The position numbers and the translations under genes are program-made. A stretch of 64,000 bases of DNA from Ophioderma brevispina. Its lineage: Eukaryota; Echinodermata; Ophiuroidea; Amphilepidida; Ophiodermatidae. Numbering within the stretch: position 1 is the first letter of the stretch; every line of letters starts with the position of its first letter. The stretch lies in NCBI GenBank assembly GCA_023653785.1, contig JAMKCH010012636.1:1-64000 (forward strand), written 5' to 3'. This document shows positions 1-64,000 of the stretch, piece by piece. The notes beneath the pieces were generated by a model. That model was not told where the DNA came from. It saw nothing but the letters and a program-made list of their open reading frames with translations, and made no database searches.

Positions 1-1111
1 ACAAAAGGCCTGTCCGGGACTTAGGATTTTGCTCATACCTGTAGAACGAATCCCTCGATGGTGCTATCTACCCTTTCAAATAATAAGACTGCAGTGGTGC
101 TTGCTTTTTCAGTATCGCTAATCTCTGACAGTCACTTTATTATAAAGAAATAACAAAGCTAAAATTATTACGTGTGTATTCATCATTGAAAACTTTCTTT
201 AACCACAAAACGCAAACATTCATGCAGATTTGACCAACATTGTTGCTGTTTCCGCGTCTAATTAGCTTTTGCGTATAAGTTTGCACATTTCGAGGAAATT
301 AGAGGAAAATTTACTTATGTATTTTATCTAGTATGAAAGAATTCCCCCTCACAGCAGCCCCCCTTCAAGATTAAATTTGTGAATAATTAGTGACTTTTCT
401 TTGATGATGGCCCAAAATTTTAAATTTATAGATGTGAACATCTGTTTACATCAGCAATAATCAAGCAATCAAACATTCCGTCAACCTTTATTTTTTACAT
501 CTACATCATTCGGCAATGCACATAAACCTCTATCGTAAGTTATAAATTTATTAGAGGCATAGGAGTGACACAAAAGGGAATTTGGCCGGAAATGGACCTC
601 CACATCGTAACAGTATTGCTCTTGATTTTTCCATTCACACAAGACAATACTGAATGACGACACATGCAGAGCATATATGAACAAGTAATATTATGCCTCT
701 AGTGATAGTTGGATATCATTTCCGGTTTCATCTCCTTTCTAGACGTAAAAGGTTTTAATGTGGATAGATTATATGACATCTTTACGATTATATTCTTCAT
801 TCTTGGGTAATGGTCGACTTACTTTTTTTTTTCCAATTTTCCTCAGACAATGGTAACTCATATGTCTTAGGTCTATTGGACTCTGGTTAACACTCTCATG
901 ACTAAGTAATGTTTTGCAGTCTAAGATATATTAAAGACAATGTAATATCGTTGTTTTACAAACTACAAACTTACGAGAAAGGTTCTTGAATAAGTCTGCA
1001 TAGGAATGCTGCACTATGCAGCAGTAAAATCTCAGTTCCTTGGCACAGCTCAGTACCTTCCATTCACCAGTGTATTTAGAAAATACACCCCCTGGTTTTT
1101 GGTATGATCTA
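1..1111. other. Intergenic or intronic AT-rich DNA, no gene recognised
   Basis: No convincing coding region. A 67-codon open frame on the - strand (684 down to 481) has a possible acceptor (ATTCAG) in front and a possible donor (AAAG/GTTGAC) behind, so it could be a downstream exon of the - strand gene that starts at 2,227. No protein family is recognisable, so it is not called. Confidence 0.3.
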
Positions 1112-1562
1112 CAGGGTGAGTAAAAAAACTTGACCCTGATTGTGTCCGCCATTTTGAATGTATTTGTTTAAGTCATATATCTAACATATTTGGTATCATC
1201 AAGCTGGATTCATTATCCTTTCATTACTGCAAAGGATCAGTCGTATCGTTGGTATAGACCGGGCTACCGTCGTTTGAATAAGTAGGGCGGTTTTTTCTCT
1301 GTTCTGGCTCTGTCCCGATCACATTGAAATGAACGGCGTTCAGCAAAGGTATCCGTGTCCAGAAAGAACCAGGCTATTTATTCACTAGCAGATTCTTGAT
1401 TCGAAAACAATAGCTCAGCCTATACCTTAACCGATTTGAATGATCTTTGCGCAAATTAAAGATAATGAAATAAGCTTTCCGAAGATACCACATATGTAGA
1501 TATATTATTTAAAAATTCAAAATGGCGGACACAATCAGGTCAGTTTTTTTTGACTCACCCTG
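1112..1562. mobile_element. Tc1/mariner-type MITE (451 bp, TA target duplication)
   Basis: The left end starts CAGGGTGAGT followed by A-rich sequence and TGACCCTGATTGTGTCCGCC; the right end is its reverse complement over about 48 bp with few differences. TA dinucleotides flank both ends (1110-1111 and 1563-1564), the signature of Tc1/mariner insertion. There is no transposase frame inside, so it is non-autonomous. Another element with the same CAGGGTGAGTCA end type lies at 38,338-39,415. Confidence 0.8.
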
Positions 1563-2022
1563 TAATAATACCCATTCCCACAAAGGTCAGTTCATTCCAA
1601 TGCATGTAGCAAGTACAAGAACCCCTGAACTGTGTCCCTTGGTGGATGAGCAATTTTAACTCATAGGGCTGAGTAAAGTTTCGCCGCTTTTTAGAACCGT
1701 CGTGTCAGATTATGAGATCCATGACAGTTTGTCCGATATTGTTGTTGAGGATATTAGAAATAAATATTATATCTACTATTGTATATAAAAAACTCCCATG
1801 GTTAATTTATATCTTGAACATTGCCGAAATACAAGAAAATATGGGAAAAAAATAACAAAATCCCAGATTTAACAATAACCTTACTCGTTTGTGAATAGCG
1901 GACCACTTTGATAGAACTTTGTTCAATTCGCCACTTTCAACAATCCCGAAATGCACTACATTCATTGTTTTTTGTTGTGTTTTTAATGCATCAATGTAAC
2001 GTAATGTAATACTTGTTCTTAC

Positions 2023-2227
2023 CTCTCAGCTTGCACTGTCCGAATTTCATCTGGTAATTTTCCAAAGAAATACCCAGGCAGACGGTTGCGTCTATTAGTG
2101 CACGAACTGGTGCACGAATGTCTGCATTAAGACTAGTTGTAGTGTGTGTAAGGTTAGAGACAATGTACTTGGTCTTCATGGTGTCATTGCCCAAAATGCC
2201 CATCCCGTACTTTGTCACAAATACCAT
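2023..2227 (-). CDS. First coding exon of an unidentified protein (partial gene)
   Basis: Read on the - strand, the ATG at 2227-2225 sits in a textbook initiation context (GCCGCCATGG) and opens 68 codons ending in a good splice donor (CTGAGAG/GTAAGAAC, donor at 2022). The intron is phase 1. The peptide begins MVFVTKYGMGILGNDTM and contains DIRAPVRALIDATVCLGISL; it is mixed and balanced in composition, unlike the low-complexity frames around it. The frame stays open upstream of this ATG, but only non-ATG codons precede it, so the Kozak ATG was chosen. A short CpG-rich stretch lies just upstream. The rest of the gene would lie to the left, mostly outside the window. I do not recognise the family. 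No signal peptide or membrane segment is evident. Confidence 0.5.
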
Positions 2228-2312
2228 GGCGGCACACCAACCCTCTCGCACGCTGCACACTAACACCTACAACACAACACTCGAGCGCGCTGGCGCACCC
2301 CCACAACTGTTT
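2228..2312 (-). promoter_or_regulatory. CpG-rich 5' leader or promoter region of the - strand gene
   Basis: This is the only locally GC- and CpG-rich patch in several kb of AT-rich DNA, with repeated CG words such as CTCGAGCGCGCTGGCGCACC. It abuts the initiator codon at 2227, consistent with a CpG-rich start region. No TATA box or initiator can be assigned. Just beyond it (2325-2400) is a small inverted repeat around GATTGAAATTTCAATC. Confidence 0.3.
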
Positions 2313-3051
2313 CGTAATTACTTAGATTGAAATTTCAATCTTCGAAGGTGTGTGCTCACCACAAACGACGAAGATTGAAAAGTCAATCTTTCAGATTTGA
2401 CATTTTCAATTCTTTGGATTCCCAAAGTTTAGTTAAAAGGGGGCAATCTGAAATATTCACTGTCAACCTTTCTTCTTTGTAGATAGTAACACCATACGAT
2501 CAGATCGATATTTTTCAATCTAAGGAATTAAAGAGAACGACAAACACAAACACACACCAATTAAAGCGGAATGATAAAAATAACCGATGACAATAATTAG
2601 ACATAAGGTAAGGCAATTTTGATTTTTCAAGACGTGTGCAGCTGTAGCAGAGGTGTAGTTGCGTCAATCTCCACAATGCACCAGTTTTGGAGAATTTCAC
2701 ACCCAATAGGTCATGTTCTCTCACCAAAAATCAAATTCTCACCACATAAAAACGCCGACTTTTCATGCTCATTTAAATTTCAACACTCGGTCGCACCACA
2801 CCGCAGGCCAAACCACAGTCCCATTTCCTACCCTCTCGGTCCCCCCGCCCTCCCCTCCCTTCCCACCCCCACACCCCCCCACCCCCACGAGTAAACATTT
2901 TAAAAGGTAGGGTGCTTGTTCTGACTTCTGCCCGAAAACCGAAATATGGCAAGAGGGCAGCAGTAGAACCCTCAAATATCTAGATCTAAAACCAATTTCC
3001 GTTTGTTTTTAATATCCACTTCATAATTTTATAGTAAAATCCGGTGTGACT

Positions 3052-3193
3052 AGATATGGTCACATCCGGTGTCATAAGTCCACTAAGACTAGGCACTCTA
3101 GTTCAATTGATTCGTCACACAACATTAGTCTCACGCTTTATTTCGTTGTAGTCTATGGAGCCCGGACTATATGGTTCCCAGCGGACCATATCT
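3052..3193. mobile_element. Small MITE, copy 1 of the GGACCATAT family
   Basis: The ends are short inverted repeats (AGATATGGTC at the left, GGACCATATCT at the right). The middle, with TCACACAACATTAG and GTAGTCTATGGA, matches the middle of a second copy at 49,461-49,609, so this is a dispersed element and not coding sequence. Confidence 0.5.
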
Positions 3194-4982
3194 CCTTTAC
3201 AAAAGGTAGATCACAAAAAGTATAATTAAAAAAAAATCCAGCCAAAATTAACGGTTACCTGACCTTATCCTTGCTATTTATATAGTATGAATGTAGAGTG
3301 AAATCAATGTATCGACTTCCCTGATTTTCCCTTTCCCCCCAACGGGAAGTCTGTAGCATTTATAGATGTTTAACAGATTTTTATTTTAATTCCCCGAGTG
3401 GCTATATAATCGTATGTGGGCGTATTTGTTCCCATGACAACATTTGCATGGCTTATAGCATGTTTGCTGTTTTCACGCGTCGAACATCAAATTTTGTATC
3501 TACTTTGAACACAATACGTAACTTGATTTAAATAGTAGATATCATATACAGCACTTCATCTGCCATCGTCTGCCTTAAAAATCATGCCAACGTAGTCATT
3601 TCGCTTGCATTCACAGATCGGCATTTAATGTTCAAGTGAATAAATTTGGAATTCAAAGTGCACATTTTTTTTTCGGAAATGCTAACATGGGTAGATATGA
3701 AATCCGGAACACAGCGGATGTCGGTGAGTATTTATTTAGCCATGTTGAGGACAGAATCATTTCGTGATCCTAGCACCTTAATTTTTGTTAAAGGTTCACT
3801 ATAGATATCTTCAAGCTTATTTTCAAAAATTTCAGTTGCGTTTTGATGTTAGTTCGTATCACGCTGCTCCATAGATTATGGTCATGCTGATGCTGTAATT
3901 TCAGTCCGCTACCGAACAGAAAATACATACCATACTTAGGCCAACGATTCAGATGATACAAAAATCTCAATTTAATTGTTGTAGGTAAGTCGGGGGACGA
4001 GGTTGCGGATCACGAAATGCCCCCTTAGCTATTGTGCTTTATGATAAATTTTAACTATTTTCACAGAGCAAAACTGCATATGTAAATCGCGCAATATTTG
4101 GTTAAATTTTGACCAAATTGGGTGAAATTTGACCATTATTATCCTCCAAAGTATTTTTTAATTGTGGATGTCACTTCTTACTATAAGTGAATATAAGTTT
4201 TCATTTGGCAATTTATTATTACAATTTCTGGCTCAATGTTGAAATATTAGTATACCAAATACAATTATCTTTGTTTTTATCCATTTTAAGTCACTTTTGA
4301 CACTTTTTTGCCCAAATACAGATCAAATCCATTTCAGAATTCACCCAGTTGATGCGCCAAGCATATGTGGCTGACACCTGGTACCAATGACATTGTTCAG
4401 GATCTACTAAACCACCTACCCTAACTCGAAATCTTCTTCTTTCGAAGTTGCACACAAAATAAGCCCTAAATCTTCATTTAAATGGAACTCACCGCGTATC
4501 TTATCACAGCGGTCGTCTATTCTGCAGCGTCAAATTACGTCCCATGTATGTCTGGTCCGTCCAATTTTGTTCCCGATTATATATTTTATTTGGTTCCTTT
4601 CCGTTTGTTTGCTGATTTTTTATTTGTATTTTGTATTTTGATTTTTTTTTGAATGGAGGAATCACTTTTTTCGGCGAAAAACTTAGCATCCATTTGAAAA
4701 TTTCACATTTCCCTGATTTTATGAAAATTTCTCCATTAAAAAAGTTCCACTGGCGCAAATAATGACCCATCCCTAAATATTAAGCGTCCACGATTTTCAT
4801 TTATCAAAAGTGGAAAACAACGTCCACAAACAGTGTTCAGTAAAATGAAGGAAAAGGGGAAATTTACAGACAACTAACTAAGAGACAGATAACTAAATTG
4901 TAATCGCTTTTACTTTTGCATGTCTTAAATTTATAGATTTTTTTTTACTTTCACCGCAGCATGTATGGAAAAATAATATTAA
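3194..4982. other. Non-coding AT-rich DNA
   Basis: No exon-like frame, RNA gene or clear element recognised. Short open frames at 3,788-3,970 and 4,504-4,770 (- strand) are AT-driven and lack coding character. Confidence 0.3.
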
Positions 4983-7087
4983 TAGTCCAGGCTACATATT
5001 CGTTGATAACTAATATCAACCTTGTTTTATTAGATATATAATGTTTTTCAACGGTTTAGACCATTTTTATGCTAATTCTGAATCCGACAGGTGCCAGACG
5101 AGAAACCTTGAACATTAGAGACGCAAAAAAATCAAATTGGCCACCACAACACAAAACATTCATCTCTTGTTCACTCAAAAGTTGTAATTTTTCAACCTGT
5201 CTCAGTAAAACATCCATTGTGGCCAATTTGCACGATCCCCGAAATGCATCTCATTTGGTGCCCATTTCCATCCGGGAACTTTTACCAGCCTCAAGTCGGC
5301 TAAAAACCAGAGGGTGTTTTGAATCAATCCCATGATGCATAGCAATGTGCCTATACTGCACTGTACGAAACACATGTCAGTACTTAGGGATAAAAAGTGT
5401 TCCAAATGTTTAAGAACCACAAGACATTTCATAATCATGCTAAAAATGTCCTAAGTACTAACGCTTTGTGGGCTAAAATGAGCTTAAAAGTCAGGGTTTT
5501 TATGTGTTAAGAATAGGATTTTTATGGGATCACATCACCCTATTGATATGAAATTTCCCAAAGCTGGTGCATTGTGGGATTGACTCAAAACACCCTCTGG
5601 CTAAAAACATACGGTTAGGAGCGTAACAAAAAAAAAGAAAACTTACCCCATCTGTGACGTTCACTATAGTTGTGTAATCGTCCGTCAGGTGACAAGTAGG
5701 GCACAGTACGATCGAAAATATCACGTTTTGTCGTGAATTTCAACACCAGTGCCTCGATTGTTTTTTGTTCCATAGATATTCTTCTACATTTTTGTAAGAT
5801 TAACTTCACGTGAAAAGGTACTTTCTATTGTAATTTTAGGCACTGTTCGGCGACGCGAACGAACAACAATTTTTTTGTAAACATGACCTCTGGTACAAGT
5901 TCCCGGATGGAAATGGGCAGCGAATGAGATGCATTTCGGGGATCGTGCAAATGGTCTATTAACACATGATTCTGTAACCACGTAATCAATGCATTCAATA
6001 TGGCCGCCAATACAATAAAGTGTCTGATCGTGATCTACTTTGACTGCAAGTTGGTAATTTGGTATCTATCCTGGTGTTTTGACAGACATAAGAAATATTT
6101 TTCAAAAATGTGATTATAAAATCCTTCATTATATCATCCAAGATGGCTTCCGATACTCTAAGATAGCTATAGCCTAATTGATAGCTTAGTCTAACCGAGT
6201 ACGCTAATGTTTGTGTATATCCCTGTAAATCAATCAGATCGATGTACAATTAGGTAATCAGAGTAATCGATACCGTAAGATGCCATCCAAAATGGGTATC
6301 CGATATGACTGGAAATGGCACGCACTTAAATCGGCGAAAATCCGATCACTAATATGTTTCTTTGTTTTTTGGTAGGTTTTGGGCGTCCATTGGCATCCGT
6401 ATTGGGATATTTGATGAATAACGACTCAATGACACTTAAGATAACCTTACTGGGAGTTTTGGAAGTGATAATCCCACTAAAAACCACAAAACTTATATAT
6501 CTTCAGCCTACAGCGTGAATGAATTGCCGACCTTTGCTGGCTGACATTTGCAGCCATATTGGGCGCCCATCTATAATATAGCAGATATCAATCACTGTGA
6601 CTATGTTATGATATTTAAACTGCTCTGAATGATTTATAGTGATATACACAAATATTACAGATATATGTAGTAATGAATTTTGCCATTTTGGAGCCAGAAT
6701 GGTTTATTGATTTGATTGGTTATCAAATTATTGAAAGCTATCCGTAATGGTTTCAATTAACATATTGATTGCTAAATCACTAGTATATACCAAGTTACCA
6801 TTCTACGGTCAAAAGTAGATCAGATGTTTTGTTGTATTGGCGGCCATATTGAATCTCTGAATTTAGTGGTTAATGAATCATATTTTAATTGGTCACAATG
6901 GGTGTTTTGACTGGACAGTAATTTTTTAGTGATTTGAGGCCATTTTGATTTTTTGCGTTTCTTCGAAAATGCTCAAGGTTTTTCGTCTGGCACCCATCGG
7001 ATTCAGATTTAGCAGGAACAACTGGTCTAGAAACCGTTGAAAGACACATAAGATATAACAAGGTCGCATGGTCTGTAGCTTGGACTA
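4983..7087. mobile_element. Nested inverted-repeat (fold-back) element, 2.1 kb
   Basis: The outer arms (about 4,983-5,146 and 6,935-7,087) are inverted copies; both carry TTTCAACGGTTT, TCTGAATCCGA and GTGCCAGACGA in mirrored order. A second pair inside, 5,215-5,290 and about 5,885-5,965, shares GCACGATCCCCGAAATGCAT and TTCCATCCGGGAACTT. A third pair, about 5,990-6,070 and 6,780-6,856, shares ATTCAATATGGCCGCCAATA. A hAT-type MITE (5,308-5,599) is inserted inside. No transposase frame is visible. Confidence 0.6.
5308..5599. mobile_element. hAT-type MITE, copy 1 (CAGAGGGTG ends)
   Basis: The terminal inverted repeats are CAGAGGGTGTTTTGAATCAA and its mirror. They are flanked by a direct repeat GCTAAAAAC (5,299-5,307 and 5,600-5,608), an 8-9 bp target duplication typical of hAT elements. 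The interior (CAGTACTTAGGGATAAAAA, GTGTTAAGAATAGGATTTTT) recurs at 48,942-49,233. No coding capacity. Confidence 0.75.
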
Positions 7088-8281
7088 TAACTGTATATTG
7101 TAAATTTCTATTTACATACAGGTTTACAGATTCTAACTATCATACTTATGTTCCTGCAAATGTCTACAAAAGCATCATGCAAGGAGTATCGTGAGAACAA
7201 CACAAGAAATACAATGGCATCCTATCGTAAGTCGCCCATTAGGCACCATAATAATAATTTTGTTTCTTGTTTCCAGTTTATTGGAAAATTGAGGAGGGAG
7301 CGTGGTGTTTTTAATGTTTTTTTCTATTATTATTAATATCATTATTATTATTGTTGTTGTTTTTGTTGTTTTCAATGCAAAATTATCATTGCTAACATTA
7401 CTTGTAGTCCTCTGTCAGTATTTTTGTGGAAAATGAGGTGGCCTTTTTGAAAGATTCTAAGGGGTACCACAAAACACTTGAAAATGATTGAAAAACCTAA
7501 ACATCTGAATTTGGGAAAAATCACGCAAGTATTTAAAATTAAAGCTGCCTTTAAAGTATTTGTTTTAATTGCTTACGGATTTACAATTCACTGTTAAAAG
7601 CATCATGCAATGACTGCATCCATAAGAACACGTATCTCTTCATGATGCTATTTATACATTCCTCTATTTCGCTATTTTTGTTTGCCGTTGTGAGGACACA
7701 TACCTGTTTTCTGAGAGAGAGAAAGAGAGAGAGAGAGTGGGAGAGGGAGAGAGAGGGAGAGAGAGAGAGAGAGAGAGGAGAGGGAGGGGAGAGAGATCCT
7801 TGATATTTCATAGTAGAGTAGGGTGAATAGAGTGAATGTGTTCAAGTTCGAAGTTAAAATACTTATTGGTTACCCTAGTGTAATACACAAAAAGGAGTAA
7901 AATAACAAAAACATTCAACCAGTGAAATAAGAGAGCTAGCGAGAGGGACGAGAAAAATCTTTCTTTTTGTGCTCGACCTAAAAGGAAGACCAGAATGTAC
8001 ATTTGGCATCCTATTCATATTGAGTTAGGCTACACGATGAGAAAACGTCGAAAATGTAGCATTGGTCATGGTAAAACATTTTTACGACATGTTCAAACTA
8101 TTATTGAGAAATTTGTTAAACAAGACATGGATTAATTAACTTCGCTTTACACTTTACCGAGAAGGGTTTTTTCCAACGCGCGGTGTGAACAACCATTAGC
8201 TTTATTTTTTTTCATTTAATTTTATGTTGTTATTTTCAATAATGGTTTATAATCTGTCAATGATTATCTTGTATCTTAATG
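7088..8281. other. Non-coding DNA with microsatellites
   Basis: Holds a short ATT/GTT-rich patch near 7,325-7,375 and the GA tract listed separately. No gene seen. Confidence 0.3.
7712..7796. repeat. (GA)n microsatellite
   Basis: About 85 bp of nearly pure GAGAGA with occasional GGGA units on the + strand. It generates a serine/leucine-rich false frame on the - strand. Confidence 0.95.
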
Positions 8282-9545
8282 CATAGTGCCATGCGCTTAC
8301 CGCTTTGCCGCTCTGATGTTGAAATTTACGTCACTACGCAAACATGTCAGAATCGCCAGCGGTAACCCAAGCGGCAAAGCGGCAAACCAAAAATTCAATC
8401 TCCCTGCCGATGGGGCTGCCGTATTGCCCAAAGCGGCAAATCGCATTTAGTGGGGGACTGTAGTGAACAGATCTTATGTGAGTGTGCAAATCCGGATAAA
8501 ATTGTGAATTTTGGTACACGAGTACTTTATACATTGATAATCAAAAAACTTGATGGAAGCACTTGCCACACCCCTTTCATGGCCCCAGCTTGGATTTCAA
8601 GGTTACAGAGGGGTAACATTTTTAGAATGTTCCGATTGTGTTGAAAAGCACACCATGGTGTCAGGTCTGGTTACAATGATTCAAAAAAGGTATAGTTCAT
8701 ATTACCTGTGACTTATAGTTTAGAAATCATGGAGTAAAAACTGTAAAAATGGTCAAAAAGGCAATTTTGGTTTGTACAGGGGTCAAAAATTAAAGTTGCT
8801 CCAATTTTTGTAAAATGTGGTTCAAATTGTTGGTTTAGCTCATAGAATGAAATATAGGAATAGTTTTGACTATCTTACGTGTCTGGTTATTAACCAAAAT
8901 GGCGAATAAAGTCAACGGCTATTGGCAGCTATTGGATTTTATTGACCTGTGACCTATTTTGTTGGATAACGTGAAAAACTAAGCATAACAGATAAGGCAA
9001 ACTATTCCTTATTTCAATCCTTTAAGCTAGGGAAACAATTTGCACCACATATTAACTGAATCAAAGCTTTTTAACTTTTAACTTTTGACCCATGTACAAA
9101 CCAAAATTGACCTTTTCACCATTTTTACAGTTTTTACCCCATAATTCCGGAACTATAAGCCATAGATAGTGTAAACTATAACTTTTTGGAATCCTTGTGA
9201 CCAGACAAACACCATGGTGTTCTTTTTAACACATTCAGAACATTTCAAATTTTTGACCCCTGTATAACCTTGAAACCTAAGCTGGTGGCCATTAAGGGGG
9301 GTTGGCAAGTGCTTCCATCAATTTTATGGATTATCAATGCCTAAAGTACTTGTGTGCAAAAAATCACAATTTTAGTCGGAGAGGAAAGCGCACAGTCTTA
9401 CACTAAAGTCCCCATGCTAATTTGAGGTGACTTGAATTCAACTTTGGAGCGGTGCCGCGAATGACGTCCTAGTTCCAAGCCGTAGCGCCATTGACTATCG
9501 GCGTAACCAAGCGGCTGACGCTGAACGGCAAGCGATGCCACTATG
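8282..9545. mobile_element. Fold-back element, 1.26-kb imperfect palindrome
   Basis: The two halves are inverted copies over almost their whole length. The outer ends read CATAGTGCCATGCGCTTACC at the left and the mirror of CATAGTGGCATCGCTTGCCG at the right. Further in, GGCAAGTGCTTCCATCA, ACACCATGGTGT and TTTTTACAGTTTTTAC occur in mirrored positions. The centre is near 8,915 (GCTATTGGCAGCTATTGG). Divergence is moderate. There is no reading frame of interest and no clear target duplication. Confidence 0.75.
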
Positions 9546-9872
9546 TAAATAAGCTAACCCTAAGCGCCAGAAATAAAAAAGAGAAGTTGTTACAGTAGAA
9601 CTTCAAGAGGGTGGCGGTAGCGGTACCTATAGAACCTCTGCCAAAAAAGGTCAATGAACGGTAATTTCGTTGCTTAATTAGGTTCAAAGAAATAACTTAG
9701 CAACTTTTTATTGTGAGCAAACTCAACTTTTAGTATGTCAGCAACTTTCAAACATCATGTATTAAATTTGCCTTATATCCACAGCTCAATCATAGCCTCG
9801 TACCCCACCAGCAGCCCTGCTCGCAGCCTTGCACCCTGCGACAAAATTCGAAAAGATTGCATTTTTTGAAAA

Positions 9873-9998
9873 ATGAATCCTGCAAAAATGGCAATAAAAA
9901 CCGTCAAGAATGTCTGTCGAGTTAGTAATCAGTGCTTCTCACGGCAGGCTTACGAACAGTGTCCCCCCCCCAAACATCTCAACAAACCTGACAGTTAG
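9873..9998 (+). other. Short coding-like open frame (doubtful)
   Basis: An ATG at 9873 opens 41 codons (start MNPAKMAIKTVKNVC) ending in TAG at 9996. The same frame remains open after the stop for another ~30 codons of similar character (containing KGKRVVPLETP) up to a TGA, and a GTAAGG donor lies shortly downstream at about 10,098. It could be a decayed first exon or chance. A run of eight or more C residues near 9,963 could also hide an indel. Family not recognised. Confidence 0.15.
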
Positions 9999-12314
9999 AC
10001 TACGCGCCTTCGTCCAGCTGGCACTGCTAAAGGAAAGAGAGTGGTTCCATTGGAAACGCCCAAGAATTTGCTTCAAAATGTCCAGTGAACCGGGAAGGTA
10101 AGGAAATGTATTAACAATTGTTTTTGTTTATATCTTAGCAGTCAATACCCTATGACTATGCAAATAATCCATTATTAAACTAATTGTTTTCATTTAGAAT
10201 GTAGACTGTAGTTACAGCACCGTTGGTTGTTTTACGCCACTATAAGTCAGTTTTTTGCAAATTCCACAGGCCAATTTTGTCTCTTAAAGTGCTAGGGTTA
10301 GGTCATGTCAACACGTATATACAGTCTTTGTGAACAAAACAAGGGGACAGGTTAAAAGCATTTTAAAGGAATTAAAAAAAGCAAAAAACTAAAAAATTAA
10401 AAAAAAAAAAAGTTGGATCCCGCCTTTTATTAGTAAAACAAAGCATAAACAGTATAATTTTTGACAAGACGGGAGTGTTACGATAGCCAAATTACTACAG
10501 CAAGTTCACATACAACAGTGCAAAATGGAAAAATAGGGGGGCGCCGCTATTTGTTACATGCGAAAAATGCGTGTGATAGTGGCTTATTGATTTTATGAAG
10601 TACTTACTACATTTACAATCAATATCCCGTATTTTATAATTAAAATCCCAGTGAGTGTTGTCAAGCTATAATAATATAGATTCATTTTCAGAAGAATATT
10701 GATGAAAAAATATTAAAACAGGCCTGCCAAAAATATTGGACGAATATTACATTCCTTTATATAAAATGTTCAAACTTCCCAGCCCCACAATATATTGGCA
10801 TATTGTCCATTTGAAGATGTGTGGCACGCTTAGTATTACAGATTTTCGGTTTTGCGAGGCTGGTCACTATTGCATAAGGTCCATTTTCAATGATAATTCT
10901 AAATAAAATCAATCTAGGTTCACTTTTAGGTATTCCAACATCCCAGCACCCAAAAACTTAAAAACGTTTGATATGAATGACCGCAAAAACTATCCACAAC
11001 CTTTGATCATTTTGTAGATAACATGAGAAGCTATAGGGGGCTTAAAATTTGCAAAGTATTTATTTAGGTGGTCCGATATTGTGGTTTTTTTTCAACGGAG
11101 ATAGGGTAGCTTGGTAATTGTGAAGTCTCACATTTTAATTGCGGGTGCACTATGGGTAGGGTATTGAATAACTCACTGCCTTGTATATTCGAGCTCCTTT
11201 TAATTACCATTAACCATACTGTAGTACATGTACTTATAGTATGTGCATCAGTGTGTATGGAGTCCAGAAAAATCTTGAAATCACTGTGAACTAGCCCAGA
11301 ATGACAGAATGCATACCTTATGTATAGTCATAAATGCCTGAGATTTGAGGCACTGTTTTTATGCGGTAGGTTCGTGGGTCTGTTTGTGTATGGGCAGTAT
11401 TTTGGATGTTTATTGTATGGAAGCGGTCTTATTGCTATACGTGAAGGGAAGGTATATATTTTTCTCCATTGTGTTTTTTGGGGTGCGGAAATGTATTCAT
11501 GTTAGGTTTTAGTAAAGTGTAAGGTATGCATTCTGCTGCCGGTCTGTGATTCATTCATTTTTCATAAGGAAAAAGGGCTTCTCACTAATTGGTCATTGGT
11601 GGTTGGGTAAACACGTAACTTATTTCTTCTTCCCGTTAACAGTGTATAATGTAATTTCTGTTGTGCTATAGTAAATTTTGTTTTACAATACATTGTGATA
11701 TGTGATAATGTTTAGTGCAGTATGTTATGTTTTTGGTACTTGAAGAGTGGCATTCGTGATTCATAGTCTTACCCCCCATTTTATCTCATTTGGTATTCAG
11801 GTCGTGTCGGTGCAAGAGTATTGTGTGCCAGTTGTGGGGGTTCTGGATCTTATGTCCCCTGGGCGGGCATAGTTTCAGCGTGGTGGGTATGAAGGTGTGT
11901 GATAAATTTTTCTGCTCAGGGGCCATTGCAATGCAGTATTTGGGTTATTTAGGTTTTTTGTGTTGTGATTTTTGTGTCGCTTTTGCCGTAAGGCAGGAGA
12001 CACATAGGGATCACTTTGGTCTATTGTAATGATGTTTGTTGAGGTCTGTTGTTCTTGTTTCTTGTTTGTTGATTAAAGAGGGCTGAATATTTGCCTGTGT
12101 TATTGTGTATTTGTGTGACTACAAACTAATCTATCATGAATGAAACACAATGGATCCTCATTTTTGTCGTTAAGTCATCGTTCCATGCCATGGTTCAATC
12201 ACATTAGGTATGTTGTGTGGTGGCCTAAACTGTAAATTGTGACTTAGCAATGTTTTGGAGTTCATTTGGAGCCAAATTTTGTTGGTAGATGCAACGTTGT
12301 TATCTTCAGTTATC

Positions 12315-12331
12315 GGGGGGGGGGGGGGGGG
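12315..12331 (+). repeat. Poly-G tract (17 G)
   Basis: An uninterrupted run of 17 G on the + strand. Such homopolymers are unstable and may be mis-sized by sequencing. Confidence 0.9.
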
Positions 12332-13089
12332 TCATGGTCCATGCCAAGGTCACAGAGCATGTGAAGTTGAGGTGTAAGTAAGGCTAGTGGTACATTGACC
12401 ATGCGAGTTTTTGAGGATATAATTTGAGAGGTTGGTGATGTCTTTAGTTTGGAACCAGGCCGAGTTATAGATGCAACATTCTATCCCTCACAAGGTCCAG
12501 TCATATGAGGCCCCTGCGAATGGTAGACCGGACACTCGGTCCGAGGAGGACTGGAATTATTTATTTATGTTTGTATGTTACCCCGGGATGTTTAGAGAGA
12601 CTATATACATAAAGGTGGGAGAGCGGATCACGACATGCCCACCTTTTCTGGTTTACATGTTGTGGTGGAGCATATGATTCATAAGTTTTAATTTATTTTT
12701 CACTACCTCACGCATCTTTCAAAGGATGCAAGCCTAAAAACAATCTCATACATGCATCATGTGTTTATTTTGGTATGCCATGGGCCAGTTATATATTTTA
12801 ATATATCCTATTCTACCGAGGGTTGGCACTTTTTGCACAACCACCTATCATTATAGAGTGCCCAACAATATACTTCTGGAACGTTTTTTAACAATGGAAC
12901 ATGAACTAATTATGTATTGTATTTATATGTGTATGTGTGCTGTGTATGGCAGAATAAGTATATGGAAGATATATGTATACATAAACACGTATGTAAATGA
13001 TGAGAAGGCCGAGTGGATTATGGTAGACTGTCTCATAATAGGGATCTCCAAGGAGAATGTTAGCCCCCGCAAATAAATGTATGTTCTGT

Positions 13090-13860
13090 ACATGTGCACG
13101 GTATACGTAGCTAATGTCAAGAGGCATAAGATTCTCCATTAGTTATCAAAAAAGCATTCCGATATTATTTTGTTAGCAAGAAACGTACAGTACAAGTAAT
13201 ATTGCAGTTTTGGAGAAAGATTTGGAAATGCTAGCATAGTTTCACTCATGGAAGTTCATTAAAGGTGTTGCTGTATTACTTAAAGGCAATCTGGATTACA
13301 TGTTATAGTATAAGAAGGTTGATATGAGGTAATTTTGCTTCTGGATGTAAAAGTTAATGTTACAATTTCTATAATAATGTTTATGCCCCTTGTTCAAGTA
13401 AACCTCATGAGCAAGTTGACTTTGGAATGGGTTTATTATCATCATTCTGGCAAAGCCAGAATTGGGATGAGAAGCACTTATACTGTGCTGGTGATATGAT
13501 ATGTTAATTAACATTCATTTAGATAGATCAGGTGGAAATCCCCAGCATAATTTGAGGCTTTTAATACTTTGCAGCATTTTATTGAGGTTTGTGATCTTGT
13601 TGATATTAGGGCGAGTCAGAAATCCTTACCTTCGTCATCACGTGGGAGACAAGGAACCCTTTAATCCAAGCGCTGGATGTTTGCCTTGTCTCAAATAGTA
13701 TGCAGGATAATTAAAGAAGGTGGTATTTCCCCTGCTCTCATCACGGATCACTCATTAATTCATTTATCTATAGATAATCATCACTGTAACAGGCGGTCCA
13801 TCCTATTGGAATTTTCAATAATTTCACTGTGTGACTGATGCTTGACTTTTGCAACGCATG
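13090..13860 (+). pseudogene. LINE endonuclease domain remnant (Tx1/L1 type)
   Basis: Fragments in shifting frames match an apurinic-type LINE endonuclease. They include a KRHKI-like start with SDIILL near 13,115-13,170, a GVAVLLK-like stretch near 13,265, DRSGGNPQHN at about 13,522-13,551, an NPYLRH-like segment near 13,625, and GISPALITDHSLIHLSI near 13,725-13,775. The last corresponds to the conserved SDHS block at the end of the nuclease fold. This domain would nick target DNA at insertion. Several frameshifts and stops make it non-functional. Confidence 0.6.
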
Positions 13861-14439
13861 CTTGTTTATATTGTTCCGCGTATGGTTGGAGAATTATTCC
13901 GATGTTGTTGACTATAGAATTTTATGTGAACTCATTAATACGAAATCGCAATTTTACTCAAAAGTATAGTAAGAAAAAGGTATCAGGGGCAGGGTTGCGT
14001 GAAAAGAACTTGGAAAATAAAGTTCAGGAATCTGATAGTGATGGGCAATAATCCCTCTGTGTGAGAATCATAATGGAATACAGCTAAATAGAATCTTTAG
14101 GCAGAAAACAATAGCATCACACAGGAATTAGTGTACGTTCCGATGCTCATGTGGAATTCAAATGAGAAAATAATGTATGTCCTGAGTTTGGAGAAAGCTA
14201 ATAGGTTAAGAGTAGTGTAATACCGGGATCCTAAAATGGTGAGGTGTCTAGTAATCCAAATGATGTTGTCTTACTGGAAATTCAGATTTGCTACAAAGTC
14301 TTTGTATCAAAAAATGTAGCAGATAGGAGCTGATCGGTAGTAATATTTTTTGTTCATCATAAGATCCCACAATTACACCCGAGAACAAAAATTTTTTTTA
14401 TGTGATGGTATTCTAACATGGATGAGTGTTATAAACCCT

Positions 14440-15286
14440 GATTAACTTCGAAAATAATAAAACTCCCTGGTCAAGAGGGTCTTACAAGTGACTTTATAAG
14501 CATTGTGGCATTTATTTGGGCAATGCTGGTTTCTCAGTTTTGAATGGAGATTATACTAAAGGTGAGCTTAGCAATTCTCAAAATACAGGGTGTAATTACT
14601 CCATATTAAAAAAAGATAAAGATAAGCGTAAAATTGCTAGCTATCGGCCAATTACGTTACTTAATGTTGACTTCAATTGGGTCCAAGGCATTGGCTACTC
14701 GTATGGCTGAAATTCTTCCAGATATAAGCGTAGTGACAAAGCTGTCTTCGTTAAAAATCGTTTTATCGGAGATGCAGTGAGAACCGTTGCGGATATCCTG
14801 GATTTTACTAAATTTGATTAATACCCCAGTCCTCTTGCTTAACAAGCATATGAACTTCATTGATCATTGATTTTTTATTACAAGTTTTTTTAATCTTTTA
14901 GTTCATGATAGTCTGCAAGATGGATTTATACCTTTTTACCAATGACATTCAAGTTTGTCCTGATAATGGTCTGTCACAGTGTATTTACATATCGCGGGGC
15001 GTTCGTCAAGGGGATCCGTTAAGTTCAATTTTATTTAGTTTAGCAATTGAATGTGTTATTAGTTAATATAAGAGAGGAAAGTGATATAAAAGGTATTCAG
15101 ATAAATGCATAAGTCTGGTATGAGCATCAGATTTCATGCTATGTCAATGAATCTTACATTTTTTTTGAGGATGTAGAACTCTGCACAACAGGGTGTTTAA
15201 AATCCGGGTACTTTTAATTTGCTCTTCCCTGAAAAGTAATGTGGATAAATCTGAAGCTATGTGGATATGAAGGCATAGGAATAGAA
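14440..15286 (+). pseudogene. LINE reverse transcriptase remnant (Tx1/L1 type)
   Basis: In order: a KKDKDKRKIASYRPITLLNV stretch ending at 14,671, which is the fingers-region block; VKNRFIGDAVRTVADIL in another frame (14,745-14,800); RGVRQGDPLS at 14,995-15,024, followed by SILFSLAIECV; and a VDKSEAMW segment near 15,243. The catalytic YADD block is not legible between 15,070 and 15,180. A deletion appears to have removed residues between about 14,830 and 14,930. Stops and frameshifts are frequent. The family's role is target-primed reverse transcription; this copy cannot encode it. Confidence 0.65.
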
Positions 15287-17959
15287 CCTAGAATTTCAGC
15301 GGTCTCGGCCTTTCGCGATTCGTGACTGGGGGGTTGTTAGGGTTTCCGGTACGAACGCTTAGCATACGTGACCTGTAGTGTTAGTAAACTTTTTGTCAAC
15401 CGACCTATAACTACCCCGGGCCCTTTGCACTTAATCCATTTTATTGACTCCCCAGTGTCTAAGGTCCTAACTGCCACAAGGTCCCTTCTCACTACACAAG
15501 ATCCCCTTTTCTTCTGTCCTGAGCCCCTTTCCCAGCTGCCACCGATCATCCTTCTCAAGTAACTAAAATTCTCATCTAACGCAGGTGCCCTTTCCCAACA
15601 CTAACCCAAATATGGCCAATTCCCAATCCTCATGGGTCTCGCGTCCAGACAACATGATGCTTTTCTGACTTCACCCGATTTCTCTTCTCCAATGACCCCA
15701 GTCGCACTCCCGCCAACTATCCCCGCATGTTTCTCTTCCAAACCACCCCCAGGGTTCTCCTTTCTAACAACCCTATTTCATGCCTCTACAGCACTCCAGC
15801 CTGATGTTAATACTTCCAGCTCGTTGAAGCAAAATTGAGTTCTTGAGGTCCCTTTTGGGAAAATCGTTTGCCTCAGAAGCTTTAATTTGAGCCGAATTGA
15901 GTTCTAAAGTCTGCAATCGGCATATTTACTCCAATCCACTTATCTAAGGCCCTAATTTAAAAGACAAAAATCAGTTACCATAGTCTAAGTTCAAAACTCG
16001 GGACAACACACATCCCTCCCCAGAGGCCCCCCCCCCCCGTCTGCGCCCTCTCACTCTCATATCTCCCTTTTTTCCTCAGCTGAATTTTTGAGCCAAATTT
16101 TATTTTGAGTTCAAAAAGCTCCTAGTTTCCTCCATTTTTTGTCCCCGCCGAACGAAGTTCGGGAGGAGGGGACTATAAAATGGGCTCCGTCGGTATGTCC
16201 GTCCGTCCGTATGTCTGTCAGTATGTCCGTGATACAATGTTAACCCTGGAAAACATTGGGGATATGGATTTTTTCGGGATGAGCTAGAGTAGCCAAACTT
16301 GGGGTATACGTGTAGGAGGGAATACCCCTACTCACCATGTAATTCCTCCCCCAGGGTCCTCCCCGGGTCTGTCAGGGGGTAGGGTTAGGGGGAAAAAAAG
16401 GTCAAGGGAAAAGGGGTCAATATTGCACAGAAAATGTCAACATGTGTACAATTGATCTGGGAGTTCGTAAGGGCTACGATTTGTGATGGAAACTTGGTGG
16501 AAAGAAGCAGGTGATTGAGTTCTCAACCTGATTAGTTTGGGTGTAAAATATGACTAATTAAGGATCTACTTCATAATTTATAAATTGTTCCCGCAAGGCT
16601 TGTGTACAAGTTTTTTTTTTCTAATCTTAAATGCCCTATTAAAAGACAAAATCAGTTAACAAGCTATTAATTGGAAGTCAGCCACACAAATCCGTAACCA
16701 AAAAAAGTTGAGTGCCCTGATCACCCTCCTCACTTTCTCGATTTTACAGCCCACATTTCCAATCTTCATGTACATAGTCTTTCCATATCATACAAAAAAA
16801 CATAGGGTGCACAACAGTAGTTAAGATATCAAATTGGGGACTGATTTTTTTTATTACAAATTTTTTGGACTATACCGAACTCTAGTCCACCCAGCAAAGC
16901 AAAATTATTTTAATTTGATATATTAGTTAGCAAGAAATAACATTGTCATTTAGGAAACATAAATAGTATAAGGCCCGTGCATAGCAGGAAGCCCCATGGA
17001 GCAGAGCACTTAAGTGGCCCAGGACAATAACATGATTATATGCATGTTGCACCATATCCACAACACAATATGGGACCTTGATGATCACATATTTTATTCT
17101 GCTATATGCCTTGTGTATACGTGATATTCACACAATTTCACATACACTGTATCAATGGGAAATTGGATTTCATGACTTGATTTTTCGGCAAAGCGTTAAG
17201 ACACCACAATTGGTGGTAATCTTCATGATATTAAGAAGATTTCACCATATCCCATAACACAATAGATGATCCTCAGACTGCAATGTAACAAATTGGTGAT
17301 TGTACAGTTACCCTATTTTACCAGCTAAGTTTGGATAATTTTACACATGTATTATGGTATTGGATTTGGTTCATTGATTCTTCAACATTCTAGTCCAGCA
17401 TGCAAGTTGAAACCATCTATCTTGCAAAAAAAGGTAACATTCTGGTCCAATTAAAAAACAACAACTTATATTCTTCTTCAGCAATACATCCAAAATGTTC
17501 TGGTATGTTATAAATCATCCCCAAATGTCTTCAGATTCCCAATAGTTTATATTTTATTCACACTCTCTCCTCTCTCCGAGCACACTCATTAATGTTTTTC
17601 TCAATAATAACCCCCCATTTAGGAACATGGATTATTCCACATTGGCAAGTCGCGGATGTACTTCATTTCTTGAAACTACTTGCCTCACAAATCTCCAATT
17701 CCACCTTTTTCCTTCACAAAAACAAACAAGCCTTTTCGTCGCCCTGGAGAAAAGAACTTCAACACATAACATATCAATTTATAGCTCCAAACACACCGCT
17801 TCCTTATCCAAAACCGTTAACAGAAGTCCAATTTTTTCACATGCCAAAAGCAGAACTACCCCCAATACGTTGCCCACATTATAGTCTTCTGTCGGCACAT
17901 TTTTGGATTTGCAAAGTATACCAATTCCAATATCCATGCTACGGTCTGATAATGATAAA
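15287..17959. other. 2.7-kb insertion inside the LINE
   Basis: The LINE frame breaks after the VDKSEAMW block near 15,286 and resumes with PLNLSWTNKIKVLGI near 17,960-18,000. The interior does not look like a LINE: it has C/T-rich sequence (15,340-15,840), a 13-C run at about 16,027, and one end of the GTCCCCGCCGAAC repeat family at 16,141. A ~55-bp word with AAAAGACAAA(A)ATCAGTTA appears twice (about 15,960 and 16,635). No terminal repeats or target duplication could be recognised, so its class is unknown. The 124-codon frame at 17,592-17,966 shows no family. Confidence 0.4.
16141..16460 (+). repeat. One end of the GTCCCCGCCGAA repeat family
   Basis: GTCCCCGCCGAACGAAGTTC at 16,141 followed by a run of GTCCGTCC units matches, in the opposite orientation, the right end of the element at 56,596-57,235. 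No matching far end was found, so this copy is truncated or its other end is too diverged to see. Confidence 0.5.
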
Positions 17960-19210
17960 CCTTTAAATCTTTCTGGACAAACAAGATTAAGGTGCTTGGT
18001 ATTGTTTTTTCATATGAATATTGATCTTGCTAATAATTTAAATTTTAATGATACTTTAATTCTCTGAATCAAAACATTTGGCATTATGGAAGAGTAGAGA
18101 CCTAACGGTATTGGGTAAAACCTTATTACTATAGGTCTTTGGACTTTCTAATTTTTTATATGTGACCATTATGATTCCAACACCTATACAATCCATAGAA
18201 AAATTAATGCCATTGTTCACCCAATTTTATTTGTGGTGGACACTATCGTATAAAGGTCTGTTTCTTAGGCCAGACTATAATTACGGAGGCCCTTAAATGA
18301 TTGATATTTATGCAAATTAAGGCTAGTTTCATTTTGGGTCCGCTGTATCGACTGGGTAGTCATGTTGGATGAAGATGATCTGTCACTCATTTGGTTACGC
18401 AAAAGTTCATTATTATTAAAATGTTACTTTTGTGATGTGAAAAAATTAAATGGTATATTCCACAATTTTACATTAATGTTTTTAGCTCTTGGTCAGTGTT
18501 AAGCACAAAACTCATCATGTTGATTACGATTATGTTAATCAAATAATTTGGAATAATTGTTGTATTACTGTTGATAATAAATCTGTTTTTTTCTAAATCA
18601 CTTTATGACGCGGGATTGTTTAAATCAGACCTTTTTTATGACAATGGTAACATTAATCTTTTGCAACTTTTTATGGAAGTACAAAGAAAACCTGAGGTGG
18701 TATACGCATTGTTTAATGCTAGCCAGTGCATGGCGTCACCAGATTCAACATGAAGTATATTACAGAGGTTGAATAGTGGATCTTTGATATTGGTTGTTAA
18801 TTTAATGATTCTTTTATGCCTTTGGACCGTATCAAATCAAGATATGTATCATTATCTTGTGAGTAAAGTAAAAAATATTTTGATGTCCCAAAAACGTGTT
18901 ATAAACTTTAAGGGAAAATTACAATATGAAGTCTCAGTGTATATGGATTTTTATTTTACCATGGAAAGTAAAATTGAATCAAGATTAAGGTGGTTACAGT
19001 TCAGAATAAATCTATCGTATCTTGCCAACAAACAAGTGTGGTATTAGAATTGGCATTCTCGATAGTCCACACTGTACAAGATTTGTAATAGCCCATATTG
19101 AATTTAAACCACAGTGTTCGTGGAATGTAACCATGTTAGAGATTCTGGAAACGAGTTCCCCCCCCAAATTAAAGTGTGAAGTCCTTTTTGCTTTGATGTT
19201 CACGTAATGA
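17960..19210 (+). pseudogene. LINE C-terminal region remnant (Tx1/L1 type)
   Basis: Blocks typical of the post-RT region appear in mixed frames: KIKVLGIVFSY near 17,985-18,020, SIEKLMPLFTQFYLWW near 18,195-18,240, a GGP-MIDIYAN block near 18,280-18,315, SLYDAGLFKSDLF near 18,601-18,640, and RIGILDSPHCTRF near 19,042-19,080. The last corresponds to the cysteine-bearing region near the end of L1/Tx1 ORF2. This confirms that the two sides of the 2.7-kb insertion belong to one element. Confidence 0.55.
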
Positions 19211-20379
19211 TAAAATCTTGGTATTTTTGATCAATACTTCAGGAAATGTATGTTGAAAAACCCAGCTGCTTTACATTGCACGTCGGTTTATCTATGTAGA
19301 CGATCTCGTGGACGCCTAAGGTCAGAGAAATACCTTTCACACACCAAATACATGATCCTTGTGACAAGTGATCTGGACATTTCTATAATATCATTAAGTG
19401 TTTTGTAATTGGTTCAAGATTTGGTATGTCCAAACATTACATAAAGCAAAATTACAACAACACACACCAATTTATATAACTGATACTTATGTTCAAAGAG
19501 CGTTGAGTCAACGATGATGATATGTCCTCTCAGCGAAGACTTCCAAAAGGACAGCATGCAAAGTCACGCTTATACATCCTCAGGTAATATGCATTGGAAT
19601 CTTCTCAGTCCTGAAGAAAAAACTTTTGTCCAGCAGTTCAAGACGACAAGGTAAATAAGTTCCCTCGACGGGACACTCTTCCCCAGTTATTCTCAGTCCA
19701 AGATAATTCACACCGATTTCTATCTGTTCCACAATTTGGAATCCTATTTTGAATTACCAGAACTTTCGGCTTCCAAAGAAGACAGTAGAATTTAAAATTG
19801 TACAGACCCTGCTCACATGGAATTGAATATATAATAATCTGGCACTGTTGTGGAGAATGAATCTACCATTATTGTAGATAAAAACTAACTATGACCATTA
19901 ACGGGAATCGTTACCAACTGCTGGCCCAAGTCCTTCAGTCACAAGTAATATTTACCTTCTCAGGACCTAGATTGCGCTTTCTAACATTATATTACATCAT
20001 CATCATGCATAAACAAACCTTATACTAGCCGACCAATCGGAATTCATCACCCGGATTACTCATTCATATATATAACTCTATGGGGAATTCCCAGATTCTT
20101 GCCAAGGTTTTCATTCTTAAGTACATAACATGAGTTTGAAATCAGTTCCAAGTTTAGCATCTTGTGGAATTCCCATTTCCCTTATTGATTGCCAATTGCA
20201 TTTATCTAACAGGTGCTCTTACATAAAACAACGCTAGGGAATCCCCTTTTATCTCTTTTAATAGTAAACAAAGTGCTTTTCCCGTGAGAAATCTTTTCTC
20301 ACATGAGAATTGAGAAAATAATATTTTAACAACGTTTAATCAGAAAATGGAGGCCATATAACACATACTATAACCAAAA

Positions 20380-20720
20380 ATGCAGTGGTTCTTCCTTGTC
20401 TTTCGAGTATTTTAGAATTTATTGTGGCTACTCTTCGCTGGAAGAAACCATACGCAAGAAAAAGAAGGTAAATTGAGAGATTCACTTCGATAAGTGGTCT
20501 AGAGTAGGTTTTTATAATATTTTTTCTTAAGAATCTGCCTTTGAAAAATGTAGCAAATTGTACATAGTTTAAGTATACATACATTTGTAGTTATTTTTCT
20601 GCCATACAATGTTCACACACTCTTGTTGTATCTTTGTAATTTAGTTGATTGTATTGTCTTTAAAATCTTTGTATCGTTTGTAGTCTGAAATAAAAGGCCA
20701 GCCCCTTTGGGGTTTTGGCA
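20380..20720 (+). other. Probable 3' end of the LINE with poly-A signal
   Basis: A lysine-rich frame (ETIRKKKKVN) and a T-rich 3' untranslated-like stretch run up to AATAAA at 20,689-20,694, as at the ends of L1-like elements. The link to the copy upstream is positional. Confidence 0.35.
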
Positions 20721-22649
20721 TAAGAGCTCGCGATTTTTTTTGGACAAAGTTTTACATCACTACTGATGGGTCAAAAAACATTCGAGTATCCTAAGGTTGA
20801 CTTAAAAACAATAATACTCAGAAGAAAGCTTTTGAGAAAAATTCCTCAGTGAAATCCAGGAACTTTCCTTACTTACTATTAATTTAATTTGACGAAAGAC
20901 GCTCCGCGAGAAGTCTCTCTTGCCCTAAGCCATATACAGAACGATTAGTCCTACATGATTGGACCTTCAAATGGGGAATAGGGATTGATGATTATAAGAT
21001 TAATTTTAACCATATCTCAAAATTAAATAAATTAAAAAAAGCAATAATTAAACAAATAAACCACTTCAGGAAAAATAGTTGCATAATGTATTGAGGGATA
21101 TGAGGGGTGATGTGTACAAGAAGGGCTCCTGATAAAAATGAGGCTCCTGATAAAAATGAATAATTTATGGGCATTATTAGTCCTAAAACGACAAAGCGAT
21201 TTGTCACCTGTTGGTTTTTTTTATGCCTTACATTTTGCTTTTAGTCATTCTGGACGAGCAGACGGATGAAATTGGACGGTTACGGCTCCCGTTTATAGAC
21301 AGATGGTAAGCAAAAAGAAGAAATCTAAATAAATATATATTATGTAGAGAGGGTAAGTAAAAGGGCGAACTTATTACCAACTATAAACTTTTTTAATCAT
21401 TAAATTTAATACATACATGGTGTACATTTCTGAAACACAATTGGACTTGATTCAAATTTACCCGTATACTGATTGACCCCTCTTATTGACAAAGAACTCG
21501 CATTCCAAGAGGTTGGACCCACAAATTCTAGATTCAGCACCCTTCCAAAACTATAGACAAAATATTCCAACCTTCTTCCCCAAACTCTAGAATGGGGATT
21601 CTCATGATAACCCTACTATAGTTCCGAAGGATGTGTCAGGAACATCAGACCGGTTGAACCCTCTTAACTTGAGGATTGGCCACGTTAAAATTGTAGTTCG
21701 CTATGAGCGACGAAAAATCTTAGTAACTTGGACCCCGAGGTAGGTATAACAAACGTTATATCTAGAACAAGACGAATAAAATGTAAAACCATATCAGATT
21801 TTCTAATAGTCTCTAGTGGCAGTAAAAGATCTTTGGTGAGTATAATTAAGAAAATAAAGGGGGATGCCGTATCATTATGGGGCGAAATAATGATGTGCCG
21901 AGGATGGTTGGAAAAACTAAATTAATGGCGAGCGCAGACTTGAGCCAATTAGTTGAAAAACTTTTTCAGGCGAGGATACATTATGAGTCCATAAATTGAT
22001 ACTGCATACCCTGATTTCTTATCTATTACCCTTCTTAAAACAGCTTAAATTAATACAGAAATGCATTGGAGACCCATAATTGCAGAATAATGGGCCGTAA
22101 AATAATCAATCAATCTATTTTATTCCACTATGCAAGCAGAGCGATACAAGTTTATGGACCAATCAGAATGCTGCATATTTTCAATAAGGGGCAGCAAAGG
22201 TAATAGACAGTACCTTATTGTACATTTTCTATGTTTCTATGTTTGGGTTTGGAATTTTATTCAGTACATTGCCTTGCATTATTAATCGTGAGGGAAAAGG
22301 GGCATTTTTTAATTATGCCACAATCTGGTATGGTGATCCCATCGAATTTCTATTGTATTAATTGGGTTTTCTTATAAGCATACAACCTCGCAGAATGAAT
22401 GAATGAAATCATCGACACACCCCAAAAAAAATGTTAATAACCTGACAGGAAATAAAAAAAATCCTACATATTATAATAAACCACTAGTTATTAGACCAAT
22501 GATTATTGCAAACTAAATGCTATGATTGTTATTTTACTTGAATGGTTATATTTAAGACAAAATGTTATTTGAAAAAATGGTTCATGGGGGCTCATGGGTC
22601 TTCGACCAAGTTTTGAACTGAAAAGCCAAATAGCACCCAAATATTCCAA
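20721..22649. other. Non-coding AT-rich DNA
   Basis: Contains a short tandem copy of GGCTCCTGATAAAAATGA at 21,126-21,160 and a dispersed repeat at about 21,520-21,615 (CTTCTTCCCCAAACT) that recurs inverted at about 51,050-51,140. No gene recognised. Confidence 0.35.
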
Positions 22650-24402
22650 AACAATGTTGAGTTAGGTTTTACACGGTTTTGCATTGGTAACTGGATAGTA
22701 AACTTTATACTGTGGTGGGTTAAGCTCGAAAAAGTCTGTGGGTTGCAAACGAAGGAATTTTGTAATTAGAATAATTGGTACAGGAGATATCCGATATACT
22801 TAACGGCTGTTCGAAATGCCTGGCAATCCAATATGAAATAGCCGGGAAATAGCGCAATGTAGTGTCTACGCTCTATCCAATAGTTTGTTTATTCGTTAAG
22901 GAAAGTCAAGGTAGAGATCATTTTCTTGAGGTGGCCCTTTTTCATCATGGAGGACATAACTTGCATGTCCAGCCTGCCGTTAAGTACACAATTCTAATTA
23001 CAAATCACTTTATTTTGTGGATAAATACGCATTTTTGAGCATTCTCCTTCCGCAGTTTCGTAGACTATTACCAACATAATGTGCAAAAAAATCATCAAAT
23101 TTTTGAAAATTGCGGGTGGATCAAAATGTGCTGTTATGGTTTAAAGGCTTATATATCTTTTTCTATTTATGCGGTATTTTTTGCCAGATTTTCATTGATG
23201 AAGGAAGAGAAGCAATCGAAATATCTCATTTGATTACAGCAGGTATGTATTGTGTTGTAAACTCCCCATCAGTAAATTAAACACGGGGAGAAGTGTCTTG
23301 AAGTATTTTGGCATGTCTTGGATAATTTCCAAAAACTAACACATGTTAGCAATGTACAACTCTAAATTCCAGGTAATTTAAAATTTAATCCATTATGATT
23401 GTTGTAATGGACCAATGAAAATGATTAAAATAAACCCGATTTGCCTTTAGATTCAATCATCAGAGATTGAGTTGATTCAAATCTAATATGTTAATGTTAA
23501 TGCAATAGAGTTTAAAACCATGCTAAAGAACCTGTGCCTTATTTCAAAAATGTTGAGGTTTTTACACGGTTGCATTGGTAACTGGCTAGTAAACTATATA
23601 CCTGTGGTTGGTTAAGCTCGAAAAAGTCTATGCGTTGCAAACGAAGGAATTTTGTAATTAGAATAATTGGTATCGGAGATCTCCGATAATAATTCAACGG
23701 CTGTTCGAAATGGCCTTCCAATATGAAATAGCCGGGAAATAGCGCCATGTACGTGTCTACGCTCATCCAATAGTTGTTTTATTCGTTCAGGAAAGTCAAG
23801 TTAGAGATCATTTTCTTGAGGTGGCACTTTTTCATCATGGGCGGACATAAACTTAGCATTTCCAGCTCTGCCGTTAAGTACACAATTCTAATTACAAAAT
23901 CACTTATTTTATGATAAATACGCATTTTTGAGCATTCTCGTTCGCAGTTTCGTAGACTATTACCAACATAACTGTGCAAAAATATCAAATTTTGAAAATT
24001 GGGGTGCTCTTCAAAAAATGTGCTGTTATTGCTTTAAATGGCTTATTATACTTTTTCTATTTATGCGGTATTTTTTGCAGATTTTCTGGATGAAGAAGCA
24101 ATCGAAATATCTAATTTGATATCAGCAGGTATGTATGTGTTTTCAACTCCCCCATCAGTAAATTAACACGGGGAGAAGTGTCTTGAATATTTTGGCATGT
24201 CTTGTATAATTTCACAAAAATAATACACATGTTAGCAATGTACACTCTAAATTCCAGGTATTTAAAATTTAATCCATTATGATTGTTGTAAGGGACCAAT
24301 GAAAATAGATTTAAAATTAAACCCTATTTGCCTTAGATTCAATCATCATAGATTTGAGTTCAAATCTAATATGTTAATGTTAATGCAATAGAGTTTAATT
24401 TT
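22650..24402. repeat. Tandem duplication, two ~870-bp copies
   Basis: Copy 1 spans about 22,650-23,520 and copy 2 about 23,545-24,402, in the same orientation. Shared words include AATTTTGTAATTAGAATAAT, AATATGAAATAGCCGGGAAA and GGGGAGAAGTGTCTTGAA. Differences are mostly 1-3 bp insertions and deletions, often in short runs, rather than substitutions. Copy 2 is followed by inverted sequence (24,407-24,528) not repeated after copy 1. Confidence 0.8.
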
Positions 24403-24528
24403 AAATCCTAACATTGATTGGTCCTTAACTACAATCCTTAAGATTAACTTTTAAATCCCTGAAATTTAGAGTGTTCTTTATTTAAAAACCTGATAAAGAC
24501 ACCTGCTGAAATTAAATGAGATAGACCT
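24108..24528. repeat. Palindromic end of the duplicated unit
   Basis: The inner arms 24,236-24,300 and 24,407-24,478 are inverted copies (ACTCTAAATT-CAGG-TATTTAAA against its mirror). Outer words around TCAGCAGGT at 24,121 and ACCTGCTGA at 24,501 are also inverted. It resembles a fold-back MITE and suggests that the tandem copies derive from one. Confidence 0.45.
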
Positions 24529-24628
24529 ATCACTGAAAACGTACTGAATGCTAATGTAATTTCTGACAAGCTATCATTGGAGACTACTAAATGCTAGTGT
24601 AATTTCTGCCAATGTGATTTTTGAAAAT

Positions 24629-24916
24629 TTATTTTAGATTTGTTTTAGGTTTTCTGATCAAGGAAGTATCATCTGATTTAGCAGATCGCTGATTGTGTCT
24701 TTGACATATTGCTTCCAACGCAGATGAAACTATGCCAATATAAAAACGTTCTTTGAAACTTTTCATTATTGTTTTTAACATTTTTGGAAGTTGTGAAAGT
24801 GCCAATGGTAACGGCTCCAACTGGGGATCATCATAATGGAGGTAAGCATAATCTTTATAAAATTGAAAAATTAGCCGAGACTTAACTGGAAGTTGAAAGC
24901 ATTCTTCAAATCGCAC
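24629..24916 (-). other. 95-codon coding-like open frame (unidentified)
   Basis: On the - strand a frame of balanced composition runs from a possible acceptor (GACTTAG/AATGTGCG) to TAA at 24,629. It contains FYKDYAYLHYDDPQLEPL and SFKERFYIGIVSSALEAI. It lacks an ATG at its start, so it would be an internal or last exon, or part of a transposon protein. Its first ~20 bases are also the end word of the inverted-repeat element, which favours a transposon origin. No family recognised. Confidence 0.25.
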
Positions 24917-26395
24917 ATTCTAAGTCTGAGACTAGAATGTGCGATTTGTCTTTTAATACACGGACTCAATCAGCCACCACTTGCGGTTATGTTTGGCATA
25001 TCTATGCCCGTAACAAAAATACCAAAAGAATTTTGATGATCCTTTTTTTCGATGTTTCGGATTAGCAACGCTGCTAATCCCTTTTAAGTGGGCCCGAACC
25101 GTGCGCCGTTAGTTGTTTTGTTTTATTCAGCTCAACTACGCTCCAGGACTCTTACTGCAGCAATAACATTTCTTCACTTTACACCCCCCTGACAAGATGT
25201 CTAGCGACGGCCCCTGCTATCCTGTGTTAGAAGGGTTATATATTGAAGTTATATACTTAAAGATATAAAAATGAAGAACTCTTAGTTAACTTTGTGCTAT
25301 GTTTTTAAGACAACTACAATTAAGCAAATTTTATTTTGGTGCAAAGGTCAGACCGGTCCGTTCCCCAAACTCGTGCGTCCCTACGTGTAAACTCAACTCA
25401 TGAACTATGTCCTACATACAGACCTTTCCACCAGTTAACACATCCACACAGTGCTTCGGACAAATTGGGCCACTCAGGGTCAGGGATGACATAGTATGCA
25501 CTTAGAGTTTACGACTAAGTTTCGGGAACGGACCCAGGCCCCTGTGGCTTTAATTGTCATTGGATTGTCCCTTGAAGACGTCAGGAGTACGGGAGCATTG
25601 GAAAGTTATCTGGAAGACTTCTGGAAGTGAAGGCCTGACTGGATTCTCTGATCCTCCTTGTCGCCGTAGAGGGAATGAAATGAGATAAGCAAAAACATGT
25701 GCCGCTCACTCATTCTTTGCCAAAATGGTAATTCATAGCTAATGCAAGCCTTACCCTATTCCTTGGCATAACAAATTGTTTTTTGTTTGGCGTAACCCGA
25801 CCGACCCTAAAAACCCTGCCGACTCAGAATTTTTTATGCAATTAAGCACAAATAAAAAAAATATTCTAAGCCGACCGCCGACCCTTTTTTCATCCCAATT
25901 AAAAAAATATTTTTTTTACCACACAAAGACGAACATACAAAAAGACAACAAAGGCACTACCCAAGTAAAAATAAAAGATCTTTTCTAACATAGCTCTTGA
26001 AAAAAGCTTTAAATAGTAGCACACAACTCTATAATCATTTTCGAGTAAAAACATTGAGAAGTCTAAAAAAAAAAATAAAAAAAATTATCGACCGAACCGC
26101 CCTGATAATTTTTTTCTCCGTTTACGACGACAAACAAAATATATTTTTTTATGCCTTAGTGTAAAAAATCATCAACTAATCCCAGACTTTTAAAACAACT
26201 TGTCAACGGGAGGGAAGTGAATGTATGTAAATCCCCTTGCGACAAGAGCACCGAGAATTCCAGTCAACATAAAATTTGCTTAATTTTAGTTGTCTTGAAA
26301 AACATAGCTCACAGTTAACTAAAAGTTTTTATATCTTTAATTAACTTCAATATAACCTCTCTAACAGAGACTAGAATGTGCGATTTGAAGAATGC
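24899..26395. mobile_element. Inverted-repeat element, 1.5 kb
   Basis: The end word GCATTCTTCAAATCGCACAT (24,899) is mirrored at 26,372-26,395. A second pair of arms, 25,228-25,335 and 26,254-26,368, shares AATTAAGCAAATTTTAT and GCTATGTTTTT. At the left end an immediate hairpin, CAAATCGCACATTCTA / 10-nt loop / TAGAATGTGCGATTTG (24,907-24,948), is a perfect 16-bp stem. A further local inverted repeat lies at 25,349-25,546. No transposase was seen. Confidence 0.55.
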
Positions 26396-26592
26396 TTCAA
26401 GCACATACTTGTTTTATTGTAAATTTAACAAATGTACTCTTATGTAACAATAATAATTGCTACGTTAACCATGTTTCCAAATATATTATAATATTGTACA
26501 CTGCCAATCTTTCTTGGCTGATTTCTTTTGAAAGCAAAACTGCAACTCACACGTGCATGATTGCTTTTGTTGTTTTTTTTTATAGACATTAT

Positions 26593-26629
26593 CTGAGAGG
26601 TGCTAGATGACCCATCTAGCGCCTCTCAG
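26593..26629 (+). repeat. Short perfect-type hairpin
   Basis: CTGAGAGGTGCTAGATG / ACC / CATCTAGCGCCTCTCAG forms a 17-bp stem (one G-T pair) with a 3-nt loop. It may be an element end or a structured site; there is no further context. Confidence 0.5.
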
Positions 26630-26787
26630 CTTTTGAAAATAACAAAAGCCATGTATATGTATATAGTTAAAACACGGCTTGCAAGATTCTACCCAAAAAA
26701 AACCAAAAAACAAAATTGCCTATTATGACACGAGTGGATACACGATATAAGCTTACGTTCTCAATTTGATGTACGTTTTTCTTGCAG

Positions 26788-26942
26788 TGAGCCAATGTAG
26801 CCTGTCGTTTGCCGCTTGCTTCTTTGACGAACTCTGTAAAGAAACGCTCATTGAGCTGATTACTACGTGTGACGTCACTTCCTGTAAAAACTCCAGCAAG
26901 CATGCAACATGCCGAAATTCTCTGCGAACCTTCCTGAAGAAA
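26788..26942 (+). CDS. GFR (GDNF receptor alpha) domain, first half, exon
   Basis: The acceptor TTTTTCTTGCAG precedes the exon and the donor GTAGGT follows; phase 1 in, phase 0 out, 51 full codons. The peptide has six cysteines in the GFR pattern: SQC, a six-residue gap, AAC-FFDELC, ITTC, TSC, then HATCRNSLRTFLKK. The last part matches the conserved C-x-x-A/S-L-R-x-F-F/L block of GFR alpha domain 2, and AACFFDELC matches its ACNLDDIC-like segment. The second half, carrying the C-x-C motif, should begin in the next exon, which was not found; the 12-kb palindrome and other repeats fill the following 20 kb. A KNSSK sequon is present. The start of the protein, with signal peptide and any domain 1, lies upstream and is unidentified. 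Confidence 0.6.
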
Positions 26943-29900
26943 GTAGGTCTTAAGCATTTAATTTGAAATCAGCACAAATGCACACTACACACCCACACCT
27001 ATACATTTACCCACAAAACACAGGCACTCACAGATCTACTCTCATGTCATGATGATGAAGCATTCTGGCTTGACTTCCAGGGGAAATATATTATTTAATT
27101 TTTAACCTTTCCTACTTGTTACTTAGGGTAAAAGCTTAGTGACCGCATAGCATTTCCTTTGAATACACCTTCACTTTTATAGAACAACTTGTGCATCTTG
27201 TAGTCTTTTTTGGTGGTATTTTTGTGGTACGCGTTTATTGCTCAGGTATTTACTGTACTGCAGCTGCATTTTAAAAACTTATATAATTACACAAAATACT
27301 TCCCACACACTTCCACACCACACACTTTCCATCCCTACACACACTTTAAATATATTTGATAAGTTGCGGTTTATGAATGTTTTTTTGAACCGAAATGTTT
27401 TGAATATTCCGATTGGCTAAACCATGTGTTTTACATTCTTTTTTGTTCCGTATTAAAATCTTTCATACGTGTAACATAATACACAAATGATATATACATC
27501 ATACGCACACATACATACTACACATATACTACACTACTACATTATGACTCTCTGTACATACACAAACGCACAGGTGCCACCACAGGCTGAACCCATAAAT
27601 GTTCTTTTTGTTATTGGTCGACCTGGGGAAATACAATTTCAAAATTTGAGTGGAAAACGTGAATCCACGTTTGGTGCAAAAGGCGAATTGGAGTTAAAGA
27701 ACCACATTGTCTGCAAATAATTGACCAGTGCTCAAATCAACCGTGATGCCACAGGTACGTTCAATTCGTTTAAGCGGCAATGGCACATTTTTAACAAAAT
27801 ATTAAATTTGCTTCAATTTGGCCTTCAAATGGTAGTCTTAGGCATTGGAAGAATACAAAACAATTTAACATATAAGAACATCCCCAAAAAATAAGAGGCT
27901 ATTAAAAAGACACAGGTAAATTTGTAGGTGACGTTTTGGGTATTCAGATAATGAGTCTATTATATCGTCATGAAGTCTTCCAACAACAGGCAAATCGAAC
28001 CATTTTGGCGAAATTGAAGTTTTTTTTTGCATAATATATACTAATATCACAATCTCTTTTCATAAACCCATATTAGCACAAATAACATTCCAATTTTTCG
28101 ATATAATAGATTTTTCACTTTGGGATCATACCCAAACGCCCAAATGAAAGTCTTCCAAACGCACCATCTGCATTCGTCTGTTTTGCTTGTATCTGAAAAC
28201 CACCGCACGGGAGCTTATTGAGTGAGCTATCGATCATGGGATACTGCGGAGATTCATCTCCATCGTTTGATCCACACGGGGGGGGGGCTATAGAAAGTCA
28301 TAGGGCCCTAAAGTTTATATTAGTACAATGATTTTAGCTCTATCTGAGACGAGTTTGGCAACACAAAAAATATTATAAAATTTTTTTCCGAGTCGTTTTT
28401 ACTGACAGCATTCTGCCGAATAATTATAAATTACAGTATACTGTACAAACTGATTCAATCAAAAACACTGAACAATATATAATTGTGGCAGTTTATTACA
28501 GAGATTAATGATGTTAAGAATAAAAAAGCACTGACGACATCCTAACTAGTAGGCCTATCGACAAATGTCAACCAAAATGATTACGTCCCGATACCTGTAA
28601 AATTCAGTTGAATTTTGGTACACATATGCATTAAACTGTAAATATAAACTAAATTTGAATGAAACTATACAAATCTTGTTTTGGGATTTTTGGTTGGCAG
28701 AATGCTATTCTTTGCCCCAGTATTTTCCTATAAGATTTAACGTATTTTTTTTCCTGTAAATAAACTTATAATTAATTAATAATAGTGATAAAACATGTGA
28801 TAGATGTTGATATATTCAAAGTTGAAAGTGATACCACAAACATACATGTATTTTAAGTTACGGTAAATGGATGCAAAAAAGTTAACATTTACTCATTTTA
28901 CACCTGTTTGCTGGACATTAATTGATTGTTGAAGTTGTAATAAGTAAATATTCAAATCAGCTAAGCTGGTGATTCAAAGTCAATAACAACCAAGATAATT
29001 TTTTAATAAACCCCGGAGAGGACATAAACAATCACTAATGTAGTAGCCTATTTTCACTTCAATTTTTTTTATAGATAGTTCAAAAACCTCTTGTGAAACC
29101 CTTTCACGTTTTTGATATGAATATTTTGTCCATTTTAATTTACAATAATGAATTGAAAGGAAATATGTATTACATAATTCAATGTTCTTATATATTCCCT
29201 TTATGGTAGCATAGTACGTGGTTATTAGGTATGTGGGTTCATATCAGGTCCCCCAGGTTGATTCCCAGTTTCATAGTAGATAGGCTTTACCTGTTTTTTA
29301 AAAGTTACTTACCATGAAATTAATTTACAGCCAAATTAACCTCGTCTACCCGAAGCCATTTTTTAAAACCAAACTCCCGAAGGGGTGGGGTGGTTACCAC
29401 CCTTATGTCCTTACTGAACATCCGATTCCTGTAATTTGGTACAAAGGATAGCTTAGCGTCTCTTATATTTCCATTTGTAACAAATAAGTACAATGTTCAA
29501 TCCCCATTATGTTGAGAAAGGTGCGAAAATACTGAATATAGGTGGAAATTGATATTTTCGCATTTTAGCGACCCAAACACCTTTTTTTATTCTAGGCACA
29601 AAAGCTCCTCATAAAAACTAGTCAATTGCCCTCATGAATGGATAATATTCCTAACCTTTTCTTGGGATCACACCCTTTATCTTTCCTATACCCCGGTGAT
29701 GTGTTGTTTTGGATAAAAAGAGCGAAATATGGTCAATTGACAATTAGTATTAAAAATGGCAACCAAAAAGGGGGCTTTAGCTAGCCGGGGAAAACCTGAA
29801 GGGGTGCTAACCACCCCCTTAGGTACACGAGGGTTGAGATCAATATGCAATGTAAAACAAAGAACATCAACATCTTATTTTCGTTGTTTCCTCTTTTCTT

Positions 29901-32312
29901 TCCTATATTTTCACACATCATATTATTTTGAGTTCCAAGCAACTAGTTGATTAATAATTTCACTACTTGATAATTTAATCTTGTTTCTAAATAAGGCGCA
30001 TAAAGTAATATGTTTTGAGTACATGTGACAAATTATCCTTCCATCATTTTTCAGCCATCTGCACTTAAATACATGCTTTAATGGTAACTTAAAGATTACT
30101 CATTGAAATTATTCAATTAATTTTTCTTTTTTGGTTTTTTTAATCTTTTTGAGTAGATACAGAAATTATTTCCTTTCAATTCCAATAACGAAAAAAGGAT
30201 AAAATGTTTTTTAACATGAGAAAATTCTCATGTCTTCCATTTTCAATCATACCAACCCGCTTGATAATCCGCAATATGGGCAATTTGAATTGAAATCAAA
30301 CGTCGGAAGTCTTGTCGGCAAACTGCATCTTAACTCAAAATGGTTAGTTTTTTTACTCATAGAATTTTTCAAACAAGAGAAAGTATTAAGAGCAACTACT
30401 CTAAGAGGGCTATGACTCCAAAGGTGAACATATACGCAATGGTCTGTTTTGATGACAAAAATTAAATACTATCCATGGGAATATCATTTCATTTCAAATT
30501 GTTCTGAGATACACTCCGAAGGTCGTTATTATTTTTACGAGTTTTAGATACGTCCATTTGACACTAATTTGCTAATATAACTCTTCCTATTGTTGGTCGT
30601 ACTTGAAAGTATTTAGGCCTACTGAATCTTGTATTTATTTTCCAGTGACAGTTGGAACTACTGAAAATTTAATAACATAATGTAAAGATACCATATGATT
30701 AAGCGTTGTTTTTAGTTTAATTGTACTGAAAATAACCAGTATTCATTATAAACAAACGTTGTATTTGTCGACATTAGAATTAAGTTGATTTTTCGTTCGA
30801 ACCCCTCGTAAATTTAATACAAATATAAATGACTTGATAGTAAAAAGCTTTCTTCTCCTTGATAACTATGTTATCTTTGGTTCCTTTACTACTCTAAAAA
30901 AAGTATCAAAATATACACCTTCAAGCACTAACAAGATAAATCTCACTTCTTCCTTCCACTTAACGTTTATGAAAGTTATTATGGCCAATAATTCACAAAA
31001 ATCCAGGGTTTCAAACGCTAGACATCCACTTTGGATGGGTCCTTAGTGTACTTACACATGGTGGGCCGACACAACTACAATTTGTGGAATACAGCAAAAT
31101 CCTGTAAATGTTATGTCCAATTTACCAAGGGTAATAAAACGACTCTACAATTGGAGCTTTTAATTTCGAATTTTTTCGAGAATCAACATTATCGTACCTT
31201 CAGTATTATGAATTTTCAATCTACGATTAAGTACTAAGTTCCCAAAAAAATGCTATAATTTTACACGAACAATTTCTGGCAGCCATTCTTCCAACAAAAC
31301 CCGTAAAATCCATCTTTTAAAGGTTTCCATTCAATTAACTGTATTTTATAAATTAACTGTTATATTATAGCTGATGTATTATATTATTACATTGAGTATT
31401 AAATGTTTGATTAAATCAATTCTAATAACAAATAAAAATTGTAGACCCTTATCATTCCTCTTTTCTATCTTCACTTACACTGGCACATTCGTTTGCCTTG
31501 TAATAGACAATGACACCTTAGAAAACCGTACAAGCAACGGTCATTTCTAGCGCCCTCGCTCATGCAAAAGTATGTTCACTGTGCATACCCACCGCCTGAT
31601 GCGATCGTTCGACTCTTTTTGAGTACGTACGCCACACAGCTCAATGTGCATTCTTCTCCTTTGGCATAGAAACAGAGGAACGTTTTTTAGTTTTTTGCAA
31701 ACAGACCAAGCACTTTGTAATTAAATTTGACCAAGGAAAACAACTGGATCCTGAAATGGAAAGCGTGCTCAAATGAAGACGTTTCAATGTCCACAATGTC
31801 CACATAAAATCATTTTTCCTAAAATGTTTCAATTCTAGATATGCACGTTTCATAATTGCTCAGAAAAACTTCAATCGCGATACTCTCGAATGTGCCTTTT
31901 GTCGATTGGCCTGTTTGGAAGATTCCCTGACGATATGAATATAGACTCATATCATTGATATTAAAAGCAACAAGCTCACATACGGTCAACAGTGGATACC
32001 GTGGGATTAGACACCATTTCCGTCATTCTGCTGAATAAAATCGCCCCGGAGTGATTTTTATTACAAAATCGTTCGTTTTACCCGTAAGGTGGGCGCTGAT
32101 CGGAGGCTTAATTATATAAAGCTTATACACCCATGCAGTCAAAACCCTTGCTTTTATGTCTGTGTTTGTCGTATAAATCTACATACTGGAAATCAAAACA
32201 TGAACATTACGAACGATATAAGGTGGATATTTACATTGTGCGTTTTATCTCTCTCGAAAAACACCTTGCATGCATGATATAAGCGAAATGCACGGTAATA
32301 CTTTTGGGTATA
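26943..32312. other. Intron-like DNA with dispersed repeats
   Basis: A copy of the AGCGGCACTGGCACATTT-type element begins near 27,767 (compare 44,462-45,419). A C/G-rich inverted pair containing GAAGGGGTG and GGTGGTTA lies at about 29,365-29,400 and 29,798-29,825. A frame at about 27,570-27,719 (GRPGEIQFQNLSGKREST) sits after a possible acceptor but ends in a stop and has no recognisable family. No exon with the expected GFR C-x-C half-domain was found. Confidence 0.3.
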
Positions 32313-33155
32313 TTAAGACCCAATTTTTCGTAGATCCTCAAGGTTTTGGACACGAAAAAAATAGATTTTTTTAAAACTTTGTCAGATGACAGGCCATTGG
32401 CCCAAACCTACTGAAGCAATATTTAAAAATTCAGCAGATGTCTGTTGCCATGGCAACAGTCAATTGTTGTTATGGTGCCCCAGTAACAAGAAATAGGCCT
32501 AAAATGACACTTTTCATTGTGAAAAATATGCAAAATTCAATGCACTGTTAATGACAGACTATGAAACGTTTTTACCAAACAAATAAATATTTGCATAGCC
32601 ATATCCTTTCAGAGTATGTGAACGAAAAATTGTTCACCAGTGTTGCCATTTTGGCCACCTGTTGCCATGTTAAAATGCTTCATTTTTGGAATGTTAAAAA
32701 TCCCATCTTTTTAGACCCAATTTAAACAGATCATAGAATCCAAAACAGTGAATTGTTGGTTTTGTGCAGATTTATTTATTTATTTTATTTATTACGGTAT
32801 AAAAAGACCCAGAAATACAGTTTGACAACTGAGACATCTGGCATACATCAAACAAACATATACATAGTTAAAAACACTTAAATATAGTACAAAATCATTC
32901 AATTATTAAGCAGTTCAACAACACTGGGAATGGTAGATCTCCTGTAGCGAACTGTTCTGCATTTAGGAGGGTCCAGTTGTTCTGCACTCCTAAGATTTCG
33001 TCCATGTCTGCTTCTGATGAGGAAATGATATTTAGATTATGTTCTTTAATTTAAAGAAAAAAATTCTTGGGGCTATCAGCCGTTTCGGGGGTCACGTGAC
33101 TTCAAAGTTTCGAATTTTAACACTATAATAAAAAACAATTTTTTACACATACGTA
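32313..33155. repeat. Arm A (left) of the giant palindrome
   Basis: Closely matches the inverse of 43,574-44,176: shared words include GTTGCCATGGCAACAG-like sequence, AAATAGGCCTAAAATGACAC, GTTGCCATTTTGGCCACCTG and CGGGGGTCACGTGAC. Interrupted by the LINE fragment at 32,770-33,016, which is absent from the right arm. Confidence 0.8.
32770..33016 (-). mobile_element. 5'-truncated LINE tail inserted in arm A
   Basis: Read on the - strand, the last codons of a CR1/L2-type reverse transcriptase are visible: RNLRSAEQLDPPKCRTVRY, then RRSTIPSVVELLN and a stop, like the C-terminal P-x-x-RT-x-Y-x-RS-x-IP block of such LINEs. They are followed by a 3' untranslated region ending in TTTATTTATTT-type repeats at the 32,770 side. 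The right arm of the palindrome holds the uninterrupted site (GTGCAG-ATGAGG), which defines the insertion exactly, with at most 2 bp ambiguous. Confidence 0.7.
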
Positions 33156-33289
33156 GGGTTATACACAGTTAGCTTCTAAACATAAAGATACAATGTAATC
33201 CCAACCCCACATTTTTGACCCTTTGTTTGTTGTTACACAGACTGTGCTCTCAAAAAACGTTATTATATAGTAGGACTTGAAACTAATTA

Positions 33290-34260
33290 ACTTATTTACA
33301 ATATATTTATAAATGTTTTTTTTATTATATTATTAATATTTTAATTAAATTTTTTGTTTTCAATTATTTTTAATTACAATTTTGTTTTCATATTTTTTTA
33401 AAATGAACCACTTTATACTAATCTTTAATATAATTATTATTCTAATATTAATTATAAATATTATGGTTTATTATTTTTATTATTTTGGTGGTAGATGGCT
33501 TCCAAAAACAGTCAATATATAATGCTATCCAAATCAGTCATTATATAATTGGATACATTTTTGAGATTTTTTAAAACATTACTATCATTAGTAATAGTTA
33601 TTATAAATTACTTAGGTGCAGATGGCCTTCAAAAAAACAGTCATTATTATAATCCCATCGATTCATTTTTTTATTTACCATACGTATTAGAATTTATTAT
33701 TACAATTCCATTTCTTATCATATATAATTATAATTATTATCTTATTATATAATTTCATACAACTGATTTTAATTATGGTTATTTTTAATAATTATATTAT
33801 TTCATTATTCTAATACTAGTATAGTATTAAATTTTACGGTTAGTAGTTTATTATTTGGTGTAGATGGCTTCCCAAAAAGAATTATATAATCCTATCAAAA
33901 ACAGTCATTAATATCCTATAAATTCTTATTATTTTTAAAATAGTATTATTAAGTATTAAGATTTATATTTTTTAGGTGTTGTAGAGGGCTTCCAAGGGAC
34001 GTCATAATATAATACTTTATATTTAACATTCTTTATTATAATTATTATGTAATATTTTGGTGTAGATGGCTTCCCAAAACAGTTCATTATATAAAGCCTC
34101 AGTGCATGGTTATGATGTAATATTATTCTTTATAATGTGACTTTTATATTTTGGTGTAGTTGGCTTTGAAAACAGTTAAACAGTTCAAATTACATTAAAA
34201 TTAATGTTTTATATTTAACAGACGGTCTTTATTATACAGTAATAATTCACTATATTAATA
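33290..34260. repeat. AT-rich minisatellite array, left
   Basis: Very AT-rich sequence carrying about six degenerate units of TTTTGGTGTAGATGGCTTCC followed by AAAACAGTCATTATATAATCC-like sequence (near 33,486, 33,615, 33,857, 33,975, 34,057 and 34,150), spaced roughly 80-240 bp. The same unit is present in reverse at 39,420-40,615. Confidence 0.75.
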
Positions 34261-34261
34261 C

Positions 34262-34565
34262 CAGTGGTTCTGTGGTCGTCTGACGCGTATTTTTCTCGCG
34301 AGGACTGAGGGTCGCACGTCCTGAAAACTTGGGGTGGGTGCCCATTGCCGCTCCCAAGACCAAGTTCTGTACTGGTTAGTGGTCAAAGGTCATGATAAGG
34401 TCATTCAAGGTCAAAAGGAGGTCAAATGGGGTAAAAACATTGGTGTATGGAAATTGAACATTGGGGGTGGGGGTTGATTGTTATAACCAAAAATCTTACG
34501 GTCAAAACAAGGTCATCAGGGGTATTCAAGGTCAATGGAACCCGCGAAACCCGGGTAATCGCGTT
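34262..34565. repeat. Block C (left) of the giant palindrome
   Basis: Inverse copy at 38,026-38,316. Shared features: ACC-x-GTGG start, TCTGACGCGT, AACTTGG-GGGTGCCCATT, a series of AAGGTCA words, and an end in AACCCGGGTAATC. Confidence 0.75.
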
Positions 34566-34589
34566 AATAATAATTATTTATCAATTATA

Positions 34590-35370
34590 TTATATCGGTT
34601 GAACATTCATGCGCACTTTTGCGTTTAAGGTGGAAACACAATTTGCATCTAGATCTTTTTACATAACAAAAAAAAAATACAAAAATTGAGGCCAAATTTG
34701 ACAGTATCAATCTTGAAAGTAGGGACAAGACTTACAAGTTGCATTCAGTTTTGATTTCGTTGACCATTGGCAACCAAATGCCAAACATGCATAATTTGAC
34801 ATAAATATGTATTTTGAGAAAACACAATATATCACGAACATATTAACCTAGACCAAAGAGAAATGTCAGTAGCTTCTCCCAATGCATTGCTTCCAAATGA
34901 GGTTTTTGTACAGCTACTGATGTGAATAGTTAGAGATGAAACCATGGATTGAATTGACAGTTATGATCACAAACTTGCATTTTAGATGTTTCATCATCAA
35001 CGATTCACATGATACCTTGACAAAAAACTTATATTGGCGGCAATGCATGTGGGAAGCTACTGAGATCTTCTCGGCCCTAGATATGTGGTTAATACTTCAA
35101 ATTAAAGCTCTTGACATACGCAATGGCCCAAACCTAAAAAGGCAGAGAAATTTGCGTAAATTGACGGTAAGTGTGAAATATTTGGGGAAAAGTGCCTAAT
35201 AAATATGGCACATAGCAATTGATCAACTTTGCTAAAATATATTTTTTTTAGGTTTGGGTGACATGGAGCAATTACAGCACTATCAGTGATTCGCCAAATG
35301 TAAACAAATCGCGCCCCTATTTCATCAAGTCCATTTTTCGCACTGTTGTATTGGCAAGGGTTCGTAGTAA
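34590..35370. repeat. Block D (left) of the giant palindrome
   Basis: Pairs with 37,450-37,990 in reverse. Mirrored words: CGGTTGAAC, AGATCTAGA-type sequence, TTGATCAACTTTGCTAAAAT, AGGTTTGGGTGACATG and CACTATCAGTGATT. The short frames here (34,936-35,199 and 35,258-35,440) are part of the repeat and are not called as genes. Confidence 0.65.
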
Positions 35371-37450
35371 AAACCCTTGTAAGTGGCTAAGCTTAGCACG
35401 CCGTATTTGTCAAGAAATGGACGATTTCTGCTGTTTATAATAAAGTGGGATCCGACTGTTATAGCAAACAAAACAGTGTAAAAGGCATCTCAGACCACTT
35501 TAAAATGCTTCAGTGTGGTTTTACAAAGAATATAACGGGTTGTTGGTCATAGGGGTAAATCCCGGGGGGGATGGGTGGGAATATCCCCCATATTTGATTG
35601 AGGGGGGGATGGTCAATACGATCATTCCCTCCCCCCCCCCCCAATGTTGATGGCCCTTGATGTGTTTGTGACCAAAATAACCCACATTTACCATAATAGT
35701 TTAAAAATGGTAAATTTCTAGTGCGCTTTGCGCGATTTTGATCTATTACAATTACATTTTAACGATTTTAGCTTCTAATTGGCAAAAATTTTAGCGCGCT
35801 TTGCGCGCACATGTGCCTAGTAATGGATCTTTTCAGCAAACCTCGTTTCATTCATAAATTTTCATCAACCCCATCCCCCCCAATGTCAAAAGGAAATATA
35901 CGCCACTGGTGATTGATACAACCCTAACAATAGCAATTTAGATAAACATGGGACATTTTGAATTTGCCGGAAAAAATGAATTAGTGGCTTGAAGTACTAT
36001 CGCATGGTGAAATTTTTGAAGCAAGTTAACATATTAAATCTTGTTTTCATTTGCAAAAACTCACTTAAAATATTTTAAATGGAGAATTCACAAGTTTAAA
36101 AGTCTAGAAACACTATTTTACATTTTATGCAAATATGGTACACTATACAACTTTGTTTAAGGATCATAAAATAAACTTTACTTTTTGAGCAATAATGGGA
36201 CTTAAAGGACCCAATATCAGTGATGTGGCTAAATCAGCAAAGCGAACAAAAGCATCAAAAATCAGAATTGTTCATGATGTAACAAGGACCGGTATACTAC
36301 ATACTATTGCCAAATGATAAGACAGAAAGCAACCTAATAAGGACAGAATCGGAGGATTGAGGTCTTACTGTCCGAACGAGGAACTTACTACAACACGTAA
36401 TGAATGGAGGATCGTATCTCGGAACCCACTGCGCTTTTCTTCCTTTTCTGTTAATTCACAGCTGGAAAAGTTAACTTATGATAATTCACAGGACCTATCT
36501 TCACTTAGAAGATATTCCTGCAAATTCAAATATTTTCAAATCACTGATAGTGTCTTTAAGTGTTAAAAATGAAAACTGCCATTTACCCAGGAAGTTTTTT
36601 CAATTTGTTGATTTTGGTTAATATCAATATTAAATACTTAAAAAACAATAAAAATACATAAGAATCAATTTTTATGTATTTTATTGTTTGTAAGTGGCGA
36701 TTTCAATCAAATGACTAATTGCTTCCGTTCCAACTTTGATCTTGTTAATAAGGTGAACCATAACTAAAATAAAACAAATGACAGGTGAAATTTAGTTTTT
36801 TTCTCATAGTTAAATCTTCAAAAAACAAATAATTTAGTATTCTAATGGAGTTTTCCACCTTCATGCATGTGCATTAATTAATATCCTGGAAGTACAAATA
36901 ATCTGTTACATCTCGCAACAAAACCGTTCACACCAGGCTTGCCCATCACATAAGCAAATGTCTCTTTACAGCTTACTAATTCTAGAAGAAACTTAAGACG
37001 GCTACTCGAAAAAACCGTCTCAGAATTCCAAATGTAGTCTCGGACTCGAAATCTCAAAATTATCAAGTTTTGAGTTTGAAACTTGGAATTTTTGGGTCTG
37101 TGACTTTTGAAATTCGAGTTTGAACCGTGAAATTTTGGATACTCCAAATTTAGAATTGCGTTGCAGACTTATATATTGAAATTATCCATTTTCGGTTTTC
37201 AGTGATTTGTGCTGTAAAGAGTGCCGTTGTGTTATGCGCGGGGCCACGCTGGTGTGTTACAGATTTTGAGCTGAAAGAGATTGTATCCATGACATAGGTA
37301 ATTACGCACATGCGCGAAGATATCAATGCAAATGCACGCTCACGATCCAATTGCTGCCTCCAAATATGCTCAAAATACTCTTAAAAGGAGGAAAGTTTTA
37401 TACTTATGAACATTTTAACGACAGTTATATGAAAAACTAATTACATGCCA
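35370..37450. other. Unpaired centre of the giant palindrome
   Basis: No transposase or other protein frame recognised. Contains a G/C-run MITE-like segment (about 35,540-35,910, with GCGCTTTGCGCGC and an end in CGCCACTGG) and one copy of a dispersed repeat ending TCACTGATAGTGTCTTTAA (about 36,300-36,563), which recurs at about 48,590-48,837. The - strand frame at 36,878-37,147 has no family match. Confidence 0.4.
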
Positions 37451-37990
37451 AACTAGGAACCATTTCCCCTACAACAGGAAAAAAATGGACTTTGATGAAA
37501 AAATAGGGGGACACGATTGTGTTTTACTTTGGAGAAATCACTGATAGTGGCTTTAAGTTGCTCATGTCACCCAAACCTAAAAAAAAATATATTTTAGCAA
37601 AGTTGATCAATTAGCTATGTGCATATTAAATAGGCACTTTTTCCCCAAATATTCGGTCACAATTTACCGTCAATTTACCAAATTTCTGCATTTTTAGGTT
37701 TGGGCCATGGCGTATGTCACGAGCTTTACTTTGAAATATTACCAATGTCTAGGGAATATCTGGTTTCTTGCGATTTTGTGTTTCTTAAAAATACATATTT
37801 AGGCAAATTAAGCATTTGGCATTTGGTTGCCATTGCAACAAATCAAACTGATGCCAAATTTAAAGTCATGTCCCATACTTTTCGATAATTTGATACGGAA
37901 TTTTGGCCTTATATTTAGTTAAAAAGATCTAGATTCCAATGGTGTTTTCCACCTTAAACGCAAATGTTGCATGTGTTCAACCGATCTAAT
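37450..37990. repeat. Block D (right) of the giant palindrome
   Basis: Inverse of 34,590-35,370, shorter by about 240 bp. See the left block for shared words. Confidence 0.65.
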
Positions 37991-38025
37991 ATAATTGTAT
38001 CATAATTATTAGTAGGTGATTACCC

Positions 38026-38316
38026 GGGTTTTGCGGTTCCATTGACCTTGAATGACCCCTGCTGACCTTGTCGTGACCTGTAAAGATTTTTGGCATCAAC
38101 AATCAACCCCATCCTCCAAGGTTCCTTCCATACCCAATGTTGACCTCATTTGACCCCTTTGACCTGAATACCTTGTCATGACCTTGATCCACTAACCAAT
38201 ACAAACTTGGTATTTGGACGTCCAATGGGCACCCCACCAAGTTTCCAGAACGTGGCGACCGCCTCAGTCTCCGAGAAAATAGACGCGTCAGACAGAACAC
38301 ACAGACCACCGGTATT
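38026..38316. repeat. Block C (right) of the giant palindrome
   Basis: Inverse of 34,262-34,565. The 68-codon frame on the - strand here is a by-product of the repeat. Confidence 0.75.
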
Positions 38317-38337
38317 ATATAGTATTTATTACATGTA

Positions 38338-39415
38338 CAGGTGAGTCAAAATAAAGTACAACAAATTGAGCGACTTCTCATGGAAAACCCTCTGTTGCTA
38401 TTCATATATTTCTTTTGTAGTAACATTCCTGTTTTGTTGGTCTCATATAAAACTTACCGCATAAAATGATTAACGCGTTCAAAAGGTTCACTGCAGAGTG
38501 AAAGTACCCAATGTAAAAGACCGAACAAGTCACGCTGAGTAACCCAAAGAGTACTTTGGGATTTACGTTCTGCTTTGGTATTTGCAGCATATCCTCCATT
38601 ACTTAAACAGTATAAATGTCAGGGAACACCAGTTACGTAACCGTCTGTGGTGATAAACGTTGTGAGTGGGAGGGTAGGGCGGGATCCCCGCACTCAAATC
38701 TTTGGCCCCTCCTGGCCCCATAGAGATCATAAAAGTAATAAATTGATAGTATTGACAGATTACCCCCTGGAATTAACCGTGTTCACCTTTGCAAAATGTG
38801 TTTTAGCGATGCCCCAAAGTTTAAATGATTCGCTAGCGCCTGGTTTCCTTCCCCAAATGAAAATGTCTGATTATACATCGTTGGGTAAGCCTGTAAAATG
38901 AGACTCAGATATACAATATATTTAATGAAATCAATATTTAGACTTGAGTAACAATTTGCAGCTTCTTTTCAACTTTTCCACGTAGTAAAATGTTCAAAAT
39001 ATAGGGCTGTGAATAAAACTAGATAAAGCATTTAATTTTTCCATTTTAAATATATGCCTGTTAATTTCAGTATCTTTAAGTATTCTGCAGTATCATTCAA
39101 CACATGTCCTGCGTAGGAATGTTGAATACGGCCCCAAAGAATCAACCTTAATTTATTCTGAAGCCCTCACGCTGCGTAATAATGATTAGTAAAGAGTCCT
39201 CAAGGGTACAGTCAGTGTGCAATTTGTTCGGGTCAAATGGTACCTTTCACAAAAATAACTGTAGCCTTTTGAAGGATTTATCGATTTTAAAAATTAAAAT
39301 TAATAATTAAGCATTTTATATAACTATTTAACACCTGACTTATTTGGGTAAATTCCGTTAATGTTTCTTCATAAAAAATCCCTCATTTGGTTGTACTTTT
39401 TTCTGACTCACCCTG
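38338..39415. mobile_element. Tc1/mariner-type non-autonomous element (1.08 kb)
   Basis: The left end CAGGTGAGTCAAAATAAAGT and the right-end mirror (ACTTTTTTCTGACTCACCCTG) are inverted repeats, with TA on both sides (38,336-38,337 and 39,416-39,417). Same end type as the element at 1,112-1,562. No transposase frame. It interrupts the right half of the giant palindrome between blocks C and B. Confidence 0.65.
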
Positions 39416-39419
39416 TATC

Positions 39420-40615
39420 CTAAGAAATATTTTAATAATAAAAATGAATGGATAGGAATATATGACTGTTTTGGAAGCCACTACCCCAAAATATAATAAT
39501 CCAATTATAAATAATATTAAATATAAAAATGAACTGATAGGATATATAATTGACTGTTTTGGAAGCCATCACAACAAAATATTATAATGACATTATACTA
39601 AATAATGTTAAATAAAGGATTATAATAGTGACGGTCTTGGAAGCCATCTAACACCTAAAATAATAAATAATAATAATATGTTAAAAATATAAAAGAATTT
39701 ATAGAATTATATAATGACTGTTTTGGGATATGATGATATAATGACCGTTTTAGGAAGCCCTCGACACACACCAAAATAATAAAAAGTAATAACCATAATA
39801 ATTTAATACCATAACTATGTATTAGAATAAGAAAATAATAATATTAATATAAAGATAACCATAATTAATACTAATTAGTATTAATTATAATAATAAAGAT
39901 CATAATTATAATTATATAATAAAAAATGGAATTTTTAATAATAATTATAATAAGTAATGGTACATAATAAAAATGAATGGATGGGATTACATAATGACTT
40001 TTTTTGGAAGCCCTCTGCACCTAAGTTAATAAATATTACTAATGATAGTAATGTTTAAAAATCTAAAAGAATTTATAGGATTATAAATGACTGTTTTTGA
40101 TAGGATTTATAATACCGTTTTGGAAGCCATCTAGCACCAAAATAATAAAAATAATAACCATAATAATTTAATACTAATAACTATTAATAAATATGAAAAT
40201 AATAATTAAATTATAGATGAAATGACCATAATAATTGAATAATTATTATTAAATTATAAAATAAAATAATAATTATAATTATAATAATAATTAAAAACAT
40301 GGAATTTTAATAAATAATGAAAGAGGGGGTAACTAATAAAATGAATTGATGGATTTATAAATAATGACTGTTTTGGTGAAGCCATCGCATACCAACATAA
40401 AAAAATTAATAACAAAAAAATAATAACCATATAATTGATATTATTATATTAGGCATTATGATAAAAATAATAAATTAATTTATAATTATGAAAAAAATCA
40501 ACCTGTGAACAATAATAATTAGCATAAAAACAAAAAAATAATGTTAAATAATAACACTGAATTGACAAGATCGGATATATATATGACCTGTTTTGGAGCC
40601 ATCTGCACCAATATG
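39420..40615. repeat. AT-rich minisatellite array, right
   Basis: About eight degenerate units of GACTGTTTTGGAAGCCATC followed by AACACC-AAAATA (near 39,466, 39,552, 39,628, 39,745, 39,990, 40,110, 40,365 and 40,585). This is the reverse of the unit in the left array. The frequent ATAATAATTA filler has diverged freely. Confidence 0.75.
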
Positions 40616-41717
40616 GGGGGTGAAGACCTTGGCTCCAACAAAAGTCTCGTATTCAAATTAAGGGGGGTTCAGACCACATGAATCGAAGCTGAGTGTGTTT
40701 CACCCATTACGTAGTAGCTAGACTTAAGTACGTATTAAAAATCCTTGTATTTGCTAAGCAAATATTTGTTAGAATTTGAAATATAATTCCCGTTTTGTTT
40801 CATCATAACACTTTGGTGTTTTGACATTATTGATGACTTCAGTGGACTAACAAGTCTTGGGGTATATTGCCTGTTGCTATAATTCACCTTTTAAAATAAA
40901 CGTACGTATGGAAAAACACAGGGAGTGCCGCCGATTATCATCTGACATATTGTCATATGGTGTCCAAACACAGGAGATTATTGTTAAAACAAAAAATGAA
41001 ATTAAGATGATATTGAGCGGTTTGGACTGCAAAATTGTCGACAAACCCCTCCCCTCGTACAACACAAGCGCAACCACTCTATTCGAAAGATATAATAAGA
41101 ATTTTAAAAATGATGGTTGTGTCAAAAACTTTGGTGGCAGGGGTGTTTTTTGGTCAAACAAATCACGTTTTTTGAGCTACAAACTTAAGAATATCAAGAT
41201 TTATAATTTTTTAGCAAAACAAATTTTAAATCATCATGCATACTATCAATCTCTACCATTTTAATTATAGATTTACATGTTTTTATACAATATATAAAGG
41301 GTCTTGAATTTTTAAGCCCCACAACACCTTTTTTCCTAAAAAAAGCATCCTTTTTAATCACGTGTCACCACACGAGTATTAACCTGAACCCTTTATGCAC
41401 GTATAAAACCTATTCACTAAACAAAAAAGGAACCATAAAATAAATTGTAATATTTTACCTTAAAAATAAAAATAAATAATAATTTCTCTACTTGCAGCCC
41501 AAATTTCATTTTTCGGCATAGAAATCATCCCTGCCACCAAATAAGAAGGTTTCACCAAACCATCATTTATCTTAAATCTATATATTTAATCCATTCAAAA
41601 CAGTAAAATCCCTTGTTGTTTTTTTTTGTTTGTTTTCCTTTTGGGAGGGCAAACTCGAAACTAGAGCACTTTTCAGGCTCGGCCGCTGCGCTAATATGTT
41701 TCTCTGTTAGAAGCTCC

Positions 41718-41964
41718 CAGGCCCGTACGCAGGAGGGGTGCGGGGTGTGGCGCCCCCCCCCCCCAAATTCCGCAAAAGGGGAAAGTCCACTTTTTGCATA
41801 AAAGGTCTAAAATGTGAGAAATTTTGACAAAATTTCCACTTGTTTGGTGATGAATTTTTCAAAGGGACCGTTTTAGGGTGTCGAGGTCCAATTTTACAAA
41901 AAAAGCCACTTTTTCGAAGTCCCGCACCCCCCCCCCCCCCAATAAATCCTGCGGGACGGCCCTG
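41718..41964. mobile_element. hAT-type MITE with 8-bp target duplication
   Basis: The ends CAGGCCCGTACGCAGG and mirror CCTGCGGGACGGCCCTG are flanked by GAAGCTCC on both sides (41,710-41,717 and 41,965-41,972). The opposite arm of the palindrome (43,260-43,268) keeps the uninterrupted AAGCTCCC site. It has two internal poly-C runs (about 41,751-41,764 and 41,928-41,941). Confidence 0.7.
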
Positions 41965-42080
41965 GAAGCTCCCATCACAAGATGGTACTTTTCAATATGG
42001 CTGTTACAAAGATGGAATCGGAGGAAAACCTTTTCAAATTATCAGTAAAGAAATGTTTTGCCTGAGTGCGAACCCTAGCA

Positions 42081-42145
42081 CACCCAGCACACAAACACAC
42101 ACACACACACGCATACTCACGATCACACACGCACACACAAATACA
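42081..42145 (+). repeat. (CA)n microsatellite, left arm
   Basis: CACACA-rich tract within the nested palindrome; the mirrored GT tract is at 43,084-43,170. Confidence 0.85.
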
Positions 42146-43083
42146 TAGCAGTTACAAAATAGTAACTTAAGGAAGATGTACACACTTCTAAGTCGTCTGA
42201 CAAAGCATTGCTGCGAAATTCACGTAACTTAGTGAAGTAGATTTCTTTAAGCCTCTTGTATACCCCTTTAGCAAAAAGCTGAAAGTTTACACTTTAATGT
42301 CACGCTATAATCTCAATTACGCTTGTAGACTCAAATTTTTTCATTGAAAACATGACCCCCGCCCGCCCCCTTCCTTACGGTCGAGGACGATATATACGCA
42401 CATCGGAAAAGACTTGACTAAAGGTTAAACCTGGTTTAAGGTTATAAGGTTATAAATCGTATGTAGAAAGTGCTCACCCTGTATTTAGCAAAATTATGAT
42501 CACTATTACTCTAGCTTTTTCCAAATTGAACACATAAATTCATTATCATCTCAACAACTTCAAGATGGGGTTTTGGGTGAAAGCAATTCAATAAAGATTA
42601 AACCTCAGGATTATAAGACAGTCAACACTATTCCCTTATTGAATCCTTTGAACTCCAATAATTTTTACTTTTTTATTCAAATTGGAGAACTTTAAATATT
42701 GACCCTGTACAACTGAATTGACCCTTTTTTTATTGATAAAATTTTTGCTGTTTTTTAAACCCATATTTATGAAATGTTAGGCTGTAGATGGTAAAACTAT
42801 AACCTTTTCTGATTCCTTGCATGGTTAAACAAATAGTGTGGTATACTTTTCAACACCATTGGATCTATTTAAAAATTTTACCCTGTACAAATAAGCAGAC
42901 TATTGCTCCTAAACATTTTTGTAATAGTCTAGAAATACTGATTGAGGAAGGAGCAGACAAGAGACTTAAAGAACCTATTTAACTAAAGTATGTGAATATC
43001 AGAGCAACTGCTCTTGTAAGACCACTTAGAAGTGTGTATATCTTTGTTTAAGTTTACTATTTTTGTAACTGCGTATGTATTTG

Positions 43084-43170
43084 GGTGTGTGTGTGTGTCT
43101 GAGTGTGTGAGGGTGAGTATGTGCGTGTGTGTGTATGTGTGTGAGTGTGTGTTTGGGTGTGTGCGTGCAT
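43084..43170 (+). repeat. (GT)n microsatellite, right arm
   Basis: GTGTGT-rich tract, the inverted partner of 42,081-42,145, and longer than it. Confidence 0.85.
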
Positions 43171-43573
43171 GCTAGGGTTCGCACTCAGGCAAAAACATTT
43201 CTTTATGGATAACTTCAAATTTTTGTAACAGCCATATTGAATAGTGCCCTGTTTTGATGGGAGCTTTTAAAGGAGAAATATATCTTCAATCTGCTTTTTG
43301 TTTTTACAATAATCTCCTGTGTTTGGACACCACATGACGTCACGTCGGTTGATAATAATCGGCGGCACTCCCTGTGTTGTTTTTCCGTACGTACATATAA
43401 AGGCGACTACAGGCAGTATCTCCCAAGACTAGTAGTGTAGTCCACATGACGTCCTATAGTGAGAAAACACAAAGTATTATGGTGAAGCAAAAAAGTAAAT
43501 TATGTTTCAACATTCTTGCAAATATTCTTTAGCAAATACAAGGATTTTTCATACGTACTTTGGTCTCGCTACT

Positions 43574-44176
43574 ACGTAATTGTGCAAAAAGTTGTTTTTA
43601 TGATGGTGTAAAATTCGAAAACTTTGAGGTCACGTGACCCCCGAAACGGCTGATAGCCCCAAGAATTGTTTTCTTTTAAATCAAAGAACATAATCTAAAT
43701 ATCATTTCCTCATCTGCACAAAACCAAAAATTCACCGTTTTGGATGCTATGATCTGTTAAAATTGGGTCTAAAAAGATGGCTTTTTTAACATTCCAAAAA
43801 TGCAGTATTTCAACATGGCAACAGGTGGCCAAAATGGCAACACTGGTGAACAGTTTTTCGTTCACATGCTCTAGCTCTGAAAGGATATGGCTATGCAAAT
43901 ATTTATTTGTTTGGTAAAAATATTTCATAGTCTGTCATTACCAGTGCATTGAATTTTGCATATTTTTCACAATGAAAAGTGTCATTTTAGGCCTATTTCT
44001 TGTTACTGGGGCACCATAACAACAATTGACTGTTGACATGGCAACAGACTTCTGCTAAATTTTTAAATATTGTTTCAGTAGGTTTGGGCCAGTGGCCTGT
44101 CATCTGACAAAGTTTTAAAAAAATCTATTTTTTTCGTGTCCAAAACCTTGAGGATCTACGAAAAATTTGGTCTTAA
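43574..44176. repeat. Arm A (right) of the giant palindrome
   Basis: Inverse of 32,313-33,155 but without the LINE tail; ends with TTAA at 44,173-44,176. Confidence 0.8.
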
Positions 44177-44189
44177 GAGGCCACTCAAA

Positions 44190-44400
44190 AACCTCTATTT
44201 TGAGTGAATTTTTCTACAAAAATTTTTTTGCAAATTTGTCACCCGAAAACCCCTTATTTTGGGGCATTTTGGCTGTCTCAGACAAAGATCCTATTTTTTA
44301 GTCCTACGTCACCGAATGCTCCAGGGTTTCGAAGAGCCATCCTTACACCCACATCCATTTCATATGTGATTGACCCCCGTGAGTTCAATTTGTGACTTTG
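44190..44400. repeat. Dispersed repeat rich in CACCC-AAA-CCCC words
   Basis: Sequence such as GTCACCCGAAAACCCCTTAT and TTTTGGCTGTCTCAGACAAA resembles 57,800-58,100 (CACCCAAAGACCCC, TTTGGCTGTTTCTCACCC), ending in both with TTTTTAGTCCT. Low-complexity dispersed family. Confidence 0.5.
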
Positions 44401-44461
44401 AGACTTTTGGCTTGTAACCTCTCATAGGCCCAATACAGCCCGGCCATATTTTACATTCTAA

Positions 44462-45419
44462 TTAAAGCGGCACTGGCACATTTTCAGAAAATATGAAATT
44501 TCTTCAATTTGCTTGCAAATGATAGTTTAGGCCATTGGAAGAATAGAGATAAATTTAACACTAAATATAACATACCCAAAAGCACAGAGAGAGGCTAAAC
44601 ACATAGGCCTACAGGTAATTTGTAGGCTAACTTTTAAGTTTGTCTAACTTTAATCAACAAATGTGTCTATTACATAAACTCGTACTCATTGATATTCAAA
44701 CAGAGACCGGTCAAACAAGGTGCATGCCGTGAGAATCAACGCCGGCGACATTAATTATAAAATCGGTCTGTTAAAGGCTGACTCAGAGATTTCCAAATAT
44801 ATATTTTGTGTGAAATAAAATTAGCTAGAACTAAAGATAGTACTCTAAAATACACAATTCTAAAGTTTGAAATGAATCAGATTTTTCGTTTTAATGCAGT
44901 AAGCATTTATGTATAGTATTACGTGCCATAGGATACTGTGTATAACAAAAATTCCGGATTCGGAATTTTATCACAAAGTTGTAATTTTCTATATGATGGA
45001 CTTTGATTTGAGCTTAGCTATTTCACACAGTGATAAGTATATGGACAAGCATTATGTATATGCAAAAAAACCGATTTGTTTGAAAATTGAGGGCGCCCTC
45101 CACGGGAAATCTCTGAGTCAGCCTTTAAGGGCCATCTTCAAAACTCAACCACCGGTTACTGGCCGGTTCCAGCTGGTTCTTTTTGGTTGAAGCCAATTTC
45201 TTTTGTTCTAAACAATGAAACACGGTTCAACCGACAAAAGCCGCCAGTCAACCGGCGGGTCAGTATTGAAGCCATCCCTTACCAATAAGTACGCTGATTT
45301 GGGTTTAATAATTTTAGATGAGGGCCAATGTATATAAAAGATTTATAACCATGCAAAAATATCAATTTTGAAAAATCTAGAGTGTGCACTATTTTTCAAA
45401 TGTGCCAGTGTCTCTTTAA
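44462..45419. mobile_element. TTAA-flanked inverted-repeat element (958 bp)
   Basis: TTAA at 44,462 followed by AGCGGCACTGGCACATTTT; the right end is the mirror AAATGTGCCAGTGTCTCT then TTAA (45,416-45,419). It contains another TTAA MITE (44,771-45,128). A partial relative begins at 27,767. PiggyBac-like target choice is inferred from the TTAA ends only. Confidence 0.6.
44771..45128. mobile_element. TTAA MITE, copy 1 (AGGCTGACTCAGAGATTT ends)
   Basis: TTAA then AGGCTGACTCAGAGATTT at the left and the exact mirror plus TTAA at the right (358 bp in total). The interior (GTATAGTATTACGTGC, ATTTCACACAGTGAT, GAGGGCGCCCTC) recurs at 46,354-46,722. Nested inside the 44,462-45,419 element, so it inserted later. 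Confidence 0.8.
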
Positions 45420-45463
45420 ATAACAAAACACCAATAAATTGTATCTAATGTGTATGCTATAAT

Positions 45464-45764
45464 CAGTGGCGTACCGAGACAGTCGATCCAGAGGGGGCAA
45501 ATTTCCAAGTCGTTCCACCAGAGGGGGCAAAATTCGTAAATCGTCCCAGTGATTTGCTCCAATTTAGTCTGAATTTGACAAAATGCGCGCGTAGCGCGCG
45601 AAAATTGCCGGATTTACTTTAATTTCGCCCAAATTTGGGCTGAAATTGGTTGAAATTCCCCGAAAAATAGGGATAAAAATGCACATTTTGGCCCATATCG
45701 TCCCGCTTTTTCGAGCCAGAGGGGGCAACTTGCCCCCCCTGCCCCCCCGGTTGGTACGCCACTG
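45464..45764. mobile_element. hAT-type MITE, CAGTGGCGTACC family, copy 1
   Basis: Ends CAGTGGCGTACC and mirror GGTACGCCACTG, with a perfect 8-bp target duplication GCTATAAT (45,456-45,463 and 45,765-45,772). The interior has a GCGCGCGTAGCGCGCG hairpin and AGAGGGGGCAA repeats. 301 bp, no coding capacity. An inverted second copy is at 50,018-50,321. Confidence 0.85.
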
Positions 45765-45772
45765 GCTATAAT

Positions 45773-46353
45773 GTACGACTAGACGAGTAATTTGACATCA
45801 TTTTAAAAATAATCCAATGGATTTGAAATTTGAGTGCTAGTCTTTTTCAAAGACTTAACGGTATGAGGGCGCTCTTACGAGTATCGGAAAAGACGACTAA
45901 AGGCTATATCATCTACTGAATGACCGTTACTGGAAATTACACTGTTTTGCAGCGGGTTAATCCACTAACCCCGACGGATTTTGATGTCAATGATTTATAA
46001 TTTCTTTCAAAATCGTCATGGTTTTACTAAGATTTAGTGAAGCGGTTTAAGAGGTAATTTTGTAAAGTCACTGGGACCGAGGCTGCCGTAGAAAATGCAC
46101 GTTAGAAATTCAGAATTCTTTAAATTACCGTTTTGAAATCACAAATACCCAGGGAAACTTATAGCAATCTCATACGCGTGGACGGATACTCAACATTCCT
46201 TTGAAAACATTACGCGTGGGTGTTTATACACTAAATCCCTGCCAGATGAATTATGGATATCTTTGCATTTTACAAGATAGTTATTATGTAGATGTCGATA
46301 AACTAATCACAAAAGTATCATATCACATAAAAGCAATGGCTTGAAGAAAGGCT
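45773..46353. other. Non-coding DNA
   Basis: A short word shared with 42,390-42,440 (ATCGGAAAAGAC then GACTAAAGG) marks another dispersed repeat at about 45,880-45,910. Nothing else recognised. Confidence 0.3.
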
Positions 46354-46722
46354 TTAAAGGCTGACTCAGAGATTTTAAAATCTAATTTTTTCGTGTAATA
46401 ATTAAAAATAGTCAACTAGAACTAAAGATAGTAACATAAAATGCACAATTCGAAAGTTTGAGATGAATCAGATTTTTCGTTTTGATGCAGTAAACAATCA
46501 TGTATAGTATTACGTGCAATAGGATACTGTGTATAACAAAATTTCCGGATCCGGAATTTTATAACAAAGTTGTGATTTTCTATATGAAGGCCTTCGATTT
46601 GGGCTTAGCTATTTCACACAGTGATTAGTATATGGCCGAGCATTATATATATATACAAAAAACACGATTTGTTTGGAAATTGAGGGCGCCCTCATCGGGA
46701 AATCTCTGAGTCATCCTTTTAA
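46354..46722. mobile_element. TTAA MITE, copy 2 (AGGCTGACTCAGAGATTT ends)
   Basis: Same family as 44,771-45,128, with the same ends and interior. The right end has one extra T before TTAA and a G-to-T-type change in the inverted repeat. Confidence 0.8.
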
Positions 46723-46846
46723 AGGAGAACCTGTATCAAGAATAACTTTCACATAATACGCTATAAAAACAATTATTGAACACATATGGAGGGGTTTCAT
46801 GGGAAAACGGAATTATACTAACCATAAAACGAATTAAAAGCATTTT

Positions 46847-47060
46847 GTCTGACCATGCGCTATTTAAAATTCGCGCTACTGTATATGGGATATGCATGTA
46901 TTTGTGTTATGCGATGCGGACGGCACAGTAGCGTCATACATCTTCATATATGACGTTTTCATAATGTGTATTTCCTATGGCATGCATGATCTAAACGTGC
47001 CGGTCGTATCGCATAACACGTTATATACAAGCGCGATTTTTAAATAGCACATGGTCAGAC
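46847..47060. mobile_element. Small inverted-repeat element just upstream of the GFR exon
   Basis: GTCTGACCATGCGCTATTTA at the left and its mirror at the right (TAAATAGCACATGGTCAGAC), with further mirrored words including TGTTATGCGAT. It ends 33 bp before the acceptor-side exon boundary at 47,094, inside the intron. Confidence 0.65.
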
Positions 47061-47093
47061 TAGATGATGCAATATCCCATGCATATCTTACAG

Positions 47094-47299
47094 ATACAAT
47101 TTTGAAAACTACAAGGAATTGTGCAAAATGGATCCGAATTCCTCCACCGGATGCGTTTACAACTATGGTCAGTGTCGAGCGGCTTGGATAGGTATTCTTG
47201 GAACACCAATTGCAGCAAGTTGTACGTGTAGCAACAGTGGCGTTCATTTTAATGAGTGCATGCATCACGTGAGCATAGTCTTCAGGAATTCATGTTTCG
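47094..47299 (+). CDS. GFR (GDNF receptor alpha) domain exon
   Basis: Acceptor CTTACAG before 47,094; donor GTGGGT after 47,299; phase 2 in, phase 1 out. The peptide holds seven cysteines. It runs ELCKMDPNSSTGC, then GQCRAAWIGILGTPI, then ASCTCSNSGVHFNEC, then an eleven-residue step to RNSC. This is the layout of GFR alpha domain 3: the C-D-C-S-N-S-G block followed by E-E-C-L and, after the same spacing, D-N-T-C. The CSNSG core is identical to the remembered vertebrate family and the E-C to N-x-C spacing is the same. The preceding exon should carry the first cysteines of this domain and is not found. A minor open frame continues past the donor, so the donor choice rests on phase agreement with 50,550. 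Confidence 0.7.
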
Positions 47300-48589
47300 G
47301 TGGGTATCTAAATTTTGCTGCAAATGCTCAACTTATTTTAACATTTGATAAACCTATGAAGAAAAGGGATTAGAAGATAACCTATCGGTTTCGTAGAGTG
47401 TCTAAAGTTCATTAATATACCTAAGTCACCAGATATATGACATAATCTGGGAGTAGTAATCTCAAATGTAACATAATTTTAAGTATTTTGAACTTTTGAC
47501 TCAAAAACTATGGATTAAGTGATGGGTTATATAATTGACTTTTATTGACCTTTCATCAAGTCTTACAGGATGGGCTTGAAGATTTTCTATTTGACTTTGT
47601 TTTAAATTTTACATGAGAGTAAAGGAGTTTAATCCCAGATCATCCATAACTTTTGTAGATGGTCTCAAGTCAATTCACAGGAATAAGGCACACGATCATG
47701 TTACATAATCTGTAGGAGAACTGACTTGAAGTGAAGTATTTTGACCTTTGACCCCTAAATCATGCATCACATGACAAGTCACTATTGACTTTTGTAGTGT
47801 TGACAAGTCCGACAAGATGGCAGTATTAGTTTTGTGTTTTGAGCTAATTCTAATATTTACGCATGATGAGCATTTTGACCCCTGTAACCCTATTGTGACC
47901 TTTGACACCAATTTGGTCATGTCAAAAGTTCGCGTGAATGTAATGTCTTGTGGCCAAATTAAGTCATTATCGCATGTTGAATGTCTGAGAAATTTGTAAG
48001 TTGAAAGAAAGAAGGAGGCAAAATCAGTAAGATCTAACCCGTGGACGCGTCTTAATAAAGGTAAAGCATTACCAGCTTTGATAGATTTCTCATTTACAAG
48101 CTTTCAAACAAGTAACCTTCAGATAAGAAATAATGTGATATTACAGGCGCTCCATACTATTGCAAAATATAACTTTCTGTGCTTCATACGAAAGGCTATG
48201 CAAATAAGCTCAAATATATCTTATTTGAATCTGATCATGCCATTTTTATAATGTGAGCAGTAATTACATGTGTTACAAAAGCTGATACGGTTCATAGCCT
48301 TGTTCATGGTGCTCTACCAACTTCATTCATTGGTTCACATGTCTAATACAAATAATGTCACAGATCATTTTAGGTAGAAATCATGCAGAATGAAGCATAT
48401 TCCCCCTCCCCAAAACTAAAATAGCCTTTACCATGGCGAGAATTTACTCTATTAAGCGCCTAATTTGATTTCTAAATCACCTGTGTATGGCTTCCAATGG
48501 CAAGTTCAATCAGTTCTACTCAGGCAGAGCGTGCCTTGTTTAATCTCTCAGGCTTTTTCTCTGACTAGCACAACCACTGCATCTGACCA
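47300..48589. other. Intron, mostly unremarkable
   Basis: Contains scattered TGACCTTTGACC-type words (47,490-47,910) typical of dispersed repeats; no exon recognised. Confidence 0.3.
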
Positions 48590-48837
48590 CTATGTGTATT
48601 TGTGGTTTTATAGGTAGACTATATAAGGACAAAATCCGATATTATAGTAATTACACACTTATCTACCACACCTAATTGAAAGGGGAATCATATATTTGAC
48701 TGCTGTTTTCTTTCTTTTCTATCAATTTTTCAATTGGAAAAATTAATTTATAAGAACTGTACAGACTATCTTTCACCTAAGTTATCAATTTCAAATATTT
48801 TTACTTTTTTTTTTGATCACTGATAGTGTCTTTAATC
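48590..48837. repeat. Dispersed repeat ending TCACTGATAGTGTCTTTAA
   Basis: Matches about 36,300-36,563 in the same orientation (ATAAGGACA-AATC, TTCCTTTTCT-like and CAAATATTTT words, and the same terminal word). The left terminus is not clear. Confidence 0.45.
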
Positions 48838-48941
48838 TACCTCTAGATAGGGTAGTCATTTGACGCTAAAGTACTGATTCCAAGCTCTGCAAACAAGAAT
48901 AAATGTCTATAATATAAAACATTGTGAAAAATAAATAGCAA

Positions 48942-49233
48942 CAAGGTGCTTTGAATCAATCACACAATGCATTGCAATGGGACTATACTGTACTAAACAC
49001 ATATCAGTACTTAGGGATAAAAAGGTGTTCAAAAAGTATAAGAACCACAAGCCATTTCATGATCAAGCAAAACAATCCCCAAGTATATACTAGTACCATG
49101 TGGGCTAAACTGAGTGTAAAAGTTACAGTTTTTATGTGTTAAGAATAGGATTTTTGTGGGATCACATGACCTTGTTGAGGTGGAATTTCTCAAAAACTGG
49201 TACATTGTGGGATTGACTCAGTACACCTTCTGG
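48942..49233. mobile_element. hAT-type MITE, copy 2 (CAGAGGGTG family)
   Basis: Collinear with 5,308-5,599: TTTGAATCAATC, CAGTACTTAGGGATAAAAA, GTGTTAAGAATAGGATTTTT, TTGTGGGATTGACTCA. Ends diverged (AAGGTGCTTTGAA at the left, CACCTTCTG at the right); no clear target duplication. Confidence 0.65.
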
Positions 49234-49460
49234 TTCTTAGCAGACCGTCTTGAGCAAGGCTAAATAGGTGTATTGTTTCTGGTAATCATAAATAGCCCAT
49301 TCTCGCCTGTAGCATTGTAATGAGACAGAATTCAGCCACAATATTTTGCAGATATGGAATATGAAGAATTCAAGGTTTCTAATCATCAAAATCTTGGGTT
49401 TGATAGGATGCATAACACTACCATAGCTTGTAGACCATCATATCGCAAAACCGGTGTAGA

Positions 49461-49609
49461 AGTAATTATAGTCCGCCGTACTTATGGTCCGGATACAACG
49501 GTAAATAGGGCACTCGATTCAGTTGACTCTTCACACAACATTAGTTTCACGCTATATTCCGTTGTCGTCTATGGACCCGGACTCTGGCTCCCGGCGGACT
49601 ATAATTACT
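49461..49609. mobile_element. Small MITE, copy 2 (AGTAATTATAGTCCGCCG ends)
   Basis: Inverted ends AGTAATTATAGTCCGCCG and its mirror. The interior matches 3,052-3,193. It accounts for most of a 102-codon open frame, which is therefore not called as a gene. Confidence 0.7.
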
Positions 49610-49811
49610 TTCAAACTGGGTCACGAAAAGTCAAGCTTATTGCAAGGCGATTGAGCAATTAGTGACGTTCCATCGGCGAAAGGGTGTGTGTTGTGACTGG
49701 ATGCGTCCAATGGTGAAAATTTCTCAAAATGTTTGAGTGGGATATTGCATAAATCCCCCCTCCAAAAGTAACTAAAATTAAAAGAACAAAAAATACAGCA
49801 TTCACTGAACA

Positions 49812-49985
49812 TGTGTCATCTGCCATCATAGTTTATGAATGGGGGAAAGACCACATGAGGTCACCAACATGTGGGACAATGACCATTGTGTCCAAGTGTC
49901 GTGAAAATTGATTGACACGTGATTGACACCAAGCAGTTTGATAATTCTGACCATTTTGGGCCATGTCTTCTAATATTTAGACATT
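49812..49985 (-). repeat. Dispersed repeat, inverted partner of 57,526-57,752
   Basis: Read on the - strand it gives GGCCCAAAATGGTCAGAAT, TTGGTGTCAATCACGTGTCA and TTGGTGACCTCAT, matching the + strand at 57,526-57,752. Confidence 0.6.
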
Positions 49986-50017
49986 TTACCACAGACACAC
50001 ACACACATTACAGACAG

Positions 50018-50321
50018 CAGTGGCATACCAACTGGGGTTGAGGGAGCAAGTCCCCCCCCCCCCCCCGGCTTGAAAAAACAGGATGATATGGACAAAATAT
50101 GATTTGGATCCCTCTTCAAGGAATTGTGACCAATTTCAGCTAAATTTGGGCAGGATTAAAGTACGTTTGGCAGTTTTCGTCCATTATGCGCGCATTTCGT
50201 CAAGTTCAGACTTAATTGGAGCAAATCACTGGGATGAATTTGACTTACTAATTTTGCCCCCTCTGGCGGGACTTGGGAATTTTGCCCCTCTGGATCGACT
50301 GCCTCAGTACGTACACCACTG
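50018..50321 (-). mobile_element. hAT-type MITE, CAGTGGCGTACC family, copy 2
   Basis: Inverted relative to 45,464-45,764: CAGTGGCATACC at one end, GTACACCACTG at the other. It shares AAATCACTGGGA and GGATCGACTG words with copy 1 and has an internal run of 17-18 C. The flanks ACAGACAG / ACACACAA are only partly alike. Confidence 0.7.
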
Positions 50322-50549
50322 ACACACAAACACACACCACTACCAAAGCAATCCCTATATGCCCTCTTGCAGACGACACAAAAAGTGGCCCATTTGCCAA
50401 AATGCAGGCCTTTCCAACTCAACATACATTGCATTATGATCAAAATGGTGTATCATGTGCGTCAATATTTTCTGCAACGGGCAAGAACTTCATGATCTCG
50501 CGGATGTATGGTGAATGCATGAAATGTACATATCTTTATTCTTTTACAG

Positions 50550-50642
50550 ATAGAGCCAGCCATGCCTACTACAGGAGTGAAAACGTCATAAAAGAAAAGA
50601 CAAATGATGATTATCAAAGTGATGAGCCAAACCAATATGAAG
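50550..50642 (+). CDS. Linker exon of the GFR/RECK-like gene
   Basis: Acceptor TTCTTTTACAG before, donor GTTAGAT after; phase 1 in, phase 1 out, 31 codons. The peptide is hydrophilic and acidic (RASHAYYRSENVIKEKTNDD then YQSDEPNQYE), with no cysteine, so it reads as a spacer between the GFR part and the RECK-like part. Only this frame is open, and it joins in phase with the exons on both sides: GAT from 47,299/50,550 and GGA-TGT from 50,642/51,289. No homology is claimed for the linker itself. Confidence 0.5.
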
Positions 50643-51049
50643 GTTAGATATTTTATGTTTTTGCAGCATATTAAGATCCGAAGAGAGCGATATACCTTCC
50701 TTTCTAAAGCAGACCCATTATTGTTTCTTGGAAATATTCAGAAATGCATACGGGATAATACAAATTGTATTATCTTTGATGGCAAACCAAGTTTACATTC
50801 AGAATTTCAATTACACCATAAATAAGTACTTAAAAATTAAAATCATCAAGTAAATGAAACGAGTGTGATCAATAATTCTCTCGCACAGAAACACAATTGC
50901 TTTCCTTTTCACAACCATAATGCAAGGTATTAAAGATAAACCAACACAATTAATGTTCTATCTTTTTAAGCAATACAAATTCGTTTCGGACGATGATTCA
51001 GTTAATAATGAAAACAAACACACAAAATAAACAAGTAAAACTTGTTATA

Positions 51050-51140
51050 CCCCTGACTGATAGTAGGGTTATAAAATCCCAATCTAGAAGTTTGGGGAAG
51101 AAGGTTTGAAGATGTTTTTCTATAGTTTGGAGGGTGCCGG
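51050..51140 (-). repeat. Dispersed repeat, inverted partner of 21,520-21,615
   Basis: Shares CTTCTTCCCCAAACT, ACCCTCCAAACTATAGA-like and ATAACCCTACTAT words with the earlier copy, in the opposite orientation. Confidence 0.5.
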
Positions 51141-51288
51141 ATTGAGCATTTTCGTTTGTGCGCCGCACTTACTTGTTAATAACTTGTATCCTAAAGGAGT
51201 TACAACAGACATTATGTAGATTTAGTTGCCATTTTAATATTTTTGGTTCAGTTGTTCATCAGTTATTTTCATGATTTTGTTTCACTAG

Positions 51289-51353
51289 GATGTAATCTTA
51301 ATCTGGAGCCGACAAAAATTGAATACAATGTTTCTGCAGGGCAAGTTGTAAGG
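51289..51353 (+). CDS. Start of the RECK-like cysteine domain, exon
   Basis: Acceptor TTTCACTAG, donor GTAAGT; phase 1 in, phase 0 out. Encodes GCNLNLEPTKIEYNVSAG then QVVR. The first cysteine and the ~28-residue step to the next one in the following exon correspond to the remembered vertebrate RECK segment GCKLGEASDFIVRQGT-LIQVP. It contains an NVS glycosylation sequon. A nearby acceptor at about 51,480 would give a stop after seven codons and is a decoy; the exon at 52,301 continues the alignment. Confidence 0.6.
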
Positions 51354-52300
51354 GTAAGTTCAGTTGGAGAAACAAACTTGGTACTAAATGCATACACACT
51401 GCAAATTCATGGTTGTATAACACTTTTAGATGCATTTTGGAAAAACATTAACAAGACTTGTATAATGCACATTTTTTTCAGATACCTGCTCCCATAAAAC
51501 ACTGACATTTAAAAAACTAACACCATTATTCATAATTTAAATAACCACAATTTAAAAAAAATATTTCAATGGCTAAAAGCATTTAAAAGACTTTCTAGAA
51601 AAAACTTGTAAACACCAAGGTGTACTTCATTCTAAATGCATCTAAGTGTTTTGAAACACTGTTAGCTTGTTTGCAATAACATCAATTCCCACGGGCTGGA
51701 GTACTATCCAAGCTATAGTAAGCTCACAGACAAAAGAAATCTAAATGCCGAAACCTCTTGTATTTATCCCTTAAATCCCTAAATGCCATTGTTTGCCACT
51801 TTTCAAAAATCATGAGGCAGACCCCTGCCTTGTGTTTACGGGAAAGTGCTACCACTACCTCCCTTTTTGAGGTGTTCGTCAGGTTGCAAGTCATCTTACT
51901 CTAGGGATGTAAGGGATATGTGAACAGAATAACAGAAAGAACAGCCATAAACAGAAAATATGCAACTTCCATCATTAAGTTTACCTGCAAATTACTCTTT
52001 CATCAAATTCTATATTTATGTGGTTCAATATGCAGTGCATCTTCTAGGATATTCCTAGAAGATGCAACTGCTATGTACTCTGATAAATATTTACCACTTT
52101 TTGGGCAGAATCTAGCCAAAATATAGAACAAGCATACAAATTATTGTGCAAACTCTATAGTACAGTTTGCCCTTGGCCACCATTAGTTTCAGTTACATGT
52201 GAGAGTTAATTCTTATTAGATTGTTGGAGAACTTTCATGTTACTAAATCAAGTGCAGTGTATATTCAGATGAAGCTAAAAATCATGTTCCTATAATATAG

Positions 52301-52430
52301 ATTCCTAAAGTGGATCGAGGCTGTTTGTCTACTACAGAATGTGTTTGTTCGGTCAGTGAGATTCTCGTCAATTGTAAGGATCTTCCCTGTATCCAAATGA
52401 AACCTTGCTACATATCTGGTGATATTAAAG
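52301..52430 (+). CDS. RECK-like cysteine domain, second exon
   Basis: Acceptor ATAATATAG, donor GTGAGC; phase 0 in, phase 1 out, 43 codons. Cysteine pattern: IPKVDRGC, STTECVCS, ILVNC, DLPC, QMKPC, then ISGDIK. The remembered vertebrate RECK order is GC, ICSC, LLENC, EMHC, LQKSC, GGKRK, with nearly the same spacing. This agreement in seven consecutive cysteines is the strongest evidence for RECK kinship. The large intron that follows (3.9 kb) contains a Gypsy fragment and a 181-bp hairpin. Confidence 0.65.
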
Positions 52431-52479
52431 GTGAGCTAATAGGTCAACTGTAAGCATCTTCCCTTAATTCTCAGAAATT

Positions 52480-52970
52480 GCATGTCCATTGACCAACCTT
52501 CAGAAGAAAGATACAAAGTTTGGTCAGGCCAATGCCAAAACACGTCTATCTTGATGAATGCACCAGTTTTGATTGCACCAGACTTTCAGAAACAATTCAA
52601 GTTGGCCGTTGATGCCAGTGATGTAGGCTATGGTGGAGTTCTCATTGCAGGCAGATGGAAATGCTGTAGATTACCCTGTATGTTATTTCTTTAAGAAGTT
52701 TGACAAACATGAGAAAAACTACTCTACAATTGAGAAAATGTGTTCAACATTGCTATTGTCATTGCAAAATGTTGAAGTGTACTTGAGTACAACAGTGTAC
52801 CCAGTTCTTGTGTACAGGGATCACATCCATTAGATGAAAAACAGAATATCAGATACTTGTAAGGTAGAGTTTCACTCTACAATAATACAATCTGGACATA
52901 AGACGTATCAAAGGAAAAGAAAATGTCTTGGCAGATGCCTTGTCCAGAGCTGCCTAAATTTGGATAAAAA
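52480..52970 (+). pseudogene. Ty3/Gypsy reverse transcriptase / RNase H fragment
   Basis: Pieces in three frames: an APVLIAPDFQKQFKLAVDAS stretch with a GYGGVL block (RT-RNase H junction and the first RNase H acidic residue), then YPVCYFFKKFDKHEKNYSTI with a VYLSTTVYPVLVY segment, and finally a VLADALSRA end near 52,930-52,960. These are hallmark blocks of Gypsy polyproteins. Frameshifts occur near 52,650 and 52,830. No protease, integrase or upstream RT was found, so it is a dead fragment inside an intron of the host gene. Confidence 0.8.
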
Positions 52971-53133
52971 ATTCAGAAATTCAGTATTACGACTGGTAAT
53001 GTAGACTGAGTGCAGCAGTGCAAGAACACTATAAAAAGTGTAAAATTTACACTGTGTACACTGTATATAAGTTAACCATGAAATGGTTAAAGCCAGATTT
53101 TGGGAAATTTTAATTTCATTCAAATTTTCTTTT

Positions 53134-53143
53134 AAGGGGAGGA
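53134..53143 (+). other. Candidate polypurine tract of the Gypsy fragment
   Basis: AAGGGGAGGA is followed by TGTTATAGG, the usual look of a polypurine tract and LTR start. The RNase H end is only ~170 bp upstream, so the integrase region is missing. The LTR end could not be located, and no second LTR was seen. Confidence 0.35.
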
Positions 53144-53777
53144 TGTTATAGGTTCCTTTTTGTGATTGGAATATTTCTGTTTTGTTTTTCACTTGAGAAA
53201 AGATTCCTGACAGAGAAAGTACTTAATTTGATCATGCAAAAGAGAAAATGGAATTCCCCTAGTGCTATATTTCATGAGATCATGCCAGATGTTGTTTACA
53301 CAAAGTTTAAAAGCTACTATTTTGGCCATGGGATCAAAGGAAATATTGTTCATTTTGATTACATACTTCGCCGAAGTAAATCATTTTCCCACTAAAAATA
53401 CTAATAAATATTATAATTACCATTCTTATTCAGTGGGCGTGGTTTATCATGTTAACAAGAAATTTGATTGGATTAGGTCAAAGCTCCGCCCATCCATTAC
53501 TGGGTAATAGATGGATAGTGCGTGCAGCAATTACGCGGTGTAGTAGAATGTATGACTCTCGAAAACTGCGCGTTTATACTGCGTCGTGTATTTCGCGTTG
53601 GAACGCAAATGCAATTTACGCAGCGTGACGATCACCGCGCGATGACTTGGATTGAAACATTTTGTTTTCAAGAGGGGTGCAATTATTTAAATGAATAAAA
53701 AAGAATGATGTTAGAATATTTTTGACAAATAAATTAAGTCGATAAAAAGCAAAAATTACACATTTCTAAATAAGAAT

Positions 53778-53958
53778 GAGAATAAAAGATGAGATTTTTT
53801 GTTTTGGCCATCTTAGATGGTGTCATAATGGATGGGCATCCAATATTTTATCGTGGTGGATACCGGCTCCGCCGGCATCCACCACTCAAAATATTGGATG
53901 CCCATCCATTATGACACCATCTAAGATGACCAAAAAAAAAATCTCATCTTTTATTCTC
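53778..53958. mobile_element. 181-bp near-perfect hairpin (palindromic MITE)
   Basis: Arms of about 88 bp pair almost perfectly around CCGGCTCCGCCGG near 53,868. Mirrored words: GAGAATAAAAGATGAGATTT, GGCCATCTTAGATGGTGTCA, TAATGGATGGGCATCCAATA. A 61-codon frame runs through it, but this is a consequence of the symmetry. It could be a young MITE or a hairpin-RNA source. Confidence 0.85.
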
Positions 53959-54275
53959 TAATTCATTGGGTATGTCAATCATAAAGGTTGCATATTTTCA
54001 TGAAAATGAATAAAATGCCATCTCAATTTCTTTTCTGAATATCAGAGACCAAGGGACATACACTATGGTACATTGACTCAAGCAAATAATGGCGTTATTG
54101 ATAAGTAAATCCACCCGGTAAGTAGCTAACAGAGCACTTTAGATTCCCTTTTTTATTTAGAACTGCACACCATTGTTACTGTCCATGCAGCTGAAAAGAT
54201 TTTCAGGTGTTAGTACTGCCAAGTTTAGATTGAGCTGGCCTCGTTCGCGATTAAAATAATCTGAGGTTCTACTGT

Positions 54276-54642
54276 GAGTTCAATAATTTTTACTGTATAT
54301 TTCATTTTTTTGAAAAAAGAAAGGAATGTGAACAAAACCCATGGTAATGTTGCTTGGTTAAGCTGTGACCTAACATCTTTGTGCAGAACCATGATCCATA
54401 ACTTATTGCTGGACCTCATTTATATTCAATTTACCACCATGTTTTTAGAAGAGTACAATAGTAGGCTAACAATGCAGTAAATTGAATAGAAATGGGGTTA
54501 TCCGGCAAGTTTAAGTTAAGTTTTGCTTCTGCACAAAGATGTTAGATCACATTTTTCCAAACAACTTTCTTTCATGATTTTGGTTCATCTTTGTTTCCTT
54601 TTAAAAAAATGATGAAATATACGGTCAAGGTTAATTGAACGC
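54276..54642. mobile_element. Inverted-repeat MITE (367 bp)
   Basis: The ends GTTCAAT...TGTATATTTCAT are mirrored at the right. The arms also share TAACATCTTTGTGCAGAA near the centre. Moderately diverged. Confidence 0.6.
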
Positions 54643-56365
54643 CCCAGTAAAAGCCCATTTAAGGTTTATTTATTTGTGAAAGAGGCCAAGTATTTTGTGC
54701 TTTGCGTCATGAAAAAATAGATCAATCTTATCGGTGTGGTGCTATAGCATCTGAAATCTTTTCAACTGCATGGGTAATAACAATGGCTCTGTACTTCCAG
54801 ATAAAAAGTAATTTGAAGTGCTTTATCCTCTGCATACCAAGCGGATTTACTGGATATCAACAGTGCTATTGTTTGCCTGAGTCCACTGCATCATGATGTA
54901 CATCTACTGGTCACTGATATTTAGGTAAAGAAATTGTGATATTTTATTCATTTTCAAACAAATGTGCAATTTATGGACTTGACATAACCCAGGGTATTGA
55001 AAGGTATAATATTTAATAATAATCTGTGCAAAAATCAGTCATTTCGCTGATATGCGTAATCAAAGTCCTTATGCAAGCATCTTTCTCTCTTTGATCCCAT
55101 CACCTATATAGATTGGGAATTTTCAAAGCTATGTTGCAAAACAAAGATTGCAAAATAGGTAGTTTCCCATGATGTCATTAATAGCTATTAATAATGTAAG
55201 ATGATGCGATGCATATGATGTCATTTGTGTGCATGATCCAATTGGGCAGCATTAGCTAGGCTATGATTATGCATGATGATGCTGCAATAGTTATTATAAA
55301 GGCAACTGCAGAAAAATATAAAGATTTCTTTTCTGAGAGGAAAAGGGCCAGTTATTAAAGTTAATTTTTATCTGCAGAAATGATAGATCTGTGCAGTACA
55401 TAGTGCCAGGATCAACTGATATTCTAGATATTACAGGGGCTGCATGTGCTAGCTATTTCTCCCCTGTCATCTTTCAAGCCAAAATAGCCTCAGTTTTTGG
55501 AATAAAAAAGATTCCAGTTTATGGTCCTAAAAGTAGCAATTTGCATCATAGCTTATTCTTATGTATACTCTAAATAATCAATATAGAAATTGACTTACAG
55601 CATATCACTGTGTAAAAATCAAACCTGACACTGTACTAACCCGAAATTGAATTTAAATTTAAGAATGGCCAATATTTAATTTAGTAGCTAGTTTAAAGGT
55701 GCTTGTTCCGATCGTCTTTAGGACCCCCCCTGATTTCAATTTTGATATCAGATGAAAGGCCGTATTTTTCTCATTGTCTTCCTGAAATTTCAGCTTTCCA
55801 ATCCATTCCGTTCTCAAGATACTGACAAAAAACTGCCATTTTAATGGTTAACCGTCAATATTAGCACTAGAATAGGGCGTTGCACTGTGCATTATCGCGT
55901 CTAGCATCAAAACCGCAAGTAACTTTCCCACAGTACCTGGTGGCTGTGCCTATATCAGGTCAGGCGTTCAGGATAACACGATACACAAAAATCGGAACAA
56001 GCACCTCTAAAACATTGAAAAGTAGTAGTTTTGAAAATATTCCTTTTTTAAACGTTCATACAGTACACTTATACTTAAGCACTTTCAAAATGTCTTACTA
56101 ATGATCTGATTATTTACAAGTCCTTCACATTACAGCTGGAATGTAATGGCTAGCAAGAAATCATTACCAGTTTATGAGTTTTTAACCTGTTTGGATCTCA
56201 AATTTAAAATGAGCACATTCAACACCAAATTGCAAGTTGTTATCCAGCAGATTTCCTCCAGAAGCAAAAAGTAAGTGATATACTGAAGTTCCTCTTTAAA
56301 AGGTTGGAAAAAGTAGTATTGTTAAAAATATGTTGGTAATTTGAGCTTCCTTTTTTGAGCTACAG
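54643..56365. other. Rest of the 3.9-kb intron
   Basis: Open stretches at 54,702-54,896, 55,391-55,573 and 56,136-56,271 look exon-like, but their reading phases do not fit between 52,430 and 56,366. Otherwise AT-rich with no recognised element. Confidence 0.3.
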
Positions 56366-56458
56366 TAGAACACGGGTACAATTTCAACGCAACAAGCTCT
56401 GGAGGGTGCATCTGCTACACTGGCGAAGTTATCTGTGTCAATCAAAGGAACAAAAATG
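56366..56458 (+). CDS. RECK-like cysteine domain, third exon
   Basis: Acceptor GAGCTACAG, donor GTATGA; phase 1 in, phase 1 out, 31 codons. The peptide reads V-EHGYNFNATSSGGCICYTGE-VIC. The H-G-x-x-F motif followed by C-x-C, a five-residue step and C matches the RECK segment S-HGTSFS, C-S-C, LVC. An NAT sequon is present. In vertebrate RECK the Kazal-type repeats come next; here the next recognised exon (62,992) already corresponds to the C-terminal region, and both sides are phase 1, so a direct join is possible. Confidence 0.65.
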
Positions 56459-56595
56459 GTATGACTACTATGACATGTTTCTAATTTATCATAATCTGCA
56501 TGATTTTAGTTTGATAGTCTCTTCATCAATGACATTTTTTATAGCAAAATTAATTTTAAACAAGGCGAACTCGTATTTACGCGATGCGTAAAATA

Positions 56596-57235
56596 TGTCC
56601 CCGCCGAATTTCGCGATCACTAACATGAGATAAATGCAACTACAACACCCCACCCCCTTCCCAATACCACACAAAACCCCACCCCTCCCCAACACCCCGA
56701 AAAACCCGACCCCCCTCCCCAACACCCCGAAACACCCACCCCCTCCCCAACAGCCCACAACACCCCACAATATTCTTTCATGCAGCGCAGGAATTTGAGT
56801 ATCCGATGTACTGTTTGAAAAATATAGCAATTACGCTTATTTTTGCATATTAATTAGCTCATTTACATACTCAATTTGGCCGAAATACGCCCAAAATCTA
56901 ATTAGTTTGAGAACTCTTCAGCCCGCTTCCTTCCACCAAGTTACATCATTATACGCCTTACAGAACTCCAGAAAACTTGTACAAAGGCCTTGCAGGAAAA
57001 TTTTTCATAAATTATGCAAATTAGATACTTAATTAGCATATTTTACGCCCAAAACCTAGTAGGTCAAGAACTCATCAACCCACTTCTTTCCACCAAGTTG
57101 CATCATTGTCGCTCTTACGGAACTCCAGATAAATCATGTACAACATGGGTTAACATTTTTATCACAGACGGACGGACGAACGGACGGACGCTGCTCATTT
57201 CATAGTCCCCGTTCCGAACTCATTCGGCGGGGACA
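56596..57235. mobile_element. GTCCCCGCCGAA-family inverted-terminus element (640 bp)
   Basis: The left end TGTCCCCGCCGAA and right mirror TTCGGCGGGGACA are short inverted repeats. Subterminal GGACGGACGAACGGACGG runs sit at the right. It encloses a C-rich minisatellite (56,645-56,775). A truncated relative is at 16,141. No frames. Confidence 0.6.
56645..56775 (+). repeat. C-rich minisatellite
   Basis: Degenerate ~25-30 bp units of CCCCTCCCCAACACCCCGAA. It gives rise to a glycine-rich false frame on the - strand and may form four-stranded structures on the G-rich strand. Confidence 0.8.
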
Positions 57236-57525
57236 AAAATATAATTGGTAGTATAAGATATGAATAGTGGCAGCAGCAGTAGTAGTAGAAATAGCAGTAG
57301 GATCAACAGTAACATTATCATCACAAAAGGTAGTAGCAGTGGTAATGAAAGTATTTTGTCAACCTCTGTGCATGCATGTTCCGAATACAATTTCAGCAGC
57401 AAAAGTAGTCTACTTTGATTGAGCCCTTTTTATGTCGTCTGTAAGTGTTTCCAGCACTTGTGGTAAACATCTTAGCCCTAAACATAATTGCCACTGTTTC
57501 CACACACTTTTTGCATATTTTCATT

Positions 57526-57752
57526 ACAGGTCATGGCCTAAAATGGTCAGAATTAGGTAATTACTTGGTGTATCCACATATGTCAATGAAATTTCATGAT
57601 GCTTGGAAGTGGGTAGTGTTCCATATGTTACCTATTAGAGAGTGGGGTCAAAGGTCTTTAAAGAGTCATTAGAGGTCATAGCTCCAAATTGGTTACCTCA
57701 TTTGCACTTTGTTCCCATTCACAAACCATGCTGGCAGACGACACATAGATTT
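57526..57752 (+). repeat. Dispersed repeat, partner of 49,812-49,985
   Basis: GGCCTAAAATGGTCAGAATT, CTTGGTGTAT and TTGGTTACCTCATTTGC match the inverted copy. It explains the 75-codon frame here. Confidence 0.6.
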
Positions 57753-57799
57753 GGGACCGGGGAACTCCCATCTTGAAAGTGATGTGTATGCAAGACTGT

Positions 57800-58100
57800 T
57801 AAGACCCCCTTTTCAGCATCGTTGTCACCAAAAAAACCCATATTTTTTATCATTCCACCCAAAGACCCCTTGTTTTGTCAAAATGTTATCACTGTCACCC
57901 AAAGACCCCAATTTTGGTGGCAAATTTTGAAAATTTTCACCCAAAGACCTCTATTTTTAGAAAATTTTGCAAAAATCTCACTTTTTAGAATATTTTGCAA
58001 ATTTTGCCACTCGGACTGAAACCCCCTATTTTGTGGCAATTTGGCTGTTTCTCACCCAAAGACCCCTACGTTTTTAGTCCTCTGTCAGTGAAGCTTGTAA
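57800..58100 (+). repeat. Dispersed repeat with CACCCAAAGACCCC units
   Basis: At least five CACCCAAAGACCCC/CTC-like units separated by TTTT-rich spacers, related to 44,190-44,400. Confidence 0.55.
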
Positions 58101-58219
58101 AGTTATGTTCTGAGTGTGAAATGCAAGATACACTAAGAGGTGGTATACTGTCTCTATTACTGTTATTGATGAACATACTAATGCAATTTGATAAATTAGG
58201 CCAGTGAAGTTGTACTTTG

Positions 58220-61200
58220 TGGAAGATGTCCAAGTTATTGTTCCGCAGACTATAGAACTCTTGATGAGATTAGTTAATCATTTCCAGCTAAATTTACTGA
58301 GTTATTTGCTTATTTCCCAGAACAAGCTTTTGAAACCATGGCACACTCTAATTGTTGATGTATACAAAAGATAAAGGAAAGTATGCACTATAGTATGGTG
58401 CCTTATCGTTATGTTTTGGGATTTGTCGGCTATTTTGCTACATTTTGATTTTTTGTCTTTTTTGGTAGTATTGACACCTAGGAACTCAAATTTGGTTGTT
58501 CCCATTTTTTTCGACCAGCCGTTTGGCAGCCATCTTGGATTTCAAAATGGCCGCTATTTTCAATATATTTTCCCTCATATCTTCGTTTGTGGGTGGCATA
58601 GAAAGGTAAAATTGGTCTCTATACCCATGTTTGTGATACTAAGGTTTCTATAGAAACCACTATTTAAGTTGCAACTAATTTCGTTTGGTGGCCATCTTGA
58701 ATTCAAAATGGCCGACATGTTGAATGAAGTTTGACCTGTATCTTGACTTTTGAATAACATACTGGGCTAAATATGCTGGCAATACCCATGTTAGAGATAA
58801 TGAGGTTTCCATATTAACCCTAATTTAAGTTGCAACTAATTTCGTTTGGTGGCCATCTTGAAATCAATATGGCTGACATGTTTAATATACTTCGCCCTGT
58901 ATCCTGACATGTAAATAACATACAGGCCTAAAATACTTTTTTTGGTAGTATTGACACTGTAAATTTCAAAATGGCTGCTATTTTTAATACACTTCTCCCA
59001 ATATCTCGGCTTTCCGAGCTACATAGGAAGCTAAAAAGATAGTTAGCCTATACCAACGTATGTTTTTTCAATGATGCTACAATCTGGGTTCTACAATCTT
59101 GGAAAAAATCAGTTGGAATACTCACCACAATTTGCTACATTGTTCACCTGGGCCAGAGTTAAGAGCCAATCTTCCACTTCAACTTACCCTTCCCCTTCCC
59201 CAACACCCATCGATCAATGTTGGGAAAATTGGGAAGACTTCTGATGAGGATAACCAATTTCTACATTGGTGTGGAAGACAGTTTTCCGAGAATTGTTCAA
59301 ATTGTTCCAAGAATTATGTTCAAGATTGTGGCTTATTTGTTAGATCCCCATATTGAATTTCAAAATAGTCCCCATTATCATTCAGTATATTTTTCCTTCA
59401 AGGTGGATTTTGGCTTGTGAGCTACATAGAAAGTACAAAATATGGCAATACCCATATGTTTGTGATACCATTTTCAAAATTGCCACTTTTAAGTTGTAGC
59501 TCATTTGTTTAGATAGCCAGATATACATGCATTGTAACCATAAAGGTAAAGGGATAGACCTGTGTACACAGGAACGAAATGCCCATCTATCTTTTGAAAT
59601 GATATTGGGATGTTTTCGCTGCACCAAAGAAAATGTTAAGTGAAGAAATGATTGTAACAGATTAATAGGAGCGAGTCAGAGAATGAATTGTTGTGGACAC
59701 CAAGAGCAAATTTTGAGTCAGATGTGACTTTAAGCTACTTTAGAGATGTAATACCACATTAATAGCAAAAAGTGAAATATGGTGACACACCCAGACACAA
59801 ATCTCTAGTTTAAGAGATAGGATGGTCCTGAAAAGGATCTCTGTTGAGGTGTTGGAATAGGTCTAGCCAGTAGCCAGATGTTAAGATGTTAAGATTAACT
59901 CCCAGTACGGCCACGATTGATGCAATGAGAAAATATCCATTCTCCACCAGCTGACAAGACAATGTTAATTAAAAGGTAGCAACCCTTTTTGTGAGTAAAA
60001 TCTCAGTCAAAGTTGAGTTAACCTTCTTCTTGCATATGAGACAGGAGCCAAATATATTGAAGGTGGTGGAGCCAGCTCACTGTTGATTGGTTGGGGTTTG
60101 AGAAGTCTATATCCACCGGTGGACGAAAGGTAGGGCACTCGTTGAGAATGTGCTGCCGAGCTGGTGTGATTCTTTGACAGCGTTATGCAGCAGGTGCTTG
60201 TTGTCCAACAGACCCTTATTCACCAGTTTATCATCATGTGATGTTCTTTTCGAAGCACTCCTGCAGGTGTAATGCCTGAGAGAACTGGTAGAAACTCAGA
60301 TGGAGTGGGACGAAGGCAGCCAGTAATGGTTCTCATGGTCTCGTTGAGTACTGTGTCCAGCTTCTTTGTGTGAAAGCTATTGCACCATGCTGGGGTGGCA
60401 TATTCAGCAGCACTGTAGACCAGAACCAGGGCGGTGGTGCGTAGAGTGAATGGGCTAGCACCCCATGAAGATCCAACAAGGTGACACAGGAGGTTATTCC
60501 TCGAAGATACCTTTGCACAAAATAACTCGAGATGGTGCCGATATGTAAGCTGCTGATCAAGCTTCACTCCCAGATAAGTTGGTGTAGGATTGTTTGGCAG
60601 AGGCACTCCATTGAGGTTGATTTGAAGCTGGCGATGAGCCTCTTTGGTGTTGGCGGTGGTCTTGGCTTTAATCAGCTTGAGTGTCCAGCTCTTGAGATAT
60701 GCTGCAAGTAGGGCCATATCTGCAGTAAGTGTACTTTCTACTTCAGTCCAGCTTCTGTCCAGAAGAAGGGCAAGATCGTCGGCTTAGCCATATTGTCTAG
60801 ATGTTGTTGTTATACAAATTGAACAGCATGGGAGCCAGTACTGATCCTTGTGGGACTCCGTTCCTCAGGCGACGCAGTCGACTGCTCTGCCCATCACTGG
60901 TCTTAAGAACAAAGCTACGGTTTGCAAGCATGTTGCGTGAATTGTACAAGGTGATGATCTGGGATGGTCCTGAGAAGCTTGAGTGTCAAGCCCTGGTGAC
61001 ACACGGTGTCATATGCAGTAGTAAGGTCCAGCAAGATGACGCCTGCCTTACGACGCTTTTCAAAGCTATCCTCAATATCATAATGTGAGTTTTACAATCT
61101 GATGGACAGTGCTCTAGCCACGCCGAAATCCTGCTTGTTCGTCAGGCAGATGGGATTCGACGACTGGCTCCAGCCGGGCCAGGATCAGCCTCTTCAAGGA

Positions 61201-62530
61201 GTTTGAAGAAAACACGCAGTAGTGATATTGGGCAGTAGTTCTTGGGGTTGTCAACAGGCTTGTTTGGTTTAGGGTGTGCGATGATGGTAGCCCTCCTCCA
61301 GATCTTTGGTAAGGACTGGTTGGTAAGGCAACATGTGTAGAACTCCTGGAGCCATTCAAGACATCATGGGCCACAGTGCATCATGAACTCCATTGGTATA
61401 TTATCAGGCCCCTGGGCCTTTTCACTCTTTAGTTGGCTGATAGCAGAGATAAGCTCATCTAGTGAGAAGGGTGTTGAAAGTGATCTCTTTTTTTAACAGA
61501 GCGAGTGTGATCCTTTTCAATGTCCTTGGAACGACCATTTGCGAGGAGTTGCTCAGCTATTGAGTTGGCAGACACAAGACATTTCGTTGGTTTGGATGAT
61601 TAACCTTAAGAAATGTAGGGCGACATATAATTAGCTTTGCCCAACTTTGATGTCTTTACTCAATGGAAAGGGTAATTGTTACTGTTTTATCAGTACAGTA
61701 AAACACAACTAGTACCAACTTTAGTGAAGTGAAATTGTGGAAGATCCCCAGCATTACAAGTATGAGTATTACCACCATTTTCTAGTCCAGTATGTTATTC
61801 ATAAGTCAAGATACAGGCCAAAGTGAATTTACACATGTCGGCCATATTGAATTCAAGATGGCCGGCAAACATAATTATTTGCAACTTAAATAATGGTTTA
61901 TATAGAAACCTCAGTGTCACAAACATGGGTATTGCCACCATTTTTAGCTATTTTTAGCACTGCATGTTTTTCGAAGTCAAGAAAATGCCAAAGTACATTA
62001 AACATGTCGGCCATATTGAATTCAAGATGGCTGCCAAACGAAATTAGTTACAACTTAAATTATGGTTTATATAGAAACCTCAGTATCACAAACATGGGTA
62101 TTGCCAACGGTTTTAGCACTGTATGTTATTCAGAAGTCAAGATACAGGCCAAAGTATATTCAGCATTACAACTTAAAATATGGTTTCTATAGAAACCTTA
62201 GTATTACAAACATGGGTATAGAGACCAATTTTACCTTTCTATGTCACCCACAAACGGAGATATGAGGGAAAATATATTGAAAATAGTGGTCATTTTGAAA
62301 TCCAAGATGGCTGCTAAACAGTTGGTCAAAAAAAAATGGGAAAAACCAAATTTGTGTTCCTTGACCTCAGTTTTACCTAAAAAAAGACAAAAAATCAAAA
62401 TGTAGCAAAAAATCCATTAAATAACACAAGGACCCATACTATTAGAATGAAGTGCAAAAAGACAAAATACCAATCACAGTCTCTAATTTCATAATCACAG
62501 TATCTAATTTCATCAAGAGCGGATGAGCTA
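58220..62530. mobile_element. 4.3-kb fold-back element with tandem subunits, LINE inside
   Basis: Arms about 58,220-58,945 and 61,780-62,530 are inverted copies. They share CATTTTGATTTTTTGTC, GCAGCCATCTTGGATTTC, ATACCCATGTTTGTGAT and TCTTGATGA-ATTAG in mirrored order. Within each arm a ~160-bp unit (ATACCCATGT..., AAGTTGCAACTAATTTCGTT..., GCCATCTTGAATTCAA...) is repeated: two units at the left, about three at the right. The region between holds a Jockey-like LINE fragment (60,020-61,600). It lies entirely within the host gene's 6.5-kb intron. Confidence 0.65.
60020..61600 (-). pseudogene. Jockey-like LINE reverse transcriptase fragment
   Basis: On the - strand, in order: a segment ending in LARLEPVVESHLPDEQAGFR (up to 61,114), a GVPQGSVLAPMLFNLYN block near 60,820-60,880, the catalytic box, a 165-codon open frame (60,717-60,220) with TYLGVKLDQQLTYRHHLE and YSAAEYATPAWCNSFHTKKL, and a downstream QRVPYLSSTG-like tail to about 60,020. 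These are standard Jockey-clade blocks. The catalytic Y-A-D-D box reads stop-A-D-D (60,775-60,786), and there are frameshifts near 61,260 and 60,230. The 5' half is missing. Confidence 0.8.
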
Positions 62531-62991
62531 TTTTGTTACAATCTTGCAGTTTGTTCTTAATAATATTTGAACATTTTGCTCAATTCCTTAATGCACTAGT
62601 CTGAAGCAAAGTCTTTTCTTAATGTTTTCTTAGTGTGAGTAATGGGTTATTTCATACTTCAAGTTTGTTGTACACATGAATACAGTTGGAATTATTTGTT
62701 TGCTAGTGGAGGCAAATTTCAGTTTTGTGGTTTTTGCCAGCAACGCAGCTCCCAGATTCATCTATGCTACTTGCAACCAGACATGCAATGACTTGTACCA
62801 TTATACCAAGGAGGTGTTTGACCAAATGCCCAGTTGGTTTAGGTTATAAGATTTAGGAACTACTGGCTTTGCATAGGTTGACCAGTGCACCAGTGATTCC
62901 GCACAAGAAGAGTGCTGTAGAAGCATTATACTCTAGTGGTTATTTTACAGGCTAGTACAACCTGTATTTGATTTTTAATTGTTTTTTATAG
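62531..62991. other. End of the 6.5-kb intron
   Basis: A frame without ATG (about 62,680-62,848) contains NAAPRFIYATCNQTCNDLYH and is coding-like. However, it ends in a stop without a usable donor and its identity is unknown. No Kazal-type exon was found in the intron. Confidence 0.3.
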
Positions 62992-63125
62992 GCTCCTCAT
63001 GTTTGTTCCTTGGATACAGTCTAATTGAGCTCCACCAGATTAAAGGACATGTTACTGATCACTTCAGTGTAGAATCAGTTACTTCTAAACTTGAAAAGCT
63101 GCTTAATTACAGATTACCAGATTTG
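62992..63125 (+). CDS. RECK-like C-terminal region, first exon
   Basis: Acceptor TTTTTTATAG, donor GTGAAT; phase 1 in, phase 0 out. Encodes G-SSCLFLGYSLIELHQIK, then a ~25-residue amphipathic stretch ending KLEKLLNYRLPDL. The remembered RECK counterpart, from CPLCAGMLRVLF to TVLEILQKIR, has the same length and pattern (C, two to three residues, G, then hydrophobic positions and a C-terminal L-E-x-L/I-L block). Only moderately similar residue by residue; the call depends on its place between recognised exons. Confidence 0.55.
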
Positions 63126-63173
63126 GTGAATATGAATATTTATGTTTCTTTTAAAATGTGACGTGTGGGCACA

Positions 63174-63264
63174 TTTTGTGTTTGTGTGAGTTCACATGAG
63201 TGGGTGGGTGGGTGTGTATGTGCGCATGTGTGTGGTTGAGTGATGTGTCTGTGTGCATTTTTGT
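63174..63264 (+). repeat. GT-rich microsatellite in intron
   Basis: TGTGTGAG, GGTGGGTGGG and TGTGTGTGG units between the two C-terminal exons. Confidence 0.8.
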
Positions 63265-63405
63265 GCAGTCTTTGTTGCTTGCTTCCGCTTTAAAAATGGA
63301 CTAAAAAGCCTAAGTCTCTACATTGCAATGCAAAAGGTATTTGAATATTTACAATGCAACTGGTCTGTGTAAATATCTGTGTTAACTAATTTGTCTTATT
63401 AACAG

Positions 63406-63480
63406 AAAACTTGTTCGCTGAATATAGAAAGTCAAGAAGATGAGCAGCTTGTTTTGTGTCTTACTCAAGACTCAGAATCG
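63406..63480 (+). CDS. RECK-like C-terminal region, second exon
   Basis: Acceptor CTTATTAACAG, donor GTGGGT; phase 0 in and out, 25 codons: KTCSLNIESQEDEQLVLCLT then QDSES. It aligns with the RECK stretch C...FSIESEIVILIIP, with C, then IES, then a hydrophobic strand. If the donor at 63,480 were not used, the frame would read on for about 100 codons into the intron to a stop at 63,787, so the splice call rests on homology in the next exon. Confidence 0.6.
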
Positions 63481-63655
63481 GTGGGTAGAGAATGTAGTGA
63501 ATCGTTTTTGGACATATCTTTCAAATTAAATTTTAACAAGTTAAACTACTTTATTATGTTGGATTTCACACCTTATAGTTTGCCTGATATATATTTGGCA
63601 TGGAAAATAATACCAAGCCTAAAAGCTTATACTTCTGATTATTTGTTTTCATTAG

Positions 63656-63886
63656 GTGAGATACTGCAAGGAACAAATGGTTACTTTGGTCAACTTTATC
63701 AACAACAGGACACCATGCATAACAACCGATGTGGTTTTATCAGTGATCAAAGTTGCCTGTACGAATACAGAATTACCTCGGTTATCTGAAATGCACGCCT
63801 CATCAGGAATTGCTGATGAATCGTCATATATGTTACTGATCTTAACCATGTCTTTTCTTGCATCGTACATATCAGTCTTCTTATAA
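63656..63886 (+). CDS. Terminal exon with GPI-anchor signal
   Basis: Acceptor TTTTCATTAG, phase 0, stop TAA at 63,884-63,886; 76 residues. The first part, VRYCKEQMVTLVNFINNRTP followed by C-ITTDVVLSVIK, parallels RECK IEACNKEAEKIESLIN-SDSP and its following L-S segment. The last ~21 residues (YMLLILTMSFLASYISVFL) are hydrophobic with nothing after them, and are preceded by small residues (HASSGIADESS): the layout of a GPI-attachment signal, as in both RECK and GFR alpha. An NRT sequon is present. Downstream to 64,000 no AATAAA is seen, so the transcript ends outside the window. Confidence 0.7.
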   Translation: MRYCKEQMVTLVNFINNRTPCITTDVVLSVIKVACTNTELPRLSEMHASSGIADESSYMLLILTMSFLASYISVFL

Positions 63887-64000
63887 TCAAAAGACAATGT
63901 TGAAATGGTACATAAGTTTTTTTTTAAAGTTTTGGTTCAAATTAACTTAATGTAAATCTGTACTTGCTATAATGAATATGTACTCCATCCGATATCTGAG

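What the first reader, a model, noticed from the sequence alone, without database searches (positions are those of the whole stretch)
47094..63886. Possible new receptor architecture: GFR domains joined to a RECK-like C-terminus with GPI anchor
Seen: eight exons whose splice phases all match, giving one 341-codon frame from a GFR domain 3 pattern (CTCSNSG core) through a linker into seven or more cysteines spaced as in RECK, ending in a GPI-type tail. Known: GFR alpha proteins are GPI-anchored co-receptors for GDNF-family ligands; RECK is GPI-anchored and controls metalloproteases and Wnt7 signalling. Inference: one gene encodes both, so either an unrecognised kinship links these two families or a domain fusion arose in this lineage. 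The RECK comparison uses remembered vertebrate sequence.
Basis: partly seen in the sequence, partly recalled or inferred. Interest (0 to 1): 0.92.

Follow-up and report, generated by a model that had tools for sequence, protein, structure and literature searches.

The report
GFR receptor with a RECK module
A genome that is probably a brittle star's carries one gene joining a nerve-growth-factor-type co-receptor (GFR) to a two-domain piece otherwise typical of the protein RECK, and a known brittle-star protein shows the same join, so this mixed receptor seems real and its function is open.

Summary
Eight + strand exons (47,094-63,886) splice in phase into 340 codons plus stop. The protein has a GFR domain (Pfam GDNF, 22.2 bits), then EGF1_RECK and FnI_RECK in RECK's order. 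An HMM of 20 vertebrate RECKs scores it 44.5 bits; 2,500 shuffles reach at most 11.0. An annotated Amphiura filiformis protein has two GFR domains plus the same module on one chain, which argues against merged neighbours. Corrections: the secure RECK match is RECK's middle (residues 519-608 of P0004), not its C-terminus; the last ~150 residues resemble RECK only weakly. CC, frizzled-like and Kazal domains were not detected, so RECK's Wnt7 and protease roles do not carry over. RECK exons lie elsewhere in the same genome; one starts at the same codon and phase. Two more GFR exons lie at 26.8 and 27.6 kb; the second is broken by stops and shifts, perhaps assembly error. Most likely: a membrane-anchored, non-canonical GFR co-receptor with a RECK-type stalk. 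No transcript was seen.

The parts
26788..26942 (+). upstream exon, first half of a GFR domain (51 codons), phase 0 at its 3' end
   Evidence: Pfam GDNF 21.7 bits (cut-off 22), E 3.6e-4 (query ran a few residues past the donor); aligns to Amphiura residues 7-56; AG/GT borders
27574..27754 (+). probable next GFR exon (end of second-last GFR domain, start of last), interrupted by stops and frameshifts; its donor fits the acceptor at 47,094; 5' border uncertain
   Evidence: frameshift-tolerant alignment to P0001 scores 65; all other places at 26.9-47 kb, both strands, at most 40; borders
47094..47299 (+). exon 1 of the finding: GFR domain 3 (CTCSNSG core)
   Evidence: 62% identity to P0001
50550..50642 (+). 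exon 2: end of GFR domain and linker
   Evidence: in phase; start (DRASHAYY) conserved in P0001
51289..51353 (+). exon 3: start of RECK-type EGF1 domain, 5' intron phase 1
   Evidence: 59-62% identity to P0001
52301..52430 (+). exon 4: rest of EGF1 and start of FnI domain
   Evidence: EGF1_RECK and FnI_RECK
56369..56458 (+). exon 5: FnI domain; begins inside codon E of E-H-G, phase 1, as does the FnI exon of RECK in the same genome
62992..63125 (+). exon 6: C-terminal region, no known domain
   Evidence: in phase; no Pfam match better than E 0.13
63406..63480 (+). exon 7: C-terminal region
   Evidence: in phase
63656..63886 (+). exon 8: C-terminal region, hydrophobic tail of GPI-signal type, stop TAA

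Best explanation
A single gene for a cell-surface protein of the GFR (GDNF receptor alpha / GAS1) superfamily in which GFR domains are followed by the EGF1-FnI module of RECK, an undescribed C-terminal region and a hydrophobic tail that probably directs GPI anchoring. Shown: the exon chain, both domain types on one chain in two genomes, homology to RECK's module, RECK exons elsewhere in the same genome. Inferred: the GFR part binds a partner at the cell surface without the known GDNF-binding residues, and the RECK module is a membrane-near stalk or a second binding site. It probably arose by recombination that placed RECK-type EGF1-FnI exons behind GFR exons; in the window the module is bordered by phase-1 introns on both sides, so the reading frame would survive such a move.
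Against: No transcript was seen. A strict signal-exon filter listed no start exon upstream. The exon at 27.6 kb has stops and shifts, so this copy cannot be read as one protein from the upstream GFR exon. P0001 ends soon after FnI (306 aa) and does not support exons 6-8. In RECK on C13100 the exon before FnI is noisy and its donor, as assembled, is one base out of phase, so only the acceptor side of the shared intron is checked; and no intron follows FnI there (the exon runs on, with a frame change, into Kazal 1). EGF1_RECK stays below its Pfam cut-off. No functional data. (Confidence lowered from 0.72 to 0.70 on recheck because of the donor.)
Confidence: 0.7

Rival explanations
1. Decayed gene: the locus is a pseudogene of a GFR-RECK receptor that still works in Amphiura.
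For: The 27.6 kb exon shows two TGA stops in the frame that fits best and several frame changes; no start exon found.
Against: The other nine exons, 1,179 bases, are open with intact splice borders. The same assembly shows stops and shifts in RECK exons, and two contigs that carry the same RECK exon differ by 22 mismatches and 25 gap positions in 324 columns, so assembly error explains the broken exon at least as well. That RECK comparison could itself be of diverged copies.
Confidence: 0.17
2. Two neighbouring genes, a GFR gene and a RECK-derived gene, joined by mistake.
For: 3.25 kb intron between exons 1 and 2; RNA evidence is lacking.
Against: Amphiura protein P0001 has both parts on one chain and conserves residues across both joins; exon 2 carries the end of the GFR domain and the linker, with no stop or anchor in it.
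Confidence: 0.06
3. The module is a generic VWC/FnI-like cysteine module that resembles RECK by convergence, not descent.
For: EGF1_RECK stays below its Pfam cut-off (23.7 of 27); DUF7921 also matches the FnI stretch of P0001 (4.7e-5) while two RECKs list no DUF7921 match at E<=10 (HMMER's filters drop most matches above 0.1).
Against: Both RECK-specific families match, adjacent and in RECK's order; VWC scores only 10.9 bits; 44.5 bits with the RECK HMM; FnI exon start at the same codon and phase.
Confidence: 0.12

Closest known systems
GDNF family receptor alpha (GFRalpha1-4, GFRAL) and GAS1
   Same: consecutive GFR domains equivalent to domains 2-3, best PDB match GFRalpha-1; hydrophobic C-terminal tail
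   Different: carries an EGF1-FnI pair that I do not know from these proteins (recalled; not searched in vertebrate GFRs); GDNF-contact triad not kept in P0001
Drosophila Gfrl (PMC3527400; search listing and passages)
   Same: invertebrate GFR-like, GPI-anchored, no GDNF ligand known in insects, long stretch between the last GFR domain and the anchor
   Different: four GFR domains; RECK occurs 0 times in the paper's main text; its C-terminal stretch was not available for comparison
RECK
   Same: EGF1-FnI module in the same order, FnI exon start at the same codon and phase, tail of GPI type
   Different: no CC, frizzled-like, EGF2 or Kazal match here; C-terminal region only weakly similar
P0001, Amphiura filiformis 'GDNF family receptor alpha-4-like'
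   Same: same architecture; 54% identity over aligned columns
   Different: 306 aa, ends after FnI; named only as a GFR protein

Membership tests
GFRalpha/GAS1 superfamily | GDNF/GAS1 domain (PF02351) | tested here: met
   window 22.2 bits, cut-off 22; P0001 57.5 bits, two stretches
GFRalpha/GAS1 superfamily | two or more consecutive GFR domains | tested here: inconclusive
   met in P0001; in the window the joining exon at 27.6 kb is broken
GFRalpha/GAS1 superfamily | secretion signal and GPI anchor | tested here: inconclusive
   hydrophobic C-terminus only; strict filter listed no signal exon; no GPI predictor on hand
GFRalpha as receptor for GDNF ligands | GDNF-contact residues N162, R171, R224 | tested here: not met
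   L, F, Y in P0001 (read); F and L at the first two in the window (through), the third lies in the broken exon; residues listed in PMC4349606
RECK | five CC domains (PF23332, PF22961) | tested here: not met
   no match listed at E<=10 in window protein or P0001; CC4_RECK 4-5 stretches in RECK controls
RECK | frizzled-like domain and Kazal motifs | tested here: not met
   none listed at E<=10; present in RECK controls
RECK | EGF1-FnI pair (PF25027, PF25028) | tested here: met
   23.7 and 30.0 bits on the stretch (cut-offs 27 and 30, so EGF1 falls short on Pfam alone); RECK HMM 44.5 bits
RECK | C-terminal domain after the Kazal motifs | tested here: inconclusive
   4.9 bits, reached by 18 of 2,000 shuffles; local profile score reached by 0 of 300 shuffles, but a deliberately wrong pairing (mid-module against RECK C-terminus, end-free) was reached by 0 of 200 too

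The most novel reading that the evidence does not exclude
The ancestral deuterostome (perhaps bilaterian) GFR receptor already ended in a RECK-type part (EGF1-FnI, perhaps also a form of RECK's C-terminal domain) next to the membrane, vertebrate GFRalphas lost it, and GFR and RECK co-receptors therefore share an ancient membrane-near half; a Pfam family of unknown function (DUF7921) that matches the same stretch in Amphiura but was not listed for two RECKs may mark this module in further proteins.
Probability: 0.2. Interest if true: 0.75.

Novelty: new variant of a known kind. Interest (0 to 1): 0.52.

Why it matters
GFR-like receptors exist in animals in which no GDNF ligand is known, and one paper states that RET seems missing from echinoderms (PMC3527400, passage), so what they bind is an open question. 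A GFR that carries a RECK module gives a concrete handle: a second, defined domain pair. The RECK review sections I read (PMC12842694, sections 6 and 8) give that pair no function either. It also suggests that RECK's EGF1-FnI pair can move as a unit.

Tried and rejected

Structure prediction: P0001 with three rows reached pLDDT 33 and RECK with 20 rows pLDDT 47; neither was used for a fold search.

More GFR domains upstream: a four-sequence GFR HMM over window frames of 25 aa or more ranked the three known places first (95.6, 58.6, 9.3 bits), the next 6.2. Pfam scans of whole + strand frames of 1-27 kb found no GFR domain but also missed the exon at 26.8 kb, so they count for nothing.

Genome searches by family were insensitive: PF02351 found nothing and FnI_RECK gave 14 weak places, best E 0.225, none of them this locus, although the window holds both; the 14 were not followed up. 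P0001 found seven places, four of them this locus; the other three I judged noise after reading their frames. Lamprey RECK found seven places: four on C13100, two on C42696, one on C23888 where the matches are glycine-rich. The request for a second copy of the 27.6 kb exon did not complete. RET was not searched.

The third protein search (RECK) listed 120 of 303 matches; the named ones among them are vertebrate; the 183 unlisted were not seen and could include further joins.

Literature: nine searches answered. No listed title or abstract start was about a GFR-RECK protein; some listings were capped (20 of 23, 10 of 40, 10 of 96). Only open-licence papers are held.

Full report
What is there. 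On the + strand eight exons, 47,094-47,299, 50,550-50,642, 51,289-51,353, 52,301-52,430, 56,369-56,458, 62,992-63,125, 63,406-63,480 and 63,656-63,886, have AG acceptors, GT donors (exons 1-7) and matching phases and give 340 residues and a stop.

The GFR half. On the spliced protein Pfam's GDNF domain reaches 22.2 bits (cut-off 22) over residues 3-67, coded by exon 1, and GFRalpha-1 domain 3 is the best PDB match (E 0.0048). Joined with the brittle-star relative in a profile, the match runs over domains 2 and 3 of GFRalpha-1 with E 7.2e-19. An upstream exon at 26,788-26,942 is the start of one more GFR domain (21.7 bits). A probable exon at about 27,574-27,754 continues it: with frameshifts allowed it scores 65 against P0001, while no other place between 26.9 and 47 kb scores above 40, and its donor fits exon 1. 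It contains stops and frame changes.

Independent confirmation. Of 433 and 1,208 candidates in two searches of 5.8 billion proteins, one protein matched at E<=10: P0001 of the brittle star Amphiura filiformis, E 4.5e-56, named 'GDNF family receptor alpha-4-like', on a contig of 67.8 Mb. The searches see only relatives that share exact words and have similar length, so absence elsewhere is not shown. That the window is from a brittle star is my inference from this one relative.

RECK in the same genome. Lamprey RECK (P0063) finds frizzled-like and Kazal exons on contig C13100 and CC-type and frizzled-like exons on C42696. So the window gene is not RECK itself. On C13100 the FnI exon begins at AG|AA-CAC-GG, the same codon and phase as exon 5 of the window gene. 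The exon before it is noisy and its donor as assembled is one base out, so only the acceptor is checked. No intron follows FnI there. In the window the module is framed by phase-1 introns.

Assembly quality. The genome has 2.51 Gb in 65,844 contigs. RECK exons show stops and shifts, and the overlapping copies on C13100 and C42696 agree at 85.5% over one exon stretch with 22 mismatches and 25 gap positions in 324 columns. A broken exon in the window is thus weak evidence for decay; the two RECK contigs might also be diverged copies.

How it may work. Shown are the domains and their order. Inferred: a secreted, probably GPI-anchored protein. The residues through which GFRalpha-1 holds GDNF (N162, R171, R224; PMC4349606, passages) are L, F, Y in P0001, read along, and F, L at the first two in the window (through); four of nine RET/heparin residues listed there are kept in P0001. 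A canonical GDNF receptor is therefore unlikely; a GAS1-like or Gfrl-like role through another partner is more likely. Since CC4, which contacts WNT7A (PMC12842694, section 8), and Kazal motifs were not detected, RECK's known functions do not follow from the shared module. The module most simply serves as a stalk or second binding surface.

Novelty. Nothing listed in nine answered literature searches described a GFR-RECK protein. The Amphiura record already bears both PF02351 and PF25028 without comment. I file it as a new variant of the GFR superfamily. On recheck the confidence of the best explanation went from 0.72 to 0.70 and that of convergence from 0.10 to 0.12, because the shared RECK intron is checked on one side only.

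Noticed in passing
52,443-52,691 (+): Piece of a retroelement polyprotein in intron 4: Pfam RT_RNaseH_2, E 3.4e-8.
   Followed up: partly
60,220-60,783 (-): 187-codon open frame in intron 5 that reads like a LINE-type reverse transcriptase by eye; no Pfam match at E<=10.
   Followed up: partly
P0001 residues 256-292: The FnI stretch also matches DUF7921 (PF25537, 4.7e-5; window stretch 0.0025), a family not listed for two RECKs at E<=10.
   Followed up: partly
contigs C13100 and C42696 (L030-L035): Two largely collinear copies of the RECK region at 72-87% identity with many gaps: noisy assembly or diverged copies.
   Followed up: partly
58,500-58,900 and 61,830-62,320: The stretches on either side of the retroelement frame in intron 5 look like related repeats in opposite orientation; seen by eye only.
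   Followed up: no
53,800-53,950: Near-perfect inverted repeat around 'ggatgggcatccaatattt' in intron 4, seen by eye.
   Followed up: no
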